Source: Kordia periserrulae (GTDB taxonomy: Bacteria; Bacteroidota; Bacteroidia; Flavobacteriales; Flavobacteriaceae). Taken from it: DNA of 64,000 bases. The stretch covers positions 558,001 through 622,000 of the forward strand of contig NZ_QBKT01000001.1 of NCBI RefSeq assembly GCF_003054265.1, in the 5' to 3' direction. Within the stretch, counting starts at the first letter, position 1; the number at the start of each line of letters is the position of its first letter. A program made the translations under genes and the position numbers. The notes below the pieces were generated by a model. The model had not been told where the DNA came from and did no database searches. It was given only the letters and a program-made list of their open reading frames with translations. Positions 1 through 64,000 of the stretch are shown one piece after another.

Positions 1-78
1 GCATCACAAATTGCATATTTATACAGTTTATAGTACATTTACTTTCAACAGTCCCGAATTTAAGAACAACAACTCTTT

Positions 79-1083
79 ATGCACTTTTACGACTACCTTA
101 TTGCTGCACTTATTTTGTTGGGTGCGTTTATCATGTTGTTAAGTGCGCGATATACCAAAAAGATTTTCAACACACTTCCCGATAGTCAACTACAAGGAAA
201 TTGGAAAAAACTCCGCATTTTAATGCTGATTTTTTTAGTGGGATATTTGGCAGTAGCAACCGTAGTGATTTTGGGACAAACGGACTTGTTAGCGGTGCTT
301 TCGGGTGTTATCTTTTTTATGGGATCGCTCTTTGTGTTTATTGTAGTTCGCACTGGATTGGATAGTTTTAAACGTTTAAAAGAACTCAATCAAAATTTAG
401 ACGACACCGAGCTCAAAAACAAGGAATTAGAGCAATTTGCTTATATCACATCGCACGACTTAAAAACACCGATTCGCGGTATTTCGAGTTTGGCGTCTTT
501 TATTAAGGAAGATTTGGAAGCTGGTGAAACAGATGACGTGTATGACCATCTAGAAACCATGCAAGGACGCGTGAAACGACTAGAAAATTTGATTGATGGT
601 ATTCTGCATTATTCCAAAATTGGAAAAATCAATCCTGAGTCGGTTGATTTGAACAAAATGCTACGCGGAGAAACTAAAAGTTATCCAAATCCCGACAAGG
701 TAAAAATTGTCAAAAAAAGCACACTTCCTACGGTATATGGTGATAAAATTCAGTTGTCGCAAGTCCTATCAAATTTAGTCGGAAATGCTGTAAAATATAA
801 CGATAAAGACGTTTGTAAAATCACGATTTCCAGCACAGAAACCTCCGATTTTTACGAAATTACCTTTGCTGACAACGGACCAGGAATTGCTCCGAAATAC
901 CATCAAAAAATCTTTGAAGTTTTTCAAACGTTGGACGATAAAAACAAAAACGAAAGCACGGGATTGGGCTTGTCTATCGTCAAAAAAATTCTAGAAAAAC
1001 ATCAAGGCAGCATTCGCGTGGAATCGGATGGAAAATTAGGAACAGCATTTGTGATTTTATATCCGAAGCGTTTAGTGAAATAA
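79..1083 (+). CDS. Membrane sensor histidine kinase
   Basis: A 334-residue sensor kinase that should autophosphorylate on a conserved histidine and hand the phosphate to a response regulator that is not encoded next to it. Three hydrophobic segments (about residues 7-23, 46-65 and 70-90) place it in the inner membrane with almost no periplasmic loop. A charged helix (about 95-120) leads into the HisKA domain with H126 in TSHDLKTP. An N box (GNAVKYND), a G1 box (DNGPGIAP) and a G2 box (STGLGLSIVKKI) show a complete HATPase_c domain. The gene is intact and stands alone. The family is certain; the signal and partner are unknown. Confidence 0.93.
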   Translation: MHFYDYLIAALILLGAFIMLLSARYTKKIFNTLPDSQLQGNWKKLRILMLIFLVGYLAVATVVILGQTDLLAVLSGVIFFMGSLFVFIVVRTGLDSFKRLKELNQNLDDTELKNKELEQFAYITSHDLKTPIRGISSLASFIKEDLEAGETDDVYDHLETMQGRVKRLENLIDGILHYSKIGKINPESVDLNKMLRGETKSYPNPDKVKIVKKSTLPTVYGDKIQLSQVLSNLVGNAVKYNDKDVCKITISSTETSDFYEITFADNGPGIAPKYHQKIFEVFQTLDDKNKNESTGLGLSIVKKILEKHQGSIRVESDGKLGTAFVILYPKRLVK

Positions 1084-1109
1084 ATTGATTAAAATCACCA
1101 ATTCATCAC

Positions 1110-1220
1110 ATGAAAAAAAGACTTCAAAAATTTTTTAAGAAGCAATATAAAACTATTGAAAATGACACTTTTAAAATCGTAGACCACAATCCTAATTATT
1201 TGATTCAGAAGGTGAATTGA
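1110..1220 (+). CDS. Possible 36-residue basic small protein
   Basis: A short frame begins 27 bp after the kinase stop with ATG-AAA-AAA-AGA and encodes 36 residues (starting MKKRLQKFFKKQYK). It is rich in Lys and aromatic residues and has no signal peptide or membrane segment. The start codon context and the Lys-rich N-terminus resemble real flavobacterial starts, and it would be cotranscribed with the kinase. I recognise no family. It could be a chance frame or the stub of a decayed gene. Confidence 0.25.
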   Translation: MKKRLQKFFKKQYKTIENDTFKIVDHNPNYLIQKVN

Positions 1221-1329
1221 AACTATAATTAGATTTGAGATATGAGTAGTGAGATAAGTCCAGAGTTCAGAGTTCAGCTAGAAATACAAAAGGTTCTCGA
1301 CTGCGCTCCTGAACTGACATTTTGAAGTC

Positions 1330-1406
1330 TCTCAATTCTCAATACTAACATCTAAATACTAAAAAACATCTAGATTCCAGACTCTAAAAATCCTGACTCC
1401 TGAATC
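1330..1406. repeat. Degenerate heptanucleotide array
   Basis: The spacer between the kinase and the minus-strand glycosyltransferase can be cut into eleven consecutive 7-mers: TCTCAAT, TCTCAAT, ACTAACA, TCTAAAT, ACTAAAA, then AACATCT, AGATTCC, AGACTCT, AAAAATC, CTGACTC and CTGAATC. The first five and the last few are clearly related. Two CAGAGTT units lie just upstream near 1260-1275. The pattern looks like a decayed short tandem repeat. Confidence 0.55.
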
Positions 1407-1415
1407 TAAAAAAAA

Positions 1416-3005
1416 TCACTTCACCAAATAAAAAACGCCTTCTCCAAACAACCAACGCGAATATTTGTACTTTTTTACTATTTTTTGATGCTTTGCTGGT
1501 TTGAAAACTAGCGTGTATGTTGGCGTGACTTGCTCCCACCATTTTTCTTGTGTTTCGGAGAAAAAATTCCACGTAACATATTCTACGCCGCCTTGCAGTT
1601 GATTTTTAGGAACGGTTTCTGTGAGTTCGTGTATCACTTCCCAACGTGCGCGATTCCATGATAAATAATCATGCACGGCGCATACAGAAAACCACGTCAA
1701 AATTCCCAAGAAACCATACGTGGCATATTGATAGCTTTTTTTGAAAACTTTTGTTGAATTCGCACCCAAAAAGACAATCGCGATAGGAAATAAGGGCAGC
1801 AAATATCTATCGTACACGCCAACCATTAAAAACGGCGTCAAATACACAACAAAAAATACAAACGATAAAATGACAAGCGAATTGACCTGCCTTTTACGAA
1901 ACACACCAAGAACCATATTTCGAATATGAAAAACCAATGTTACACTTGAAAATACGCCGATTGTGGTAATAATTTGCCAAAACCATTTCGGCATTGTCGG
2001 TTCAGGGCTTTTGGTAAAACTTCCGCCGTCGTCTGCTAAGGTTGTTGGACCGACTCCAAAATCAATCCAAATGTTGTCTAAACTTGGAATTTCTTTTCCT
2101 GACCAAATTAAAAAAGCAGTTATCAAAATTGTCCATACAATTGCTGAAATTACAGAACCTTTAAAAGTGTATCTCTTAAAATATAATAGGTGAATTGGCA
2201 CTAAAAAGATTCCCAAATACGCCATGGTACGACAGAAATACGAAAACGCATTGATGATGATAACTTTATTTACATTCAAAATACTATCTATGAGCAAATT
2301 GAACTTTGAATTGTATCGTTCTTGCAACAAATTGTTCGTTTCCATGATATAATTAAACACCAACGAAAAAAGCATCAACGCTAATAATGGCATGAAAGCT
2401 TTGAGTAAATTTTTTCGATTTCGTGGTTTTACAATCACAAATGTTACCAAAAATACGAGTGGAAAAACCCATGCCAATTGGCGAATTAAAAATGCCCAAT
2501 AACAAAAGAATATTGCCAAAAAAATGGGTTGCCATGTGTCTGTTTGTAACGCTTTCGCGAAGAAGAAAAAAGCCCAAATCGTTACGCACATAAACGGCAC
2601 ATCGGTCATGAATGAAAACGACAGCGATAAAAAAATCGGATTCATCACACACAATACAATTCCCACAAAAATTGCCCAACGCGACAAGTTTGCCAATTTG
2701 AAAAGTTCATACATTCCAATGATAGTCGCAAATCCCATGAGTAGTGTTGACCAACGCAATACGGTAAACGAAAAGCCAAAAACTTCGGTAAAAAAGTAAC
2801 CCCAATATACATGTGCAATTAAGGTCATTTCGCCCCAATTGTAGAGTTTTAAATACCCTTCTTCGTATAAGGTTTTCACCGATTTCCCATAACACCAATC
2901 ATCATTCAGTGGAAAATCGCCTACTGGATTGATGAGTAAAATGAGCAACAACCACAACAGCAGCAATCCGAAATACTCTTGATATTTTTTGAAAAATTTC
3001 ATCAT
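1416..3005 (-). CDS. GT-C glycosyltransferase, ArnT/PMT-like membrane protein
   Basis: A 529-residue polytopic inner-membrane protein of the GT-C type (ArnT/PMT/GT39-like). Such enzymes move a sugar from a polyprenyl-phosphate donor to an acceptor on the periplasmic face. After the first membrane helix (about 11-27) comes FPLNDDWCYG, with the acidic pair D35-D36 where GT-C enzymes keep their catalytic Asp. Roughly ten further hydrophobic helices follow, then a soluble C-terminal tail with many aromatic residues. The start ATG overlaps the stop of the upstream SGNH gene by four bases (ATGA), so the two are translationally coupled and probably act on the same glycan. The sugar and acceptor cannot be told. 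Confidence 0.75.
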   Translation of the reverse strand: MMKFFKKYQEYFGLLLLWLLLILLINPVGDFPLNDDWCYGKSVKTLYEEGYLKLYNWGEMTLIAHVYWGYFFTEVFGFSFTVLRWSTLLMGFATIIGMYELFKLANLSRWAIFVGIVLCVMNPIFLSLSFSFMTDVPFMCVTIWAFFFFAKALQTDTWQPIFLAIFFCYWAFLIRQLAWVFPLVFLVTFVIVKPRNRKNLLKAFMPLLALMLFSLVFNYIMETNNLLQERYNSKFNLLIDSILNVNKVIIINAFSYFCRTMAYLGIFLVPIHLLYFKRYTFKGSVISAIVWTILITAFLIWSGKEIPSLDNIWIDFGVGPTTLADDGGSFTKSPEPTMPKWFWQIITTIGVFSSVTLVFHIRNMVLGVFRKRQVNSLVILSFVFFVVYLTPFLMVGVYDRYLLPLFPIAIVFLGANSTKVFKKSYQYATYGFLGILTWFSVCAVHDYLSWNRARWEVIHELTETVPKNQLQGGVEYVTWNFFSETQEKWWEQVTPTYTLVFKPAKHQKIVKKYKYSRWLFGEGVFYLVK

Positions 3006-4117
3006 TGATAGTACCTAAAAAACGATTCAATTTCTTTTTTGGCAAAAGCGTTTCCAGCTTCGCTCCAATGTCCGTCACACGATAAAAACAGCGCTTTATA
3101 TTCGTCTTCTGAAAATTGATTGGTTTTGGGTAATAAGTCCAAATATTCTATTTGAAGCGAATCGCACACCGCTTTCAATTGTGTTCCGAGCGGATTTTGT
3201 CCGTGTTCGCGATAGGCTTTGATTTCTTTTTCAATCGGAATGCTATACACCATTACAGGACGATTTCCTGCCAAGGATTTTATGGCTTCCAACGTAAATC
3301 GCAAACGGTCAAATTGTGCTTGCGAATAGTTAAAATAACTTGGCACTTTTTCCGCTACTAGCAATTGTTCTTTTGGAATCGTACTGACTCTTTTCATCAC
3401 GCGCAAATACCGATACATATTGTACGAATACGTAAAATTCTTTAAAATTTTATGTTTCCATCCTTGCTTTTTTGGGCGTGCTTTGGAATCGTTGATATTT
3501 TGGGTGTGATAGACAATTTCATAGTTCGGATAGTTTCCTTTGAGAAACGGACGATACCGATCGCCACCCACTTTTAAGGCAATTTCATAATCATCGTCAA
3601 TAAAATCGTTGGACGGTAAAATACCAACCAAAACAGCGTCGTGACTGTACCTTTGCGCATGCGTTTTGTACAACATCCAATATTGTGTTGGTCCAAAATT
3701 TCCTGCCAAGCCAAAGTTTAAATGTGGAATATGTGTGTCGCTTTCCAGCAGATTTGTCAAGCGATTCTCTGAATCTACGCCAATACCTTCTGTAAACGAA
3801 TCGCCCAAAGCAACGACACGTTTTCCTGTGCTTTCAACGGCTCGTTCTACATCACGAAAGCCTTTGGAATTGGTTTCATAGACGACATCAAAACAATATT
3901 TTTTTTGACGATAGCTATCGTTCGGCAAATGCAAGGTGCCAAAATTTACATCCAAATCGAACCAAAAACTGTGTGTGTTTTGAAAGGTGTAGGTTGGCAA
4001 TTCAATCTTAATTTCTGCTACACGAATATAGATGGCTAACACAATTTCGAGCAACACAAACGTAATTCCGAAAATAAGAATGAAGTTTTTAATGAATTTG
4101 AAAACACGTTTTTTCAA
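3002..4117 (-). CDS. Membrane-anchored SGNH-hydrolase-like protein
   Basis: A 371-residue protein with one N-terminal membrane anchor (about residues 9-30) and a periplasmic SGNH domain. Block I is ALGDSFTEG with nucleophile S107, and the Asp-His part of the triad is DGHWSEAGN (D348, H350) near the C-terminus. This arrangement is typical of AlgX/AlgJ-like or DHHW-type proteins that add or remove acyl groups on cell-surface glycans. The start is TTG (TTG-AAA-AAA-CGT), giving a good K-K-R then hydrophobic anchor; no in-frame ATG fits better. It is the first gene of a two-gene unit with the GT-C enzyme. The family is well supported; the substrate is not known. Confidence 0.8.
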   Translation of the reverse strand: MKKRVFKFIKNFILIFGITFVLLEIVLAIYIRVAEIKIELPTYTFQNTHSFWFDLDVNFGTLHLPNDSYRQKKYCFDVVYETNSKGFRDVERAVESTGKRVVALGDSFTEGIGVDSENRLTNLLESDTHIPHLNFGLAGNFGPTQYWMLYKTHAQRYSHDAVLVGILPSNDFIDDDYEIALKVGGDRYRPFLKGNYPNYEIVYHTQNINDSKARPKKQGWKHKILKNFTYSYNMYRYLRVMKRVSTIPKEQLLVAEKVPSYFNYSQAQFDRLRFTLEAIKSLAGNRPVMVYSIPIEKEIKAYREHGQNPLGTQLKAVCDSLQIEYLDLLPKTNQFSEDEYKALFLSCDGHWSEAGNAFAKKEIESFFRYYQ

Positions 4118-4216
4118 CGAATGCTATTTTTTGGTTGGTGTGATAGAAACAAATATACAGTCTCTCAGAAAAGATTGTACATGAAATTGAAAAAAATACA
4201 GTTGACGAATCTCGTT

Positions 4217-4246
4217 TTGCGATTGCCCAAGATTATTGTAGTTTTA
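4217..4246 (+). promoter_or_regulatory. Candidate promoter of the DUF2200 gene
   Basis: TTG at 4217-4219 and TAGTTTTA at 4239-4246 are 19 bases apart, close to the Bacteroidota consensus TTG-N17-23-TAnnTTTG with the last base changed. The gene starts 24 bases further on. The same TTGTAGTTTTA string recurs before the radical SAM operon at 5206-5213. Confidence 0.4.
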
Positions 4247-4269
4247 TAAAACACCTAAAATTCACAAAG

Positions 4270-4638
4270 ATGAAAGTCACCGACGCACACAATGAGCGCA
4301 TTGCCAACATGAAATTTAGTTCCGTTTATCCACATTATGTCACCAAAGTTGAGAAAAAAGGCAGAACCAAAGAAGAATTGCATCAAGTGATTACATGGCT
4401 TACAGGTTTTGACGAAGCGAAATTGCAAGAATTCATCGGAAATGAAGCTACTTTCAAAGAATTCTTCGCAAAAGCCAACCTCAACCCAAACGCACATTTG
4501 ATTAAAGGTGTGATTTGCGGCTATCGCATTGAAGAAATCGACAACGAACTCACGCGTAAAACAAGGTATTTAGACAAACTCGTGGACGAATTGGCAAAAG
4601 GTCGTACAATGGAGAAGATTTTGCGTTCGGCAATTTAG
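4270..4638 (+). CDS. DUF2200 family protein
   Basis: A 122-residue cytoplasmic protein of the DUF2200 family. Recognisable features are the N-terminal run MKVTDAHNERIANMKFSSVYP, the central HQVITWLTGFDE and the NPNAHLIKGVICGYRIEEI stretch. There is no signal peptide or membrane segment. Members are about 115-125 residues, so this one is full length. Function is unknown. It is transcribed alone from a promoter divergent to the SGNH/GT-C pair. Confidence 0.88.
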   Translation: MKVTDAHNERIANMKFSSVYPHYVTKVEKKGRTKEELHQVITWLTGFDEAKLQEFIGNEATFKEFFAKANLNPNAHLIKGVICGYRIEEIDNELTRKTRYLDKLVDELAKGRTMEKILRSAI

Positions 4639-4667
4639 ATACGCTTCGCTTTGGATCGCTTTGCTGT

Positions 4668-4688
4668 TAGATTGTAGATATTAGACTT
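4668..4688. repeat. Short heptamer array (TAGATTG/TAGATAT/TAGACTT)
   Basis: Three related 7-mers, TAGATTG, TAGATAT and TAGACTT, sit head to tail just before the first REP-like copy. The array is short and could be chance on its own, but it matches the 7-bp period seen in other spacers of the window. Confidence 0.35.
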
Positions 4689-4739
4689 TTATGTCATTCC
4701 TGCGACTTGTACTGAGCTTGCCAAAGTAAGGCAGGAATC
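4688..4739. repeat. REP-like intergenic repeat, copy 1
   Basis: A 52-bp unit with ATTCCTGC near its left end and GCAGGAAT at its right end, which pair perfectly. It is repeated at 4826-4877 with a single visible difference (CCAAAG against CCGAAG). The internal ACTGAGCTTGCC(A/G)AAG string and the GTCATTCCTGC ends are typical of short palindromic elements scattered in Bacteroidota spacers. No coding capacity. Confidence 0.8.
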
Positions 4740-4755
4740 TATTTTGATTTTTCCG

Positions 4756-4820
4756 CACTCTTATGAGAAGTTAAAACCTATGCTGAATTTATTTCAGTAT
4801 CAAGTTCAACTTGACGTTTG
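4756..4820. repeat. Dispersed spacer repeat, copy A
   Basis: The pattern CTCTTATGAGAAGTT, an inverted CTGAA/TTCAG hairpin and CAAGTTCAACTTGACG reappears downstream of the SGNH gene at 11564-11630 and, shorter, at 4995-5036. In both full copies it sits on the 3-prime side of an SGNH gene end (here a decayed one). Confidence 0.6.
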
Positions 4821-4825
4821 AATTC

Positions 4826-4877
4826 TTTATGTCATTCCTGCGACTTGTACTGAGCTTGCCGAAGTAAGGCAGGAATC
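4826..4877. repeat. REP-like intergenic repeat, copy 2
   Basis: The second copy of the 52-bp unit, differing at one base from 4688-4739. Its left end TGTCATTCC pairs with GGAATGACA at 4912-4920, so this copy and the following 4896-4916 hairpin form one larger folded element, as in classical paired REP units. Confidence 0.8.
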
Positions 4878-4895
4878 CATTTAGTTTCTGAGTAG

Positions 4896-4916
4896 ATTCC
4901 GCAATGAATGCGGAAT
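4896..4916. repeat. REP-like hairpin in inverted orientation
   Basis: ATTCCGCA (4896-4903) and TGCGGAAT (4909-4916) form an 8-bp stem with a five-base loop. It ends in GGAATGACA, the reverse complement of the start of the neighbouring copy, and so is the opposite arm of a paired element. Confidence 0.7.
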
Positions 4917-4929
4917 GACAAAACTACTC

Positions 4930-4990
4930 AAGCTGCAACTCCGATGGTAAAAAATCGCTCAACACCTATTTCCTTGATTGTTGATTAAGG
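4930..4990 (-). pseudogene. Decayed C-terminal fragment of an SGNH gene
   Basis: Read on the minus strand, this stretch aligns with the last 20 or so codons of the intact SGNH gene at 11764-12762. A 19-base run (4947-4965) is identical to 11784-11802. The decoded ends are VLSDFLPSELQL here against VLSDFLQSELPL there, with INNQGN against INYEGN just before. A two-base loss breaks the frame, and the catalytic DPH is replaced by KSL. Nothing recognisable of the rest of the gene remains. Confidence 0.7.
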
Positions 4991-4994
4991 ACTT

Positions 4995-5036
4995 TTCCTT
5001 ATTCTTATGGAAAATTGAATCAAACTCAACTTGACA
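4995..5036. repeat. Dispersed spacer repeat, copy C (partial)
   Basis: TTATTCTTATGGAAAATTGAAT followed by CAACTTGAC is a shortened copy of the repeats at 4756-4820 and 11564-11630. It flanks the SGNH gene remnant on the other side, so the remnant lies between two direct copies. Confidence 0.5.
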
Positions 5037-5073
5037 AAAGTTTTGATTTAAAACATCCTCAATTCTAAAAAAA

Positions 5074-5101
5074 CAATTCAAAATTCAACATCCAACATTC
5101 A
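5074..5101. repeat. Heptamer array (CAATTCA-type)
   Basis: Four consecutive related 7-mers: CAATTCA, AAATTCA, ACATCCA and ACATTCA, then a broken fifth. It lies in the AT-rich leader region before the radical SAM operon. Apart from this, the REP units and the gene remnant, the 590-bp spacer 4639-5229 shows nothing else. Confidence 0.5.
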
Positions 5102-5229
5102 AAATTTCAAAACAGACATCTCATTATTTAAACCCAATCGAAATAGTTGTCGTAATTTTTCTACTGAAAACCCGAATTTCATCATGCTTTTTGCGTTTAG
5201 ATTTGTAGTTTTACGGCATTACAATAAAA

Positions 5230-6306
5230 TTGCACATGAGCATCGCTACGTTAAAGAAAGTCAACCAAAAATTCTTGCCAAACAAATACATGTTTGCGCC
5301 AGAGTGGATTATTTTGGGTGTGAATAATGTGTGTAATTTGCATTGTAAAATGTGCGATGTTGGCACGAAAAATCTAGATTCTAACTTTGCGCAAAATCTG
5401 GTGGGAACACATCCTATCAACATGCCGTTGGAATTGATTCAGCAAATTATTGACCAAATGGCGGAATTTTATCCTTCCTCAAAATTAGGCTACGCGTTTA
5501 CGGAGCCCTTGGTATATCCGCATTTGGAAGCTTCGTTGCTCTATGCCAAACAAAAAGGAATCGAATCTGCTATTACGACTAATGCGTTGACATTAAAACA
5601 CAAAGCAAAAATCGTAGCCGATAGCAATGTATACATTTCACTAGACGGTCCGCAAGACATTCACAATGAAATTCGCGGGCATAAAAAATCGTTTCAAAAA
5701 GCTGTTGAAGGTATTGAAGAAGTACTGCGCATCAATCCGAACGCGACTATTGGTGTTTTTTGCGTGATTACGGAATGGAATATTGGTTATTTAACGGAGT
5801 TTTTAGACTTTTTTAAAGACTATCCGCTGCAACAAATCGGGTTTATGCATTCTAATTTTGTGGAACAAAAAGTTGCCGATTCGCACAATCAAATTTGGGC
5901 ACACTCCTATCCAGCAACAGCTTCTAACGTTGACGAAGTGAATATTGATAATTTTGATTTGGACGTACTTTGGGAAGAAATTGCCGAAATAAAATCGAGA
6001 AATTATAAGTTTCCTGTGGGTTTTTCACCAGAAATTGCTTCCAAAGAAAAATTACACGAATATTATCACCAACCTGAAAAGCAGATTGGAAAAATGTGCA
6101 ACGATGTGTTTACCAATGTCATGATAAAATCTGACGGAAGCGTCATTCCCGCACACGGACGCTGTTATAATTTGGAATTGGGAAATATTTACCAAGAAAA
6201 TTTAAAGCACATCTGGAACGGTCGCGTATTGTCAAAATTCCGAAGCGATTTATCAAAAAACGGCGGCTTGTTACCTGCGTGCAGTCGTTGTTGTAGTGCG
6301 TTTTAA
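5230..6306 (+). CDS. Radical SAM/SPASM-type protein
   Basis: A 358-residue cytoplasmic radical SAM enzyme. The cluster motif is C35-N-L-H-C39-K-M-C42, the CX3CX2C signature that binds a 4Fe-4S cluster and SAM. The core TIM barrel follows (GYAFTEP, YISLDGP, VFCVITEWN). The C-terminal third has the SPASM look: a Cys before DGSVIPAHGRC, the LGNIYQENLKHIW segment and a final CSRCC group (C351, C354, C355) that should hold an auxiliary cluster. ATG at 5230 or 5236 are both possible. It opens a same-strand run of five genes with small gaps. SPASM enzymes modify peptides or small molecules; no peptide substrate is encoded nearby, so a glycan or small-molecule role is as likely. Confidence 0.88.
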   Translation: MHMSIATLKKVNQKFLPNKYMFAPEWIILGVNNVCNLHCKMCDVGTKNLDSNFAQNLVGTHPINMPLELIQQIIDQMAEFYPSSKLGYAFTEPLVYPHLEASLLYAKQKGIESAITTNALTLKHKAKIVADSNVYISLDGPQDIHNEIRGHKKSFQKAVEGIEEVLRINPNATIGVFCVITEWNIGYLTEFLDFFKDYPLQQIGFMHSNFVEQKVADSHNQIWAHSYPATASNVDEVNIDNFDLDVLWEEIAEIKSRNYKFPVGFSPEIASKEKLHEYYHQPEKQIGKMCNDVFTNVMIKSDGSVIPAHGRCYNLELGNIYQENLKHIWNGRVLSKFRSDLSKNGGLLPACSRCCSAF

Positions 6307-6336
6307 ATCTCAAAAAATATAATAAGAACTATATTC

Positions 6337-7857
6337 ATGTCAAACAAAATCATCATATTCAATCCGCGAAGTGCCAATGCAAAGCATCGCTTACCAAATA
6401 CTATCATTCAGGTAGGCGCGTCCATTCATGGAAAATATGACTATGTGTTTGTGGATGGAAATATGGAGAAAGACCCTTGGGTAAAAATCAATGATTATTT
6501 TGCTACGGGCGAGTTCAAGTATTTCTGTTTGACTGTGATGCCTGGACCGCAATTGAAACAAGCCATTCCGTACGCAAAAAAGATTAAGGAATTGTATCCA
6601 GATGCGGTAAATATTTGGGGTGGCTATTTTGCTTCGAATCAATTTAAGGCGTGTATGAATTCTGGCTATGTAGATTATATTGTGAATGGTCCTGGAGACA
6701 ATACTTTTCCAAAATTATTAGATGTTTTAGAAGGAAAAAGTGATGAAAAATTATCTCTGATTCGCAATTTAATTTACATAGATGAAAACGGAGAGATAAG
6801 GCAAACCGTTAAAGAAGCCTTGCTCGATCAAGATACATTGCCACCATATCCGTATGAATATTTTAACGAGTTTTATCCGCTTGAGCGCTATTTGGCAAAA
6901 ACCTTTATGGGCGAACGAACGTTTGCCTATCATTCGAGTATGGGCTGTCCATTTACGTGTTCGTTTTGTGCCGTGGTGCCAATTTACAATGCAAAATGGA
7001 AAGCAAAATCTGCGGAAAACGTGTATAAAGACGTGAAATATTTTAAAGAAAAATACAATATTCACGCGGTAGAGTTTCACGACAACAACTTTTTTACGTC
7101 CAAAAAACGTGTGTTAGAATTCTCCAAATTGGTCATAGACGATAATATTCAATGGTGGGGCGAAGGTCGTATTGATACGATTAATAAATATTCGGATGAA
7201 GATTTGCATTATATGCGAAAAGCAGGTTGTCGCATGATTTTTTTAGGTGCCGAAACAGGCAACGATGAAGTGCTAAAGCAGATGAACAAAGGCGGCACGC
7301 AAACTGGACAAATGATTAAGGATTTTGTAAAGCGCATGAAAGCGGTAGACATTATTCCTGAATTGTCGTTTGTGCTCGGTTTGCCAGGCGAAAACGAGCA
7401 GAAAGTCTACGAGCAAATTTTGTGGGACATCAATTTTATTCGTGAGATTAAAGGTATCAATCCGGATGCGGAAATTATCATTTACTTGTACAGTCCGGTT
7501 CCGACAGAAGGTTCGGAATTGTATGAGCAAATTACAAAAGCAGGGTTTGCATTTCCAACCAAATTGGAAGAATGGATTGAACCAAGTTGGGAAAAATTCG
7601 ATTTGCGAAGAAATCCCCTCACACCTTGGCTAAAACCGTATATGATTGATAAAATTCAAAATTTTGAAACGGTGTTGAACGGCTATTATCCAACAGCTTC
7701 TGATTTTCGAATTAAAGGCTACAAAAAATGGTTGCTAAAAATGGCATCGGGCTATCGTTTTAAATATGGTTGGTATAAGTTTCCGTATGAAATCAAAGTT
7801 ATGCACAAAATTTGGAAATACCGTCAGCCAGAAATTGAAGGCTTCTACTCAGAATAA
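6337..7857 (+). CDS. B12-binding-domain radical SAM protein
   Basis: A 506-residue enzyme with the BchE-like layout: an N-terminal Rossmann-type region (about 1-150) where cobalamin-binding domains lie, then a radical SAM core with C204-PFT-C208-SF-C211. RMIFLGAETGND and SFVLGLPGEN are standard core motifs of this class. The usual DxHxxG cobalamin-ligand motif is not evident, so it may bind B12 base-off or not at all. It follows the SPASM gene by 30 bp and precedes the methyltransferase by 9 bp, so one transcript is likely. Relatives do C- or P-methylation, ring closure or oxidation. Confidence 0.88.
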   Translation: MSNKIIIFNPRSANAKHRLPNTIIQVGASIHGKYDYVFVDGNMEKDPWVKINDYFATGEFKYFCLTVMPGPQLKQAIPYAKKIKELYPDAVNIWGGYFASNQFKACMNSGYVDYIVNGPGDNTFPKLLDVLEGKSDEKLSLIRNLIYIDENGEIRQTVKEALLDQDTLPPYPYEYFNEFYPLERYLAKTFMGERTFAYHSSMGCPFTCSFCAVVPIYNAKWKAKSAENVYKDVKYFKEKYNIHAVEFHDNNFFTSKKRVLEFSKLVIDDNIQWWGEGRIDTINKYSDEDLHYMRKAGCRMIFLGAETGNDEVLKQMNKGGTQTGQMIKDFVKRMKAVDIIPELSFVLGLPGENEQKVYEQILWDINFIREIKGINPDAEIIIYLYSPVPTEGSELYEQITKAGFAFPTKLEEWIEPSWEKFDLRRNPLTPWLKPYMIDKIQNFETVLNGYYPTASDFRIKGYKKWLLKMASGYRFKYGWYKFPYEIKVMHKIWKYRQPEIEGFYSE

Positions 7858-7866
7858 GTTGGAAAT

Positions 7867-8526
7867 ATGGTTAAAAAACTAAAAAAACGCTTGTTTCCTG
7901 TTGCGAAATTTTTCTTTGATAAATATACTTCCAAACAGCGAAAATTTACGTTTGAAGGCATTACTATTCAAATGCATTCAGCCGTGTTTCCACCTAAGTT
8001 TACGCTTAGTACCAAAATTTTATTGGAGTATTTAAAATCATTAGATCTAACGGATACAACCTTTTTAGAATTGGGTTGCGGTTCGGGAATCATCTCGTTG
8101 TTTGCCGCTTCTAAAGGTGCAAATGTGACAGCTTCTGATATCAACCAAACTGCATTGGATTTACTGAAAGAAGCTTCTCGAGAAAACGAAATTCCGTTGC
8201 AAATTGTGTATTCTGATTTGTTTGAAAACTTGTCCAATCAACAGTTTGAGTATATCATTATCAATCCGCCCTATTATCCAAAAACACCGCAAAATGTAAA
8301 AGAGCGTGCGTGGTTTTGTGGCGAACATTTTGAGTATTTTGAGAACTTATTTCAGCAATTACCTAACAATTTAGCTGAACATACATGGATGATTCTTTCG
8401 GAAGATTGTGATATTGAAACAATTAAAAACATCGCTCAAAAAAACCAACTTTCGTTCGAATTGATTTTAGAAAAAACCGTAGTCAAAGAGAAAAACTATA
8501 TATTTAGTCTTCAAAAATCGTCTTAA
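7867..8526 (+). CDS. Class I SAM methyltransferase with NPPY motif
   Basis: A 219-residue soluble methyltransferase. LELGCGSG (about 67-74) is the SAM-binding glycine loop, ASDIN (about 89-93) the acidic ribose contact, and N133-PPY the catalytic motif of enzymes that methylate amide or amino nitrogens (HemK/PrmC, RsmC and N6-adenine types). It is much shorter than PrmC and lacks its N-terminal helical domain. Its place in the radical SAM/acyltransferase operon suggests a substrate of that pathway rather than a release factor. Family sure, substrate open. Confidence 0.85.
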   Translation: MVKKLKKRLFPVAKFFFDKYTSKQRKFTFEGITIQMHSAVFPPKFTLSTKILLEYLKSLDLTDTTFLELGCGSGIISLFAASKGANVTASDINQTALDLLKEASRENEIPLQIVYSDLFENLSNQQFEYIIINPPYYPKTPQNVKERAWFCGEHFEYFENLFQQLPNNLAEHTWMILSEDCDIETIKNIAQKNQLSFELILEKTVVKEKNYIFSLQKSS

Positions 8527-8528
8527 AC

Positions 8529-9494
8529 TTGCAAACAACGTCGCGAAACATATTGCTCGATATTTTTAAAGTTATTGCTGCATTATTTGTGATTGGTGCG
8601 CATTGTCACTTTTTGTATGAGTATAGTGAAGTAAGCTTTCGAATTATTACCAACGGAATTTTCCGAATTGCCGTTCCCTTTTTTTTCTGTGTGAATGGTT
8701 TCTTTTTATATGCTGTTTTTAAAAATAATCGCATGCAAACGTGGTTGAAACGCGTGGGTATTTTATATGCAATTTGGATGTTGATATATTTCTATTTTTG
8801 GACGTATTTACAAGATTTTAATGTTTTAAAAATGATGTTAACATTGGTGTTTGGCTTTAATCATTTATGGTATTTGGCGGCATTGCTCGTTGGCGGATTG
8901 GTTTTGTATCAACTTCGAAAGATGTCAAATAAAGTATTAATTGCAGCTGCGTTTTTGTTCCTTTTGCTTGGAATTGCGATTCAATATGTGGGACAGCTTC
9001 ATGTGTTTTCGCAACAACCTACGCTGGACAAATTGCTTAACTATCCGCCGTTACACCGAAATTTTTTACTATTTGCATTTCCTTTACTAAGTATGGGTTA
9101 TGTGATAAGACGCACCAACGTTCACACAAAACTTAGCAAAAAATTAGTTGCGATTTTACTGATAACAAGCTTCACACTTTTCATTGCAGAAAATTTGATT
9201 GCGTATTATTTTATAACGGGAAAAGTAATTCTCAACACGTATCTTTCTTACCTATTCTTAGCTCCGATGTTGTTAATTGCTGCTTTTGTGTTTAAAAAGA
9301 ACGCTAATCTCAATAGTAAATTATTAGCGTCGTATTCAATTGCGCTCTATTTAATACATCCGTTCATTATCTTTCTAATTTATCGTTTTTTCACGTTAGA
9401 TTCACCAACATTGCTATTTGTGACTATTTTAGTAGCTGGAATTGCTAGTTATCTATTAATTTTACTCAATAAAAAATTGAAATACATTTTATAA
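8529..9494 (+). CDS. Acyltransferase-3 family membrane protein
   Basis: A 321-residue polytopic membrane protein of the acyltransferase-3 (OafA-like) family, which O-acylates glycans from cytoplasmic acyl-CoA. The N-terminus NILLDIFKVIAALFVIGAH carries the family's D...H arrangement with H25 at the end of helix 1, and about ten hydrophobic helices follow. The start must be TTG at 8529, because a stop lies two codons upstream in frame and the next ATG is deep in the protein. It begins two bases after the methyltransferase stop, so coupling is tight. The neighbouring SGNH protein is the usual partner of such acyltransferases. Confidence 0.85.
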   Translation: MQTTSRNILLDIFKVIAALFVIGAHCHFLYEYSEVSFRIITNGIFRIAVPFFFCVNGFFLYAVFKNNRMQTWLKRVGILYAIWMLIYFYFWTYLQDFNVLKMMLTLVFGFNHLWYLAALLVGGLVLYQLRKMSNKVLIAAAFLFLLLGIAIQYVGQLHVFSQQPTLDKLLNYPPLHRNFLLFAFPLLSMGYVIRRTNVHTKLSKKLVAILLITSFTLFIAENLIAYYFITGKVILNTYLSYLFLAPMLLIAAFVFKKNANLNSKLLASYSIALYLIHPFIIFLIYRFFTLDSPTLLFVTILVAGIASYLLILLNKKLKYIL

Positions 9495-9506
9495 ACCATC
9501 CTACTC

Positions 9507-10706
9507 GTGAAGAAAAAACTCAAATTCGCCCTTATTTTATTTCGAAACGTATTGATTATTTTCTTTCTAATGGAAATTGGATTGGGGATTTTTTATCATT
9601 TTTATGACAAAAGCGGCATTGACGAAAATACCGAACGCATTATTGCTTCAGGAATTTATGAAGGTACTGATTTGAGTGATGACGATATTAAAACGATTCA
9701 TCGTGAATTGCGCCAACAAGACATGATTTGGGAACCGTATTTGCATTATCGCTTTCAACCGATGAATGGAAAGTTCAACACGATTTACAAAAACGGACGC
9801 AGAAAAACCAGCAATCCAAGCTTGAAAGATTCTGCCACCGCGCTAAAAATATTTTGCTTTGGCGGTTCTACGATGTACAGTTCGGGTGCTCGCGACGAAT
9901 ACACAATTCCGTCAGAATTGTCCAAATTAATTCATCAAACCTTTCCCAATCAGAATGTGGAAGTTACCAATTTTGGGTGTCACGGCTACACACGCGCTTC
10001 AGAAAACATTCAGCTACAGCGAGAATTGATTCAAAATAATATTCCAGACATCGTGATTTTTTATGATGGCGTCAACGAAGTGATTTCGGCACATCAAAAT
10101 AATGAAGCGGGAACACCAACGAATGCTTACAATCGAAAAAAAGAATTTAAAATTGCGCACAGTTACAAAAAACGCATCAAATTGATGATAACTACAAGCA
10201 ATTTGTACCGATTTATCACTACGATGCAACGCAAAATATTTTCAGGTTCCGCGTACAAGCAATTAAGTGCTAGAGGAGACTCATTGGCAATTGATATTGC
10301 CAAAAATTATGTGGGTTTTGTGAAGCTTTCCAAAAGTCTGGAAAACGAATATGGTTTTAAAGTATTTAACTTTTTACAACCAAATATTTACTCCAAGAAA
10401 ACCTTGTCAGAAGCGGAAAAAAATTATTTCCAACAGCAACAATATTACGAAAACCTATACACGCTTTCGTATGAAAATGTCCGAAAAGATGCTGTATTCA
10501 TCAACGATGACACGTTTATAGATATTAGCGATGCGTTTGACAATACTGAGAAAACTATTTATTTTGACTTTTGCCATACAGGCGAACGCGGCAATCAATT
10601 AGTCGCTGGGCGAATGTTTACGTATTTGCAACCGTTACTGGCAACGAAAGAAAAGGATACTGTAACAAACGCCGTTATCAATCAACTAACAGAAATCAAT
10701 CAATAA
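9507..10706 (+). CDS. Membrane-anchored SGNH-family protein
   Basis: A 399-residue protein with an N-terminal anchor (about 9-30) and a periplasmic SGNH domain. Block I is FGGST with S121, the block containing the conserved Gly/Asn is FYDGVNEV, and the terminal triad is DFCHTGERGNQLVA. The start is GTG (GTG-AAG-AAA-AAA), 12 bases after the acyltransferase. The pair most likely moves an acyl group across the membrane and onto a surface glycan, as in OafA-SGNH systems. It ends the five-gene run, although the TerC gene follows only 13 bp later. Confidence 0.83.
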   Translation: MKKKLKFALILFRNVLIIFFLMEIGLGIFYHFYDKSGIDENTERIIASGIYEGTDLSDDDIKTIHRELRQQDMIWEPYLHYRFQPMNGKFNTIYKNGRRKTSNPSLKDSATALKIFCFGGSTMYSSGARDEYTIPSELSKLIHQTFPNQNVEVTNFGCHGYTRASENIQLQRELIQNNIPDIVIFYDGVNEVISAHQNNEAGTPTNAYNRKKEFKIAHSYKKRIKLMITTSNLYRFITTMQRKIFSGSAYKQLSARGDSLAIDIAKNYVGFVKLSKSLENEYGFKVFNFLQPNIYSKKTLSEAEKNYFQQQQYYENLYTLSYENVRKDAVFINDDTFIDISDAFDNTEKTIYFDFCHTGERGNQLVAGRMFTYLQPLLATKEKDTVTNAVINQLTEINQ

Positions 10707-10719
10707 TCACGATAAAAAC

Positions 10720-11532
10720 ATGGAACAACTTTTAACTTTAGACAGTCTTTTCACCTTATTTATGCTTGTGTTGCTGCAAGCCGTTTTAGGATTTGACAAT
10801 TTATTATACATTTCCTTAGAATCACAAAAAGCGCCAAAAGACAAGCAATCGTACGTTCGAAAAATGGGCGTTGGCTTGGCAATTATTTTGCGAATTGTGT
10901 TGTTGTTTGTATTGTTGGAATTGATTAAATATTTCCAAAATCCGTTTTTGTCCATGCACAGCAATACTTTTATAGAATTTGATCTTAATGGACACAGTTT
11001 GATTGTGTTGGCAGGAGGAATTTTTATCATTTACACCGCCGTTAAAGAAATTTGGCACATGATGCTCATGAAAGAACACGCCAAAATAGAAGGTAAGGAA
11101 AGTAAGAAATCGGTTAAAAGTGTCATTATTTGGATTGTGATTATGAACTTGGTGTTTTCGTTCGATTCTATTTTAAGTGCGATGGCATTAACGAGCGATA
11201 TGGACGCTACACCTCAATTAGTTTTAATGACGATTGCCATTATTTTGGGTGGATTGTTAATGATTGTGATGGCAGATAAAGTATCGAACTTCTTGCAGAA
11301 GAACAAAATGTATGAAGTGCTCGGATTGTTCATTTTATTTATTGTGGGAATCATGTTGTTGACCGAAGGCGGACATTTGGCACACATCGAATTATTCGGC
11401 AATAAAATCACGCCAATGAGCAAAACTACCTTCTACTTTGTCATTATTACCTTAGTCATTATTGATATTGTTCAAGGTCGTTACCAGAAAAATCTCTTAG
11501 CAAAGAAAGAAGCGCAAGACCGTAAGGAGTGA
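10720..11532 (+). CDS. TerC family integral membrane protein
   Basis: A 270-residue TerC-family protein with about seven to eight membrane helices. Two acidic signature motifs stand out: GFDN at about residue 24-27 (QAVLGFDNLLYIS) and FSFDS at about 147-151 (NLVFSFDSILSAM). Both are kept in all TerC proteins and are thought to bind a metal. Family members export manganese or take part in metal loading of secreted enzymes; some sit in tellurite operons, but no ter genes are here. A metal-dependent periplasmic step in the upstream pathway is only a guess. Confidence 0.9.
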   Translation: MEQLLTLDSLFTLFMLVLLQAVLGFDNLLYISLESQKAPKDKQSYVRKMGVGLAIILRIVLLFVLLELIKYFQNPFLSMHSNTFIEFDLNGHSLIVLAGGIFIIYTAVKEIWHMMLMKEHAKIEGKESKKSVKSVIIWIVIMNLVFSFDSILSAMALTSDMDATPQLVLMTIAIILGGLLMIVMADKVSNFLQKNKMYEVLGLFILFIVGIMLLTEGGHLAHIELFGNKITPMSKTTFYFVIITLVIIDIVQGRYQKNLLAKKEAQDRKE

Positions 11533-11533
11533 G

Positions 11534-11561
11534 GATTTTTGATTTTTGATTTTTAATTTTT
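11534..11561. repeat. Heptamer array (GATTTTT x3 + AATTTTT)
   Basis: Four 7-mers in a row, GATTTTT three times and AATTTTT once, start directly after the TerC stop. The T-rich strand is not preceded by a hairpin, so it is not an ordinary terminator. Confidence 0.55.
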
Positions 11562-11563
11562 TC

Positions 11564-11630
11564 TTACTCTTATGGGAAGTTGAATGATACTTAATCTAGT
11601 TCAGCACTTGAGTTCAACTTGACGGTTTGA
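11564..11630. repeat. Dispersed spacer repeat, copy B
   Basis: TTACTCTTATGGGAAGTTGAA, a CTAGTTCAG segment and GAGTTCAACTTGACGGTTTGAA match copy A at 4756-4820 in order and spacing. It lies 3-prime of the intact SGNH gene, just as copy A lies 3-prime of the SGNH remnant. Confidence 0.6.
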
Positions 11631-11642
11631 AAATACTTTGAT

Positions 11643-11753
11643 ACGTCATTGCGAGAATTTCATCGAAATTCGTGGCAATCTGTTTCTTTCAAAAGCATAC
11701 TTGAACTATGAAGCAAACAGACTACCGCGTCGCTGTGCTTCTCGTAGTGACGT
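11643..11753. repeat. Multi-hairpin REP/BIME-like element
   Basis: Outer arms ACGTCATTGCGAG (11643-11655) and CTCGTAGTGACGT (11741-11753) pair at 11 of 13 positions. Inside are a GAATTTC/GAAATTC hairpin (11655-11671) and TCTGTTT (11679-11685) facing AAACAGA (11715-11721). The GTCATTGCGAG...GCAATCTG wording is a common dispersed element of Bacteroidota genomes. It separates the convergent TerC and SGNH genes. Confidence 0.8.
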
Positions 11754-11763
11754 TGCTCTTTAA

Positions 11764-12762
11764 TTAAAGCGGCAATTCCGACTGTAAAAAATCGCTCAAC
11801 ACTGTATTTCCTTCATAGTTAATATGCGGATCATTGGCGAAGTACAAACGATTATCATTCGTATCGTTCACTTGAAAAACTGACAACGGATTTAGTTGTT
11901 TTACGTTTTTGTATTGCTGTAAATCTTGTGTTGCTTTTGCGAAAAATGGATAATCGGATTGTTGTATAGCAACTTCATCTTCAAACCTAGCGCCTATTTC
12001 GTTTAGATTATTTCGATAATATGAATTGACTTGCGAACAATGCGGAATCCAAACCAAATACACTGGAATGTCTTCAGGAATCGTTTCTAAAAATTCGTGC
12101 ATTTCGGCTAACCATGTTTCGTATCGGGAAGCAAAAGGTGCTTTAAGCATCAACGTATTGTTAAAATAGCTCGCATCAAAATTTAAAAAACGTTTGGTGC
12201 GTTCATCATAATATTCTGGGCGAAATTCATCCGTTGCCATCGTGTAACTTCTACTAGTAACGCGCGGACTAAAAGCAGCAAGTTTGTGGTTTAGATACGA
12301 AAGGCTCAAAAAATAATCAGAAATTCCCCAATAGAGATTTCTCATCAACGAAAATTGTTTCCAACTCCACAAATGATCAACATCGGTTAAATCGTTTCCT
12401 ACATATATTTGATAGATAATGGCCTTTGGCTTGTGCTTTTTGATTTTTGAACGCGCAAAAGTGTTTACTTGCCGAATGCCAATGCCAGGAACGCTCACAT
12501 TTACAAACGTCTTTTCAGGATTGTATTCGCGCAACTTATCTATATAATTGATTTCTTTTGCTGTAGCTGAAAACGAATCGCCAAACACTAAAAAATCTAC
12601 GGAAGTCGCTGTCAAATCTGCTTCGCTATTCAAATGCGCGGTTTCGGCTTTGTAAAAATCGATGATGGAATACCGATAGAGTACTTCAAACAACAACAAA
12701 CTCAACACGAGAATGATACAAGCATTAAGAACAATCTTCTTTATTTTTGGCAACAATTTCAT
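11764..12762 (-). CDS. Membrane-anchored SGNH-hydrolase-like protein
   Basis: A 332-residue protein with one N-terminal anchor (about 9-29) and a periplasmic SGNH domain: GDSFSA (G61-D62-S63) in block I, YVGNDLTD for the Gly/Asn block and NDPHINYEGN (D311, H313) for the terminal Asp-His. It is the third SGNH protein in 9 kb and is probably another surface-glycan acyl transferase or esterase. Its last 20 codons and 3-prime flank exist as a decayed copy at 4756-4990, so the gene has been duplicated in the past. It is transcribed alone. Confidence 0.8.
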   Translation of the reverse strand: MKLLPKIKKIVLNACIILVLSLLLFEVLYRYSIIDFYKAETAHLNSEADLTATSVDFLVFGDSFSATAKEINYIDKLREYNPEKTFVNVSVPGIGIRQVNTFARSKIKKHKPKAIIYQIYVGNDLTDVDHLWSWKQFSLMRNLYWGISDYFLSLSYLNHKLAAFSPRVTSRSYTMATDEFRPEYYDERTKRFLNFDASYFNNTLMLKAPFASRYETWLAEMHEFLETIPEDIPVYLVWIPHCSQVNSYYRNNLNEIGARFEDEVAIQQSDYPFFAKATQDLQQYKNVKQLNPLSVFQVNDTNDNRLYFANDPHINYEGNTVLSDFLQSELPL

Positions 12763-12777
12763 CGGTTACAATTTGAC

Positions 12778-12785
12778 CAAAGATA
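12778..12785 (-). promoter_or_regulatory. -7 box of the SGNH gene
   Basis: CAAAGATA on the plus strand reads TATCTTTG on the minus strand, an exact TAnnTTTG -7 box, 16 bases before the ATG. No convincing TTG lies at the right distance upstream. Confidence 0.4.
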
Positions 12786-12960
12786 GGTTTAAAATCAAAT
12801 TTTGAATAATTTTTTATCAATTTGAAACCCAACTCGACGACAAAATGATTTTTTCATTCACATAAAACACGAAAAACAAAACCTTTTACATTCTGAAAAT
12901 AAAAAGTAAGCTAATGAAAACCAATACTTTTAACTATTTCAAGGATTCTTTCAAATGAGT

Positions 12961-12990
12961 TTGTTATCTACAGAATAAATCTTACCTTTG
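12961..12990 (+). promoter_or_regulatory. Promoter of the rplM operon
   Basis: TTG (12961-12963, in TTTG) and TACCTTTG (12983-12990) are 19 bases apart, an exact match to the Bacteroidota sigma-A consensus. Transcription should start near 12996. Confidence 0.65.
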
Positions 12991-12994
12991 CGGA

Positions 12995-13007
12995 CTCTTT
13001 TAAAGAG
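12995..13007 (+). promoter_or_regulatory. Leader palindrome before rplM
   Basis: CTCTTTTAAAGAG is a 13-base palindrome lying at the predicted transcript start and 31 bases before the rplM start. It could be a small hairpin in the mRNA leader used for ribosomal-protein feedback, or an operator. No further structure is evident. Confidence 0.35.
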
Positions 13008-13038
13008 ATAGGAATGTTTAATTATTAAAAAAATTAGT

Positions 13039-13494
13039 GTGGATACATTAAGCTACAAAACAATTTCAGCAAACAAAGCTACTGCAGATAAGCAATGGGT
13101 TTTAGTAGATGCTGAAGGACAGACGCTAGGGCGTATGGCTTCTAAGGTAGCAAAATTACTTAGAGGTAAGTACAAGCCTAGCTTTACACCACATGCTGAT
13201 TGCGGAGATAATGTAATTATTATCAATGCTGAAAAAATCAACTTAACTGGAAACAAGTGGGCAGACAAAACATATGTTCGTCATACAGGATATCCAGGTG
13301 GTCAAAGAACACTTTCTGCTACGGAACTTTTTTCAAAAGATCCTGCAAAATTAGTAGAGAAATCAGTAAAAGGAATGTTGCCAAAAAACAAATTAGGTAG
13401 CGCATTATTCCGTAACCTTAAAGTGTATGCTGGCGCTGAGCACGGACAAGAAGCTCAAAAACCAACTACTATTAACTTAAATGATTTAAAGTAA
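13039..13494 (+). CDS. rplM: 50S ribosomal protein L13
   Basis: A 151-residue large-subunit ribosomal protein. [25 protein letters not shown], the metal-like [16 protein letters not shown] stretch and the GMLPKN(K)LG motif are diagnostic of L13. The start is GTG (GTG-GAT-ACA) after an AT-rich leader. rpsI follows after one base, the standard pairing. Length is normal for Bacteroidota. The leader carries a strong promoter and a small palindrome. Confidence 0.97.
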
Positions 13495-13495
13495 C

Positions 13496-13882
13496 ATGGA
13501 AGTGATTCACAAAATTGGTCGTAGAAAGACCGCTGTTGCTCGTGTTTACGTAAAGCCAGGTTCTGGAAACATTACCGTAAACAAAAAAGCATTTGAAACG
13601 TATTTTCCAACTCCAACATTACAGTACAAAGTAAAACAACCATTCGCGTTGACTGAAACTGTTGACACGTATGATGTAAACGTAAATGTTTATGGTGGTG
13701 GATCTACAGGACAAGCTGAAGCTGTTCGTTTGGCAATCTCTAGAGTTTTATGTGAGATTGATGCTGAAAACAGATTGGTATTAAAACCAGAAGGATTGTT
13801 AACAAGAGATCCTAGAATGGTTGAACGTAAGAAATTTGGACAGAAGAAAGCTCGTAAGAAGTTCCAATTCTCGAAACGTTAA
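13496..13882 (+). CDS. rpsI: 30S ribosomal protein S9
   Basis: A 128-residue small-subunit protein. The N-terminal [20 protein letters not shown] and the C-terminal [24 protein letters not shown] are hallmarks; the basic tail reaches the P-site tRNA and ends in K-R as expected. The ATG follows the L13 stop by one base, so translation is coupled. Confidence 0.97.
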
Positions 13883-13949
13883 TTTTTGGTCGTTTTTCAA
13901 AAAAACGTACTGTTCATTTATTATTGAAATTAAAATCATGTTGTCGTTG

Positions 13950-13987
13950 TTTCACTTTCAGAGTGAAATTTAGTTTAGCATCTAAAT
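13950..13987 (+). promoter_or_regulatory. Two-hairpin leader before rpsB
   Basis: TTTCACT (13950-13956) pairs with AGTGAAA (13962-13968) over a five-base loop, and ATTTAG (13968-13973) pairs with CTAAAT (13982-13987). The tandem hairpins sit 72-109 bases before the S2 start, in a spacer of 176 bp without a clear -7 box. They may form a ribosomal-protein leader or a processing site; neither is followed by a T run, so they are not terminators. Confidence 0.35.
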
Positions 13988-14058
13988 AGGTAAGACCGAT
14001 TTGTACAGATTGCTACTTAGCTATTGCTAATTCAACGGAACGTAAACTATTTACAAAA

Positions 14059-14850
14059 ATGGCAAATAACATAGAAGTAAAAGACTTACTTGAAGCAGGT
14101 GTACACTTTGGACACTTGACAAGAAAATGGGATCCAAACATGGCGCCGTATATCTACATGGAGCGCAATGGAATCCACATTATCAATTTATACAAAACAG
14201 CTGCTAAAATTGAAGAAGCAAACGAAGCTTTAAAGAAAATTGCAGCTTCAGGTAGAAAAATATTATTCGTAGCTACCAAAAAACAAGCAAAAGACATCGT
14301 TGCTGAAAAAGCAGGGAAAGCTAACATGCCGTACATCACTGAAAGATGGCCAGGTGGAATGTTAACTAACTTTGTAACGATTAGAAAAGCCGTTAAAAAA
14401 ATGGCTTCAATTGATAGAATGAAGAAAGATGGAACGTTCATGACTTTATCTAAGAAAGAACGTTTACAAGTAGATCGTTTAAGAGCAAAATTAGAGAAAA
14501 ACTTAGGTTCTATCTCTGATATGACACGTCTTCCAGGTGCATTGTTCGTTGTAGACATCAAGCGTGAGCATATCGCGATTAAAGAAGCTCAAAAATTAAA
14601 CATTCCAATTTTTGCAATGGTTGATACTAACTCAGACCCAAGAGAGGTTGATTATGTAATTCCTGCAAATGATGACGCTTCAAAATCAATCGAGAATATC
14701 TTAACACACGTTACAGATGCTGTAATCGAAGGATTATCTGATAGAAAAGCTGAAAAAGAAGCTAAGAAAGCTGAAAAAGAATCGACTGCTCCAAAGGCAG
14801 AAGCTCCAGCGAAAGCGGAAACTCCAGCAAAAGAAGAAGAAACAAAATAA
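14059..14850 (+). CDS. rpsB: 30S ribosomal protein S2
   Basis: A 263-residue S2. [35 protein letters not shown] and [10 protein letters not shown] are diagnostic. The C-terminus carries an Ala/Lys/Glu-rich tail (about 230-263, repeated KAEKE and APAKAE units) that is a normal low-complexity extension in this phylum. tsf follows 106 bp downstream. Confidence 0.97.
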
Positions 14851-14956
14851 TTATTATTTAACGTTGATACGTTCATTCTCCTAAGAAAGATAAGTAGCTT
14901 TGCTGCTCGTTTTGAAAATGATGAATGAACGTACTAACATTAAAACAAACAATAAA

Positions 14957-15922
14957 ATGGCAAAAATTACAGCCGCAGAAGTAGGTAAATTAAGAAAAGC
15001 TACCGGTGCAGGAATGATGGACTGCAAAAAAGCATTAGTAGAAGCAGAAGGTGACTTCGATAAAGCAATTGAAATCCTTCGTAAAAAAGGACAAAAAGTT
15101 GCTGCAAAAAGAGCAGATCGCGAGTCGTCTGAAGGTGTTGCTGCTGCAAAAGTAAATGCAGACAATACTGCTGGTGTCGTAATCGTTTTAGGATGTGAAA
15201 CAGATTTCGTTGGTAAAAACGAAAGTTTTGTTGCCTTAGCAAAAGATTTCGCTGATTTAGCAATCAACTACAACTCTAAAGAAGAGTTCTTAGCTGCTGA
15301 CTTTGGAGGTATTACTGTTGCTGATAAGTTAACTGAGCAAACAGGTGTTATTGGTGAGAAAATTGACATCAACGGTTTCGAAAAATTGGAAGCTCCGTAT
15401 GTTGGTTCGTACGTTCACATTAACAAAATTGCTGCTGTTGTTGGTTTATCTGCTAACGTTGACAATGCTGAAGAGTTGGCAAAAGACTTAGCTATGCAAG
15501 TGGCTTCTATGGGAGCAACTACATTATCTTACAAAGATTTTGACCCTGCGTTTGTAGCCTCTGAAACAGAAGCTAGAATTGCGGCAATTGAAAAAGATAA
15601 CGAAGAATTAGCACGTTTAGGAAAAACGTTGAAAAATGTTCCTCAGTACATTTCTATGTCTCAATTGACAGACGAAGTAATGGCAAAAGCAGAAGAAGAA
15701 GCAAAAGCACAATTGGCTGCTGAAGGAAAACCAGAAAAAATTTGGGATAGAATTTTACCAGGAAAAATGGAAAGATTCATCTCTGATAACACAACTTTAG
15801 ACAAAGAGCAGTGTTTATTAGACCAAGATTTTATCAAAGACGATAAGAAAACTGTTGCACAATACGTTTCAACTTTTGGAGACGTTGAAGTAACAGGATT
15901 CAAACGTGTATCTTTAGGATAA
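14957..15922 (+). CDS. tsf: Translation elongation factor Ts
   Basis: A 321-residue guanine-nucleotide exchange factor for EF-Tu. The N-terminal ITAAEVGKLRKATGAGMMDC helix pair is the UBA-like domain, and GCETDFVGKNESF carries the conserved TDFV that contacts EF-Tu. The open frame reaches back to 14900, but the true start is the ATG at 14957: MAKITAAEV is the conserved beginning and an AATAAA-rich leader precedes it. A strong terminator follows 30 bases after the stop. Confidence 0.96.
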   Translation: MAKITAAEVGKLRKATGAGMMDCKKALVEAEGDFDKAIEILRKKGQKVAAKRADRESSEGVAAAKVNADNTAGVVIVLGCETDFVGKNESFVALAKDFADLAINYNSKEEFLAADFGGITVADKLTEQTGVIGEKIDINGFEKLEAPYVGSYVHINKIAAVVGLSANVDNAEELAKDLAMQVASMGATTLSYKDFDPAFVASETEARIAAIEKDNEELARLGKTLKNVPQYISMSQLTDEVMAKAEEEAKAQLAAEGKPEKIWDRILPGKMERFISDNTTLDKEQCLLDQDFIKDDKKTVAQYVSTFGDVEVTGFKRVSLG

Positions 15923-15952
15923 GCAATATACGCTTCGGCGTTTTTATATAGC

Positions 15953-15984
15953 AAAAAGGATTGTCACTATTGACAATCCTTTTT
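15953..15984. terminator. Bidirectional terminator between tsf and the peptide gene
   Basis: AAAAAGGATTGTCA (15953-15966), loop CTAT, TGACAATCCTTTTT (15971-15984), with T runs on both strands. It ends the tsf transcript on the plus strand and the Cys-rich peptide transcript on the minus strand. Confidence 0.85.
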
Positions 15985-15993
15985 TTTATTTTT

Positions 15994-16230
15994 CTAGTAA
16001 CAACCACAGCTTTCAGCTTCATAAGTTCGAAAGCCACAAAATGCACCAATGGTTTCACCGCAAGCATAACCACCTTGAGTTTCACAATTCATAGTATCTT
16101 CGCAATCACCAAGTTCAGTGTCTTGGTTACACATAGCTATAAAAGTTTCTTCATATCCGCCTTTAAGACTTTTAAAATTAGAAATTGCTATCTTATTAAG
16201 TTGTAATGTTGTAAGATTCTTTTTTTTCAT
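15994..16230 (-). CDS. Cys-rich RiPP precursor, class I lanthipeptide-like leader
   Basis: A 78-residue peptide with a leader and a core. The leader MKKKNLTTLQLNKIAISNF resembles the LNKxxIS-type leaders of Bacteroidota class I lanthipeptide precursors and ends in LKGG (24-25), a double-Gly cleavage site. The core (26-78) has seven Cys (34, 43, 49, 57, 65, 75, 77) and seven Ser/Thr (T29, T38, T46, T51, T60, T69, S74) that nearly alternate, as expected for lanthionine rings closed from Thr/Ser to a downstream Cys. It ends G-C-Y. No dehydratase, cyclase or transporter is in this window, so the maturation genes would be elsewhere. Disulfides or other thioethers are alternatives. The gene shares the terminator with tsf. 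Confidence 0.7.
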   Translation of the reverse strand: MKKKNLTTLQLNKIAISNFKSLKGGYEETFIAMCNQDTELGDCEDTMNCETQGGYACGETIGAFCGFRTYEAESCGCY

Positions 16231-16317
16231 GGTAAATGATTTAAAATTAATTCATTAAATTAATGAAAAATATTACAAATATCCTAAAAGAAGAATTCCC
16301 CTTTAACGTTAACTTTT

Positions 16318-16527
16318 TTAGTTTAAAAACATCCCACAACAAAAAAAGTTGCCACATGGACAACTCTTTTTTTTCTTTTTCATAACTGCAATTTTTACAA
16401 CTGTTGCTTTGTAAGCAATATTTTAATTCAATAGTTTCACTACTGAAATGACCTGTTGCATCAATAGTACTAAGCGGGAGAACAATTGGCATTGCCAAGC
16501 GATGCAACACCAACACTTTATTTAAGA
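16318..16527 (-). pseudogene. Possible second Cys-rich peptide frame, frameshifted
   Basis: On the minus strand an open frame reads ...LSTIDATGHFSSETIELKY then CLQSNSCKNCSYEKEKK. At a run of eight A (about 16367-16374) the frame leaves a second frame that encodes SCPCGNFFCCGMFLN and a stop at 16318. Removing one A would join the two into one peptide with Cys spacing CX5CX2C...CXCX4CC. The second frame also has its own ATG at 16383, which would give 21 residues. The frame is open as far up as about 16590, so the start is not fixed. It may be a decayed or phase-variable relative of the neighbouring precursor, or noise. Confidence 0.3.
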
Positions 16528-16603
16528 CTGTTTCAGTATAATACCAACTAACAAAAACATATACTTTATAAAGATGCTTAATGCACTATGTTTAACTGCT
16601 TTA

Positions 16604-16611
16604 CAAAGATA
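16604..16611 (-). promoter_or_regulatory. -7 box for the Cys-rich peptide transcript
   Basis: CAAAGATA reads TATCTTTG on the minus strand, an exact TAnnTTTG. A TTTG (minus) lies 15 bases upstream at 16627-16630, shorter than usual. It would drive a transcript of about 640 nt across both Cys-rich frames to the terminator at 15953. The rest of 16612-16779 shows nothing. Confidence 0.4.
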
Positions 16612-16779
16612 TTTAGGATACGCTTGCAAATATGTTAACGATGTCTTAATAAAATTTCAATTTCAATTAAAAGAAGTTATGTCTACTATAAGAGCTTTTT
16701 ATGTGTAATGTTTTTATGTTGTCAAAATTTTATCTGAACGAAAAATAAAAAAACTCCATTTTCGCTTTTCAAAACATTT

Positions 16780-16807
16780 TTGTAGACTTCATTATTTGCT
16801 ATATTTG
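16780..16807 (+). promoter_or_regulatory. Promoter of pyrH
   Basis: TTG (16780-16782), 17 bases, TATATTTG (16800-16807). Exact consensus. The ATG at 16829 follows 22 bases later. Confidence 0.65.
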
Positions 16808-16828
16808 CAAAACTCATCACAGAACACA

Positions 16829-17536
16829 ATGCAATACAAAAGAATTTTACTAAAACTATCGGGCGAAGCGCTCATGGGCGAAAGACAATACGGAATAGAC
16901 CCAAAACGTTTAGCCGAATATGCTGAAGAAATAAAAAAAGTTGTTGACTTAGGAATTGAAGTTGCCATTGTTATTGGTGGTGGAAATATCTTTAGAGGTG
17001 TTGCCGGTGCAAGTAATGGTATGGATCGCGTACAAGGCGACCACATGGGAATGTTAGCCACGGTAATTAACGGACTTGCATTGCAAAGCGCTTTGGAAGA
17101 TGCTGGCATTTACACACGTTTAATGACCGCACTCGAAATTAAAGAAGTTGCAGAACCCTACATCAAGCGAAAAGCCATTCGTCACCTTGAAAAAGGGCGT
17201 GTTGTCATTTTTGGTGCAGGAACAGGAAATCCGTATTTCACAACCGATTCTGCCGCTGTATTACGCGCTATTGAAGTGAATGCAGATGTCATTTTAAAAG
17301 GAACACGTGTCGACGGAATTTACAACGAAGACCCAGAAAAAAATACAAAAGCCATCAAATTTGATCACATTTCTTTTGATGAAGTATTGAAAAAAGGTCT
17401 CAAAGTAATGGACACTACAGCCTTTACACTAAGCCAAGAAAACGAATTGCCAATTATTGTGTTTGACATGAATACCAAAGGAAATTTACTCAAAGTAGTT
17501 TCTGGAGAAAACATTGGCACAAAAGTGAATTTGTAA
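16829..17536 (+). CDS. pyrH: UMP kinase
   Basis: A 235-residue amino-acid-kinase-fold enzyme that turns UMP into UDP for pyrimidine nucleotide synthesis. [14 protein letters not shown], the [10 protein letters not shown] nucleotide loop and [17 protein letters not shown] are diagnostic. The frame is open from 16796, but the conserved start [13 protein letters not shown] is at 16829 and the promoter -7 box ends at 16807, which excludes the upstream codon. It forms the usual pair with frr. Confidence 0.96.
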
Positions 17537-17642
17537 TTTAAAACTGGCGTAGTTTTTGATTTTATTCGATCGAAATAAAAAAAATTAATATAAATTAGTA
17601 TGATGTAACGTTAAATTGCATGAAATTAATTAAAAGATAATT

Positions 17643-18197
17643 ATGAACGAAGACGTTAAATTTATAATAGACACCACAAAAGAATCCATGGACAGTGCCA
17701 TAATGCACTTAAATAAACAATTATTAGGAATCAGAGCAGGAAAAGCTTCTCCAGCCATGCTATCAAGTGTGATGGTTGAATATTACGGCTCACAAACACC
17801 TTTGGCGCAAGTTGCCAACGTAAACAGTACCGATGCGCGTACCATTACTATTCAACCATGGGAAAAAAGCATGATTTCTGAAATTGAAAAAGGAATCTTA
17901 GTAGCAAATCTCGGATTCAACCCAATGAACAATGGAGAATCTGTTATCATCAATGTGCCACCACTTACAGAAGAACGTCGTAAGGAATTGGCAAAACAAT
18001 CCAAAGCAGAAGCAGAAGACGCTAAAGTTGGTGTCAGAAATGCTCGCCAAGATGCTAATAAGGAAATCAAAAAGCTAGACATTTCTGACGATTTAAAAAA
18101 CAATGCCGAAATTGATATTCAAACATTGACAGACAAATATGTAAAGAAGATTGACGAAATTTACGCCATAAAAGAAAAAGAAATCATGACGGTGTAA
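17643..18197 (+). CDS. frr: Ribosome recycling factor
   Basis: A 184-residue factor that splits the post-termination ribosome with EF-G. The long-helix segments LNKQLLGIRAGKASPAMLSSV and VPPLTEERRKELAKQSKAEAEDAKVGVRNARQDAN are diagnostic. Length is standard. It follows pyrH by 106 bp and ends at a strong terminator. Confidence 0.97.
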   Translation: MNEDVKFIIDTTKESMDSAIMHLNKQLLGIRAGKASPAMLSSVMVEYYGSQTPLAQVANVNSTDARTITIQPWEKSMISEIEKGILVANLGFNPMNNGESVIINVPPLTEERRKELAKQSKAEAEDAKVGVRNARQDANKEIKKLDISDDLKNNAEIDIQTLTDKYVKKIDEIYAIKEKEIMTV

Positions 18198-18224
18198 AAA
18201 ACGTTAAACTTATAATAAACTAAG

Positions 18225-18255
18225 AATAAAGCGACCTGAGGTCGCTTTATTTTTT
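18225..18255 (+). terminator. Terminator after frr
   Basis: AATAAAGCGACC (18225-18236), loop TGA, GGTCGCTTTATT (18240-18251), then TTTT. A perfect 12-bp stem. Confidence 0.9.
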
Positions 18256-18384
18256 GTAACATTATACTTCCTTTTTCGTTATATTTAAAATACGTAATGA
18301 AGGTGGATTGTACGTTCAAGATTGATAGTTACATACAAAGGTTTCGACCAATTTTCAACTGACCATTAAAACATACCCTACTAG

Positions 18385-20907
18385 ATGAAAAAATCAGTAT
18401 TGATTTTTATTGTATTGCTCACTTCTTTTGCTGCCGTTGCACAACAAAGAATTTCAGGAATTGTCATTGACAAAACTTCCAAAGCATCGCTGCCATTTGC
18501 GAATATTTCTATCTCAAAAACAAAAGGAACCATCACTGATGCAGAAGGGAAATTTAATCTTGTATTAGATGATGACGTTATGTCCATTAAAATTTCCTAT
18601 ATAGGCTACAAAACCGCTGTGATTCCTATTTCGAAAAATACCAACTATCTAAAAGTACAATTGCAACCTTCGCAAGAAGCATTGGACGCTGTAGTACTGT
18701 ACAACAAAGAAAATCCTGCATTGCAAATCATGCGTGATGCGATTGATAGAAAGAAAGAAAATGATCCTGAGCGCAAACTGAATTCGTTCAAATTAACAGC
18801 GTACAACAAACTATTGGTCACAGCGAATCCAGATTCTATCAACGGGCAAATTGATTCTGTTTTCACCAAAAAAGACGGCAAACTCATCTTCAAAGAAGTC
18901 GATTCAACCAATTATAGTTTTAAAAAAGATATCACGCGAAGTCATATTTACATGACGGAAAAAGTCAGCGAAATTTCGTTTACAGACTCCAAAGGAAAAC
19001 GCGAAAAAATTCTAGCTACACGCATGGCAGGATTTAAAGAACCGATTTATGAACTTTTGGGCATTAAAATTCAGTCGTTTTCCTTCTACAACAACAAATA
19101 TGAACTTTTTGGAACGGCGTATGCGGGACCGATGGCGGGAAATGCACTTTCCAAATACAAATACAAAATTTTAGATACGGTGAGCAATAACAATCGTGAA
19201 TCGTATATGATTTATTACAGTCCCCAAAAAAAAGAAGAAACTTCGGGACTCGAAGGAATTTTGTATATCGACCGTGAGTCGTACGCGCTTCAAAAAGGAA
19301 TTGCAGAAATAAAAGGTGTGATTGACATCAAAGCCGTTCAAAACTTTGACTATAACGAAACTTTTCAAGTATGGTTTCCAACCGATAAAGAAATTCAAAT
19401 TCGAAAAGGTAAAACCGACGAACCTGTGACGATTTTTGGAACTTCCGTTCGTGTATCGCGCAGCACACAACAAGACAGCATCAAAACAGTAAATACCAAT
19501 AAGCAAGATGTGAGCGACTTTGTTTATTTAATTTCTAAAACGAAAAACTTTGATTTATCGCTCAACAAACCTGTGACCATTCGTGGACGCGGTTTGGAAA
19601 TTGAAATTGAAGACCAAGCACATAACCGAGATGAAGCGTATTGGAATCAATTCCGAACAGATAGCATTACCAAACGCGGAAAGGAAACCTATTTTGTGTT
19701 GGACAGTATTATTGAGAAAGACGATGTAGAAAAAGATATTTACCTAGCGCGAAAACTCATCAGAGGATATTACCCGACAAAATATGTCGATTTGGATTTG
19801 CGCTACTTGATAAAATACAACAACTACGAAGCCTTTCGTTTGGGACTTGGTGGCGTTACCAATGCGAATTTTTCTACCAAATACCGCATCAATGCGTATG
19901 GAGTGTATGGAACGCGCGATCAAGATTTTAAATTTGGCGTGGGCGCTGCAGCGCGATTGGACAAACGAACACAAACGTGGTTTGGCATGTCGTACACGGA
20001 CGATTTGGTGGAAACTGGAAGTTCGCGATTTATTACAGATAGACGCGCTTTTTCGTTGTTTGAACCGCGATTATTCAACATTGATTTGTTCTATGAAACA
20101 CGACGACTCACAGCCAATATCGAACACCAAATTACGGCGAAAACACATGCGAACTTGATGCTTTCTAAAAGCAATATAGAATCAACCTACGATTACGGAT
20201 TTGTCAATAATGGTGAAATTTTCAACTCGTACGAAATCACGGAAGCTACCTTTTCGGTGCAATGGAATCCATTTAGTGAGTACATGCAAACACGTCACGG
20301 TCGAAGTGAAATAAAGCGCGGATTTCCACAATTTGCATTTCAGGCAACGCAAAGTTTTGATGGCTTTTTAGGAGGCGATTTCAATTATACAAAATTTGAT
20401 GCGCGTATAGCGTATGAAATTAGTCCTCTCAACAAAGGTGTAACTTCGTTTTTGATAAAAGGTGGATTAGGTTTGGGCGATATTCCAATTTCGCACTTGT
20501 ACCACACTTCGCCAAACAATCCAAACAAAGACGTGCTTTTACAGCGTTTTTCCATTGCTGGAAGAAACAGTTTCGAAACCATGTATTTCAACGAATTTTT
20601 CTCTGACAAATACGCGATGTTTCAGGTAAAACATCAATTCAAACCATTTAAAATAGGTAAAAGTTTTCGCCCAGAATTGATATTAATTTCACGATTTGCC
20701 ATTGGTGATGCAGACAATATTGAACGTCATTTAGGACAACAATTCAATTCGTTACAACACGGTTTTTCAGAATCTGGTTTTGAAATCAATCAGCTATTTG
20801 CTGGTTTCGGTTTGAGTTTTATGTATCGTTACGGTGCATATCACCTACCAAAGTTTGAAGATAACCTCTCATTTAAATTCACGTATTATTTTAGTTTAGG
20901 ATTCTAG
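18385..20907 (+). CDS. DUF5686 outer-membrane protein with CarboxypepD_reg domain
   Basis: An 840-residue envelope protein. A Sec signal peptide (about 1-19, ending AVAQ) is followed by a carboxypeptidase-regulatory-like Ig fold (about 22-95: ISGIVIDKTSKASLPFANIS, then TDAEGKFNL). The remainder matches the DUF5686 family: a mixed region, then from about residue 480 a run of aromatic, amphipathic strands ending in SLGF with terminal Phe, as in outer-membrane barrels. This fold is widespread in Bacteroidota and of unknown job. It precedes the MMPL protein by 47 bp, so the two may be cotranscribed and share an envelope task. Confidence 0.85.
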   Translation: MKKSVLIFIVLLTSFAAVAQQRISGIVIDKTSKASLPFANISISKTKGTITDAEGKFNLVLDDDVMSIKISYIGYKTAVIPISKNTNYLKVQLQPSQEALDAVVLYNKENPALQIMRDAIDRKKENDPERKLNSFKLTAYNKLLVTANPDSINGQIDSVFTKKDGKLIFKEVDSTNYSFKKDITRSHIYMTEKVSEISFTDSKGKREKILATRMAGFKEPIYELLGIKIQSFSFYNNKYELFGTAYAGPMAGNALSKYKYKILDTVSNNNRESYMIYYSPQKKEETSGLEGILYIDRESYALQKGIAEIKGVIDIKAVQNFDYNETFQVWFPTDKEIQIRKGKTDEPVTIFGTSVRVSRSTQQDSIKTVNTNKQDVSDFVYLISKTKNFDLSLNKPVTIRGRGLEIEIEDQAHNRDEAYWNQFRTDSITKRGKETYFVLDSIIEKDDVEKDIYLARKLIRGYYPTKYVDLDLRYLIKYNNYEAFRLGLGGVTNANFSTKYRINAYGVYGTRDQDFKFGVGAAARLDKRTQTWFGMSYTDDLVETGSSRFITDRRAFSLFEPRLFNIDLFYETRRLTANIEHQITAKTHANLMLSKSNIESTYDYGFVNNGEIFNSYEITEATFSVQWNPFSEYMQTRHGRSEIKRGFPQFAFQATQSFDGFLGGDFNYTKFDARIAYEISPLNKGVTSFLIKGGLGLGDIPISHLYHTSPNNPNKDVLLQRFSIAGRNSFETMYFNEFFSDKYAMFQVKHQFKPFKIGKSFRPELILISRFAIGDADNIERHLGQQFNSLQHGFSESGFEINQLFAGFGLSFMYRYGAYHLPKFEDNLSFKFTYYFSLGF

Positions 20908-20954
20908 CGGACTTCAATCGTTTTTCCTAAATTTGCACGAGCAAAAACGGAACA

Positions 20955-23381
20955 ATGATTAAATGGATAAATACGCGCTTCTGGGCAAGTGTCGCACGAC
21001 TGATTCTTCGCAATAGAATAATCATTTTGACACTTGTGGTAGGAATGACGATATTTTTAGGATATCAATGGAAAAACATGCGTTTCTCCTATACGGAAGC
21101 GAATTTATTGCCTGACAATCACCCTGTTAACAACGAATACAACAAATTCCTTGGTATTTTTGGGGAAGAAGGCAACTTAATCATTCTTGCCGTAAAAGAC
21201 AGCTCACTATTTACTCCAGAAAAATTCAATGCATGGAATCGCCTTAGCAAGCGTTTTTATGCGAAATCGGAAGTAAGTGCGGTGATTTCGACAGACAATC
21301 TTAAAAAACTCATTAAAGACGACGAAAATCAACGCTTTGATTTGGAAGATTTGGTCAAAGGAAAAATCAAAACCCAAGAAGAAGCCGAAGCCATTCGCGA
21401 TGAACTTTTTCAAAATTTACCGTTCTATAAAAGCTTGCTGTTTAACGAAGAAGGAACCATCCGTACAGCCGTTTATTTAGATAAAGAAATTGTAAATACC
21501 GCCACGCGAAAAGATTTTATCTACAGTGAAGTTTTACCAATTATAGAAGAGTTTGAAGCCGAAACTGGCATGGATTTGCGCGTGTCGGGAATGCCATACA
21601 TTCGCACACTCAACTCGCAAAACATTGTCGACGAAATTGGTTTGTTTATTGGTGCTGCCTTGCTCATTACCAGTTTAATTTTCTTTTTCTTCTTCCGCTC
21701 ATTTCGCGCTACATTTATTTCGATGATCGTCGTAATTATTGGTGTAATGTGGTCGTTTGGCGTGATTGGTTTGTTGAATTATGAAATCACCGTATTAACA
21801 GCCTTGATTCCGCCACTAATCATCGTGATTGGAATTCCGAATTGTATCTTCTTTATCAACAAATATCAGCAAGAAGTCAAAAAACATGGAAATCAGGCAA
21901 AATCGTTGCAACGTGTAATTTCTAAAATTGGAAATGCTACGTTGATGACCAATATGACAACTGCGGCTGGTTTTGCGACGTTTATCATCACGGAAAGTAA
22001 ACTTTTAAAAGAGTTCGGAATTGTAGCATCAATCAACATCATTGCGATTTTTATTTTGTCATTGTTGATTATTCCAATCATATACAGTTTCATGGCATTG
22101 CCAAAAAAGAAGCACTTGCATCACTTAAATAAACGTTGGATTGGTGCTTTTGTGTCTTGGATGGAAAAAATGGTGCGTCATCACCGATTTGCCGTATATG
22201 CTGTTTCGGTAGCGCTACTCGTAGTCAGTATTATTGGAATTTATCAAATTCGAATTTCAGGAAGTTTGATTGAAGATATGCCACAACGCGCAGATTTCTT
22301 TAAGGATATTCGCTTTTTTGAAGAAGAGTTTGACGGCATCATGCCGTTGGAAATTTTGATTGACACTAAAAATAAAAACGGTGTAACCAAACTTCCTACA
22401 CTCAAACGCATGGAAAGATTGGAAGAGTTAATTGAAGAAACGCCAGAGTTGTCGCAGCCCATGTCTATTGTAAGTTTGGCAAAATATTCGCGTCAAGCGT
22501 ATTTCGGTGGATTGGCAAAAAACTACTCCTTGCCTACTTCCAATGAAAATTACTGGATTTCCTCATTTGCCGCGAAATCAAAATCGGAAGCCAATTTATT
22601 AGCAAGTTTTGTAGATTCTACGGGAAGATATGCACGTATTACAACGTTTATGAAAGATATCGGCACCGACCGAATGGAGCGTATCGAAGAAAATTTACAA
22701 AATAAAATAAACAACACGTTCCCAGAAAAAAAATACGACGTTACCATGACAGGAAAAGCGTTAGTTTTCCTCAAAGGAACCAAATACTTGGTGAATAACT
22801 TAATCATGTCGCTATCGTTAGCAATCTTCTTGATTTCGTTGTTTATGGCGTATTTATTTCGCTCGTTTCGCATGATTTTAATTTCGTTAGTACCCAACTT
22901 ACTTCCGCTATTAATTACGGCTGGAATGATGGGCTTTTTAGGCGTTCCTATCAAACCATCGACGATTTTGGTATTTAGCATCGCATTTGGAATTTCGGTA
23001 GACGACACGATTCACTTTTTGGCAAAATACCGCCAAGAATTACAAAGCAATCACTGGCGCATTCGAAAATCCGTATATGCCGCTTTACGCGAAACTGGTG
23101 TGAGTATGTTTTATACATCTATCGTATTGTTCTTCGGGTTTTCGGTATTTATGATTTCCAGCTTTGGTGGAACGGTTGCTTTGGGCGGATTGGTTTCTGC
23201 AACCTTACTCTTTGCCATGTTGGCAAACTTGCTGTTATTACCTTCTCTATTGCTTTCGCTAGAACGTAGCATTGCCAACAAACGTGTATTAAAAGAGCCT
23301 AACTTTAGAATTTTACCGGAAAAACCAAACAGAAAACTTTCAGACTTGGTACGTAGAAAAAATAGAAATAATAAATCTTAA
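20955..23381 (+). CDS. MMPL/RND-family transporter
   Basis: An 808-residue inner-membrane protein with two repeats of one plus five helices and a large periplasmic loop after the first helix of each. The first helix is at about 17-33, the first helix bundle spans about 225-380, and the second repeat starts near 420. TTAAGFATF in the sterol-sensing-like bundle and AFGISVDDTIHF in the second bundle, with acidic residues in the membrane, fit the proton relay of RND/MMPL exporters. Such proteins often move lipids or hopanoids. No membrane-fusion or outer-membrane partner is next to it. Confidence 0.88.
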   Translation: MIKWINTRFWASVARLILRNRIIILTLVVGMTIFLGYQWKNMRFSYTEANLLPDNHPVNNEYNKFLGIFGEEGNLIILAVKDSSLFTPEKFNAWNRLSKRFYAKSEVSAVISTDNLKKLIKDDENQRFDLEDLVKGKIKTQEEAEAIRDELFQNLPFYKSLLFNEEGTIRTAVYLDKEIVNTATRKDFIYSEVLPIIEEFEAETGMDLRVSGMPYIRTLNSQNIVDEIGLFIGAALLITSLIFFFFFRSFRATFISMIVVIIGVMWSFGVIGLLNYEITVLTALIPPLIIVIGIPNCIFFINKYQQEVKKHGNQAKSLQRVISKIGNATLMTNMTTAAGFATFIITESKLLKEFGIVASINIIAIFILSLLIIPIIYSFMALPKKKHLHHLNKRWIGAFVSWMEKMVRHHRFAVYAVSVALLVVSIIGIYQIRISGSLIEDMPQRADFFKDIRFFEEEFDGIMPLEILIDTKNKNGVTKLPTLKRMERLEELIEETPELSQPMSIVSLAKYSRQAYFGGLAKNYSLPTSNENYWISSFAAKSKSEANLLASFVDSTGRYARITTFMKDIGTDRMERIEENLQNKINNTFPEKKYDVTMTGKALVFLKGTKYLVNNLIMSLSLAIFLISLFMAYLFRSFRMILISLVPNLLPLLITAGMMGFLGVPIKPSTILVFSIAFGISVDDTIHFLAKYRQELQSNHWRIRKSVYAALRETGVSMFYTSIVLFFGFSVFMISSFGGTVALGGLVSATLLFAMLANLLLLPSLLLSLERSIANKRVLKEPNFRILPEKPNRKLSDLVRRKNRNNKS

Positions 23382-23419
23382 CGGATACTAAACATGTTAT
23401 GTTGTAAGAAAAAAGATGG

Positions 23420-23427
23420 TATCTTTG
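23420..23427 (+). promoter_or_regulatory. -7 box of a non-coding transcript
   Basis: TATCTTTG is an exact TAnnTTTG. A TTG lies 15 bases upstream (23402-23404), a shorter gap than usual. No start codon with a usable frame follows, and the transcript would run into the structured stretch below. Confidence 0.4.
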
Positions 23428-23433
23428 CAAAAC

Positions 23434-23617
23434 AGCTATAAAAAATAAAGCCTGAAGCTGTTGGTACAGCATTCAGACTCTATTCGGTTCCCCCAAACCT
23501 ACCTTAATTTTCTTAATCATTGAAGACAAATTAAGATTACAATTGATTAATAGCCATGACAAATATATGTCAACATGTTGCTTTCAGACAAGGGGAAAAA
23601 TCCCCTTTTTGGTAGGT
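23434..23617 (+). ncRNA. Candidate structured RNA (6S-like or attenuator)
   Basis: About 180 bases without an open frame hold several strong pairings. CTGAAGCTGT (23452-23461) pairs with ACAGC-A-TTCAG (23466-23476) over loop TGGT with one bulge. ACCTACC (23497-23503) is complementary to GGTAGGT (23611-23617). GGGGA/TCCCC forms a terminator at 23590-23607, and TTCCCC near 23489 could instead pair with GGGGAA at 23592-23597, giving two exclusive folds. An exact -7 box lies just upstream. This could be a stand-alone RNA such as 6S RNA, or an attenuator upstream of asnS. I cannot assign a family. Confidence 0.4.
23590..23610 (+). terminator. Terminator-like hairpin inside the candidate RNA
   Basis: AAGGGGA (23590-23596), AAAA, TCCCCTT (23601-23607) and a T run. 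The remaining spacer 23618-23844 shows no gene. Confidence 0.6.
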
Positions 23618-23844
23618 AATACCCTTTAATTTATAGGTATTTCTACGCTTTGTGGAATTCTCGCAACATAAAAACATAGTCTTCTCACAAAATCTACGTG
23701 CATTTCGTATCAATTTTACACACTAAGTTTTTAATCTGTTCAATCTATTTTTAGGAATTCTCATCAAATTGATTTCATTAAGAATCATATCTATTCGCAT
23801 CAAAAAATTATTGTAGCCTATTTCATAAGTTTTCACTAATAAAC

Positions 23845-23852
23845 TATATTTG
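23845..23852 (+). promoter_or_regulatory. -7 box of asnS
   Basis: TATATTTG, 20 bases before the asnS ATG. No clear TTG at the normal distance. It suggests that asnS has its own start point in addition to any read-through from 23420. Confidence 0.45.
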
Positions 23853-23872
23853 TCGCCTAAAATATTAGAGAG

Positions 23873-25315
23873 ATGAAATCATACACAGTCGCTGAGTTAC
23901 TAAGCTCAGAAACATTACTACAAGAAGTTACTGTAAAAGGTTGGGTACGAACATTTAGAGCAAATCGTTTTATTGCTTTAAATGATGGATCAACCATCAA
24001 TAATATTCAATGTGTGGTTGATTTTGAAAATACAAACGAAGAAACACTAAAACGCATTGGTACAGGCGCTGCTATTGCTGTAAAAGGTGAATTGATTGAA
24101 AGTCAAGGAAAAGGACAAAAAGTAGAAATTCAAGTTACTGATATCGAAATATTAGGTGATGCTGATCCGGAAGAAGTATCGGAAACCGTAATGCAACCTA
24201 AAAGACATACGTTAGAATTTTTACGTAAACAAGCACACTTGCGTACGCGTACAAATACTTTTAGCGCGGTAATGCGTTTGCGTTCGTCGTTATCGTTTGC
24301 CATTCACAAATATTTTAATGAGAATGGTTTCTACTACATGCACGCACCAATTATTACAGGAAGTGATGCAGAAGGTGCCGGAGAAATGTTTCGCGTGACC
24401 ACACTCGATGCTAAAAATCCACCGTTGGATGACGATGGAAATGTTGACTATTCAAAAGATTTCTTTGGAAAGGAAACGAATTTAACAGTTTCTGGACAGT
24501 TGGAAGCGGAAACCTACGCAATGTCTTTAGGAAAAGTATATACATTTGGACCAACATTTAGAGCCGAAAACTCAAATACATCACGTCATTTGGCAGAATT
24601 TTGGATGATTGAACCCGAAGTTGCTTTTATGGATTTGGCTGGAAATATGGACTTAGCAGAAGATTTTATGAAATCGGTGTTGAGTTATGTGTTAGAACAC
24701 AATGCGGATGATTTGGCGTTTTTAGAAAACCGTTTGATTCAAGAAGACAAATCAAAACCACAAGCAGAACGCAGTGAAATGACCTTAACAGAGAAGTTGC
24801 GTTTTGTGATTGATAACAACTTTAAGCGTGTAAGCTATACAGAAGCGATTGATATTTTACGCAATTCAAAACCGAATAAAAAGAAAAAATTCAAATACAT
24901 CATCAACGAATGGGGCGCAGATTTACAAAGTGAACACGAACGTTTCTTGGTAGAAAAGCATTTCAAATGTCCGGTGATTTTATTTGATTATCCAGCAAAT
25001 ATCAAAGCGTTTTACATGCGTTTGAACGAAGATGAAAAAACGGTTCGCGCTATGGACATTTTATTCCCAGGCATTGGAGAAATTGTCGGCGGTTCGCAAC
25101 GTGAAGAGCGCTTAGACGTATTAAAGGAGAAAATGGCTGCTTTAGACATTCCTGAAGAGGAATTGTGGTGGTATTTAGAACTTCGCAAATACGGAACAGC
25201 AGTACATTCAGGTTTCGGACTCGGATTTGAGCGTTTGGTAATGTTTGTGACAGGAATGAGCAACATTAGAGATGTAATTCCATACCCAAGAACTCCACAA
25301 AACGCAGAGTTTTAA
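23873..25315 (+). CDS. asnS: Asparagine-tRNA ligase
   Basis: A 480-residue class II tRNA synthetase that charges tRNA-Asn. An N-terminal OB-fold anticodon-binding domain (about 15-105: VTVKGWVRTFRANRFIALNDGS) is followed by the catalytic core with GSDAEGAGEMF, motif 2 FGPTFRAENSNTSRHLAEFWMIEPE, and motif 3 GFGLGFERLVMFVTG. The NTS-RHL wording around motif 2 and the RDVIPYPR end separate it from AspRS. Full length. A perfect terminator follows. Confidence 0.96.
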   Translation: MKSYTVAELLSSETLLQEVTVKGWVRTFRANRFIALNDGSTINNIQCVVDFENTNEETLKRIGTGAAIAVKGELIESQGKGQKVEIQVTDIEILGDADPEEVSETVMQPKRHTLEFLRKQAHLRTRTNTFSAVMRLRSSLSFAIHKYFNENGFYYMHAPIITGSDAEGAGEMFRVTTLDAKNPPLDDDGNVDYSKDFFGKETNLTVSGQLEAETYAMSLGKVYTFGPTFRAENSNTSRHLAEFWMIEPEVAFMDLAGNMDLAEDFMKSVLSYVLEHNADDLAFLENRLIQEDKSKPQAERSEMTLTEKLRFVIDNNFKRVSYTEAIDILRNSKPNKKKKFKYIINEWGADLQSEHERFLVEKHFKCPVILFDYPANIKAFYMRLNEDEKTVRAMDILFPGIGEIVGGSQREERLDVLKEKMAALDIPEEELWWYLELRKYGTAVHSGFGLGFERLVMFVTGMSNIRDVIPYPRTPQNAEF

Positions 25316-25340
25316 ATTTTAAAAAATAAATTCTATAACC

Positions 25341-25373
25341 AAGCAGTCATTTATTTTGAATGACTGCTTTTTT
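25341..25373 (+). terminator. Terminator after asnS
   Basis: AAGCAGTCATT (25341-25351) pairs with AATGACTGCTT (25359-25369) and a T run follows. Confidence 0.9.
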
Positions 25374-25469
25374 ATTTCTTCTTGAAAAAACATCTTACAA
25401 TTTCTTTCCAAAGACAGGAATTCGTTTGCTAATTTTTGATGCGTAATATACTTTACCATCGAAGTTTGT

Positions 25470-25477
25470 TATATTTG
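25470..25477 (+). promoter_or_regulatory. -7 box of the lipoprotein gene
   Basis: TATATTTG, 21 bases before the ATG at 25499. Its position rules out the more upstream in-frame ATG at 25436. Confidence 0.5.
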
Positions 25478-25498
25478 TGTAACACTTACACACAATTC

Positions 25499-26287
25499 AT
25501 GAGAAAAAGTTTTTACAGTATCGTAACAATGGTATTATTTTTGGTGAGCTGTTCCCAGAAAAGTACAGACAAAGTCAGTTCCACCATTAATTTTCCGAAA
25601 GGATTTACACAAACACTAGTGTTAGGAACAGAAACTAGTGCCAACAAACAAGGTTCTTTTGAAGAAATGAGCTATGTTCATTTTCAATTGGATGAGGTCA
25701 CAGCTGATAGTACGTTTGTGTTTACTGGAAAAGTGACTCGTATGCAATATAAGTCTGATATTTTTGGTGAAAAGGAAAGTTTAGACACCGAAGTGATACA
25801 ATCACTAAACAGTACCAAAAGATTGAGCGCTACTGAATTGGAAATGTATAACGATATCAAACAATATTTAGATAAAGAGTTTACGTTAACACTAGATAAA
25901 TACGGAAATATCATCAAAGAAGCTCAATTTAAAGGCGATGATAGTTATTTGTATGATACATCTTTTGTAGATCAATATACACCTGTGCCACTCGCATTTC
26001 CGAAAGAAAAACTCGCCGTAGGTACTACTTGGGATTTTAACACAGAAAATCCTTTGATTGCATCGCAGAAAATAAAATACGTATATACGGTTGATGACAT
26101 TACTGAGGATAGAATTTTTGTAGACGTTGAAATGACGATTGATGGATTTGCTGGAATGCTAAAGAAAAACAAAGCAAAAGGCATCTATGAAATTGATCGA
26201 AAAACCAAAAGATTTATCAAAGGTGAGCGCACGATGAATATTCAAACTGGTGGCGGAAAAGCGATATACAAAATTTATGAATTATAA
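25499..26287 (+). CDS. Lipoprotein, DUF6263-like
   Basis: A 262-residue predicted lipoprotein. Signal peptide MRKSFYSIVTMVLFLVSC has a lipobox LVSC with Cys at residue 18. The mature part has alternating beta-strand patterns and contains FPKEKLAVGTTWDF and a C-terminal GIYEIDRKTKRFIKGE, which resemble the DUF6263 lipoproteins of Bacteroidota; that family call is from memory and tentative. Function unknown. It lies between asnS and rpoN with its own promoter. Confidence 0.7.
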   Translation: MRKSFYSIVTMVLFLVSCSQKSTDKVSSTINFPKGFTQTLVLGTETSANKQGSFEEMSYVHFQLDEVTADSTFVFTGKVTRMQYKSDIFGEKESLDTEVIQSLNSTKRLSATELEMYNDIKQYLDKEFTLTLDKYGNIIKEAQFKGDDSYLYDTSFVDQYTPVPLAFPKEKLAVGTTWDFNTENPLIASQKIKYVYTVDDITEDRIFVDVEMTIDGFAGMLKKNKAKGIYEIDRKTKRFIKGERTMNIQTGGGKAIYKIYEL

Positions 26288-26335
26288 CTAAGACCAAAAA
26301 CTAATCAACAAAACCACGTGTTTTAACAGAATACC

Positions 26336-27793
26336 ATGCTTAAACAACAACTGAATTTTAAACTATCTCAAAAACTATCTCCTCAACAAATTCAATTAAT
26401 GAAGTTGATTCAATTGCCTACGCAAGCTTTTGAGCAACGATTGAAACAAGAATTGGAAGAAAATCCTGCATTGGATAGCGGAAAAGAGCAAACGGACGAT
26501 TTTGATTCCGATTTGTCAAATGATTATGATGACGATTATGGAAACGAGTCAATCGCTGCAGAAGATATCAATGTGGACGAATATTTGAGTGATGATGAAA
26601 TTCCAAGTTATCGTTTACAAACCAATAATTATAGTGCCGATGATGAAGAGAAAAGCGTTCCGTATGCGTCTGGAACGTCTTTTAATCAACATTTAAAGAA
26701 TCAATTGAATACGTTTCGCCTTTCGGAAGAAGACCGTGAAGTGGCTGAATTTTTGATTGGCAGCGTGGATGAAAGTGGTTATATCCGCAGACCTTTGGAA
26801 GATATTGTGGACGATTTAGCATTTACACAAAATATTTTCACTTCTGTAGAACACATAGAAAAGATTTTAAATATTGTGCACGAACTGGATCCGGCTGGAG
26901 TTGGCGCACGAAATTTGCAAGAATGCTTACTCATTCAACTACAAAGAAAAGAACCGACAGCTTCTATAGAAATGGCGATTGAAATTTTGGAAAAGTCGTT
27001 TGAGCATTTTACCAAAAAACATTACAAAAAGCTATTACAGAAGTTTGATATTACTGAAGTAGAACTGCGTGATGCGATTTTAGAAATTGAGCGTTTAAAT
27101 CCAAAACCTGGCGGCTCGTATGCTGGAAATACCAAAATCATAGAACATATTGTTCCCGATTTTACCATTCGTATCGTTGAAGGTGTCTTAGAATTGACCT
27201 TAAACGGTAGAAATGCTCCCGAATTGCATGTTTCTAAAGAATACAATAACATGCTTAAAGGCTATAAAGACGCCCGTGAGAAAACGAAATCGCAAAAAGA
27301 TGCGGTATTGTTTATCAAGCAAAAGTTAGACGCTGCCAAGTGGTTTATTGATGCCATAAAACAACGTCAACAGACACTTTTGGTAACGATGAATGCCATT
27401 ATGCATTATCAAGAGGAATATTTCCTTACAGGCGATGAGCGCAAGCTAAAACCTATGATTCTGAAAGACATTGCCGATATGATTAACATGGATGTTTCTA
27501 CGGTTTCGCGTGTGGCAAATAGCAAATACGTGGATACGCCGTACGGAACGAAATTGATTAAGGAGTTTTTCTCGGAAGCAATGAAAAATGAGCAAGGAGA
27601 AGATGTTTCTACACGAGAAATTAAAAAGATTTTAGAAACTGTCATTGAAGAAGAAAACAAGAAAAAACCGTTGACAGATGAAAAGTTAGCCAGTATTTTA
27701 AAAGAAAAAGGCTATCCAATTGCACGCAGAACTGTAGCAAAATATAGAGAACAGCTCGATATTCCTGTGGCTCGCTTACGAAAGAAAATATAA
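26336..27793 (+). CDS. rpoN: RNA polymerase sigma-54 factor
   Basis: A 485-residue sigma-54. Region I is the Gln/Leu-rich start LKQQLNFKLSQKLSPQQIQLMKLIQLP, followed by an acidic region II (about 45-105), the core-binding domain, a helix-turn-helix (DIADMINMDVSTVSRVANSKYV) and the RpoN box near the end (ARRTVAKYREQL). It would need AAA+ activators, none of which are encoded here. Flavobacteria commonly keep one rpoN copy at this place after asnS. Confidence 0.96.
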   Translation: MLKQQLNFKLSQKLSPQQIQLMKLIQLPTQAFEQRLKQELEENPALDSGKEQTDDFDSDLSNDYDDDYGNESIAAEDINVDEYLSDDEIPSYRLQTNNYSADDEEKSVPYASGTSFNQHLKNQLNTFRLSEEDREVAEFLIGSVDESGYIRRPLEDIVDDLAFTQNIFTSVEHIEKILNIVHELDPAGVGARNLQECLLIQLQRKEPTASIEMAIEILEKSFEHFTKKHYKKLLQKFDITEVELRDAILEIERLNPKPGGSYAGNTKIIEHIVPDFTIRIVEGVLELTLNGRNAPELHVSKEYNNMLKGYKDAREKTKSQKDAVLFIKQKLDAAKWFIDAIKQRQQTLLVTMNAIMHYQEEYFLTGDERKLKPMILKDIADMINMDVSTVSRVANSKYVDTPYGTKLIKEFFSEAMKNEQGEDVSTREIKKILETVIEEENKKKPLTDEKLASILKEKGYPIARRTVAKYREQLDIPVARLRKKI

Positions 27794-28399
27794 ATGCGCA
27801 CTTTTCTCAACGTTATCTCGTACATATTTCATCCTATCTTTATTCCTGTAATGGCAACTGTTGGATTCTTTCTGGTAACGCCACGCATGTATGAATTCAA
27901 CTTTAAAATAGACGTATCCATCACGATTGCCATTTTTACTGTATTCATTCCTATCTTGACATTTATTTTGTTGCGACGACTACGAATGATTGATACTGTT
28001 TTTGTGAAAGATGTACGGCAGCGTAAAATTCCGTTATACTTATATGTTTTACTGCTGTTTTTAATTGTTACCAAAATCATTTCGAAATCTATTTTTGCAG
28101 AGTTGTATTATTTTTTTGTCGCGACGCTGATTTCGGCAATATTGTGTTTGTTTTTCGTGTTGATTCGCATCAAAGCGAGCATGCACATGATGGGAATTGC
28201 TGGTTTGGTCATGTTTTTGATAGTGCTCAGCATTAGCTATCAACTCAACATTACGTTTGCATTAAGCATTTTAATTTTAATGATTGGAATTGTAGGAAGC
28301 TCGCGTTTGTACTTAAAAGCGCATACTGTTGGCGAACTGATTCTTGGGTTTGCCATTGGCGTTATTCCTCAATTGTTAGTGATGTACGATTGGTTATAA
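27794..28399 (+). CDS. PAP2-like membrane phosphatase, degenerate
   Basis: A 201-residue membrane protein with about six helices. The start ATG follows the rpoN stop with no gap. It keeps traces of the PAP2 lipid phosphatase motifs: KDVRQRKIPLY for the K...RP motif, ASMHMMG for PSGH, and SSRLYLKAHTVGELILG for SRxxxxxHxxxD. The last Asp is replaced (E), and the first two motifs are altered, so phosphatase activity is doubtful. It overlaps the converging beta-barrel gene by six bases. Confidence 0.65.
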   Translation: MRTFLNVISYIFHPIFIPVMATVGFFLVTPRMYEFNFKIDVSITIAIFTVFIPILTFILLRRLRMIDTVFVKDVRQRKIPLYLYVLLLFLIVTKIISKSIFAELYYFFVATLISAILCLFFVLIRIKASMHMMGIAGLVMFLIVLSISYQLNITFALSILILMIGIVGSSRLYLKAHTVGELILGFAIGVIPQLLVMYDWL

Positions 28400-29089
28400 A
28401 ATGTAAAACATCAAGCCTACTTTAATGGTATTTATTTGAAATTGTTCGCCATTGGTGGTAAAGGTATCATCTTTAAAAAGCTTGTTCAACCCATAATAGA
28501 AGTGAAAATTCCACGTATTGTATCCTGCACTTAGCGTCAATCCGTATTGAAAACGATTCAAATCGTCGTTTTGAAACTTTAGCTTTTCAGCATCACTGAT
28601 AAATTTAGAAACTCCCGAAAAAATATATCCAACTTTGAATCCGCCGTAAATACGCCAAAATTTATATGTTTCTGCTGTAGACGTTCGCCAGCGAAATTCG
28701 ATAGGCAATTCTACTTCGTGTGTTCGGTATTTATTTCGCTTAAAACTTACATCGCCATCAATAGCTTCATAAGCAATTCCGTTGTCCGTTTCTACTGCTT
28801 TTAAATTATGAAAGTAAGAATTAAAAGAATAGCCCAGACCAATTCCGATAGCTTTGTTTCGTTTTTTGTTGATGGGAAAATCGCGGATAACACCTATATG
28901 CAATCCGTTTGAAAAGTTATTTTGAGAAATGCCGCTAGGGCGATTTTGAAGGATGTTATAGGTGAATCCGATATAAATCTGGTCTTCACGGTACTTATCA
29001 TCAGGAATTGTGTCTTGAATGGACTCTTCTTGTGCAAAACCTGCTTGCATTCCTAACAAGATTACAATTCCAATAACAATATGTTTCAT
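28394..29089 (-). CDS. PorT-family outer-membrane beta-barrel protein
   Basis: A 231-residue protein with signal peptide (about 1-19, ending GFAQ) and a beta-barrel of the PorT/OMP_b-brl_2 type: IYIGFTYNILQNRPSG, THEVELPIEFRWRT, YGGFKVGYIF and a terminal TIKVGLMFYIL. PorT is part of the type IX secretion system in this phylum, but the fold is shared by many paralogues and no other T9SS gene is next to it, so I do not give a symbol. A terminator separates it from the ExbD genes upstream. Confidence 0.75.
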   Translation of the reverse strand: MKHIVIGIVILLGMQAGFAQEESIQDTIPDDKYREDQIYIGFTYNILQNRPSGISQNNFSNGLHIGVIRDFPINKKRNKAIGIGLGYSFNSYFHNLKAVETDNGIAYEAIDGDVSFKRNKYRTHEVELPIEFRWRTSTAETYKFWRIYGGFKVGYIFSGVSKFISDAEKLKFQNDDLNRFQYGLTLSAGYNTWNFHFYYGLNKLFKDDTFTTNGEQFQINTIKVGLMFYIL

Positions 29090-29145
29090 TTGCGATGTAT
29101 TTTAAAAACGATTGCTTTGTGGATTCTATGACAAGATAACATAAA

Positions 29146-29171
29146 AAAAGCACTCTTAGTAGAGTGCTTTT
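29146..29171 (-). terminator. Terminator of the exbB/exbD operon
   Basis: AAAAGCACTCT (29146-29156), TAGT, AGAGTGCTTTT (29161-29171). On the minus strand the stem is followed by a run of T, so it ends transcription after the second ExbD gene, 20 bases past its stop. Confidence 0.8.
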
Positions 29172-29191
29172 CTATAAAAATTTAAGATTTT

Positions 29192-29677
29192 CTATTTGTA
29201 ATTTTGACTAGCTTCACCTTTTCTAGTGGTGTAGTTAATCTTTAACGCGTTGATTTCACGAAGTTGTTGCTTGATATCTGCTACCAATCCCATATTCGTT
29301 TCTCCATCAACTTTTAAAGCTGTAATGGCAACATATCTGAACTCTTGACCAACATCATTGTTCAGCGTATTAAACCAATAATCTTTAATTTCATCAACAT
29401 TTGCAAACTTATCATTTAACTGAATTTTTGCTTGTGCTCCTACTTCCTTTTGATATCTTTCATGAGGTTTTCCTGCATAAATATAAATGATAGGATCATT
29501 TTTATCTAGCTTCTGCACTTGGTCTGCATACGGGAAATCTTGTGCTACTTTGTAATCATCTTTCTTAAACGTGGTTACCGTCATAAAGAAAAATAATAAC
29601 ATGAATACAATATCTGGTAATGCTGCTGTAGAAACAGGTGGTAATTCACCACTTTTTTTCTTTTTAAATTTAGACAT
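29192..29677 (-). CDS. ExbD/TolR family biopolymer transport protein
   Basis: A 161-residue ExbD/TolR protein: a short Lys-rich cytoplasmic N-terminus, one membrane helix (about 20-40) with the proton-carrying Asp in STAALPDIVFMLLFFFMTVT (D22), and a periplasmic domain. It would form the stator complex with the ExbB homologue and feed proton motive force to an outer-membrane process. Last gene of a four-gene minus-strand operon, 13 bp after the other ExbD. Confidence 0.92.
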   Translation of the reverse strand: MSKFKKKKSGELPPVSTAALPDIVFMLLFFFMTVTTFKKDDYKVAQDFPYADQVQKLDKNDPIIYIYAGKPHERYQKEVGAQAKIQLNDKFANVDEIKDYWFNTLNNDVGQEFRYVAITALKVDGETNMGLVADIKQQLREINALKINYTTRKGEASQNYK

Positions 29678-29690
29678 AGTAACTACGTTT

Positions 29691-30308
29691 TTAATTATTT
29701 GTTTCTGCTTCAGATATTTTCAAAGGAAATAACTCTTTAATTACTTCCATTTTCTCTTTTAAGTCTTCTTTTACTGATTCATCGACTTGAGGATCAGCAA
29801 CGACACTTTCCATTTCTGTAAAATCTCTTTGATACAAACGTTGTGCTTCACGGTTTCTCAACACATTGTATGCACCTACGAGTTCATTTTGTACAGACAT
29901 GAACGTTTTATAGTTTGTCTCTCTATCGTTTCGTACAGAAATAATCGCTTTGTTGGGATGATCTGAAGATTCTGGATCCTTCTTACCTTTACAATATGTA
30001 CAAGGCTCACCTTTTTCGTTAGTTCCGCCACCGTTATCAAGGAATTCTATTGCTGCTTTGCGCAAATCTTTGATATCCATGATTTCTTCTTCAACCAAAA
30101 GATCATTGTTTTTATTTACCAATACTGTAAATAAGTTCTTTTGCTTGATGATTGGTGGTGTTACTCCAGGAGGCGGCATTGGAGGCAACTTACGGTTGAT
30201 TCCTGCATCCTCTTGGAATGTAGTAGTTACTAAGAAAAAGATAAGAAGTAAGAATGCAATATCGGCCATCGAACCTGCGTTCACTTCTGGTATGTTTCTT
30301 CTTCCCAT
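29691..30308 (-). CDS. ExbD/TolR family protein with Cys-x-x-Cys insertion
   Basis: A 205-residue ExbD/TolR protein with the membrane helix GSMADIAFLLLIFFLVTTTF carrying the channel Asp (about D16). The periplasmic part is longer than usual and includes EPCTYCKGKKDPE, a CxxC in an insertion at about 95-105 that may bind metal or form a disulfide. Two different ExbD proteins next to each other are common in Bacteroidota, suggesting hetero-oligomers. It follows the small membrane protein by two bases. Confidence 0.92.
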   Translation of the reverse strand: MGRRNIPEVNAGSMADIAFLLLIFFLVTTTFQEDAGINRKLPPMPPPGVTPPIIKQKNLFTVLVNKNNDLLVEEEIMDIKDLRKAAIEFLDNGGGTNEKGEPCTYCKGKKDPESSDHPNKAIISVRNDRETNYKTFMSVQNELVGAYNVLRNREAQRLYQRDFTEMESVVADPQVDESVKEDLKEKMEVIKELFPLKISEAETNN

Positions 30309-30310
30309 AA

Positions 30311-30727
30311 TTATTTGTTAAGTGTTTTCTTGATTCCAAATCCAATCATAGACAAAATTGCTATGGCTGCTAAAAAGTAGAACATGTAAATACCTGTTCC
30401 TACATATTTAGATTCTGTTGCGGTTACTTGTATATCGTCTCCTAGATTTTTCGGAATTACGTCACTTGCAGCTACATAAGACAGGATTGCGATGATGGCA
30501 AATACTGCTAAAGAAATCAATGTTTTCTTTAACGCCTGTGGATTGGTAGCCAAGTTTTTAATTCCAAAGAACAATGCAATTGCCGAAGTAACAATAACCA
30601 ATACTTCACCTGCAATAATCATTCCATTTCCAGTTGAATTGTCCGTAAGTATCATAATATAGAGAATTAACCCTATCAATGCTATTACGGCAATTAAAAT
30701 TGTTAGTATTAATTTTAAAGTTTTCAT
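30311..30727 (-). CDS. Small four-helix membrane protein of the ExbB/ExbD operon
   Basis: A 138-residue protein with four hydrophobic helices (about 5-28, 36-58, 68-88 and 112-132) and no soluble domain. I know of no named function. Genes of this size and place, between ExbB and the ExbD pair, recur in flavobacteria, so it is probably an accessory subunit of that complex. Spacing is two bases to the ExbD gene and 33 bp to ExbB. Confidence 0.8.
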   Translation of the reverse strand: MKTLKLILTILIAVIALIGLILYIMILTDNSTGNGMIIAGEVLVIVTSAIALFFGIKNLATNPQALKKTLISLAVFAIIAILSYVAASDVIPKNLGDDIQVTATESKYVGTGIYMFYFLAAIAILSMIGFGIKKTLNK

Positions 30728-30760
30728 ATTATATATTGTATTGTATAAAAGTTGATAGTC

Positions 30761-31492
30761 TTATTTCTTGTAACGAACTAATAAATCTATTAAAGAAATA
30801 GATGAATCTTCCATATCGTTTACAATACTATCAATTTTAGCAATAATATAGTTGTAGAAAATTTGAAGAATAATACCTACAATCAAACCGAATACAGTTG
30901 TCAATAAGGCTACCTGAATAGAACTCGCAATTAACGAAGCATCTAACGAACCTACTGCTGCAATTTTATCGAAGGCTTGAATCATACCAATTACCGTTCC
31001 CATGAAACCTAACATTGGTGCAATGGCGATAAATAAAGAAATCCAAGATACGTTTCTTTCTAATTGTCCCATTTGTACTCCACCGTAAGCAACTACTGCT
31101 TTTTCAGCGTTTTCAACACCTTCATCCATACGGTCTAATCCTTGATAAAAGATAGATGCTACAGGACCTTTTGTGTTTCTAGCTACTTCTTTTGCAGCTT
31201 CTACTCCACCACTCGCTAAAGCATTTTCAACATTTGCTAATAACTTCTTGTTATTAGTAGACGCCATATTAAGGTAGATGATTCTTTCAATACAAATAGC
31301 CAATCCTAAGATAAGACATAAAAGTACAATTCCCATAAATCCAGGGCCACCTTTAATAAAGTAATCTTTTAATATTTGGTGAATACCTTGCTCAGCACCT
31401 GCTGTTGCTTCAGCTGCGTCTTGCGCTGTTGCTACACCTACATTTAAAATCGTTAACATGGCCACAGCCATAATAGAAAATCCTTTTTTCAT
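30761..31492 (-). CDS. MotA/TolQ/ExbB proton channel family protein
   Basis: A 243-residue ExbB homologue. A cleavable-looking N-terminal segment (about 1-23, ending ATAQ) precedes a helix at about 53-74, and the ExbB core has LGFMGTVIGMIQAFDKIA and the third helix with TVFGLIVGIILQIFYNY. With two ExbD proteins it makes a proton-driven motor in the inner membrane that powers TonB-dependent uptake or another outer-membrane task. First gene of the operon. Confidence 0.93.
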   Translation of the reverse strand: MKKGFSIMAVAMLTILNVGVATAQDAAEATAGAEQGIHQILKDYFIKGGPGFMGIVLLCLILGLAICIERIIYLNMASTNNKKLLANVENALASGGVEAAKEVARNTKGPVASIFYQGLDRMDEGVENAEKAVVAYGGVQMGQLERNVSWISLFIAIAPMLGFMGTVIGMIQAFDKIAAVGSLDASLIASSIQVALLTTVFGLIVGIILQIFYNYIIAKIDSIVNDMEDSSISLIDLLVRYKK

Positions 31493-31570
31493 TTCTTTTG
31501 AACTTAAATTTTGTTAGTTAATCGGGTTAAAGATATAAAAATTTTAATAATAATGTACGATATTTTTATG

Positions 31571-31658
31571 CAGAGAGGAAGGGATTCGAACCCTCGATAC
31601 GGTTGTGCCGTATACACACTTTCCAGGCGTGCGCCTTCGACCACTCGGCCACCTCTCT
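31571..31658 (-). tRNA. tRNA-Ser (anticodon GGA)
   Basis: An 88-base tRNA on the minus strand. The acceptor AGAGAGG pairs with CCTCTCT, with discriminator G73; the D-arm begins GCCGAGTGG; the anticodon loop is CTGGAAA, giving GGA (reads UCC and UCU); the long variable arm TACGG...CCGTA is typical of tRNA-Ser; the T-arm is GAGGG-TTCGAAT-CCCTT. CCA is not encoded. It lies between the ExbB and asparaginase genes. Confidence 0.96.
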
Positions 31659-31716
31659 AAAATGGACGGGCAAATAACAAAAAATATTTTAGTTTTTGAA
31701 ATATATCAGGTTATTT

Positions 31717-32745
31717 TTAAGACATTTCACCTCTAATCTGTGTTTCAAAGACTATTTTGAAGGTTGACATGTCCATTTTCCTACCAAGAAGATACATAAG
31801 CTTGGCTATCGCGGCTTCAGTGGTAATGTCTTTTCCGCTCACGATTTCAAGGTTTTTTAAGGCAACACTAGTTTCGTATTGTCCCATAATGACTTTTCCA
31901 CCGGAACACTGTGTTACATTGACAAGGAAGATTCCTTTTTGTTTTATTTCTGATAAAAATTCCAAAAACCAAGGCGCTGTAGGCGCATTTCCCGCACCAT
32001 ACGTTTCTAAAATGATGGCTTTTATAGTGTTTGAAGCTAAAAAACCTTCTAAACTTGCTTTAGTAATGCCAGGAAATAGTTTGATTAAAGCAATATTATT
32101 ATCTATTTGTTTGTGCACTTTAAATGGTTTCCCTGGAGTTGCACGCCACAAATTTTCCTTAAATATTTTTAAATGCACACCCGATTCTGCCAATGGTGGA
32201 TAGTTGAGCGATGCAAATGCTTCAAAATGTTCTGCGTTTATTTTGGTAGTTCGATTGGCTCTGTAGAGTTTGTATTCAAAGTACAATCCGACCTCTTGTA
32301 TTTCCGGATTTCCGTCAGCATCACGCAAGGAAGCTAATTGAATAGACGTAATGAGGTTTTCCTTTGCATCCGTGCGTAAATCGCCAATAGGCAATTGCGA
32401 ACCTGTGAAAATGACAGGTTTTGCCAAGTTTTCCAACATAAAACTCAACGCCGAACTTGAATAACTCATGGTGTCGCTTCCGTGTAATACTACAAAACCG
32501 TCAAATTGCGCATAGTTTTCTTCGATGATTTCCGCAATTTTTATCCAGTTTTGCGGATTCATATCGGAAGAGTCTATCGGTGTGTCAAAGGCAACTGTTT
32601 CAATAAAACAATCCAAATGAATCAGCTCTGAAATACGCTCTAAGAGTTTGTCAAAGTTAAAAGCACGAAGCGCACCCGTTTCAAAATCTTTAATCATTCC
32701 GATGGTTCCACCTGTGTATATGAGTAGTATTCTGGGTTGGGTCAT
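31717..32745 (-). CDS. Type I L-asparaginase
   Basis: A 342-residue cytoplasmic-type asparaginase that makes aspartate and ammonia from asparagine. The first catalytic threonine is in IYTGGTIGM (T14 region), the second in VLHGSDTMSYSSSAL, followed by FTGSQLPIGDLRTDAKENL. No signal peptide, so it is the type I (AnsA-like) form. It ends just before the tRNA-Ser gene; TatD lies upstream across a repeat-rich gap. Confidence 0.92.
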   Translation of the reverse strand: MTQPRILLIYTGGTIGMIKDFETGALRAFNFDKLLERISELIHLDCFIETVAFDTPIDSSDMNPQNWIKIAEIIEENYAQFDGFVVLHGSDTMSYSSSALSFMLENLAKPVIFTGSQLPIGDLRTDAKENLITSIQLASLRDADGNPEIQEVGLYFEYKLYRANRTTKINAEHFEAFASLNYPPLAESGVHLKIFKENLWRATPGKPFKVHKQIDNNIALIKLFPGITKASLEGFLASNTIKAIILETYGAGNAPTAPWFLEFLSEIKQKGIFLVNVTQCSGGKVIMGQYETSVALKNLEIVSGKDITTEAAIAKLMYLLGRKMDMSTFKIVFETQIRGEMS

Positions 32746-32756
32746 TTTTTTGTGGG

Positions 32757-32791
32757 TGTTGGGTTTTTGGTGTTGGGTGTTGGGTATTGGG
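32757..32791. repeat. Heptamer array (TGTTGGG-type)
   Basis: Five 7-mers: TGTTGGG, TTTTTGG, TGTTGGG, TGTTGGG, TATTGGG. It begins 12 bases upstream of the asparaginase start codon on its 5-prime side, where its length could affect the promoter or leader. Confidence 0.65.
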
Positions 32792-32873
32792 TCGCTTTGC
32801 TTTTGGTTGTTTGTTTTTTTGTTATTCGTTTTTTGTTAATTTGTTGATTTGCCTTAACTCTTGAGTCTTGCAT

Positions 32874-32936
32874 CTTGGCTCTTGGCTCTTGGCTCTTGGC
32901 TCTTGGCTCTTGGCTCTTGGCTCTTGGCTCTTGGCT
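32874..32936. repeat. Perfect heptamer array, nine CTTGGCT units
   Basis: Nine identical consecutive CTTGGCT units with related sequence (TCTTGAGTCTTGCAT) just before. It lies between the asparaginase start and the end of tatD. A perfect array of this length points to recent slippage and probable length variation among cells. Confidence 0.95.
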
Positions 32937-32970
32937 CTAAACTTTTAAACAAAAATAACCAAATTACGGA

Positions 32971-33738
32971 TTATATTCCGAAAATAGCTTTTGAGTTTTC
33001 TGTGGTGATTTGCGCGACTTCTTCTGTGGATAGCTGATATATTTCTGCTACTTTTCCCAATACATTGGTCACGTAACTGCTTTCATTTCGCTTTCCTCTA
33101 TACGGCGTTGGCGCTAAATAAGGTGCGTCGGTTTCTAAAACAATATGTTCTAGCGGAATTTCGTGAAGAAATTTGTCAATTTTACCATTTTTAAAGGTTA
33201 CAACGCCACCAATACCGAGTTTCATATTGTAACTCAAGGCTTTTTCAGCGTGTACTTTGGTTCCCGTGAAACAGTGAAAAATCCCGAAAAGGGCATCATC
33301 TTTTTCTTTTTCCAACACTTCAAATACTTCGTCAAACGCATCGCGACAGTGAATAACAATAGGAAGCTCGTACTTTTTTGCAAGTTGAATTTGATACTGA
33401 AACGCTTCTTGCTGTTGACTTAAAAATGTGGTATCCCAATACAAATCAATACCAATTTCGCCAACCGCATAAAATTTCCGTGCGGCTAGTAATGCTTCTA
33501 CATGTGCTATTTCTTCTTTGTAATTTTCTTTCACATGTGTTGGATGCAATCCTGACATCAAAAAAACATGATTAGGATAGTTTTTTTCAAGCTGAAACAT
33601 GCGCTCTGTATACGTAGAATCGATTGCGGGTACAAAAAAACGTTGTACACCATGTTGTATGGCGCGCTGCATCATGTCATCTCTATCTTCGTCAAAAGCT
33701 TCGCTGTATAAATGTGTATGCGTATCTGTAAGTATCAT
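32971..33738 (-). CDS. tatD: TatD family metal-dependent DNase
   Basis: A 255-residue TIM-barrel hydrolase of the TatD family, probably a DNA exonuclease. THTHLYSEAF gives the first metal ligands, GEIGIDLYWD the bridging Glu, HCRDAF, FHCFTGT and LETDAPYLAP the remaining His/Asp ligands. The frame is open 13 codons further (to 33777), but the family start MILTDTHTHL is at 33738, and a -7 box lies just upstream of it. Confidence 0.93.
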   Translation of the reverse strand: MILTDTHTHLYSEAFDEDRDDMMQRAIQHGVQRFFVPAIDSTYTERMFQLEKNYPNHVFLMSGLHPTHVKENYKEEIAHVEALLAARKFYAVGEIGIDLYWDTTFLSQQQEAFQYQIQLAKKYELPIVIHCRDAFDEVFEVLEKEKDDALFGIFHCFTGTKVHAEKALSYNMKLGIGGVVTFKNGKIDKFLHEIPLEHIVLETDAPYLAPTPYRGKRNESSYVTNVLGKVAEIYQLSTEEVAQITTENSKAIFGI

Positions 33739-33742
33739 GCCG

Positions 33743-33750
33743 CAAAAATA
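33743..33750 (-). promoter_or_regulatory. -7 box next to the tatD start
   Basis: CAAAAATA reads TATTTTTG on the minus strand (TAnnTTTG). It is only four bases from the ATG, so the transcript would be leaderless or nearly so, if this is the active promoter. Confidence 0.35.
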
Positions 33751-33864
33751 GTACTTTCCATAATATTTATACTGCACTTCTTTTTAAAAGGTTTTCGCTT
33801 TTTTATATCGTTTCGTTGTTTTGATTCGTATTTTTGTGAAGAATCGAATTAGATATTTTTACAG

Positions 33865-34305
33865 ATGAGAAAGAGTTTGCGAAAGTTTTTGCTCGACAAA
33901 GGATATACACGTGTGAAGTTGAATCGAATCAACACGAATCATTACGAAGTAAAAGCAAAGATTAATGGTGTGGAAGGAAGTTTTATTTTAGATACAGGCG
34001 CTTCTACCTCATGTGTTGGTTTTGAAGCTGTAAAGATTTTTAAGTTGAAAGCGAAAGATTCTACAATTAAAGCTGCTGGTGCTGGTGCAGTGAATATGGA
34101 AACTCAAATCGCGAAAAGCAATAAAATTCGAATTGGAAAGTGGAAAAAACAACGTGTAGCGTTGGTACTTTTTAATTTGGATCATGTAAATACTGCCCTA
34201 ACACAACACGAAGCCGAGCCTGTACACGGAATTATTGGCGCTGATATTTTGCGCAAAGGAAAAGCCGTGATTGATTACGATAAAAATTGCCTGTACTTAA
34301 AGTAG
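33865..34305 (+). CDS. Retropepsin-like aspartic protease
   Basis: A 146-residue protein with a single retropepsin-type domain: FILDTGASTSCVGFE holds the catalytic DTGA, and HGIIGADILRKGKAVIDY matches the later ILG-type strand motif. It should work as a homodimer. No signal peptide or membrane anchor is present, so it is probably cytoplasmic; the natural target is unknown. Transcribed alone. Confidence 0.85.
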   Translation: MRKSLRKFLLDKGYTRVKLNRINTNHYEVKAKINGVEGSFILDTGASTSCVGFEAVKIFKLKAKDSTIKAAGAGAVNMETQIAKSNKIRIGKWKKQRVALVLFNLDHVNTALTQHEAEPVHGIIGADILRKGKAVIDYDKNCLYLK

Positions 34306-34430
34306 GGTTTTTGTCAACACAACTGTTTTTATGTTTTTAAAAGTACTTGTTTAAAAAAACAGGTAGAATTGCGCATTTTTTTACGCGTATTTTTTAAGAT
34401 TTTTACCCTATTAACTAAAAATGAGTTGTC

Positions 34431-34535
34431 ATGACTTCCCTAACGCATAGCAATAAACGATTTACCATCCTTTTTACCATACAAGTTATTTTGCTGATTG
34501 CTGCTTTTTGTATCAACATTTACGAGTTGTTATAG
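34431..34535 (+). CDS. Possible 34-residue single-helix membrane protein
   Basis: A short frame starting MTSLTHSNKRFTILFTIQ encodes 34 residues: a short polar N-terminus with KR, then one hydrophobic helix (about 12-29), ending IYELL. The charge pattern would give an N-in orientation. Such small membrane proteins are common but hard to tell from chance. Apart from this, 34306-34556 holds no feature I can support. Confidence 0.35.
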   Translation: MTSLTHSNKRFTILFTIQVILLIAAFCINIYELL

Positions 34536-34556
34536 TAATTTTCTCGCTTAATCTTC

Positions 34557-36590
34557 CTATCGCTGCAAGGAAGATGATGTATTTGATTGATAGTTAATCT
34601 TGTCTAATGTTACTTTTTGTTGGTGCTTGTATAATTTCACTACTTTTATACTTCGTTCTTGATTTGGCGCGCCGTAGTTGGTATATACAGTATATTTTAA
34701 ATAGGTAGGATTGCTATTGTCTTCTTCTTCCAAACTTTTAATATTCACAATCCATTCGCCCGTGTTATTTGTATCATCAATAATAAATTCTTCCATGTGA
34801 TAACCGTTTTTCACCTCATCTATCAGACGGTCTTTTTTAGCAGAAAGTGTATGTTCCCATGTGTAGAATTTTTGTGACGGATTGACAAATTGAAATTCAA
34901 ATTTAGCATCTGGTCGATTCCATTCCAATACCAAGCGCACATCATATTTAAATGTTGCTTTGAGCAAGTTTGAAGGAATGTCTTTATAATCAAGTTCTAC
35001 TCTATGTCTGCGCAGTAATTGTTGCATTTCGCTCAAAAGCGGCTTTTCCAATCCAGAAAAATCTATGTTTTCAAACGAATCCGTGAGCATTTTTATATAC
35101 AAATCCAACGATTCTTGATAGTTTCCAGCACGCTTATACGCCAATGCCAAATCGCGGTACGATTGTGAAGCATTTGGCAACAACACTGCAATGCGTTGAT
35201 AGACTTCTTTTGCCTTTTCAAATTCGCCCATTTCTTCTAGTTTATATGCCAAGCTTTTCAAAGCTTTCGGATTTTCCTCCGCTAATACTTCAATGTTTTG
35301 CAAAATCCCTAAGGCTTTATCTTTTCCCCAACGCTTAAAATATTCAGCCGTATCCAAATAATATGGAATGGTATTTCGATTTGCATTTTGCTGTTGTTTT
35401 TTAAATATTTCAATGGCTTCAGCGTATGTTTTTGCCGATTCCAATTCTAAAATATACATTGGTTTTTCGTCCACATTATAAATGAGCGGAATCCTTTCTT
35501 TGTAATCGTTATTGGTTGCCAATGCTGTATTTACAATAGTTCCATTCGCATCTTTTTTTAAGAATCGATTTTTGGATGTGATTAAAATAGTTGGTTTTCC
35601 ACCGTACAATATGGTAGATTCTATCGATTTTAAAATGACAATATTGTCAATCGTCCTTAACTCTATATCGTCTAAACTTCCACGAAAAGGAAAACCATCA
35701 TAATACACCTGAACCGACTCACCGCGAAGCAACATTAGTGTTTGCGAATCTGAATCGATAGGTGTAAAATTCCCTGAAGTCAAACTACGGCGTGGCGATA
35801 TGGAATAACGTGGAACTGTATTTGTTCCGCCGTTGTACACAAATAAACCTGCTACACTTCCGCGCAACACATCGGAGGTGTAAATATGTTGTGGACCAAT
35901 ATCTTCTGATGAAATGATGGTACTTGAACCAAAAGAATCGAGTGTTACTTTGCCGAATCCTGTGTCTACAAACTGTGGTTTTTTCTCTTTTTTCTTTCCT
36001 TTTAATGTTACGGGATTTAGCAATTCCGTATTCGGATTCAACACAATATCCAACGGATTTCGATTGCGAATAACCACTTCTTTGGCATCCATTCCTAAAT
36101 AGCTCACCACAAGTGTATCTCCTACTTTTGCAGAAATTGAAAACACACCATCAAAATCGGTGTGCGCTACGGTAAAACTATTTTTTATTCGCACGGTAGC
36201 ATTTTGTATGGAGAGATTTTTTTGTGTAGAAACGGTTCCTTTTAGTTTATTTTTTTTTACAATATTATCATTCGCCCTTAGATAGATTTTATCAGATACA
36301 GAAAGATATTTTTTTAGTTTAGACATTTCTGTTGTGACCGTTTTATAACCGTTTGCTAAAAGCTGAAAACGGTCATTTTCACGTACCCAACCTTCATCAA
36401 ATGACATGGTAAATTTTCCAGAAGCGTCTGTTACGGCTTTGATGTCTTTGTCTAAAAATTCAACATTTACATACGGAATGGGTTCTTTGGTTTCTGTGTC
36501 TAAAATATAGGCATCAATCGTAATTTCATATTGCGCAAAAGCTGCGATTGTAAATAGGAATAGTATAAAAGTGGTCGTTATTTTTTTCAT
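34557..36590 (-). CDS. CarboxypepD_reg / TonB-plug-like / TPR fusion protein
   Basis: A 677-residue secreted protein with an unusual order of parts. A signal peptide (about 1-19, ending AFAQ) is followed by two carboxypeptidase-regulatory-like folds (about 22-105 and 115-190: KGTVSTQKNLSIQNATVRIK, then VVSYLGMDAKEVV). A TonB-plug-like segment follows (about 235-345: DVLRGSVAGLFVYNGG, SVQVYYDGFPF). No barrel comes after it; instead there are TPR helices (about 385-510) and a beta-rich end with VRLVLEWNRPDAKFEFQFVNP resembling DUF2135/YfaP. The start ATG at 36590 is preferred over 36626 because it opens the signal peptide. Role unknown. Confidence 0.7.
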   Translation of the reverse strand: MKKITTTFILFLFTIAAFAQYEITIDAYILDTETKEPIPYVNVEFLDKDIKAVTDASGKFTMSFDEGWVRENDRFQLLANGYKTVTTEMSKLKKYLSVSDKIYLRANDNIVKKNKLKGTVSTQKNLSIQNATVRIKNSFTVAHTDFDGVFSISAKVGDTLVVSYLGMDAKEVVIRNRNPLDIVLNPNTELLNPVTLKGKKKEKKPQFVDTGFGKVTLDSFGSSTIISSEDIGPQHIYTSDVLRGSVAGLFVYNGGTNTVPRYSISPRRSLTSGNFTPIDSDSQTLMLLRGESVQVYYDGFPFRGSLDDIELRTIDNIVILKSIESTILYGGKPTILITSKNRFLKKDANGTIVNTALATNNDYKERIPLIYNVDEKPMYILELESAKTYAEAIEIFKKQQQNANRNTIPYYLDTAEYFKRWGKDKALGILQNIEVLAEENPKALKSLAYKLEEMGEFEKAKEVYQRIAVLLPNASQSYRDLALAYKRAGNYQESLDLYIKMLTDSFENIDFSGLEKPLLSEMQQLLRRHRVELDYKDIPSNLLKATFKYDVRLVLEWNRPDAKFEFQFVNPSQKFYTWEHTLSAKKDRLIDEVKNGYHMEEFIIDDTNNTGEWIVNIKSLEEEDNSNPTYLKYTVYTNYGAPNQERSIKVVKLYKHQQKVTLDKINYQSNTSSSLQR

Positions 36591-36709
36591 AGCTGATGGT
36601 TTTCCAAGTCGTAATTCAACGCTCATTTTAAACTCTTAAGTTACTGAAAATAAAGACATCAACCAATATGTGAATTCTTAAAAAAAGTTAATTTACAAAA
36701 CGCCACAAA

Positions 36710-36739
36710 AAAAGCCATTGCGTTTCCACAATGGCTTTT
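36710..36739 (-). terminator. Terminator after sucB
   Basis: AAAAGCCATTG (36710-36720) and CAATGGCTTTT (36729-36739); on the minus strand a run of T follows. It lies 22 bases past the sucB stop. Confidence 0.85.
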
Positions 36740-36760
36740 AATGACATATACAGTCGGTTT

Positions 36761-37984
36761 TTATAATTCCAATGCTTTTTTCACATTGTTGTCCATTAAT
36801 AATTCTTCTGGATTTTCCAACGCTTCTTTTACGGCTACTAAGAATCCTACAGATTCTTTTCCGTCAATAATTCTATGATCATACGATAGCGCAACATACA
36901 TAATTGGTCGAATCACTACTTGTCCATCCACAGCAACTGGTCGTTCTACAATGTTGTGCATTCCTAAAATTCCAGATTGTGGCGGATTGATAATTGGCGT
37001 AGATAACATACTTCCGAAAACACCTCCGTTAGAAATGGTAAATGTTCCGCCGGTCATTTCATCCACAGTAATTTGTCCATCGCGAGCACGCAATGCCAAT
37101 CGTTTTACTTCCGCTTCAACACCTCTGAAGGATAGGTTTTCAGCATTTCTAATGACAGGAACCATCAATCCTTTTGGTCCTGAAACCGCAATACTGATGT
37201 CACAGAAGTCGTAGCTTATCATTTCTTTTCCATCAATCATAGAGTTAACTGCTGGATATAATTTTAACGCACGAACCACTGCCAATGTGAAGAAAGACAT
37301 AAATCCTAAACTTACGCCGTGCTTCGCTTTGAAAGCTTCTTTATATTCTTTACGTAAAGCAAAAATTGGCGACATGTCAACTTCGTTGAACGTAGTTAAC
37401 ATTGCCGTTTCGTTTTTAGCGGATACCAAACGTTCTGCCACTTTTCTACGTAACATGGATAGTTTTGTACGCTCTGTACCGCGCGAACCGCCTGTTGGTG
37501 TTCCCATACTTGGTTGTGCTTTTACGGCATCATCTTTCGTAACACGACCGTCTTTTCCTGTTCCTTGTACTTCGTTAGCACTCATTCCTTTTTCAGCTAG
37601 TACTTTTTTAGCCGCTGGAGAAGCTGTTCCTGTTGCGTATGTTTTTGCTGGTTCTGTCGCTTTTGGTGCTTCAGGTTTTGCAGGCTCAGGTTTTGGTGCT
37701 TCCGCTTTCTTTTCTTCTTTCGGAGCATCGCCTCCGCTTGGTTTCTCTGCACTTGTATCAATTAAACAAACTACTTGTCCAACTTCTACCGCATCGCCTT
37801 CTTCTGCTTTTAAGGTGATTGTTCCACTAGCTTCTGCTGGCAACTCTAAGGTTGCTTTATCAGAATCAACCTCAGCAATTGCTTGGTCTTTTTCTACGTA
37901 ATCGCCGTCTTGTACTAACCATTCTGCAATTTCTACTTCAGTGATGGATTCTCCTGGCGAAGGAACTTTCATTTCTAAAATCAT
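36761..37984 (-). CDS. sucB: 2-oxoglutarate dehydrogenase E2 (succinyltransferase)
   Basis: A 407-residue E2 subunit of the TCA-cycle 2-oxoglutarate dehydrogenase complex. The lipoyl domain (about 1-77) has [13 protein letters not shown] with lipoyl-Lys K43; a Pro/Ala/Lys linker (about 80-120) follows; the peripheral-subunit-binding domain (about 118-155) and the catalytic domain end in [13 protein letters not shown] with the active-site His. It is the second gene of the sucA-sucB unit. Confidence 0.95.
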
Positions 37985-38101
37985 CGTGTTCTATATTTTA
38001 GTTTTTATTTTGTTTGTTTTTAGAATGTTCACTCGAACAAGCGCAGCGAACATTGTGTGTTATGAAATATTTTTTGACTGAATTTAAATCAACTCTATTT
38101 C

Positions 38102-40876
38102 TTAACGCATGTTATCTTTTGTTTTGTCAAAGACATACGCAATGACTTCTTCATGACGACGTTTGGAACGAACGGCACTTCCTGCGGCTGGCGCTCCGTA
38201 AAATCTTCTTGAAGCTACTCTGAAGTTTCGAACTTCTTCCATGTGCATGAGTAAATGACCATACGCTCCCATGTTTCTAGGTTCTTCTTGTGCCCAAACG
38301 ACATCGTCCGCGTTTTTATATTTTGCTAATATGTCTTTAATTTTTGTTTTTGGTAATGGGAACAATTGCTCCAATCGTACCAAAGCTACGTCTGCTTCTC
38401 TACCTTGCTTTTCGCGCTCTTCTAGTAAGTCGTAGTAGAATTTACCTGTACAAAATACTAAGGTTTTTACTTTTTTAGCATCTGCATTCACATCGTCAAT
38501 GAGTGTTTGAAAGCTTCCCGTTGCAAATTCTTCACGTGTAGATACTGCTTTTGGATGACGCAATAAACTTTTTGGCGTAAATACAATCAAAGGCTTTCTA
38601 AAACCTGCTTTCATTTGACGACGCAATAGGTGATAGAAGTTTGCTGGCGTGGTACAATCAGCAACAAACATATTGTCTTTAGCGCATAATTGTAAATAAC
38701 GTTCCATACGCCCTGAGGAATGCTCTGCTCCTTGTCCTTCATATCCATGTGGCAGTAGCATCACCAAACCGTTTTGGGTTTTCCATTTGTCTTCTGCTGA
38801 AGAAATGTACTGGTCAATCATAATTTGCGCGCCGTTGCTAAAGTCACCAAATTGCGCTTCCCAAATCGTTAAGGTATTTGGACTTGCCATCGCATATCCG
38901 TAATCAAATCCTACCACTCCATATTCTGATAACAATGAATTGTAAATGTAGAAGTTTCCTTGATTCTCCGCTACATGGTCTAGCAACTTAATTTCTTCTT
39001 CCGATTCTTCTACTTTGACAACTGCATGGCGATGCGAAAAGGTTCCTCGTTCTACATCTTGTCCTGTGATACGCACGTCAAATCCTTCTTGCAATAACGA
39101 ACCATACGCGAGTGTTTCTCCCATTCCCCAATCGATTTCATTCTTTTCAAAGAACATTGTATGACGATCGGAAACGATACGGTTTATTTTTCGCAAGAAT
39201 TTTTTATCTGACGGAAGTTTAGACACTACTTCAGCAATTTGTGCCAGTTTATCTTCTGGATAGGTGGTGTCAATATCTTTTTCCATCACGCCTTCGTCTA
39301 CACGCTCCAAACCTAAGTCTTTCCAAGCGTCTTGCATGAATGGTGTGATGACTGTTTTTTCTTCTTTACGAGAATCTTCTAGATTTTCTTCTAGTGAATC
39401 TTTGTATTTTTTCTCCAATTCTCGCACATAGTTTTCATCAATGACACCTTGCTTTACTAATTTTTCAGCGTAGATGTCTCTTGGATTGCTATGTTTTGAA
39501 ATGGCTTTGTATAATTTTGGCTGTGTAAAACGCGGTTCATCACCTTCGTTGTGTCCGTATTTACGATATCCTAGTAAGTCAATAAATACATCGCGTTGGA
39601 ATGTCATACGATATTCTAAAGCGAATAACGTTGCATGTACTACAGCTTCCGCTGCATCCGCATTTACGTGCAATACTGGCGATAGGGTTACTTTTCCAAC
39701 ATCGGTACAATACGTTGACGAACGAGCGTCTAAGTAGTTTGTTGTAAATCCAACCTGATTGTTGATGACAATATGAATAGTCCCTCCAGTTTTATAACCG
39801 TCAAGTTGCGACATTTGTACAATTTCATATACCAAACCTTGTCCCGCAATTGCCGCGTCACCGTGAATCACAATTGGCAATACTTCTGAAAAGTTATCTG
39901 CGTGATTTCTATCTTGCTTTGCTCTAGCGATTCCTTCTACAACAGCACCAACCGTTTCTAAGTGTGACGGATTTGGCGCAATATTCATACTGATTTTTTT
40001 ACCAGAATCGGTTTCTCTATCAGAAGTCAATCCTAAGTGATATTTTACATCACCATCAAAAATAGCTTCGGCGTAGTCTTTTCCATCAAATTCGCTAAAG
40101 ATGTTTTTTGGCGATTTCCCAAAGATATTTGTCAATACATTCAAACGACCTCTGTGCGCCATTCCTAAAACAAATTCTTTTACACCAGCATCTGCCGCAG
40201 CTTCTACCAACGCATCCAACGCAGGAATGAGCGATTCTCCACCTTCCAACGAGAAACGTTTTTGTCCAACATATTTGGTATGTAAAAAGTTTTCAAAGGA
40301 AACTGCTTCGTTTAGTTTTTTAAGAATTTGCTTCTTTTGGTCTGTAGAAAACTTTGGGTGATTGTCGTTGACATTCAACTTTTTCTGAATCCACTCAATT
40401 TGCTCCGGTTTTCTGATGTACATGTATTCCACACCTATAGATTCGCAATAAATACGCTCTAAGTGCTCTACAATTTTCCGAAGTGTGGTTTTTCCGATGC
40501 CTAAAATTTCACCTGCTTCAAAGGTTTTGTCTAAGTCGCTTTCGCTTAAACCGAAGTTTTCCAAGGCTAGTGTTGGCTCGTATTTTCTACGTTCGCGAAC
40601 AGGATTGGTACGTGTAAATAAGTGTCCGCGCGTGCGATATCCGTTGATAAGTTTTACTACATCAAATTCTTTTTTAACATTTTCAGGAACAACTTCTTTC
40701 GTGATGACTTGCGTTGTTTCTGAGATTTCTTCGCCATTGCTTTCCATTCCGAAATCGAATCCTTGAAAAAAGGCGCGCCAGCTTGGCTCTATGCTGTCGG
40801 GATTTTGTAAATATTGGTCATATAATTCAGCAAAATATGCTGTATGTGCTGCATTTAAAAAGGAAAATCTATCCAT
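38102..40876 (-). CDS. sucA: 2-oxoglutarate dehydrogenase E1
   Basis: A 924-residue thiamine-diphosphate-dependent E1 that decarboxylates 2-oxoglutarate and loads succinyl onto E2. The N-terminal LNAAHTAYFAELYDQYLQNP, GMAHRGRLNVL and the ThDP loop HGDAAIAGQGLVYE...NNQVGFTTN are diagnostic; LLPHGYEGQGAEHSSGR and FTPKSLLRHPKA mark the C-terminal half. Full length. It precedes sucB by 117 bp on the same strand. Confidence 0.96.
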   Translation of the reverse strand: MDRFSFLNAAHTAYFAELYDQYLQNPDSIEPSWRAFFQGFDFGMESNGEEISETTQVITKEVVPENVKKEFDVVKLINGYRTRGHLFTRTNPVRERRKYEPTLALENFGLSESDLDKTFEAGEILGIGKTTLRKIVEHLERIYCESIGVEYMYIRKPEQIEWIQKKLNVNDNHPKFSTDQKKQILKKLNEAVSFENFLHTKYVGQKRFSLEGGESLIPALDALVEAAADAGVKEFVLGMAHRGRLNVLTNIFGKSPKNIFSEFDGKDYAEAIFDGDVKYHLGLTSDRETDSGKKISMNIAPNPSHLETVGAVVEGIARAKQDRNHADNFSEVLPIVIHGDAAIAGQGLVYEIVQMSQLDGYKTGGTIHIVINNQVGFTTNYLDARSSTYCTDVGKVTLSPVLHVNADAAEAVVHATLFALEYRMTFQRDVFIDLLGYRKYGHNEGDEPRFTQPKLYKAISKHSNPRDIYAEKLVKQGVIDENYVRELEKKYKDSLEENLEDSRKEEKTVITPFMQDAWKDLGLERVDEGVMEKDIDTTYPEDKLAQIAEVVSKLPSDKKFLRKINRIVSDRHTMFFEKNEIDWGMGETLAYGSLLQEGFDVRITGQDVERGTFSHRHAVVKVEESEEEIKLLDHVAENQGNFYIYNSLLSEYGVVGFDYGYAMASPNTLTIWEAQFGDFSNGAQIMIDQYISSAEDKWKTQNGLVMLLPHGYEGQGAEHSSGRMERYLQLCAKDNMFVADCTTPANFYHLLRRQMKAGFRKPLIVFTPKSLLRHPKAVSTREEFATGSFQTLIDDVNADAKKVKTLVFCTGKFYYDLLEEREKQGREADVALVRLEQLFPLPKTKIKDILAKYKNADDVVWAQEEPRNMGAYGHLLMHMEEVRNFRVASRRFYGAPAAGSAVRSKRRHEEVIAYVFDKTKDNMR

Positions 40877-40913
40877 GTTTTTTCTTTCTCGTCTTGTTTC
40901 GACAAAATTTTAT

Positions 40914-40921
40914 CAAAAATA
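40914..40921 (-). promoter_or_regulatory. -7 box of sucA
   Basis: CAAAAATA reads TATTTTTG on the minus strand, 37 bases before the sucA ATG. A TTG (minus) at 40945-40947 gives a 23-base gap, at the long end of the usual range. Confidence 0.45.
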
Positions 40922-40993
40922 CAACTTTTGCTAGAAACACATCACAAGTTTTTATATATATTTATGGGAATAACCTATAAGCTTTTTTAAGAA

Positions 40994-41536
40994 ATGAAAA
41001 AAAATGTTTTTTGCCACTTCAAAAGTCCTTTTTTGCTCTTTTTTATGTTGTTATTTTCCCTTTCGGCACTTTCACAAAATACAACCTCCAATTCGCAAGG
41101 AAGTGATTTTTGGAAACGTGTACGCTATGGTGGCGGATTGGGTTTGAGTTTTGGAAACGGTATTTTTAGCGCTACGGTAGCACCAAGTGCGATTTACGAT
41201 TTTAATACACAGTTTTCAGCAGGTATTGCATTGAATTATACTTATTTTAACGATGACGATTTTTTTAGATCTACGATTATTGGCGGAAGTCTTATTGGAT
41301 TGTATAGTCCGTTGCGTGAAATTCAATTGTCTACCGAGTTTGAATATATGAATGTAAACCGCGATTTTGACGATCCTATTTTTGCAGATGATAATTATTG
41401 GCAACCTGCCGTATTTTTCGGGATTGGATATACTACCAATAATTTTACCGTTGGCGTTCGGTATAACGTACTACACGATGATGAAAAGAGCATTTATGCA
41501 GATGCCTTAGTACCTTTTGTCAGAGTTTATTTTTAA
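40994..41536 (+). CDS. Small outer-membrane beta-barrel protein
   Basis: A 180-residue envelope protein with a signal peptide (about 1-29, ending ALSQ) and eight or so amphipathic strands (YGGGLGLSFGNG, AGIALNYTYFN, STEFEYMNVN, FFGIGYTT, VGVRYNVL) ending in FVRVYF with terminal Phe, as in outer-membrane barrels. Proteins like this next to sucA are sometimes named after 2-oxoglutarate decarboxylase; nothing in this sequence supports an enzyme. Divergent from sucA. Confidence 0.75.
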   Translation: MKKNVFCHFKSPFLLFFMLLFSLSALSQNTTSNSQGSDFWKRVRYGGGLGLSFGNGIFSATVAPSAIYDFNTQFSAGIALNYTYFNDDDFFRSTIIGGSLIGLYSPLREIQLSTEFEYMNVNRDFDDPIFADDNYWQPAVFFGIGYTTNNFTVGVRYNVLHDDEKSIYADALVPFVRVYF

Positions 41537-41873
41537 ACCACACTTTTTGCCATTCGCGTTTCAAAATTAGAAACGCTACTTGTTCCGAAAGTTTGACCAT
41601 ATCAGAACCATCAAGTGCCTTTATTTTTGTTTCGGAAACGTCGATGATGTAGAGCAAATTCAAGTATTCTGAAAATTTTTCTTGGATGAGTTGAAAGACT
41701 ATCGCGTGCAATTCTCTTTTTAAAGATTCTGGAGAAATGTTGGGGGCAAACGTTTCTTCAATATTTGCTAAGGCAAAATCTTTGTTGAGTTGCGCTATCA
41801 GTTTTTCGTACAATGCTTCTTTTTGGGCATCGTCGAGGAGTTCTTGGATATGTGCATGATTTTTTGGCAACAT
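41520..41873 (-). CDS. Conserved hypothetical helical protein
   Basis: A 117-residue mostly helical, soluble protein beginning MLPKNHAHIQELLDDAQKEA, with no signal or membrane segment and no motif I recognise. The ATG at 41873 is better than the TTG two codons upstream. It converges on and overlaps the small barrel gene by 17 bases. Confidence 0.65.
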   Translation of the reverse strand: MLPKNHAHIQELLDDAQKEALYEKLIAQLNKDFALANIEETFAPNISPESLKRELHAIVFQLIQEKFSEYLNLLYIIDVSETKIKALDGSDMVKLSEQVAFLILKREWQKVWFKNKL

Positions 41874-42035
41874 ACACAAATGTAATTATTCCCGGGTAGA
41901 CTTCAATCAAAACATGGGAGAATCATGAAAAATTTACGAAAGAAGGTATTCTCCGAATTGTTCTTCACTTCAAACCATCAAAAAACTAAATAAATACGTA
42001 GTTTTATGGAGGAGTTTTAAAATAATTAGAATTAC

Positions 42036-43349
42036 ATGCTTAACCTCATCTATCTTTTTAAAAAAGCGCGTGACAGTTTTTGGTTTGTGCCTACGCTAAT
42101 TATTGTGTGTAGCATTGTTTCTGCAATTGTTTTATTGTACATAGACCGCACTTTTCCCTTTGAACCCGAAGGCGTTTTGCGATTGATGTTCTCTGAAAAC
42201 TCCGATTCTGGAAGAAATGTGCTCACCGTAATTGCTGGCTCCATGGTTGGCATTGCCGGAACGGTTTTTTCAATTACCATAGTAGTGTTGCAACTCGCTT
42301 CTTCACAATTAGGACCTCGATTGCTTCGTAATTTTATGTACAAACGACTCAATCAAGTGGTTTTGGGACAGTATGTTGGTGTATTTTTGTATTCCATTAT
42401 TGTCATCAATGCGATAAAAGACAACAGTGAATATGCTTTTATCCCGAATATTTCTATTCTTTTTGCCATTTTTCTTGCAATTTTTAATGTGTTTTTACTG
42501 GTGATTTTTATTCACAGTATCAGTATTAGCATTCAGCCAAGCAAGATTATCAACGAACTTCGCGTCAGAATTGAGCAAAACATTCAAGATTTATATCCAG
42601 AACAGGTTGAAAAAGAAGTAACGTTAATCCCAAAAGAAGACATCAGTAATCAACTTGAAAGCATTCAAAAGTTGGAAGCAAAAGCAAGCGGTTATATTCA
42701 ATATTTTGATTTGGATGCTTTGGTAAACATTGCTAGAAAACGTGAAATTATCATCAAAATATTGCACAGACCTGGAAGTTATATCGTTAAAGAACAAGCC
42801 GTTTTTGAGCTTTTTAAAAACAATTCGGAAGCTGAGTTTTCAGAAGAAGATTCACTATCGGTCGAAAAAACATATAAAATTGCCACAAAAAAAAGCTTTT
42901 TTCAAGATGTTGAATTTGGTATTCATCAGATAGCAGAAATCGCTTCTAAAGCCTTGTCGCCTGGCATCAACAATCCGTACACTGCGGCAATTTGTATTGA
43001 CAATTTGACTTCTGTGTTGTGTAAATTGGTCGTAGTAAAAATTCCTGATGCTGCTATTAAAGATGATACTAATGTGCTCCGATTGATTGTGATGCAAAAT
43101 TCCTTTGAAGGTTATTTAGATGCTGCTTTCAACTTGATTCGCCAATACGGAAAAACGAGTCCATTCATCATCATTGCGTTGATGGAAGCCTTGAAAACTA
43201 TTCTTGATGCGGACACTGATAAAACTCATACTGAAACACTTTCAAACTATGCAGAAATCGTTATGGAAACTGGAAAAAAATCATTTCAATTACAAAAAGA
43301 TATAGACGATTTGGAACATCGTTACACACTATTTAAGACAAGTTTATAA
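42036..43349 (+). CDS. DUF2254 membrane protein
   Basis: A 437-residue membrane protein of the DUF2254 family. Four hydrophobic helices lie in the first 170 residues, with VLTVIAGSMVGIAGTVFSITIVVLQLASSQLGPRLLRNF as the signature between helices 2 and 3, and SPGINNPYTAAICIDNL in the cytoplasmic half. The long soluble C-terminal part is helical. Function unknown. It stands alone, with a TAGTTTTA box at 41999-42006 as a possible promoter. Confidence 0.88.
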   Translation: MLNLIYLFKKARDSFWFVPTLIIVCSIVSAIVLLYIDRTFPFEPEGVLRLMFSENSDSGRNVLTVIAGSMVGIAGTVFSITIVVLQLASSQLGPRLLRNFMYKRLNQVVLGQYVGVFLYSIIVINAIKDNSEYAFIPNISILFAIFLAIFNVFLLVIFIHSISISIQPSKIINELRVRIEQNIQDLYPEQVEKEVTLIPKEDISNQLESIQKLEAKASGYIQYFDLDALVNIARKREIIIKILHRPGSYIVKEQAVFELFKNNSEAEFSEEDSLSVEKTYKIATKKSFFQDVEFGIHQIAEIASKALSPGINNPYTAAICIDNLTSVLCKLVVVKIPDAAIKDDTNVLRLIVMQNSFEGYLDAAFNLIRQYGKTSPFIIIALMEALKTILDADTDKTHTETLSNYAEIVMETGKKSFQLQKDIDDLEHRYTLFKTSL

Positions 43350-43489
43350 TTTGATTTTTAAGTTATAAAGTATACAAAATCCTTAAATCATCCATAACGA
43401 CGAGATTAACTCCTAAAAAATGAAAGATTGTCAATGGCATTTCGACTACTCCAAAAATAATCGTTAAACGTTATAAAAAACCAAACCCT

Positions 43490-43497
43490 TACATTTG
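43490..43497 (+). promoter_or_regulatory. -7 box of the glycosyltransferase operon
   Basis: TACATTTG is an exact TAnnTTTG, 45 bases before the first ATG of the three-gene operon. No clear TTG upstream. Confidence 0.45.
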
Positions 43498-43542
43498 CAA
43501 AATCGTAATCGACAACATACCAAAACGAACTAAAAGAGATTT

Positions 43543-44229
43543 ATGATTATAAAAGTCATCATTCCTGCGTATAATGAAGAAGATTCTATTGCGAATGTTA
43601 TTCAGGAAATCCCCGAGATGGTTACGGAAGTGATTGTGGTCAGCAATAATTCCACCGATCATACCGAAAAAAACGCTGCTGCTGCTGGCGCAACGGTTTT
43701 AAAAGAACCTCAAAAAGGCTACGGTTATGCGTGTTTGAAAGGAATGGAATACATTGCACAACAAGATGTAAAACCTGATATTTTGGTGTTTTTGGACGGC
43801 GATTATTCGGATTATCCTCAAGAATTGACTAAAATTGTGGCACCAATTATAGAGCAAGACATTGATTTTGTGGTTGGTGCGCGTGTAAAATCGCTTCGTG
43901 AAGATGGTTCTATGACGCCGCAACAAGTATTTGGAAATTGGTTAGCTACGTTTTTGATGCGATTGTTTTTTGGAGCAAAATTTACGGATTTAGGACCGTT
44001 TAGAGCCATAAAGTACGAAAAGCTACTGAAACTGAATATGGAAGACAAAACCTATGGATGGACAGTGGAAATGCAGCTCAAAGCATTGAAACAGAAACTT
44101 TCATACATAGAAATTCCTGTACGATATAAAAAGAGAATTGGTGTCTCAAAAGTTTCAGGAACCGTAAAAGGTACTATATTTGCGGGCATGAAAATTTTAG
44201 GTTGGATTTTTAAATATAGTTTTAAATAG
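43543..44229 (+). CDS. Family 2 glycosyltransferase, dolichol-phosphate-sugar-synthase type
   Basis: A 228-residue GT2 enzyme with GT-A fold: VIIPAYNEEDSIANVI for the nucleotide-binding strand, LDGDYSDYP for the metal-binding Asp motif, and GWTVEMQLKAL near the end. It lacks C-terminal membrane helices, as in cytosolic dolichol/undecaprenyl-phosphate sugar synthases. It probably makes a lipid-linked sugar used by the GT-C enzyme encoded last in this operon. The next gene begins directly after its stop. Confidence 0.88.
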   Translation: MIIKVIIPAYNEEDSIANVIQEIPEMVTEVIVVSNNSTDHTEKNAAAAGATVLKEPQKGYGYACLKGMEYIAQQDVKPDILVFLDGDYSDYPQELTKIVAPIIEQDIDFVVGARVKSLREDGSMTPQQVFGNWLATFLMRLFFGAKFTDLGPFRAIKYEKLLKLNMEDKTYGWTVEMQLKALKQKLSYIEIPVRYKKRIGVSKVSGTVKGTIFAGMKILGWIFKYSFK

Positions 44230-45735
44230 ATGGGATTTGATGCAGAATTTTTCAAGTTGGCACTGTCGTTTGTCGTGATGGCGATATACGGAATTGCGCT
44301 GATTTTGATTTTAATGTATAGCTTGGCACAGTTAAATTTGTTGATTAATTATCTACGAGCAAAGAAAGAAGATGAGAACGCGCCACGCTTCGATTTGAAC
44401 AATCCTGATGAGGTTCCGTATGTGACCATTCAGCTTCCAGTGTACAACGAATTGTATGTAATGGAGCGTTTGTTGGACAATATTGCGCTGCTAGAATACC
44501 CAAAAGACAAACTAGAAATTCAGGTGTTGGACGATTCTACGGACGAATCGGTCATTTCCACCGCAGAAAAAATTAAAGAACTTCAACAACTTGGGTTAGA
44601 CATTTCACACATTCGCCGCAAAAACCGCGTTGGCTTTAAAGCCGGTGCACTAAAAGAAGGTTTGGAAGATGCAAAAGGTGAATTTATCGCAATTTTTGAT
44701 GCCGATTTTCTACCCAAAAAAGACTGGCTTCAACAAACAATTCCGTTTTTTAAAGATGAAAAAATTGGTGTGGTGCAAACCCGTTGGGGACATTTAAACC
44801 GCGATTATTCCTTACTTACCAAAATTCAAGCATTCGCGCTCGACGCACATTTTACGCTCGAACAAGTCGGTCGAAATTCCAAAGGCCATTTTATCAACTT
44901 TAACGGAACGGCTGGAATTTGGCGAAAAACCTGCATTATTGATGCTGGAAATTGGGAAGGCGACACACTCACTGAAGATTTGGATTTGAGCTACCGCGCA
45001 CAGTTGAAAAACTGGAAATTCAAATACTTGGAAGATGTAGAAACGCCTGCCGAATTGCCTGTAGTGATTAGTGCGGCGCGCTCGCAACAATTCCGCTGGA
45101 ATAAAGGTGGTGCAGAGAATTTCCGTAAAATGTTCAAACGTGTTATTCGCTCCAAAAACATATCGTTCAAAACCAAAGTTCACGGTGTTTTACATTTGCT
45201 GAATAGCACCATGTTTTTAAACGTATTAATCGTGGGAATTTTAAGCATTCCGATGTTATACATTAAAAATACCTACGGACATTTGGAAATTTATTTCACC
45301 GTTTCGAGCTTCTTTATTATTAGTACGATTATCTTTTTTATCTGCTTTTGGTTTCCGTTTAAACGTGTACAAGGTGGCGGATTTTTAAAATTTGTTGAAT
45401 ACATTCAGATGTTTTTCACCTTTTTTTCCGTAGCAATGGGATTTTCGGTGCACAACTCTGTCGCTGTGTTGGAAGGTCATATGGGCAAACGCAGTGAATT
45501 TGTGCGCACGCCAAAATTCAATATCAAAAGCTTGAAAGATTCGTGGAAAAACAACAAATACATTCGCAAAAAAATATCTGCAAACACGATTATTGAAGCG
45601 TTTTTAATGGTGTATTTTTTGTTTGGAATGTACAGCGCGTATCCGTTAAATGACTTCGGATTGTTTCCGTTTCACTTAATGTTATTCTTAGGTTTTGCCT
45701 TTGTCTTTTTTAATTCCATTCGCTCCAAAGTGTGA
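44230..45735 (+). CDS. Processive-type family 2 glycosyltransferase, cellulose-synthase-like
   Basis: A 501-residue membrane GT2. One N-terminal helix (about 7-30), then the GT-A domain with LPVYNELYVMERLL, DDSTDES, FDADFLPKKDW, the TEDLDLSYRAQ acceptor motif and QQFRWNKGG (the QxxRW motif), then four or five helices. The D, DxD, TED and QxxRW set is that of polymerising enzymes such as cellulose and mannan synthases. Its ATG starts on the base after the previous stop. Confidence 0.9.
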   Translation: MGFDAEFFKLALSFVVMAIYGIALILILMYSLAQLNLLINYLRAKKEDENAPRFDLNNPDEVPYVTIQLPVYNELYVMERLLDNIALLEYPKDKLEIQVLDDSTDESVISTAEKIKELQQLGLDISHIRRKNRVGFKAGALKEGLEDAKGEFIAIFDADFLPKKDWLQQTIPFFKDEKIGVVQTRWGHLNRDYSLLTKIQAFALDAHFTLEQVGRNSKGHFINFNGTAGIWRKTCIIDAGNWEGDTLTEDLDLSYRAQLKNWKFKYLEDVETPAELPVVISAARSQQFRWNKGGAENFRKMFKRVIRSKNISFKTKVHGVLHLLNSTMFLNVLIVGILSIPMLYIKNTYGHLEIYFTVSSFFIISTIIFFICFWFPFKRVQGGGFLKFVEYIQMFFTFFSVAMGFSVHNSVAVLEGHMGKRSEFVRTPKFNIKSLKDSWKNNKYIRKKISANTIIEAFLMVYFLFGMYSAYPLNDFGLFPFHLMLFLGFAFVFFNSIRSKV

Positions 45736-47132
45736 TAGCAACTGCCGCGAAATATCGTAGCGTTTCTATTGTATTCGTGCTGTTGAGCATTTTTGTATAC
45801 TATTATATTGGTTATCCGCTCGTACGCACGGAAATTTCCTTACTAATTTCATTGCTCGCGCTCGGTTTTGCTTGTTTTTTAGGATTGATTCATCTTGAAA
45901 AACAACACTTTTTTTTCCTTGCGGGAATTGCCATTGTCTTCCGATTGGTTTTTGCGGGAAGCATTCCGAATTTATCACAAGACTTTTACCGTTTTATTTG
46001 GGACGGACGCATGTTGCTCGAAGGCTGGAATCCATATTTATACTTACCAAACGATTTGATAGCTTCAGGAACTGCGCCAGTAGCAGAAGCACAGGAATTG
46101 TGGCAAGGCATGGGCAATTTGAGTGCATCGCATTATACCAATTATCCGCCCATCAATCAGTTGTGTTTTGCCATTGCGGGATTGTTTGCTGGAAAAAGTA
46201 TTTTGGGTTCCGTTATTGTGTTGCGCTTGTTGATTATTCTAGCAGATATTGGCACCTTGTATTTTGGGAAAAAATTGCTGAAACGACTCGGTTTGCCTGT
46301 ACATCATATTTGGTTGTACATTCTCAATCCGTTTATCATTATTGAGCTCACAGGAAATTTACATTTTGAAGGCGTGATGATTTTCTTCCTAGTTTGGAGT
46401 TTGTATTTGCTACACAAAGGCTCGTGGAAATTGGCGGCAGTAGTGTTTGCATTGTCCGTTTCTGTAAAGTTGATTCCGTTAATTTTTCTTCCGATTTTGT
46501 TTCAATGGTTTACCAAACATAAAGCTTCTGAGGTATCTAAAAAGACGTTTGCTGCTATTTGGAAAGGCATGTTAAAACTTTTGAGTTTTTACGGAATTGT
46601 CATCACAACGATTGTATTGCTCTTTTTACCATTCATATCGAAAGAATTTATAGCAAACTACCAAGAAACAGTCGGATTGTGGTTTCAGAATTTTGAGTTC
46701 AACGCCAGTTTTTACTACATCGCACGCTGGATTGGCTATGAAACCGTCGGCTGGAATTTGATTAAAGAAATTGGAAGCATCACACCGATAATCGTGTTGA
46801 TTTTTGTTGCAGGCATTAGTCTGTTTAGAAATAATAACAACTTCCAAAAAACCATCACGGCGTGTTTGTTTGGCTTGTCTTTTTACTTTTTTACCACCAC
46901 GACCATGCATCCTTGGTATTTGGCTACGTTGTTGCTATTAAGCATTTTTACACGGTATCGATTTCCTGTTGTTTGGTCTTTTGTGATTATGTTTAGTTAT
47001 TCCGCGTATCAGAATGAAGGTTCTGTAGAAAATCTGGCATTTGTAGCGTTGGAGTATGTAATTGTGTATTGGTTTTTGGTGTATGAATTGTTCTTCTATC
47101 CAACAGAAAAAAGAAACGTTGAGACAACCTAG
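45732..47132 (+). CDS. GT-C polyprenyl-phosphate-dependent mannosyltransferase-like protein
   Basis: A 466-residue membrane protein with about 11 helices. After the second helix comes QDFYRFIWDGRMLLEGWNPYLYLP, a periplasmic acidic/aromatic loop typical of GT-C mannosyltransferases (PIG-M or DUF2029-like), and LHFEGVMIF follows. The start is GTG, overlapping the previous stop by four bases (GTGA). It would use the lipid-linked sugar made by the first operon gene. Sugar and acceptor are not known. Confidence 0.78.
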   Translation: MIATAAKYRSVSIVFVLLSIFVYYYIGYPLVRTEISLLISLLALGFACFLGLIHLEKQHFFFLAGIAIVFRLVFAGSIPNLSQDFYRFIWDGRMLLEGWNPYLYLPNDLIASGTAPVAEAQELWQGMGNLSASHYTNYPPINQLCFAIAGLFAGKSILGSVIVLRLLIILADIGTLYFGKKLLKRLGLPVHHIWLYILNPFIIIELTGNLHFEGVMIFFLVWSLYLLHKGSWKLAAVVFALSVSVKLIPLIFLPILFQWFTKHKASEVSKKTFAAIWKGMLKLLSFYGIVITTIVLLFLPFISKEFIANYQETVGLWFQNFEFNASFYYIARWIGYETVGWNLIKEIGSITPIIVLIFVAGISLFRNNNNFQKTITACLFGLSFYFFTTTTMHPWYLATLLLLSIFTRYRFPVVWSFVIMFSYSAYQNEGSVENLAFVALEYVIVYWFLVYELFFYPTEKRNVETT

Positions 47133-47225
47133 CAAGGTATTCAAGAGAATATTCCTTATCAAAGAAGCTTTTCTTTCCTCATTTTTCCGTATTTTTAAAA
47201 GATATAACCAATTCACATACTGATT

Positions 47226-47963
47226 ATGAAAACGTTACGCCTGTTACCAATTGCCTTTTTACTACTTTTTAGCAGTTCCTTAATTGCTCAAATTAGCGGT
47301 TCGCCAAGAGAATTTGAAACCACTACAGAAATGTACAATCAGATTCGAAAATTATTAAATACCAAAGAAAAAGTACCGTATAAAATTGATTGGGAGAATG
47401 TAAAAGGAAGTCCGTATTTAACTGAAAACTATAAATTGGCAAAGTTCTCTGTTGGAGAGAAATCGTACGGAAATATTATGATGCGTTTTAATACATACAC
47501 AGACGAAATTGAGCTCTTACCAGAAGAAGGAGAAGAAGCTGGTGCCTTGATGAAACTTGACGACTCTAAAATTACATTTGGAAATACGACGCTTGCATTG
47601 TTTGATTATACCACTGAAGAAGGCGATGCTAAAAAAGGGTATTTTTTAGTGTTGAATTCTGCTGATAACATAAAGCTAGTCCTCAAAAAAAAGTGTGTAT
47701 TTTCTCCGAATGAGAAAGCTTTAACCGCCAATCAGGCAGATAGAGCCGCTAAGTTTACGCAATACGATTATTTCTACATCGTGAAAGATGGTGATTTTAT
47801 GGAGGTAAGTCCTAAAAAGAAAGATATTCTAAAAATCTTCCCGAATCAGAAAAACGAGATTAAAGAGTTTATCAAAACTGAAAAATTAAAACTTAAAAAT
47901 CAACAAGATTTCGGAAAACTGGTGGATTATATCGCGAGCATTTCCAATATGGAATCCAACTAA
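47226..47963 (+). CDS. Secreted protein of unknown function
   Basis: A 245-residue protein with a Sec signal peptide (about 1-21, ending LIAQ). The mature part is Lys- and Glu-rich with SPYLTENYKLAKFSVGEKSYG, a central beta-rich section and a helical Lys-rich end. No family recognised. A single gene between the glycosyltransferase operon and a regulator on the other strand. Confidence 0.75.
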   Translation: MKTLRLLPIAFLLLFSSSLIAQISGSPREFETTTEMYNQIRKLLNTKEKVPYKIDWENVKGSPYLTENYKLAKFSVGEKSYGNIMMRFNTYTDEIELLPEEGEEAGALMKLDDSKITFGNTTLALFDYTTEEGDAKKGYFLVLNSADNIKLVLKKKCVFSPNEKALTANQADRAAKFTQYDYFYIVKDGDFMEVSPKKKDILKIFPNQKNEIKEFIKTEKLKLKNQQDFGKLVDYIASISNMESN

Positions 47964-47978
47964 CTGGCTAATAGAATT

Positions 47979-48644
47979 TTATATCAAGCCTAAATCCTTT
48001 GCGTTTGCAATAAGATGAATGGCATTGTTGGCTTTGAAGTAAATTTTAAGCTTGCTCAATCGTTTTTCAATGGAACTTAAGCTGTTGGGTGAAACACTTC
48101 GCGCTTTTAAATCTTTGGCAATTTCATCTTGACTCAATCCTTTAGACAATAATTTCAAAAGTACAATGTCATAATCGTCAATTTCCATATCGTTTTTAGG
48201 ACTTAGCGCATTGTTTACTTTTTGCGATAAGTGCTGCTCTCCCTTGAATACTTTTTTGATGGCAGCAGTCAATTCTTGCAGACTTTTTCTGCCCTTGCAC
48301 ACATACGCATCAATTTCGTGTTCATTGACCAATCTACGAACGCGTTGCAATTTATCTTCTACAGAATACACAATTACTTTTAAGTTGGGCTGTCTTGTTT
48401 TTAACTTTACAATCAACTCTTCTCCCGAACTTAATTTTTGTTCTCTGTGGTCTTTCACAAAAGACAAATCGGTAATCAACAAATCGTATGGTTTTTGATC
48501 TATGAGTGCTTTTTTCGCTTTTAAATCTGCATCATCACAATATTGTGCATGATGTATGGTGTCTATTTCCAATGAGGAAAGTACAGTTAGGACGCCTGTG
48601 TTGATATCGTCCATATCTTCGGCAATTAAAACTTTCGTAAACAT
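47979..48644 (-). CDS. Response regulator with LuxR-type HTH
   Basis: A 221-residue regulator. The receiver domain (about 3-125) has the acidic pocket AEDMDD and the phospho-acceptor D59 in LLITDLSF; the C-terminal domain (about 150-221) looks like a LuxR-type HTH (LLSKGLSQDEIAKDLKARSVSPNSLSSIEKRLSKLK), with an insertion in the turn. It lies 11 bp downstream of the TPR kinase, its probable partner. Confidence 0.85.
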   Translation of the reverse strand: MFTKVLIAEDMDDINTGVLTVLSSLEIDTIHHAQYCDDADLKAKKALIDQKPYDLLITDLSFVKDHREQKLSSGEELIVKLKTRQPNLKVIVYSVEDKLQRVRRLVNEHEIDAYVCKGRKSLQELTAAIKKVFKGEQHLSQKVNNALSPKNDMEIDDYDIVLLKLLSKGLSQDEIAKDLKARSVSPNSLSSIEKRLSKLKIYFKANNAIHLIANAKDLGLI

Positions 48645-48655
48645 AAGCTATTCTA

Positions 48656-50614
48656 TCATACTGGTACATTAATACTAAACTTACAACCTTTGTCAAGTTC
48701 TGTATCAAAAGTAAGTTTTCCTTTAATGGCACGAATACGGTTTTCCGCATTTCGCAAACCATTTTTGGAAGTTTTGGCTGTAAAGCCTTTCCCATTGTCG
48801 ATATATTGAATGAATAATTGCTTGTTTTGTTTTTCGATAGAAACCACTACCAATGCGGCATTGCTGTGTTTTTTCATGTTTGTCAAAAATTCTTGCAATA
48901 CGCGATATACGGTAACTTTGATGTGCGAAGAAATTCCTTTCCAGATATCTGTATCGTAGCGCTTCAACAGTACATTTACCTCATCCGATTGATAACTTCG
49001 GAACAAATTACTGAGTTCATCAGGAAATGTATCGTCCGTTTCTACGGTTTGAATTTGTTTGGAAATATCGCGTGCCTGATTGTAAATGGTGTCCAACTTG
49101 TCCAACACTACTTCCTTTTCAGGATCTGTGGTTTCTAGTTGTGTCATGAGCTCGTACAAATCGTTTGCCAACTCATCGTGTACTTTGGAAGAAATTCGCG
49201 CTTCCGTAACATGTACTGTTTTTACTTTTTCAATTTTATGACGTCGTTGAATGCGTTGGTAGATGAAGAAAGTGAGAACGATGAGGACGATGAGGATTAA
49301 TAATAGGATTAAAACTTGGTTTTCCTTTTTTGATGCTAAATTATCAGCTTTTATAGCAGCATTTTGGGCTTCAATTTTTTGCTCTTTTTCATCATCATAA
49401 TTAAACTTAGCGTTTGCAAATTCACTTTGCACTCTATTTCTCTTTTGATTGACTTCCTTTTTTATTTTTAGATATTTAGCTATATTTTCACTTTTAGCAT
49501 CAATTGTAATTAATTGCTCATAAGCTTCATACTTTACTTGATCATTATCAAGCTTATCTGCTAGTTCAATAATTTTTTTTGTATAGTTAAGTACTTTTTG
49601 CTTATCTCGTTGAACGTACATTTCAGCTAGTTTCATGTATATAGAAACCAACCCAGATATATTATTTATTTTTTCATAATATATCAGTGACTCTTGAAGA
49701 AGTGAATCCGATTTTTTGTTCAATCCATTTTTAAGGAATAATGTATGTGCTAAATTTCCATTAAAGCGAGCTCTTTGTGTTTGAGATAATTTCTTTGAAC
49801 TTTCACTTAGAATATTGTTATAAATTTCAATAGCTCCTTCATAATTCTCTTTTTCTTTAAAAATATTTGCTTTTGTGTTTAAAAAAGTTCGAATGAGGTC
49901 ATAACCTACTTTTTTCGTGGTTACAGAGTCTTTAGCCAAATCTAGAGCCTGATTTATTCTGTTCTCTGCATTAAGTAAATCTCCTCGCTCCTTTGCAGCA
50001 ACAGCAATATTGAAATAAAGTTTACTTTTTATTTTAATGTTTTTTGATTTTTTTACATATTTTAATCCTTCTAGTGCAGACGTTTGACTCAAACCAAAGC
50101 TTCCTGTCTTTTTATCTATAGTAGAAATCTCTAAAAGTGATTTGGCAACTTGTAAACTATCATCAATTTTTTCATAAAGATCCTTTGCACTTCTGAAGTA
50201 TTCATAGGACACCTTAAAACTATCCAACTCTTTAAAATTGGTCGCTTTTTTATAAAGAGCTTTAGCCATATAAAGCGTATCTTGAGTTGACTCTGCGATT
50301 TCGTATAATTTGTTTGCATAAAAAATAGCAGAATCATACTTTTCGCTCTTGTTATAGACTGATTCTAGCCTTATATACGATCGCTTTATGTACTTAGTAT
50401 TGTTGTGAGTTTTTGCTAATTTCAATTCTTCATTAGCATAAAAAATAGCAGTATCATATTGTGCATTATTTTTTTTGGAAAAAGCTAAAGAGTCTAGCGA
50501 GTAAAGAGTATTTTTTATCTCATTTCTTGCCAAATCTTCTTTCTTTTCACAAGAAGAACATAAGACAATAAATACACAAAATAAAAAGAAGGATGTTGCT
50601 GGTAGTAGTTTCAT
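48656..50614 (-). CDS. TPR-containing NarL-type sensor histidine kinase
   Basis: A 652-residue kinase. A lipoprotein-like signal (about 1-22, lipobox LCSSC) leads into seven or so TPR repeats (about 30-395) that lie in the periplasm, a single membrane helix (about 428-448), a HisKA_3-type dimerisation helix with H479 in SKVHDELANDLYELM, and a HATPase_c end (NMKKHSNAALVV, DNGKGF, NGLRNAENRI). The kinase phosphorylates the LuxR-type regulator encoded next. TPR domains with this layout are common in Flavobacteriaceae; the sensed partner is unknown. Confidence 0.88.
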   Translation of the reverse strand: MKLLPATSFFLFCVFIVLCSSCEKKEDLARNEIKNTLYSLDSLAFSKKNNAQYDTAIFYANEELKLAKTHNNTKYIKRSYIRLESVYNKSEKYDSAIFYANKLYEIAESTQDTLYMAKALYKKATNFKELDSFKVSYEYFRSAKDLYEKIDDSLQVAKSLLEISTIDKKTGSFGLSQTSALEGLKYVKKSKNIKIKSKLYFNIAVAAKERGDLLNAENRINQALDLAKDSVTTKKVGYDLIRTFLNTKANIFKEKENYEGAIEIYNNILSESSKKLSQTQRARFNGNLAHTLFLKNGLNKKSDSLLQESLIYYEKINNISGLVSIYMKLAEMYVQRDKQKVLNYTKKIIELADKLDNDQVKYEAYEQLITIDAKSENIAKYLKIKKEVNQKRNRVQSEFANAKFNYDDEKEQKIEAQNAAIKADNLASKKENQVLILLLILIVLIVLTFFIYQRIQRRHKIEKVKTVHVTEARISSKVHDELANDLYELMTQLETTDPEKEVVLDKLDTIYNQARDISKQIQTVETDDTFPDELSNLFRSYQSDEVNVLLKRYDTDIWKGISSHIKVTVYRVLQEFLTNMKKHSNAALVVVSIEKQNKQLFIQYIDNGKGFTAKTSKNGLRNAENRIRAIKGKLTFDTELDKGCKFSINVPV

Positions 50615-50650
50615 CCTTCTAAAATAGTAAAAATATAATTACAGATTCTA

Positions 50651-50821
50651 TTAATCTTTCGTAGGAGCTTCTTCCTCTTCTTCTGGCGTCATTTCTCCAT
50701 CATCACCTTCCGTAGCTTGTTGTTCAAATTGCACTTCTTCTTCGGCAATAGAGTTTGGCGTACAAGAAAATAATGCGCAATTGAGGAAAACCGTAAGTAT
50801 TATTAAGCTGAATTTTTTCAT
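50651..50821 (-). CDS. Small acidic lipoprotein
   Basis: A 56-residue peptide with signal MKKFSLIILTVFLNCALFSC (lipobox ALFSC, Cys 20), then an acidic tail with DDGEMTPEEEEEAPTKD. The frame is open further upstream (to 50986), but only the ATG at 50821 opens a signal peptide. The acidic tail may bind cations or simply be a spacer. It lies 37 bases upstream of the kinase and could be cotranscribed with it. The 50822-51210 spacer shows no other gene. Confidence 0.55.
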   Translation of the reverse strand: MKKFSLIILTVFLNCALFSCTPNSIAEEEVQFEQQATEGDDGEMTPEEEEEAPTKD

Positions 50822-51210
50822 TTTGTTAGTGTTTAAAAATTGGACATAGGTGTTGCCGTCCGAGGAATACTCAGCGTAGTCTTTGTTCAGCAACACAGCG
50901 AAATAGAAATGGCGCCGATTTCTTGTGTTTTTGGGAAGTGAAGAGACAATCACATGTAGTTTGGCTACTTCCGGGAGCCAACCCAAATGCTTCTTATCTC
51001 AAAAATGAACCGAGCTACATGCAGGAGATCAAATTGCTATATCTCAGTGTTTAGAAATAATTTCTGTAACAAATAAACTGAGGTTTTGAATGAAAAAATG
51101 GAAAGTTTAGGGAAGTGTTTTGGAAAGTTTAGAGAAACTTTTTTCCCGATTTTCAAAAAGGATTTTTAAACGCTTTTTACAACAATAAAAGAAACCTAAA
51201 ACGATAAGTA

Positions 51211-51762
51211 ATGCATAGAGAGTTAGTATTAAGTGCTTTTAAAAAAGCGAGAAAAGAAGTGAAGGAAGCCACAGGTGTCACGATGTCCATTACAGGACTT
51301 TCAAAGAAAATTTCCGACTATCTAATGGACAGATTTCATTTCCAATACCATGAAAAAAGTCTGCGGAATAAGTACAATTTGGCAGTAAAAGAAGAAACGG
51401 TAGAACTGAAAAGCTCCGTAGCGAATTATTTGTGCCGCTATCTTGGCTATGAAAATTATGCAGATTTTATCTTGGAGAAAGAAAAAGAAGCGAATCCAAT
51501 TGAAACCGCAAATGCTGAAGTTATAGAAGCAGGAAAAATAAAGAAGGAACCCACAATGGGAGAAAAACTGAAGATTATTATTCAAAAAAATAAAGTCACA
51601 CTGATTTTCAGCGGATTGACATTCATGATTTTTTTCGGGTTATACGCCATCAATAAACAGCGATTTTTAGAGTGTGAAGATGTATATTGCGCAACAGAAT
51701 TGTTGGAAGTGAAGAAAAAATCTTGTAAAAGAATTCAGCAGACTAAGACGTTATACGCATAG
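51211..51762 (+). CDS. Single-pass membrane protein of unknown function
   Basis: A 183-residue protein with a soluble N-terminal part (about 1-95: FKKARKEVKEATG, SLRNKYNLAVKEE, SVANYLCRYLGYENYADFI) that looks like a small helical regulatory domain, a linker, one membrane helix (about 129-148) and a short outer part with CEDVYC. The N-terminal part is probably cytoplasmic. I recognise no named family. It is divergent from the small acidic lipoprotein. Confidence 0.7.
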   Translation: MHRELVLSAFKKARKEVKEATGVTMSITGLSKKISDYLMDRFHFQYHEKSLRNKYNLAVKEETVELKSSVANYLCRYLGYENYADFILEKEKEANPIETANAEVIEAGKIKKEPTMGEKLKIIIQKNKVTLIFSGLTFMIFFGLYAINKQRFLECEDVYCATELLEVKKKSCKRIQQTKTLYA

Positions 51763-51785
51763 TTTCAAAATTCCCCAAAACAAAA

Positions 51786-51809
51786 AAACCTCCCAAAAAT
51801 GAGAGGTTT
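51786..51809 (-). terminator. Terminator of the RluB-type gene
   Basis: AAACCTC (51786-51792) and GAGGTTT (51803-51809). On the minus strand the stem is followed by a T run, 24 bases past the stop codon of the pseudouridine synthase gene. Confidence 0.7.
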
Positions 51810-51832
51810 ACAATGTAATATGTTTTGTTCTG

Positions 51833-52693
51833 TTATAAATGCTTCAAGTTAATTACTTCTTGAGCGGTTAGTTCACGCCAGTGACTTCGCGGCAAATCCT
51901 TTTTTGTCAATCCAGCAAAAACAACTCTGTCCAAACGAGATACTGTATACGATAAATGCTCAAAAATAGCCTTTACCATTCCATTGCTTCCCGTACTAAC
52001 TTTAATACCTACTTCGCGTTTTGTAGCTCCCTGAATCCACGAAATTTCATCTACTTCATGCTTGATTCCATGAATATGAATTCCGTCTTTTATTTTGTTG
52101 AAGTCTGCTTGACTAAGATTTTTATCTAGTTCAACATGATAGATTTTACGAACTTTTTGATTCGGATCTGTTAATTTTCTTGCCAACTGTCCATCATTGG
52201 TAAATAATAACAATCCTGTGGTTTGTCGCTCCAAACGCCCTACAGGAACTACTCTTGCAGTCGTTGCCGTTGCTACCAAATCCATCACCGTTTTACGCCC
52301 TTTTTCATCTTTAGTAGTTACTAAAAATCCTTTCGGTTTGTTCAATAAAATATAGGTTGGTTTTTCAGGATTGATAATACGACCATCAAAACGAACTTCA
52401 TCCGTTAGCTGTACTTTATACCCCATTTCGGTCACAACCTTACCATTTACAGTTACACTTCCGATAGAAATATGCATATCAGCTTCACGTCGTGAACAAA
52501 TACCTGAGTTTGAAATATATTTATTTAAGCGAATTCCGTCAGAATTGCTCTTTGAAGTCGGTTTTGGCGTTGTTTTTTTCTTGTAATTCGGCTGTTTTCC
52601 TTCAAAAGATTTCTTTCCTTGATACGGTTTTTTTCCTCCTTTATCATTCCCTTTTGACGAAACTTTACTTTTGCCTTGTCGCTCTTTTGCCAT
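51833..52693 (-). CDS. RluB/RsuA-family pseudouridine synthase
   Basis: A 286-residue enzyme with a long Lys/Gly/Ser-rich N-terminal tail (about 1-50), an S4 RNA-binding domain (about 52-110: IRLNKYISNSGICSRREAD) and the RsuA/RluB catalytic core. The core has VVPVGRLERQTTGLLLFTNDG, with the catalytic Asp position taken by the L-E-R-x-T-T-G stretch, where the family usually has RLDxxTxG; here Glu stands in place of Asp (GRLERQTTG). That change should be checked. The target is probably 23S rRNA. Confidence 0.85.
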   Translation of the reverse strand: MAKERQGKSKVSSKGNDKGGKKPYQGKKSFEGKQPNYKKKTTPKPTSKSNSDGIRLNKYISNSGICSRREADMHISIGSVTVNGKVVTEMGYKVQLTDEVRFDGRIINPEKPTYILLNKPKGFLVTTKDEKGRKTVMDLVATATTARVVPVGRLERQTTGLLLFTNDGQLARKLTDPNQKVRKIYHVELDKNLSQADFNKIKDGIHIHGIKHEVDEISWIQGATKREVGIKVSTGSNGMVKAIFEHLSYTVSRLDRVVFAGLTKKDLPRSHWRELTAQEVINLKHL

Positions 52694-52717
52694 TATATGT
52701 ATGCTCTAAATTTTTTG

Positions 52718-52725
52718 CAAAGATA
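52718..52725 (-). promoter_or_regulatory. -7 box of the RluB-type gene
   Basis: CAAAGATA reads TATCTTTG on the minus strand, 24 bases before the ATG; TTTG (minus) lies 15 bases upstream at 52741-52744. Confidence 0.45.
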
Positions 52726-52804
52726 CTCTTTAATTATTCACAAACGAATATCGAGTTGATTATTCGTTTTTTTATTGTTGAAATTGTTAATGCGTTCAAA
52801 ATCA

Positions 52805-52822
52805 ACTCTTAATTTTAAGAGT
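52805..52822. promoter_or_regulatory. Perfect palindrome in a spacer
   Basis: ACTCTTAA-TT-TTAAGAGT is an exact 18-base inverted repeat, 71 bases past the end of the prenyltransferase gene. It could be an operator or a weak hairpin; there is no following T run. The neighbouring AAACGAATA/TATTCGTTT pair (52742-52769) is followed by T on the plus strand, but no plus-strand gene ends there. Confidence 0.3.
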
Positions 52823-52893
52823 GTATGAAAGCTTTTTCAACACATACAGGCAATAAGCAGACTTAAAAAGTGTTTTGAAGTTGACAACTTACA

Positions 52894-53808
52894 TCACAAA
52901 ACGCGTGTGATTTTATCCAAGATTGCTTCAATATTTAATAAAGGAATACTGAAAACGCCCGAAACAATGATGAATTTTAAAATGTTGTGAAGTAATACAT
53001 ATTGCGATTTTGTTTTAGAGCGATACAAAATCAATACGGAAATTAATAAAAGTGCGATACTTCCGTAAAAATAATAGCGCATATAGCCTGTATCATAATG
53101 GGAAAGTAGAAAAATTGTAACCAACACCGCAATGGTTGCTGCCGATGTAATCAGTGCTTTGGATTTTTGTTCACCATACATCACTGGAATGGTTTGGTAA
53201 TTTTGCACCAAATCACCTTTGATATTTTCCAAATCTTTGATGAATTCGCGAATGAGAATTAAGAGAAACAAAAATGTAGCATGTACAAAAATGACGCTGT
53301 TTAAGTTGCCGTAGTATATAAAAACTGCAAAGAAAGGCGTAATTGCCAACGTTGCAGATGTCAAATTCCCCAAAAAAGGAATCTTTTTCATTTTATGTGA
53401 GTAAAACCAAATTCCGAAAATATAAGCGGAAAAGAAGAGAAATGCATTGAATGATACCAAACTCGCAATTCCCGCAGAGATAAAGTTTAAGATGAAATAG
53501 GTAGCAAGTTTTGTGCGCTGACTTACCAAACGATCTAACATGGATTTTTTTGGTCGATTGATTAAGTCTTTTTCTGCATCATAGAAGTTATTGATAATGT
53601 ATCCTGCCGCAATGGCAACTGCAGAAGCTAAAATTAAGGCATGCAAATGTCCATCGAGCAAAATTTCCATAAAACCTTCAGTTGGCGCCAAAATAAATTT
53701 CGCTGCTAAATATTGTGCAATAACGATAATGAGAATATTATAGCCTCTTACGACAGAAAATAAGCTGAAGAGTTTGTAGTAAAATAGCTTTCGTTTTCTG
53801 GATAACAT
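52894..53808 (-). CDS. UbiA-family prenyltransferase
   Basis: A 304-residue membrane enzyme with about nine helices. NNFYDAEKDLINRPKKSM (about 83-100) is the first Asp-rich prenyl-diphosphate motif, and REFIKDLENIKGD (about 186-198) the second. It moves an isoprenyl group to an acceptor such as a quinone head group or glycerol phosphate; the family wording is close to geranylgeranylglycerol-phosphate transferases. It follows the mevalonate genes with 13 bp spacing and would consume their product. Confidence 0.85.
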   Translation of the reverse strand: MLSRKRKLFYYKLFSLFSVVRGYNILIIVIAQYLAAKFILAPTEGFMEILLDGHLHALILASAVAIAAGYIINNFYDAEKDLINRPKKSMLDRLVSQRTKLATYFILNFISAGIASLVSFNAFLFFSAYIFGIWFYSHKMKKIPFLGNLTSATLAITPFFAVFIYYGNLNSVIFVHATFLFLLILIREFIKDLENIKGDLVQNYQTIPVMYGEQKSKALITSAATIAVLVTIFLLSHYDTGYMRYYFYGSIALLLISVLILYRSKTKSQYVLLHNILKFIIVSGVFSIPLLNIEAILDKITRVL

Positions 53809-53821
53809 GCGTGACCAAACG

Positions 53822-54751
53822 TTAGAAGTTATACACTACTTCAAGTTTGTAATCTTTCAACGTCTCTTTTGTTTTTTCAATGTTTTGAGTAAATCCAAGA
53901 ATGTATCCGCCGCCGCCAGAACCGCAAAGTTTTAAGTAGTAATCATTGGTTTCAATTCCTTGTTTCCACAATGAATGGAATTGCGTTGGAATCATCGGTT
54001 TGAAGTTATTAAACACAACTTTTGAGAGCGATTTTAAGTTTCCAAATAAAGATTTTATGTCACCTTTTAAGAAATCTTCCACGCAAGAATCCGTGTGTTT
54101 TATAAATTGATCTTTGAGCATTTTACGGAAACCTTCTTGCTTCATGTTTTCCATAAAAATATTTACCATCGGTGCCGTTTCGCCAATAATTCCACTATCT
54201 AATAAGAATACCGCGCCTTGTCCGACTTCGTTTTGAGATGGAATTCCCGTCGGCTCAATATTGTCTTTGGAATTGATTAAAATTGGAATGCTTAAATAGC
54301 TATTCAACGGATCGAGACCAGAACTTTTTCCGTGGAAGAATGACTCCATCGCGCCAAAAATATCTTTTAGCTTTAGAAGTTTTTCTCGAGTTAAGTTCTC
54401 TAATACCGTGATTTTATCATGTGCATATTTATCATAAATAGAAGCCACCAATGCACCTGAACTTCCGACACCATAACCTTGCGGAATGGAAGAATCGAAA
54501 TACATGCCTTTGTCCAAATCACTTTTTAAAGCTGCAATATCAAACATAACTAAATCCGCATCTAATGCTTCCAAATAGTCTGCAAAATCTTTAAGACTTT
54601 TGTTAGATTTTATAGCTTCCTCAGATGGATTTTCGTCAATTTTTAATGCGCCTTTGTAAAAGTTATACGGAATAGACAATCCTTTTGAATCTTTAATGAT
54701 TCCGTATTCTCCGAAGAGTAGTATTTTTGAATAAAACAGCGGACCTTTCAT
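53822..54751 (-). CDS. Mevalonate kinase-like GHMP kinase
   Basis: A 309-residue GHMP kinase. GEYGIIKDSKG, the phosphate-binding loop PQGYGVGSSGALVASIYDKY and the C-terminal LCGSGGGGYILGF are the three GHMP motifs. Placement between diphosphomevalonate decarboxylase and a prenyltransferase fits mevalonate kinase or phosphomevalonate kinase; the sequence does not tell me which. ATP is used to phosphorylate the mevalonate intermediate in the cytoplasm. Confidence 0.82.
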   Translation of the reverse strand: MKGPLFYSKILLFGEYGIIKDSKGLSIPYNFYKGALKIDENPSEEAIKSNKSLKDFADYLEALDADLVMFDIAALKSDLDKGMYFDSSIPQGYGVGSSGALVASIYDKYAHDKITVLENLTREKLLKLKDIFGAMESFFHGKSSGLDPLNSYLSIPILINSKDNIEPTGIPSQNEVGQGAVFLLDSGIIGETAPMVNIFMENMKQEGFRKMLKDQFIKHTDSCVEDFLKGDIKSLFGNLKSLSKVVFNNFKPMIPTQFHSLWKQGIETNDYYLKLCGSGGGGYILGFTQNIEKTKETLKDYKLEVVYNF

Positions 54752-54786
54752 AATTGCTTTTTAAATGGGGCTTTTATACTGTAAAA

Positions 54787-55869
54787 TTACAACTTTTTTG
54801 CTCCAAAACCTATTCTGTCGCAAATGTGATGCCCATTTTGACAAAATTTTAGTAATTCCTTTTGAATAAACGGATACACAGTATCTTTTTCGTTTTCAGG
54901 ATATAATACATGAACGTTTGCACCTGCATCTAAGGTAAAACAAACATGCGTTCCCGAAGTTTCTCTAAATTTCCAAATTCGATTGATGATTTCTAGCGTA
55001 TTTGGCTTCATCAAAATGAAATACGGCATGGAAGTCATCATCATAGCGTGCAAAGTGAGTGCTTCACTTTCTACAATGGCAATAAATTCTTCCAAATTTC
55101 CTTCATCTAAAACCGATTGCATATTGGTTAAATTTTCATGCGCCTGTAAAAAACGCTGTTGGGCAAACGGATGATTGTGCATTAAATCGTGTCCCACAGT
55201 ACTGCTGACTTGCTTCTCACCTTTATCCACCAACAAAATGGTGTCATGATAATTTTTGAACACTTGATGAACGCCGTACGGATATTTTATTCCGAACAAA
55301 TCCGAGCTTCCAATGGTATCTTTGTGATGTCCCCAAACTATCAAATCTCCTTCAATACTTCTGCTCGCACTTCCAGAGCCTAAACGCGCTAAAAAGGAAG
55401 CTTTACAGTTAAATTTTTCATCGGAAAGTGCTGGATTGAGCTCTTTTTCCAAACTCATCAAGCACAATGCCAACGCACTCATTCCTGAAGCTGAAGAGGC
55501 AATTCCGCTACTGTGCGGAAAGGAATTGGACGTTTCTATGGTAAAATGATAGTCTTTTAAAAACGGGAGATATTTTTCAACACGCTTAAAAAACGTGATA
55601 ATTTTTGGTTTAAAATCGTCTTTCTGTTTGCCTTCAAAAAATAAATCAAAAGAAAAATCTTCGCCTTTCTCTTCAAGCTTTTCGTAAGATAACTTTGTCG
55701 TGGTAGCACATGCTTCCAACGTAAAACTGATAGAAGGGTTTTGCGGAATTTGATCTTCTTTTTTTCCCCAATATTTAATTAGTGCAATATTGCTTGGCGA
55801 TTTCCAAGTAACGCTTCCTGATGTACTATTATTGGTATATTTTTCAGGTAGAAATTCAGCGATGTTCAT
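54787..55869 (-). CDS. mvaD: Diphosphomevalonate decarboxylase
   Basis: A 360-residue GHMP-family enzyme that makes isopentenyl diphosphate from diphosphomevalonate. SPSNIALIKYWGKKEDQIPQNPSISFTL is its typical start, with the ATP loop SSGIASSASGMSALALCL and CFTLDAGANVHVLYP near the end. ATG at 55869 is used, because the frame two codons further up starts with TTG. A -7 box precedes it. First of three genes making and using isoprenoid precursors. Confidence 0.92.
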   Translation of the reverse strand: MNIAEFLPEKYTNNSTSGSVTWKSPSNIALIKYWGKKEDQIPQNPSISFTLEACATTTKLSYEKLEEKGEDFSFDLFFEGKQKDDFKPKIITFFKRVEKYLPFLKDYHFTIETSNSFPHSSGIASSASGMSALALCLMSLEKELNPALSDEKFNCKASFLARLGSGSASRSIEGDLIVWGHHKDTIGSSDLFGIKYPYGVHQVFKNYHDTILLVDKGEKQVSSTVGHDLMHNHPFAQQRFLQAHENLTNMQSVLDEGNLEEFIAIVESEALTLHAMMMTSMPYFILMKPNTLEIINRIWKFRETSGTHVCFTLDAGANVHVLYPENEKDTVYPFIQKELLKFCQNGHHICDRIGFGAKKL

Positions 55870-55888
55870 AGACAATTGTAAATTTTTG

Positions 55889-55896
55889 CAAAGATA
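55889..55896 (-). promoter_or_regulatory. -7 box of the mevalonate genes
   Basis: CAAAGATA reads TATCTTTG on the minus strand, 19 bases before the mvaD ATG. Confidence 0.5.
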
Positions 55897-56110
55897 CGGT
55901 TTTTTAATGTGTCAATTTGAAAATGTATCCATGTGATAATGGCTTCTTTTTTTAGAAACTACAATTATTTTCTCAACGCATATCTCGATACAATTTTTCT
56001 CTGAAAAATCACTCGATATAGCATTTTGGTTAGACTTCTTAGATTTTTAGACGGACTTAGGTTTTCTTCTAACACATCTAAAACAACGTAAGTCTAAAAG
56101 CGACAGCGGT

Positions 56111-57319
56111 CTAAAGATTAAAAATCGTTTCTGAAATCACAAAACTTCCTGTCCATGCGTTTTGAAAGTTAAATCCGCCCGTAATGGCATCGATATTTAG
56201 AATTTCACCTGCAAAATAGAGATTTTGGTGTTTTTTACTTTCAAAGGTTTTAAAATTGACTTCTTTTAAATCGATTCCACCAGCTGTCACAAATTCTTCT
56301 TTGAACGTGCTTTTCCCTTTTACTTGAAAAATAGCTGCTGTGAGTTGATTGGCTAATTCCTCTGTTTGTTGTTTGTTTACGTCTGTCCAACGTATATTTT
56401 CGTCAATCTTAGACGCTTGCACAATGCGTTGCCACAAGCGTTTTGGCAAATCAAACGGATTGTTTTTTTGAACTATTTTTTTTGCTAATTGTATTTTATA
56501 ATCTTTCAAAAGTTCTATGCATTCTTGTGGCGAAACATCATTCAACCAATTGACTTCTATCTGAAAATCGTAATTTTTATCGGCTAAAATTCGTGCGCCC
56601 CAAGCGGAAAGTTTTAAAATTCCTGGTCCGCTCATTCCCCAATGTGTAATGAGCAACGGTCCGTTGGATTCCAATTTTGTATCCACTACTTTTACATTGG
56701 CAGGCGTTGCAATTCCGAGTAAATCTTTGATACGCGTATCTTTGATATTGAACGTAAATAACGATGGAACCGCAGGAACGATAGTATGTCCGAGCGTTTC
56801 TAACAGTTTCCATATTTTCGGATTGCTGCCTGTGGCAAGCACTAGGTTGTTCGCTTTCAGTATTCCTTGACTCGTTTCTACATGCCAAATAGCATCTTCT
56901 TTTGAAATATGTTTTACCGCATGATTTTTCCGAAAATCGACTTGGTATTTTTTTGCTTCTCGCAGAAAGCAATCAATTATTGTTTGGGAAGAATCGGAAA
57001 CCGGAAAAATTCTGCCGTCGTCTTCAATTTTCAATTCCACGCCGCGTTCTTCAAACCAACCCATCGTATCGCCACAACAAAATTGATGAAAAGGACCGAG
57101 CAGTTCTTTTTCACCTCTTGGATAGTATTTTACCAAATCTTTCGGGTCAAAACACGCATGCGTGACATTACAGCGTCCGCCGCCTGAAATTCTGACTTTG
57201 GTCAAAAATTCTTTCCCGCGTTCCAAAATCACCACCGATGCTGAAGGATATTTTTCCGCTACATTTATCGCTGTGAAAAATCCCGCAGCGCCGCCGCCAA
57301 TTATGAGAACATCTATCAT
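56111..57319 (-). CDS. BaiN/HI0933-type FAD-dependent oxidoreductase
   Basis: A 402-residue flavoprotein. The N-terminal [22 protein letters not shown] is the FAD-binding Rossmann fold; [11 protein letters not shown] is the second signature and [24 protein letters not shown]-like wording at the end the third. Members are soluble reductases of unsettled substrate. The frame is open to 57421, where a heptamer array would add a repeated NNKQQTT stretch; the true start is the ATG at 57319, since [10 protein letters not shown] is the family beginning. Confidence 0.88.
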   Translation of the reverse strand: [402 protein letters not shown]

Positions 57320-57320
57320 T

Positions 57321-57390
57321 GTTGTTTGTTGTTTGTTGTTTGTTGTTTGTTGTTTGTTGTTTGTTGTTTGTTGTTTGTTGTTTGTTGTTT
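57321..57390. repeat. Perfect heptamer array, ten GTTGTTT units
   Basis: Ten identical consecutive GTTGTTT units, one base upstream of the flavoprotein start codon on its 5-prime side. Translated in frame it gives NNKQQTT repeats, but the natural reading is that of a leader. Such an array changes length by slippage, so leader length, promoter spacing or an upstream start in frame may vary. Confidence 0.97.
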
Positions 57391-57406
57391 GTAAAGAAAT
57401 ACTTTT

Positions 57407-57448
57407 TAATTTAAAATTCAATAGTTAGCATTTAAAATTTAATAATCT
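57407..57448. repeat. Degenerate heptamer array (AAATTTA-type)
   Basis: Six consecutive related 7-mers: TAATTTA, AAATTCA, ATAGTTA, GCATTTA, AAATTTA, ATAATCT. It lies beside the perfect array in the spacer to the next plus-strand gene, an older sequence with the same period. Confidence 0.5.
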
Positions 57449-57522
57449 TAAACTCTTCTTAATTGATTGTTGAAATTTTCTATTCCCTAGAGAAAGCCTT
57501 ATTTTTGAGAAAAAGCCCTTTT

Positions 57523-58380
57523 ATGAAGAATTTTCCCTTAAAATATATCTTTTTTCTATTGTTATGCACCAATTGCAACGTGAATTACGGACAATTGAAG
57601 TATGCTGGAAAGATTTCTGACGATTTGGAAGAAGTCTCTGGTATGGAATCAATTCCTAATTTTAAGGGTTTTTGGATGATTAATGATGGTGGAAATGATG
57701 CAGAAGTGTATGAGGTAAATATGGAAGGAAAGATTTTTAGAACCTTGTATATTGACGGGAAGAATCGCGATTGGGAAGATTTGACAAAGGACGATGAAGG
57801 CAATTTATATATTGGTGATTTCGGGAATAATTCTAACGACCGGAAGAATTTAAAAGTGTATAAATTGGACGCCAAAGATATGGCGGAAAAGAAGAGTATT
57901 GATCCGGAAAAGATTAAGTTTTCATTCCCAAATCAGAAAAAATTTCCACCAAAAAAGAAAGAACGCCATTTTGATGTAGAATCGTTTTTTTATCATAATG
58001 GATATTTGTATTTATTCACAAAAAGCCGAACGAAAAGTGATTTTGGACGCTCCGATTTGTATAAAATTCCTGCTGAAAAAGGCGAACACGAAGCCGAATT
58101 TTTAGGGACATTTCATACCTGTAGCGACGAACATTGTTGGGTAACCTCAGCAGCCATCAGTCCTGACGGAAAGAAAGTCGTTTTGCTGTCGCACAATGCT
58201 GTTTGGCAATTTACCGATTTTAAAGGTGATGATTTCTTCAATGGAACCGTAAAGAAATACGATTTGGGACATACCTCGCAGAAGGAAAGCATCTGCTTTA
58301 CCGACAATACTACCGTGTATATTGCAGATGAAGAATCGCACGGAAGTGGGCGAAATTTGTATCGATTTACGCTTGATTGA
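57523..58380 (+). CDS. Secreted beta-propeller-like protein
   Basis: A 285-residue protein with a signal peptide (about 1-23, with C15/C18 and ending NYGQ) followed by repeated beta-strand patterns: WMINDGGNDAEVYEVN, EDLTKDDEGNLYIGDFGNN, YLYLFTKSR, VTSAAISPDGKKVVLLSH and TVYIADEESHGSGRNLYRF. These blade-like repeats resemble SdiA-regulated or phytase-like propeller proteins of bacterial envelopes. The frame opens upstream at 57463, but the ATG at 57523 starts the signal peptide. Function unknown. Confidence 0.75.
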   Translation: MKNFPLKYIFFLLLCTNCNVNYGQLKYAGKISDDLEEVSGMESIPNFKGFWMINDGGNDAEVYEVNMEGKIFRTLYIDGKNRDWEDLTKDDEGNLYIGDFGNNSNDRKNLKVYKLDAKDMAEKKSIDPEKIKFSFPNQKKFPPKKKERHFDVESFFYHNGYLYLFTKSRTKSDFGRSDLYKIPAEKGEHEAEFLGTFHTCSDEHCWVTSAAISPDGKKVVLLSHNAVWQFTDFKGDDFFNGTVKKYDLGHTSQKESICFTDNTTVYIADEESHGSGRNLYRFTLD

Positions 58381-58414
58381 AAATCTTCAAGTGTCTTCAA
58401 ATAAAAAATTAACA

Positions 58415-58422
58415 TAACTTTG
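58415..58422 (+). promoter_or_regulatory. -7 box of the RluF-type gene
   Basis: TAACTTTG, 30 bases before the ATG at 58453. No clear TTG upstream. Confidence 0.45.
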
Positions 58423-58452
58423 CACTTTGAATAAATTTCGAATACAATTTGA

Positions 58453-59187
58453 ATGAGCGATCCACAACTGACACGAATTAATAAGTTTTTGAGCGAAGCA
58501 GGTTATTGTTCGCGTAGAGCGGCAGATAAATTGATTGAGCAACGACGTGTGACCATCAACGGGAAAGTGCCAGAAATGGGCACTAAAATTGCGCCAGGCG
58601 ATGAAGTCCGTGTGGATGGCGAGTTGATTTCAAATCCGTCAGCCAAACAAGTGTATTTGGCGTTTAATAAACCTATCGGTATTGTGTGTACGACTGATAC
58701 ACGTGTGGAAAAGGATAATATTATTGATTATATCAATTATCCGACGCGAATTTTCCCAATTGGACGTTTGGACAAACCCAGTGAAGGCTTGATTTTCCTG
58801 ACAAGCGATGGCGATATTGTGAATAAAATTTTACGCGCACGTAACAATCATGAGAAAGAATATGAAGTGACCGTGAATCGTCCAATTACGAATGATTTTA
58901 TTCAGAAAATGGGCAATGGCATTCCGATTTTAGGAACCGTGACGCGCAAATGTAAAGTGGAACAACTCACAAAATACACGTTCAAAATTATTTTGACACA
59001 AGGATTGAATCGACAAATTCGTAGAATGTGTGAATATTTGGATTATAATGTGGTCAAACTGAAACGCACACGCATTATGAATGTTTCGCTAGATGTTTCT
59101 GTGGGGAAATGGCGTCATTTGACAGCAGAGGAACTGCAAGGAATTCACGATTTAACGAGTGCTTCTTCGAAAACACATCCCAACTAA
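58453..59187 (+). CDS. rluF: RluF-type 23S rRNA pseudouridine synthase
   Basis: A 244-residue enzyme with an S4 domain (about 5-60: RINKFLSEAGYCSRRAADKLIEQRR) and a catalytic core with IGRLDKPSEGLIFLTSDGD, where Asp of RLDKPSEG is the catalytic residue. ILTQGLNRQIRRMCEYLDYNVVKLKR is typical of RluF, which modifies U2604 of 23S rRNA. It has the classic Asp that the other pseudouridine synthase of this window lacks. Overlaps the stop of the converging LytTR gene by four bases. Confidence 0.87.
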   Translation: MSDPQLTRINKFLSEAGYCSRRAADKLIEQRRVTINGKVPEMGTKIAPGDEVRVDGELISNPSAKQVYLAFNKPIGIVCTTDTRVEKDNIIDYINYPTRIFPIGRLDKPSEGLIFLTSDGDIVNKILRARNNHEKEYEVTVNRPITNDFIQKMGNGIPILGTVTRKCKVEQLTKYTFKIILTQGLNRQIRRMCEYLDYNVVKLKRTRIMNVSLDVSVGKWRHLTAEELQGIHDLTSASSKTHPN

Positions 59188-59906
59188 AACCCTAATACTT
59201 CTTTGAATTTATAGGATTGTCGGCGCGAAACTTCTATTTCTTGCTGTGAATTTTTCATCGTTATTTTTAGCTTTCCGTTAAACCACGGCACGACTTTATC
59301 TACATGATTGAGATTGATGATTTGTTGTCGATTGGCTCTGAAAAAAGTGTCCTCAGGCAACTTCGCTTCTATTTGGTTGAGCGATTTGTAGATTAACGGC
59401 TTGTGTTCGTCAAAATATACACGTGTGTAATTTCCAACGATTTCAAAAACAGCAATTTCCGAAATTCGGATGAGCCAACAATTTTCACCTTCTTTGATGA
59501 ATATTTGACGATGTAGCTCAAACGGTTTTTCTTCAGAAGCTTCTTTTTCTATCGTTGTAATGACTTTTTCGATGGTTTTGGAAAAGCGTTCTTGACTGAT
59601 GGGTTTTAGCAAGTAATCGAACGCATTGTATTCAAAGGATTTAATCGCATACTCATCATACGCAGTCGTAAAAATAGTCATGGGAACATTTTCTAACATT
59701 TCTAGCAATTCAAAACCATTTTTTTCAGGCATGTTGATGTCTAAAAATAACACTCGTGGTTGTTTTTGATTGATGAGTTCGTAGGCTTTGTCTACATTTT
59801 CAGCTTCGGCTACCAGCTCAATCTGCGGATGCTTTTTGAGAAGCTCCTTTAGTTCATTTCGCGCCAAGCGAGAGTCTTCGACAATTATTGCTGTGATGTT
59901 TTCCAT
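59184..59906 (-). CDS. LytTR-type response regulator
   Basis: A 240-residue regulator with a receiver domain (about 1-120: acidic pair at 10-11, D56 in VLFLDINMP, T83/K105 region) and a LytTR DNA-binding domain (about 135-240: GNYTRVYFDEHKPLIYKSLNQIEAKLPEDTFFRANRQ). It pairs with the LytS-type kinase whose stop lies two bases upstream. It binds imperfect direct repeats; none was looked for here. Confidence 0.93.
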   Translation of the reverse strand: MENITAIIVEDSRLARNELKELLKKHPQIELVAEAENVDKAYELINQKQPRVLFLDINMPEKNGFELLEMLENVPMTIFTTAYDEYAIKSFEYNAFDYLLKPISQERFSKTIEKVITTIEKEASEEKPFELHRQIFIKEGENCWLIRISEIAVFEIVGNYTRVYFDEHKPLIYKSLNQIEAKLPEDTFFRANRQQIINLNHVDKVVPWFNGKLKITMKNSQQEIEVSRRQSYKFKEVLGF

Positions 59907-59908
59907 GA

Positions 59909-60970
59909 TTAACTAACAGGTATTTTAATAACTGCTTGTACTTCGTTTTCCACTTCTTTGAGTGTAAATGTAGCGTTTTCTCCGTATAATAATTCCAGAC
60001 GCTTTGAAATATTGTCGACACCTATTTGAGTAGAATCGGTGGTTGATTTTAAACTTCCTGTATTGTTGACTTGTAATATGATTTCTTCGTTGTTTGTAGC
60101 GACCAACAACTTGATTTTCCCACCTTTTTTCTGGTCGGAAATACCGTGTTTGATAGCATTTTCAACCAACATTTGTAAAATCATCGGTGGAATTTTGATT
60201 TGCAATAACGATGCGTCTACTTCTTTTTCATAGTGTAAACGGTCTTCCAGTTGTATTTTGGAAAGTGCAATATAATTTTCAACCGTTTCCAGCTCTTGCG
60301 CAATTTGAATAGCATCCACTTTGTTCATGTTGAGCGAATATCGCAGCATTTCAGACAACCGTGTGAGCATTTCTCTAGATTTGTCCACATCTTCCAACAT
60401 GAGCCCGCGAATGTTGTTGAGGCTGTTGAACATAAAGTGCGGATTGAGTTGTCCTTTTAACGTGTTTAATTGTGATTCTTTTAGAGAAGCTTCTAATCGT
60501 AAACGATCGATTTTGTTACGCTGCATACGCGCAATGGATTTTATCGCCACATAAGAAACAATCCAAAAGAACACATAAATACTTACATTTACGGAAGTTA
60601 CAACAATAATGTCACTAGAAATTGGAAGTATTTTTTCATGAATAGACGCAAAGATTAGTGCACTAAGGCTGAGAAGAATTACAATGAATAACAGTACAAT
60701 AAAAGCGTACAATCCGAAGATTTTTAGATAATTTTCACGGGTTTGGTTTTCAATAAAATTGATACGTTTTAAATACAAGCGCAACCAAGTAGTTAATCCA
60801 ATACCAAGAATCACAAATACAATTCCTTCAAAGAAAAAATATAGAGGCTGAATTCCATTTTCAGAACCTAAAAAAATTTGTGCCGCAATGTTGATGCTAA
60901 TTAATCCTCCCCAACCTAAAAATTGCAGTAGCCAGAAAAGGTATGTATTTGTTTTTTTTAAAGTTGCCAT
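59909..60970 (-). CDS. LytS-type sensor histidine kinase
   Basis: A 353-residue kinase with four N-terminal membrane helices (about 10-33, 40-62, 84-110 and 122-145), a His_kinase domain with LKGQLNPHFMFNSLNNIR (H178 phospho-acceptor) and a HATPase_c end with ENAIKHG and NNTG. It feeds the LytTR regulator encoded just downstream. A two-gene operon. Confidence 0.93.
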   Translation of the reverse strand: MATLKKTNTYLFWLLQFLGWGGLISINIAAQIFLGSENGIQPLYFFFEGIVFVILGIGLTTWLRLYLKRINFIENQTRENYLKIFGLYAFIVLLFIVILLSLSALIFASIHEKILPISSDIIVVTSVNVSIYVFFWIVSYVAIKSIARMQRNKIDRLRLEASLKESQLNTLKGQLNPHFMFNSLNNIRGLMLEDVDKSREMLTRLSEMLRYSLNMNKVDAIQIAQELETVENYIALSKIQLEDRLHYEKEVDASLLQIKIPPMILQMLVENAIKHGISDQKKGGKIKLLVATNNEEIILQVNNTGSLKSTTDSTQIGVDNISKRLELLYGENATFTLKEVENEVQAVIKIPVS

Positions 60971-61051
60971 GTCTGTGAAAATCGTGTCTAAAAGTACGTA
61001 AAATGCACTTTCTCAAGCTAGAAAAAGTGCATTGTAAATTTGATTGATGAT

Positions 61052-62446
61052 TTAGAATCGTGCGTTTATCCAGTCAGAAATAAAATTTAATGCAACAGGC
61101 GCAAATGTTTCTTCAATAGTTGCATATTCACTAAATGCGCCTGTTTCTGAGGTTTGAAATAGGTGGTTTAGGTTCTTAAATTCCTTGATGGTTACGTCTT
61201 TATTGTGTTGCAAACCTTTTTGAATACCGTCTAAGTTCATTTTAGGCAATACTTGAAAGTCTTTTTCTCCGTTCACAGCCAATACAGGACAGTTTACTTT
61301 TTGCAATGATACTTGCGGATCGTAACTCATAAAAGCACGCATCCATGGTGATGTAAAGGCTTCTACTTGCTGATTGATAACTGCATCTGTAAGTTCTGCT
61401 TTTCCTTTTTCGGAAGTAATTTTGGTTTTTAAATCGTGCAAGATGGCTTTCATTTCTTTTTTGGAAGCTTCACCTTTGTAGTTGGCACTGATTGTATATA
61501 ATTTGGCAGACGCTTCTTGCGATGCCGCAATGTCTTCCGCAGGATAACCTTCCAATTCGGCAGCACGTTTTCCTTGAGTGAGCAATACTGTTTTTCCGTC
61601 AACACCCGGTCCTGCTAATAAAACACAATATGCTACGTTGTTGTTTCTAGCTGCTACAATTGGTGCAATCAATCCGCCTTCACTATGACCGATTAATCCA
61701 ATTTTAGTTACATCTACAACATCGCTTCGCGTTTGTAAATATGCCATCGCAGCTTCTACATCGGTAGCGAAATCAAAAGAAGTTGCTGATGAAAAATCAC
61801 CTTCCGATTTTGCCGTTCCTCTATCGTCGTAACGCAAAACTGCAATTCCCTGACGCGTTAAATGATCTGCTAATACTAAAAATGGTTTGTGTCCTAGCAA
61901 TTCTTCGTTTCTATCTTGCGGTCCAGAACCTGAAATTAAAATCGCTACTGGCGGATTTTTAACGTCTTTTGGTAAAGTTAACGTTCCTGCTAATTTGATG
62001 TTTTCTGCTTTCGCATTTTCAAAAGTAACTTCTTCAGCAGTGTATGGATACGGTTTTTTTGGCTCTTGTGGTTTTACTTTTTTAGTTTCCTTTTCGCCTT
62101 TGGTCATGTTTAAAGGAAAGGTTTGCCCAGATTGTTTGAACGTTCCTTGAAGCTTACCATTAGCAAATATAGCCGTGTATTCCATTCCTATTTGTGCATA
62201 CGTAATGGTTAGTGTGCTTCCTTCTAATACTGTTTTGTCAGTAGGAAGATCGTACGCACCTTGTTTTGGACTGTCTAAGGTAGTTGTGTATCCGTCATCG
62301 CTTTGTGAAATGTTGAATACTATAGGAAGTTCCATTCCTTGCACATTCAAATTTCCTTTCCAAGTTCCAGAGATATCTTGTGCCGATGCGAACATGGCTC
62401 CTAGTAGAAAAGCAAGCTTAAAGATGAGTTTGATAATTGATTGCAT
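61052..62446 (-). CDS. Secreted alpha/beta hydrolase
   Basis: A 464-residue protein with a signal peptide (about 1-23, ending ASAQ), an N-terminal beta-rich domain (about 25-115: ISGTWKGNLNVQGMELPIVF, like a lipocalin/DUF-type sensor fold) and an alpha/beta-hydrolase domain. LISGSGPQDRNE gives the oxyanion-hole loop and GLIGHSEGGLIAPIVA the nucleophile elbow (GHSEG). H of NHLF near the end and a central Asp complete the triad. Probably a periplasmic esterase or peptidase; substrate not known. Confidence 0.88.
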   Translation of the reverse strand: MQSIIKLIFKLAFLLGAMFASAQDISGTWKGNLNVQGMELPIVFNISQSDDGYTTTLDSPKQGAYDLPTDKTVLEGSTLTITYAQIGMEYTAIFANGKLQGTFKQSGQTFPLNMTKGEKETKKVKPQEPKKPYPYTAEEVTFENAKAENIKLAGTLTLPKDVKNPPVAILISGSGPQDRNEELLGHKPFLVLADHLTRQGIAVLRYDDRGTAKSEGDFSSATSFDFATDVEAAMAYLQTRSDVVDVTKIGLIGHSEGGLIAPIVAARNNNVAYCVLLAGPGVDGKTVLLTQGKRAAELEGYPAEDIAASQEASAKLYTISANYKGEASKKEMKAILHDLKTKITSEKGKAELTDAVINQQVEAFTSPWMRAFMSYDPQVSLQKVNCPVLAVNGEKDFQVLPKMNLDGIQKGLQHNKDVTIKEFKNLNHLFQTSETGAFSEYATIEETFAPVALNFISDWINARF

Positions 62447-62596
62447 GTCTGTCGTTTTTTGATTACGGTGTAAAAGTAGGACACTTTTACGCGTTCTTAA
62501 TCAAAATTATGACGAACGGAAAATAGATTGTGGCGAACGGTTTTTTGGTTGTTTTTCGTTTACACTGAGCTTGTCAAAGCATTTTTTGTATACACA

Positions 62597-63322
62597 TCAA
62601 TCCTCTTTTTCGGCAATTCGCTTTTCTATTTCTTTCATGATTTTTTCAGCTCTTGTTTTGAAAATTTTTAATTCAGGTAAGAAGATTTTATATGCCATGA
62701 AATGTGTGGTCGCAATTCTGTTTTTGTAATCGGGATCGTTGAGCGCGTAGTCGATGAATTCTTTGGTAGGACGAAAATTGATGACACTTGACCACCATTC
62801 GTAGTTTTTCTTGAAATGCGAGTAATTTTCTTTGATATCTTCCGAACGCATGTCGTCATCTATTTTAATTTCTCGAAGTCGTTCTGTGTAAAATTCTATG
62901 ATTTGCGTAGGCAAACTGTCTTGAAACTTGTCGGTATTGAAGGCTTCTAACTGATTGTATCCGCGCTTGTTGAACGTAATTTCAGGAAAACCAATCATAA
63001 TAGCAATGTATTGCGGATTAAAAGCATAATCAACCGCTTTGATGGAATCTTTTAATATTTTATTGAATAGTGGTTCTGCCAAATCATAATAGGAAAACAT
63101 TTTATCAATTTCTTTGATATCATTTTCCAAATCATCTTGGACAATGGAATAAATATTTAACAGCTTTGCTTTTTCTTTGCGTCGTTCATTCCAATTGTTT
63201 AGAGAAACTGCAATTAAGATTCCTATTACCACCAAAATGATTTCTCCAATTGCATATGCAATATAACTTGCTATTTCTTTCTTTTTCAAAAGTTTACTTC
63301 TTTTATTTCTAAATAATTTCAT
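62597..63322 (-). CDS. DUF6090 family membrane protein
   Basis: A 241-residue protein with a basic N-terminus (MKLFRNKRSKLLKKK), one membrane helix (about 22-42: YAIGEIILVVIGILIAVSLNNWNE) and a soluble helical part. The VIGILIALSLNNWNE-type helix is the sign of the DUF6090 family, common in Flavobacteriaceae. Function unknown. It starts 12 bases after the beta-barrel gene, so the two are probably cotranscribed. Confidence 0.82.
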   Translation of the reverse strand: MKLFRNKRSKLLKKKEIASYIAYAIGEIILVVIGILIAVSLNNWNERRKEKAKLLNIYSIVQDDLENDIKEIDKMFSYYDLAEPLFNKILKDSIKAVDYAFNPQYIAIMIGFPEITFNKRGYNQLEAFNTDKFQDSLPTQIIEFYTERLREIKIDDDMRSEDIKENYSHFKKNYEWWSSVINFRPTKEFIDYALNDPDYKNRIATTHFMAYKIFLPELKIFKTRAEKIMKEIEKRIAEKED

Positions 63323-63334
63323 ATATGATATTCA

Positions 63335-64000
63335 TTAGAATCCAAAACCAAAACCGAATGCAAAACGCAATCCGTCATCAGAATTAAATAATGAAATATT
63401 AGCAGAAAGCATATCGGCAGCATTGAGCCAAATTCCGCCTCCGAGCGATGTATTCCATTTTTCAGAAGTATCGCCGCTAATCCAAATTCTACCATAGTCA
63501 AATCCGCCAAAAACACCAATATTTAACGGCAATATTCCTGTTTTTACTTTTCTAAGATTTACGCGTAAATCGGTCGTTTGCACAAAGGCACGTTTTCCTG
63601 TAAAACGCTCATGACGAAAGCCACGCAAACCTGTTCGAGCACCCAAACTTGCTGCTTGATAAAATTCAAAACCATCGCCAAAGTTGATGTGTCCGCGGAA
63701 TTTTGTCGCCAATACTAGTTGTCCACTCGAAATCAGTCGATGATTGATGGCAAACTCAGGAATTAAGTAGGCAAAACCTCTTGTGGTACTTACGTTATTT
63801 TTATATCCTGATTCTACACTTATCTCCATTCCCATTGTTGGAAACGCTGCATTGTCAACATTTTTGTAATGATATTTTGCACGAACTCCGAAGAAATCTT
63901 GCTTGTCAAAAAGTCGCGAATCTGCTGGAAAGTTTTGCTCTAAGAAACGACCTGGCGTCCGTTCTATTTCATTGCTTTCATAGGAAAATCCTGCTTGGAA
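63335..64000 (-). CDS. BamA/TamA-type outer-membrane protein, 5-prime end beyond the window
   Basis: The frame is open to the right edge of the window, so only the C-terminal 221 residues are seen (the visible part starts FQAGFSYESNEIERTPGRF). The C-terminal beta-barrel has ARTGLRGFRHERFTGKRAF, the conserved LRGFR...RF block of the bacterial surface antigen family, and ends FGFGFGF with terminal Phe. In flavobacteria such barrels are often joined to a metallophosphoesterase or patatin part, which would lie outside the window. Confidence 0.82.
   Translation of the reverse strand, partial: FQAGFSYESNEIERTPGRFLEQNFPADSRLFDKQDFFGVRAKYHYKNVDNAAFPTMGMEISVESGYKNNVSTTRGFAYLIPEFAINHRLISSGQLVLATKFRGHINFGDGFEFYQAASLGARTGLRGFRHERFTGKRAFVQTTDLRVNLRKVKTGILPLNIGVFGGFDYGRIWISGDTSEKWNTSLGGGIWLNAADMLSANISLFNSDDGLRFAFGFGFGF

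What the first reader, a model, noticed from the sequence alone, without database searches (positions are those of the whole stretch)
15994..16230. Orphan Cys-rich RiPP precursor with equal numbers of Ser/Thr and Cys in its core
The 78-residue peptide has a Lys-rich leader with LNKIAIS and a double Gly. After it, seven Ser/Thr (T29, T38, T46, T51, T60, T69, S74) and seven Cys (34, 43, 49, 57, 65, 75, 77) nearly alternate, with each Cys three to six residues after a Thr or Ser (pairs 29-34, 38-43, 46-49, 51-57, 60-65, 69-75, 74-77). That is what a chain of thioether rings needs. No modifying enzyme or exporter is in the window, so the maturation system would have to act in trans. Seen directly: sequence and spacing. 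Inference: lanthipeptide-type product.
Basis: partly seen in the sequence, partly recalled or inferred. Interest (0 to 1): 0.8.

Follow-up and report, generated by a model that had tools for sequence, protein, structure and literature searches.

The report
One of ~150 scattered lanthipeptide precursors
The gene encodes a small peptide that is probably tied into sulfur-bridged rings and exported; it is one of about 150 look-alikes scattered through a marine Kordia genome, probably served by one set of enzymes encoded far away.

Summary
The 78-residue peptide is as described, on the minus strand between tsf and pyrH. It is no lone orphan: I catalogued 147 dispersed precursors in this genome (genus Kordia, inferred) with the same leader type and unlike, Cys-rich cores. 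The cores carry a directional ring signature: 634 of 669 Cys have Ser/Thr 2-7 residues N-terminal (452 expected); the C-terminal side is at expectation (454). It recurs in 51 precursors of other Kordia. The genome has one split LanB with LanC beside it and a C39 exporter nearby. Of 80 relatives, all 13 with leader matches have LanB and none of 62 without LanB has one. All 11 Kordia have exactly one LanB, with LanC adjacent, and 94-105 leaders (at most 105 scored); the LanM domain is in 4 of 11. Best reading: a class I counterpart of cyanobacterial prochlorosins, one LanB/LanC maturing a genome-wide library in trans. The leader type and Kordia's RiPP richness are in print; in seven paper searches I found no account of this arrangement. 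No product was seen; chemistry and role are inferred.

The parts
15994..16230 (-). precursor gene, 78 aa, ATG start, TAG stop
   Evidence: translation, DNA, own-genome match
16156..16230 (-). leader, residues 1-25, ending in Gly-Gly
   Evidence: leader profile match at G000:C1:574156-574230, E 1.7e-9 (this leader is itself one of the 72 rows of the profile)
16174..16206 (-). LQLNKIAISNF, residues 9-19: LxLxKx5L-type motif with Phe for the last Leu; proposed recognition site for LanB
   Evidence: sequence; motif described in PMC7268733 (passages); the binding role is inference
16156..16161 (-). Gly24-Gly25, proposed C39 cleavage site
   Evidence: sequence; 137 of 147 paralogue leaders end in GG as I cut them; cleavage is inference
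15997..16155 (-). core, residues 26-78: seven Ser/Thr and seven Cys, up to seven thioether rings
   Evidence: positions; family ring signature; kept in K. algicida
15953..15984 (.). terminator-like stem-loop between tsf and the precursor, flanked by A- and T-runs, so it could serve both genes
   Evidence: 2 terminator-like sites found in the region, 0.4 expected; listed there on the + strand only; the two-way role is inference

Best explanation
The gene encodes a class I lanthipeptide-type precursor, one substrate of a genome-wide library. Its leader is bound by a split LanB encoded on another contig (LanB-N match at C7:159909-161879, with a separate Lant_dehydr_C protein next to it). Core Thr/Ser are glutamylated and dehydrated. 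The adjacent LanC adds each Cys to a dehydro residue 3-6 positions before it, giving up to seven (methyl)lanthionine rings. A C39-peptidase ABC exporter cuts after Gly-Gly and secretes the product. About 150 other precursors with the same leader type and unlike cores probably use the same enzymes. Shown by computation: the gene, the paralogues, the enzyme genes, the co-occurrence, the ring signature, and constraint on the core in one ortholog pair. Inferred: the reactions, the enzyme-substrate pairing, the exporter, the product, and any role (competition or interaction with algae).
For: 147 leader paralogues catalogued in the own genome; Cys is 669 of 5656 core residues but 2 of 3970 leader residues. 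Ring polarity: 634 of 669 Cys with N-side Ser/Thr at 2-7 against 452 expected; one-to-one matching 625 against 405; C-side 454 against 452. With Cys positions fixed N-side z is 12.8; 51 other-Kordia precursors give 294 of 305 Cys. Ordinary long ORFs show 0.531 N-side and 0.568 C-side. One LanB, four LanC, five C39 matches in the genome. The C7 cluster holds LanC, LanB-N, LanB-C, two TPR/AraC-type genes, a precursor with this leader type, HlyD and a C39-ABC protein. In 80 relatives all 13 genomes with a leader match have LanB and 0 of 62 LanB-negative genomes has one. 11 of 11 Kordia have exactly one LanB, with an adjacent LanC by coordinates. G003 has only that LanC, no DUF4135 and 104 leaders. 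68 of 72 leaders match NCBIfam NF038153 (class I lanthipeptide leader) at E <= 1.
Against: This peptide alone scores 12.3 bits against the NF038153 cut-off of 22. No product, transcript or binding data. The K. algicida copy has no in-frame ATG and G010 lacks the gene at this locus. Seven non-Kordia genomes have LanB but only 0-2 such leaders, so LanB does not imply the library. The own genome also has a LanM, class V-like genes and a lone LanC that could take some substrates. 44 of 669 Cys could not be matched one to one. C-side Ser/Thr is not always at chance: z ranges from -3.5 to +4.3 over other offset ranges and measures, 3.1 and 4.3 with Cys fixed, with an excess at +2. A small set of Cys-dense segments of ordinary proteins also leans N-side, 96 against 78 of 171 Cys. 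Co-occurrence inside one genus is one evolutionary event, not eleven.
Confidence: 0.8

Rival explanations
1. The LanM or the class V-like enzymes of the same genome modify the dispersed precursors, as ProcM does for prochlorosins, and LanB acts only on its neighbour precursor.
For: The genome encodes a 957-aa LanM at C2 with no leader-bearing precursor found in its 19-kb stretch, a second DUF4135 match at C3 and a LanC+HopA1+APH cluster at C10.
Against: DUF4135 occurs in 4 of 11 Kordia genomes, and a LanM-sized frame with LanC in 3, while all 11 have 94 or more leaders. The C10-type LanC (426-427-aa frame) is missing from G003, which still has 104 leaders. The leaders match the class I leader model.
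Confidence: 0.1
2. Different lanthipeptide enzymes share the work: LanB/LanC takes most precursors, while the lone LanC, LanM or class V-like set takes subsets.
For: A lone LanC at C1:237722 has a leader-bearing precursor just upstream; LanC numbers vary from 1 to 6 matches per Kordia genome.
Against: G003 keeps 104 leaders with LanB/LanC alone. Nothing ties this particular peptide to another enzyme.
Confidence: 0.25
3. Another chemistry: disulfide-rich exported peptides, or radical-SAM thioethers, without lanthionine.
For: GG leaders with Cys-rich cores also occur in such families (recalled); 5 of 72 leaders match TIGR04149 (rSAM-modified RiPP) weakly, best E 0.034; rSAM RiPP clusters are reported for Kordia (PMC11118758, section 7 read). 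Radical-SAM genes were not searched for here.
Against: Disulfides give no reason for Ser/Thr on the N-terminal side of 634 of 669 Cys. LanB is present in all 13 leader-positive genomes.
Confidence: 0.08

Closest known systems
Class I lanthipeptide precursors of Bacteroidetes with LxLxKx5L-GG leaders (PMC7268733; NCBIfam NF038153 lant_leader_L1a)
   Same: Leader motif, GG end, C39 peptidases and LanC/LanB partners, as described in PMC7268733 (passages).
   Different: [quoted passage not shown] Here nearly all of 147 lie far from LanB. This peptide has Phe for the last Leu and is below the NF038153 cut-off.
Prochlorosins (ProcM/SyncM with ProcA/SyncA; PMC10783134 passages; PMC9872173 abstract start only)
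   Same: One enzyme set, many dispersed precursors with a conserved leader, a GG end and diverse cores; biological function unknown.
   Different: Class II LanM and Nif11-type leaders there; class I LanB/LanC and a short Lys-rich leader here. Up to 79 substrates for SyncM in the listing; 147 catalogued here in one genome.
Kordia algicida LanB/LanC/LanA cluster (PMC3091789, passages)
   Same: A class I cluster of K. algicida was listed in 2010: LanB KAOT1_15523, LanC KAOT1_15518, LanA KAOT1_15533. I take it, without having matched the locus tags, to be the counterpart of the C7 cluster.
   Different: The passages shown name one LanA for it; the dispersed precursors are not mentioned in them.
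RiPP-rich Kordia genomes found by TrRiPP (PMC11118758, section 7 and passages)
   Same: Reports up to 176 RiPP precursors in a Bacteroidota genome and singles out Kordia for lanthipeptides and rSAM peptides.
   Different: The main text seen does not tie them to one leader family or one LanB; supplements were not readable here.

Membership tests
Class I lanthipeptide precursor (Bacteroidetes LxLxKx5L-GG type) | LxLxKx5L leader motif | tested here: inconclusive
   LQLNKIAISNF has Phe for the last Leu; of 147 paralogues 78 fit strictly, 108 with L or F, 144 with relaxed hydrophobics
Class I lanthipeptide precursor (Bacteroidetes LxLxKx5L-GG type) | Gly-Gly at the leader end | tested here: met
   Gly24-Gly25; 137 of 147 paralogues as cut
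Class I lanthipeptide precursor (Bacteroidetes LxLxKx5L-GG type) | Ser/Thr and Cys in the core placed for rings | tested here: met
   7 of 7 Cys (P 0.018 alone); family 634 of 669
Class I lanthipeptide precursor (Bacteroidetes LxLxKx5L-GG type) | LanB and LanC in the genome | tested here: met
   LanB C7:159909, LanC C7:158646; on another contig, not next to this gene
Class I lanthipeptide precursor (Bacteroidetes LxLxKx5L-GG type) | (Methyl)lanthionine in the product | not testable with these tools
   needs mass spectrometry
NCBIfam NF038153 lant_leader_L1a | score at or above the curated cut-off of 22 bits | tested here: not met
   12.3 bits, E 0.15; not filed under this model, although a relative passes (23.8 bits) and 68 of 72 leaders match at E <= 1
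Prochlorosins | Nif11-type leader | tested here: not met
   no Pfam match at E <= 10; only the class I leader model in NCBIfam
Prochlorosins | modification by a class II LanM | tested here: not met
   tested by presence only: the DUF4135 domain is absent from 7 of 11 Kordia, all with 94 or more leaders
Prochlorosins | many dispersed precursors with one leader type and diverse cores | tested here: met
   147 on 14 contigs; it works like prochlorosins but is not filed as one

The most novel reading that the evidence does not exclude
A single split LanB plus LanC in each Kordia strain matures 150 or more unlike cores in trans: one of the largest natural lanthipeptide substrate libraries in one cell and, as far as my searches show, the first of class I. 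Individual peptides may be switched on and off by slippage in the A-run directly after the ATG, so that each cell secretes its own subset.
Probability: 0.2. Interest if true: 0.85.

Novelty: new variant of a known kind. Interest (0 to 1): 0.63.

Why it matters
The cases I know of one lanthipeptide enzyme serving dozens of dispersed substrates use bifunctional LanM enzymes of cyanobacteria. If a two-part, tRNA-dependent LanB and a separate LanC do the same for about 150 cores, the question of how one enzyme makes many ring patterns becomes testable with a second, unrelated enzyme class and a ready-made natural library. It also suggests that mining only near the enzymes misses most lanthipeptide precursors in such bacteria, and it raises the question why this marine genus keeps such a repertoire.

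Tried and rejected
The 'orphan' reading was rejected: tblastn with the peptide gave 59 places in the own genome at E <= 10, nearly all through the leader. LanM as the required enzyme was rejected on its patchy presence. Chance alternation of Ser/Thr and Cys was rejected at family level by two shuffle nulls, a C-side comparison, ten control residue groups (N-side z 0.1-3.6 against 14.3) and ordinary proteins; for this peptide alone it is only P 0.018.

A shared promoter was sought. A palindrome TAYGG-N5-CCRTA lies 60-80 bases before 33 of 147 precursors (the matrix was trained on these same regions), but the gene in question lacks it and no site at score 9 or more fell in L055, the stretch with the LanB operon. 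So it does not explain this gene. Sigma-70-type sites were at chance level (5 found, 4.3 expected); Bacteroidota promoters are not covered by that scan. Pfam gave nothing for the peptide. The structure predictor, fold searches, Rfam, and the viral, phage and plasmid collections were not used. Seven paper searches showed no title or abstract start that describes a class I in-trans library in Bacteroidota; subscription journals are largely missing, and supplements could not be read.

Limits on counts. One search scored 150 of 274 candidates, at most 105 per genome, at most 21 per genome, so large counts are floors. Alignment A1 held 72 of the 92 leaders that passed my filter (101 precursors then known); the 20 left out were mostly weaker or odd ones. 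The leader model was built from 74 leaders of this same genome, and leaders were cut at the first G-G/A/Q in a set range, so leader statistics are partly circular; core statistics are much less so. One search kept ORFs with E <= 0.2 and dropped 3 without an in-frame Met-Lys (2 look real, 1 spurious). One search used 145 of 147 cores (2 without Cys). One search dropped 4 rows without an in-frame Met-Lys (3 are the same K. algicida gene); its 51 precursors were fetched by likeness to the window peptide or as tsf neighbours, and several are orthologues of own ones, so it is not an independent sample. A pyrH query was in a wrong frame and was redone. YN00 failed; only NG86 was obtained. Of the 67 palindrome sites not upstream of a catalogued precursor, 13 strong ones were examined.

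Full report
The observation. The ORF at 15994-16230 is on the minus strand and reads MKKKNLTTLQLNKIAISNFKSLKGG|YEETFIAMCNQDTELGDCEDTMNCETQGGYACGETIGAFCGFRTYEAESCGCY. It lies between tsf and pyrH, against their direction (gene names recalled from the protein sequences), with a terminator-like stem-loop between it and tsf. Taken by itself, 7 of 7 Cys with Ser/Thr 2-7 residues before them is reached by 1.8% of 2000 shuffles. It is the only precursor of this kind that the leader model found in the window.

The genome. The window is C1:558001-622000 of a 4.73-Mb genome. tblastn with the peptide gave 59 places in the own genome, nearly all through the leader. A profile of 72 leaders gave 144 matches at E <= 0.1, with 150 of 274 candidates scored. 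Reading 84 stretches plus the window (1.09 Mb, chosen around these matches) I catalogued 147 precursors on 14 contigs, 42-104 residues long. As cut, 137 leaders end in GG; 142 cores have at least two Cys. Cys makes up 669 of 5656 core residues but 2 of 3970 leader residues.

The ring signature. If Cys adds to a dehydrated Ser/Thr that lies N-terminal to it, each Cys should have a Ser/Thr a few residues before it, and need not have one after it. In 145 cores, 634 of 669 Cys have Ser/Thr 2-7 residues before them against 452 expected from shuffles (z 14.3); after them it is 454 against 452. One-to-one matching gives 625 against 405 (z 19.5). 103 cores can be fully matched against 24 expected and at most 35 in 300 shuffles. 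Ten control residue groups reach N-side z 0.1-3.6. With Cys positions held fixed the N-side z is 12.8, and 51 precursors from other Kordia give 294 of 305 (z 9.4-10.0). Against perfect one-sidedness: with Cys fixed a smaller C-side excess appears (z 3.1 and 4.3), C-side z ranges from -3.5 to +4.3 over other offset ranges and measures, and Ser/Thr is in excess two residues after Cys. As a control, 1619 Cys of 492 ordinary ORFs of 250 aa or more give 0.531 before and 0.568 after; a small set of 42 Cys-dense segments leans N-side (96 against 78 of 171 Cys). This is computational evidence for directional thioether rings, and it carries the case further than one peptide could.

The enzymes. The genome has one LanB N-domain, four LanC-like domains and five C39 domains, none in the window. 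At C7 lie, in order, LanC (405 aa), LanB-N (751 aa), a separate Lant_dehydr_C protein (302 aa), two TPR/AraC-type genes each followed by a weak leader-like peptide, a clear precursor with this leader type (MKKQKLGVHKLALTKSRIAELNTANLKGG...), and on the other strand HlyD and a C39-ABC protein. LanB-N is related to solved LanB structures including NisB, the 302-aa protein to the C-terminal parts of two of them, and LanC to NisC among others. The LanC sequence shows WCYG and CHG, which I recall as zinc-ligand motifs.

Which enzyme serves the library. In the same 80 relatives LanB occurs in 18: exactly one in each of 11 Kordia, and 7 of the other 69. Leaders number 94-105 (at most 105 scored) in all 11 Kordia; in the other 69 there are one in G028, two in G065 and none in 67. 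Put together, all 13 leader-positive genomes have LanB, and 0 of 62 LanB-negative genomes has a leader. The DUF4135 domain occurs in 4 of 11 Kordia and in none of the other 69; a LanM-sized frame with LanC is seen in 3 of them. By coordinates a LanC lies next to LanB in 11 of 11. G003 has only that LanC, no DUF4135 and 104 leaders. So, of the lanthipeptide enzymes searched for, only the LanB/LanC pair is always there. The other side: seven non-Kordia genomes have LanB with 0-2 such leaders, so the expansion is a Kordia trait and not a consequence of LanB; and a trait shared by one genus counts as one event. In a sample of 395 genomes of the class, at most 21 candidates scored each, four besides the own genome had a match, with at most nine.

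Evolution at this locus. Within 1.5 kb downstream of tsf, on the opposite strand, leader-bearing ORFs lie in 9 of the 11 Kordia loci, up to three per genome, with unlike cores; pyrH was within reach in 7 of the 11 loci. G010, the closest by tsf, has none although its flanks match at 86% and 90%; G003 showed none. K. algicida keeps 7 of 7 Cys and 6 of 7 Ser/Thr; core identity is 40 of 53 and leader 12 of 25; dN 0.20 and dS 0.94 by NG86. The string CxxTxxCETxGGxxCGETxxxxC recurs at this locus in G002 and G006, more loosely in G005. Against a gene needed everywhere: the K. algicida frame has no in-frame ATG; an ATG lies out of frame at the A-run just before it. An own-genome paralogue (C10) and one in G004 look alike in this. 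Sequencing error, decay or slippage cannot be told apart here.

What is known. PMC7268733 (passages) described the LxLxKx5L leader, GG end and C39 peptidases of Bacteroidetes class I LanA, and noted that precursors far from their enzyme fell outside its distance limit. PMC3091789 (passages) listed a K. algicida LanB/LanC/LanA cluster. PMC7477175 (passages) mentions one lanthipeptide cluster type in K. antarctica, and PMC10734526 (passages) calls knowledge of Kordia metabolites scarce. PMC11118758 (section 7 and passages) called Kordia RiPP-rich and reported up to 176 RiPP precursors in a Bacteroidota genome. Prochlorosins are the functional model: up to 484 putative ProcA/SyncA over the genomes mined (PMC10783134, passages) and up to 79 SyncA substrates for SyncM (PMC9872173, abstract start in a listing only). 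In seven paper searches I found no account of a class I in-trans library.

Verdict. The peptide is very probably a class I lanthipeptide-type substrate matured in trans, although it fails the curated cut-off of the NCBI leader model by itself (12.3 against 22 bits). The notable thing is the system it belongs to. The parts are of known kinds; the scale and the apparent use of LanB/LanC in trans make it a new variant.

Noticed in passing
L062:8859-13386 (G000:C10:28858-33385, minus): LanC, HopA1-domain and APH-like genes (as in class V lanthipeptide clusters, recalled) beside a 313-aa repeat protein of the type GPTGTQGCTIVGPTGYQGC, with Thr a few residues before many Cys: possibly a very long poly-thioether precursor. 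A LanC with this frame length (426-427 aa) occurs in 10 of 11 Kordia.
   Followed up: partly
upstream of 33 of 147 precursors, e.g. at G000:C2:440504, C11:103458, C1:349816: Palindrome TAYGG-N5-CCRTA 60-80 bases before the ATG, probably a regulator site: score 9 or more in 42 of 147 upstream regions (300 bp) against 1.5% of 600 random segments (matrix trained on these regions). The window gene lacks it.
   Followed up: partly
L102 near 1327 (+) and 3773 (-), L057 near 10678 (+), L122 near 2465 (-), L069 near 2348 (-): The same palindrome starts 65-78 bases before a second set of small GG peptides with another leader (like MLKNISKVGAVLSKSEQQNISG), at 5 of 13 strong sites examined, so two peptide families may share a regulon.
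   Followed up: partly
L071:4968-5189, L115:1768-2001 (-), L089:1480-1659: Leader frames whose nearby ATG is out of frame at the A-run after it; 86 of 147 own precursors have 7-8 A directly after ATG. Error, decay or phase variation cannot be told apart.
   Followed up: partly
L021:8120-10841 (G000:C1:236119-238840): A lone LanC with a leader-bearing precursor just upstream and a transglutaminase-like gene before that; the genome's only LanB is elsewhere.
   Followed up: no
L055:18107-19828, L056:317-2801 (C7 cluster) and L048:5394-8084: TPR plus AraC-type HTH genes stand beside leader-like peptides in the LanB cluster. At C5 a 601-aa ORF of untested kind starts 60 bases after a palindrome site between two precursors. 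Perhaps regulators of the library.
   Followed up: no
cores of 144 non-redundant precursors of the own genome: Pro directly after Cys is strongly enriched (z 8.2), and so is Ser/Thr two residues after Cys (z 6.6).
   Followed up: no
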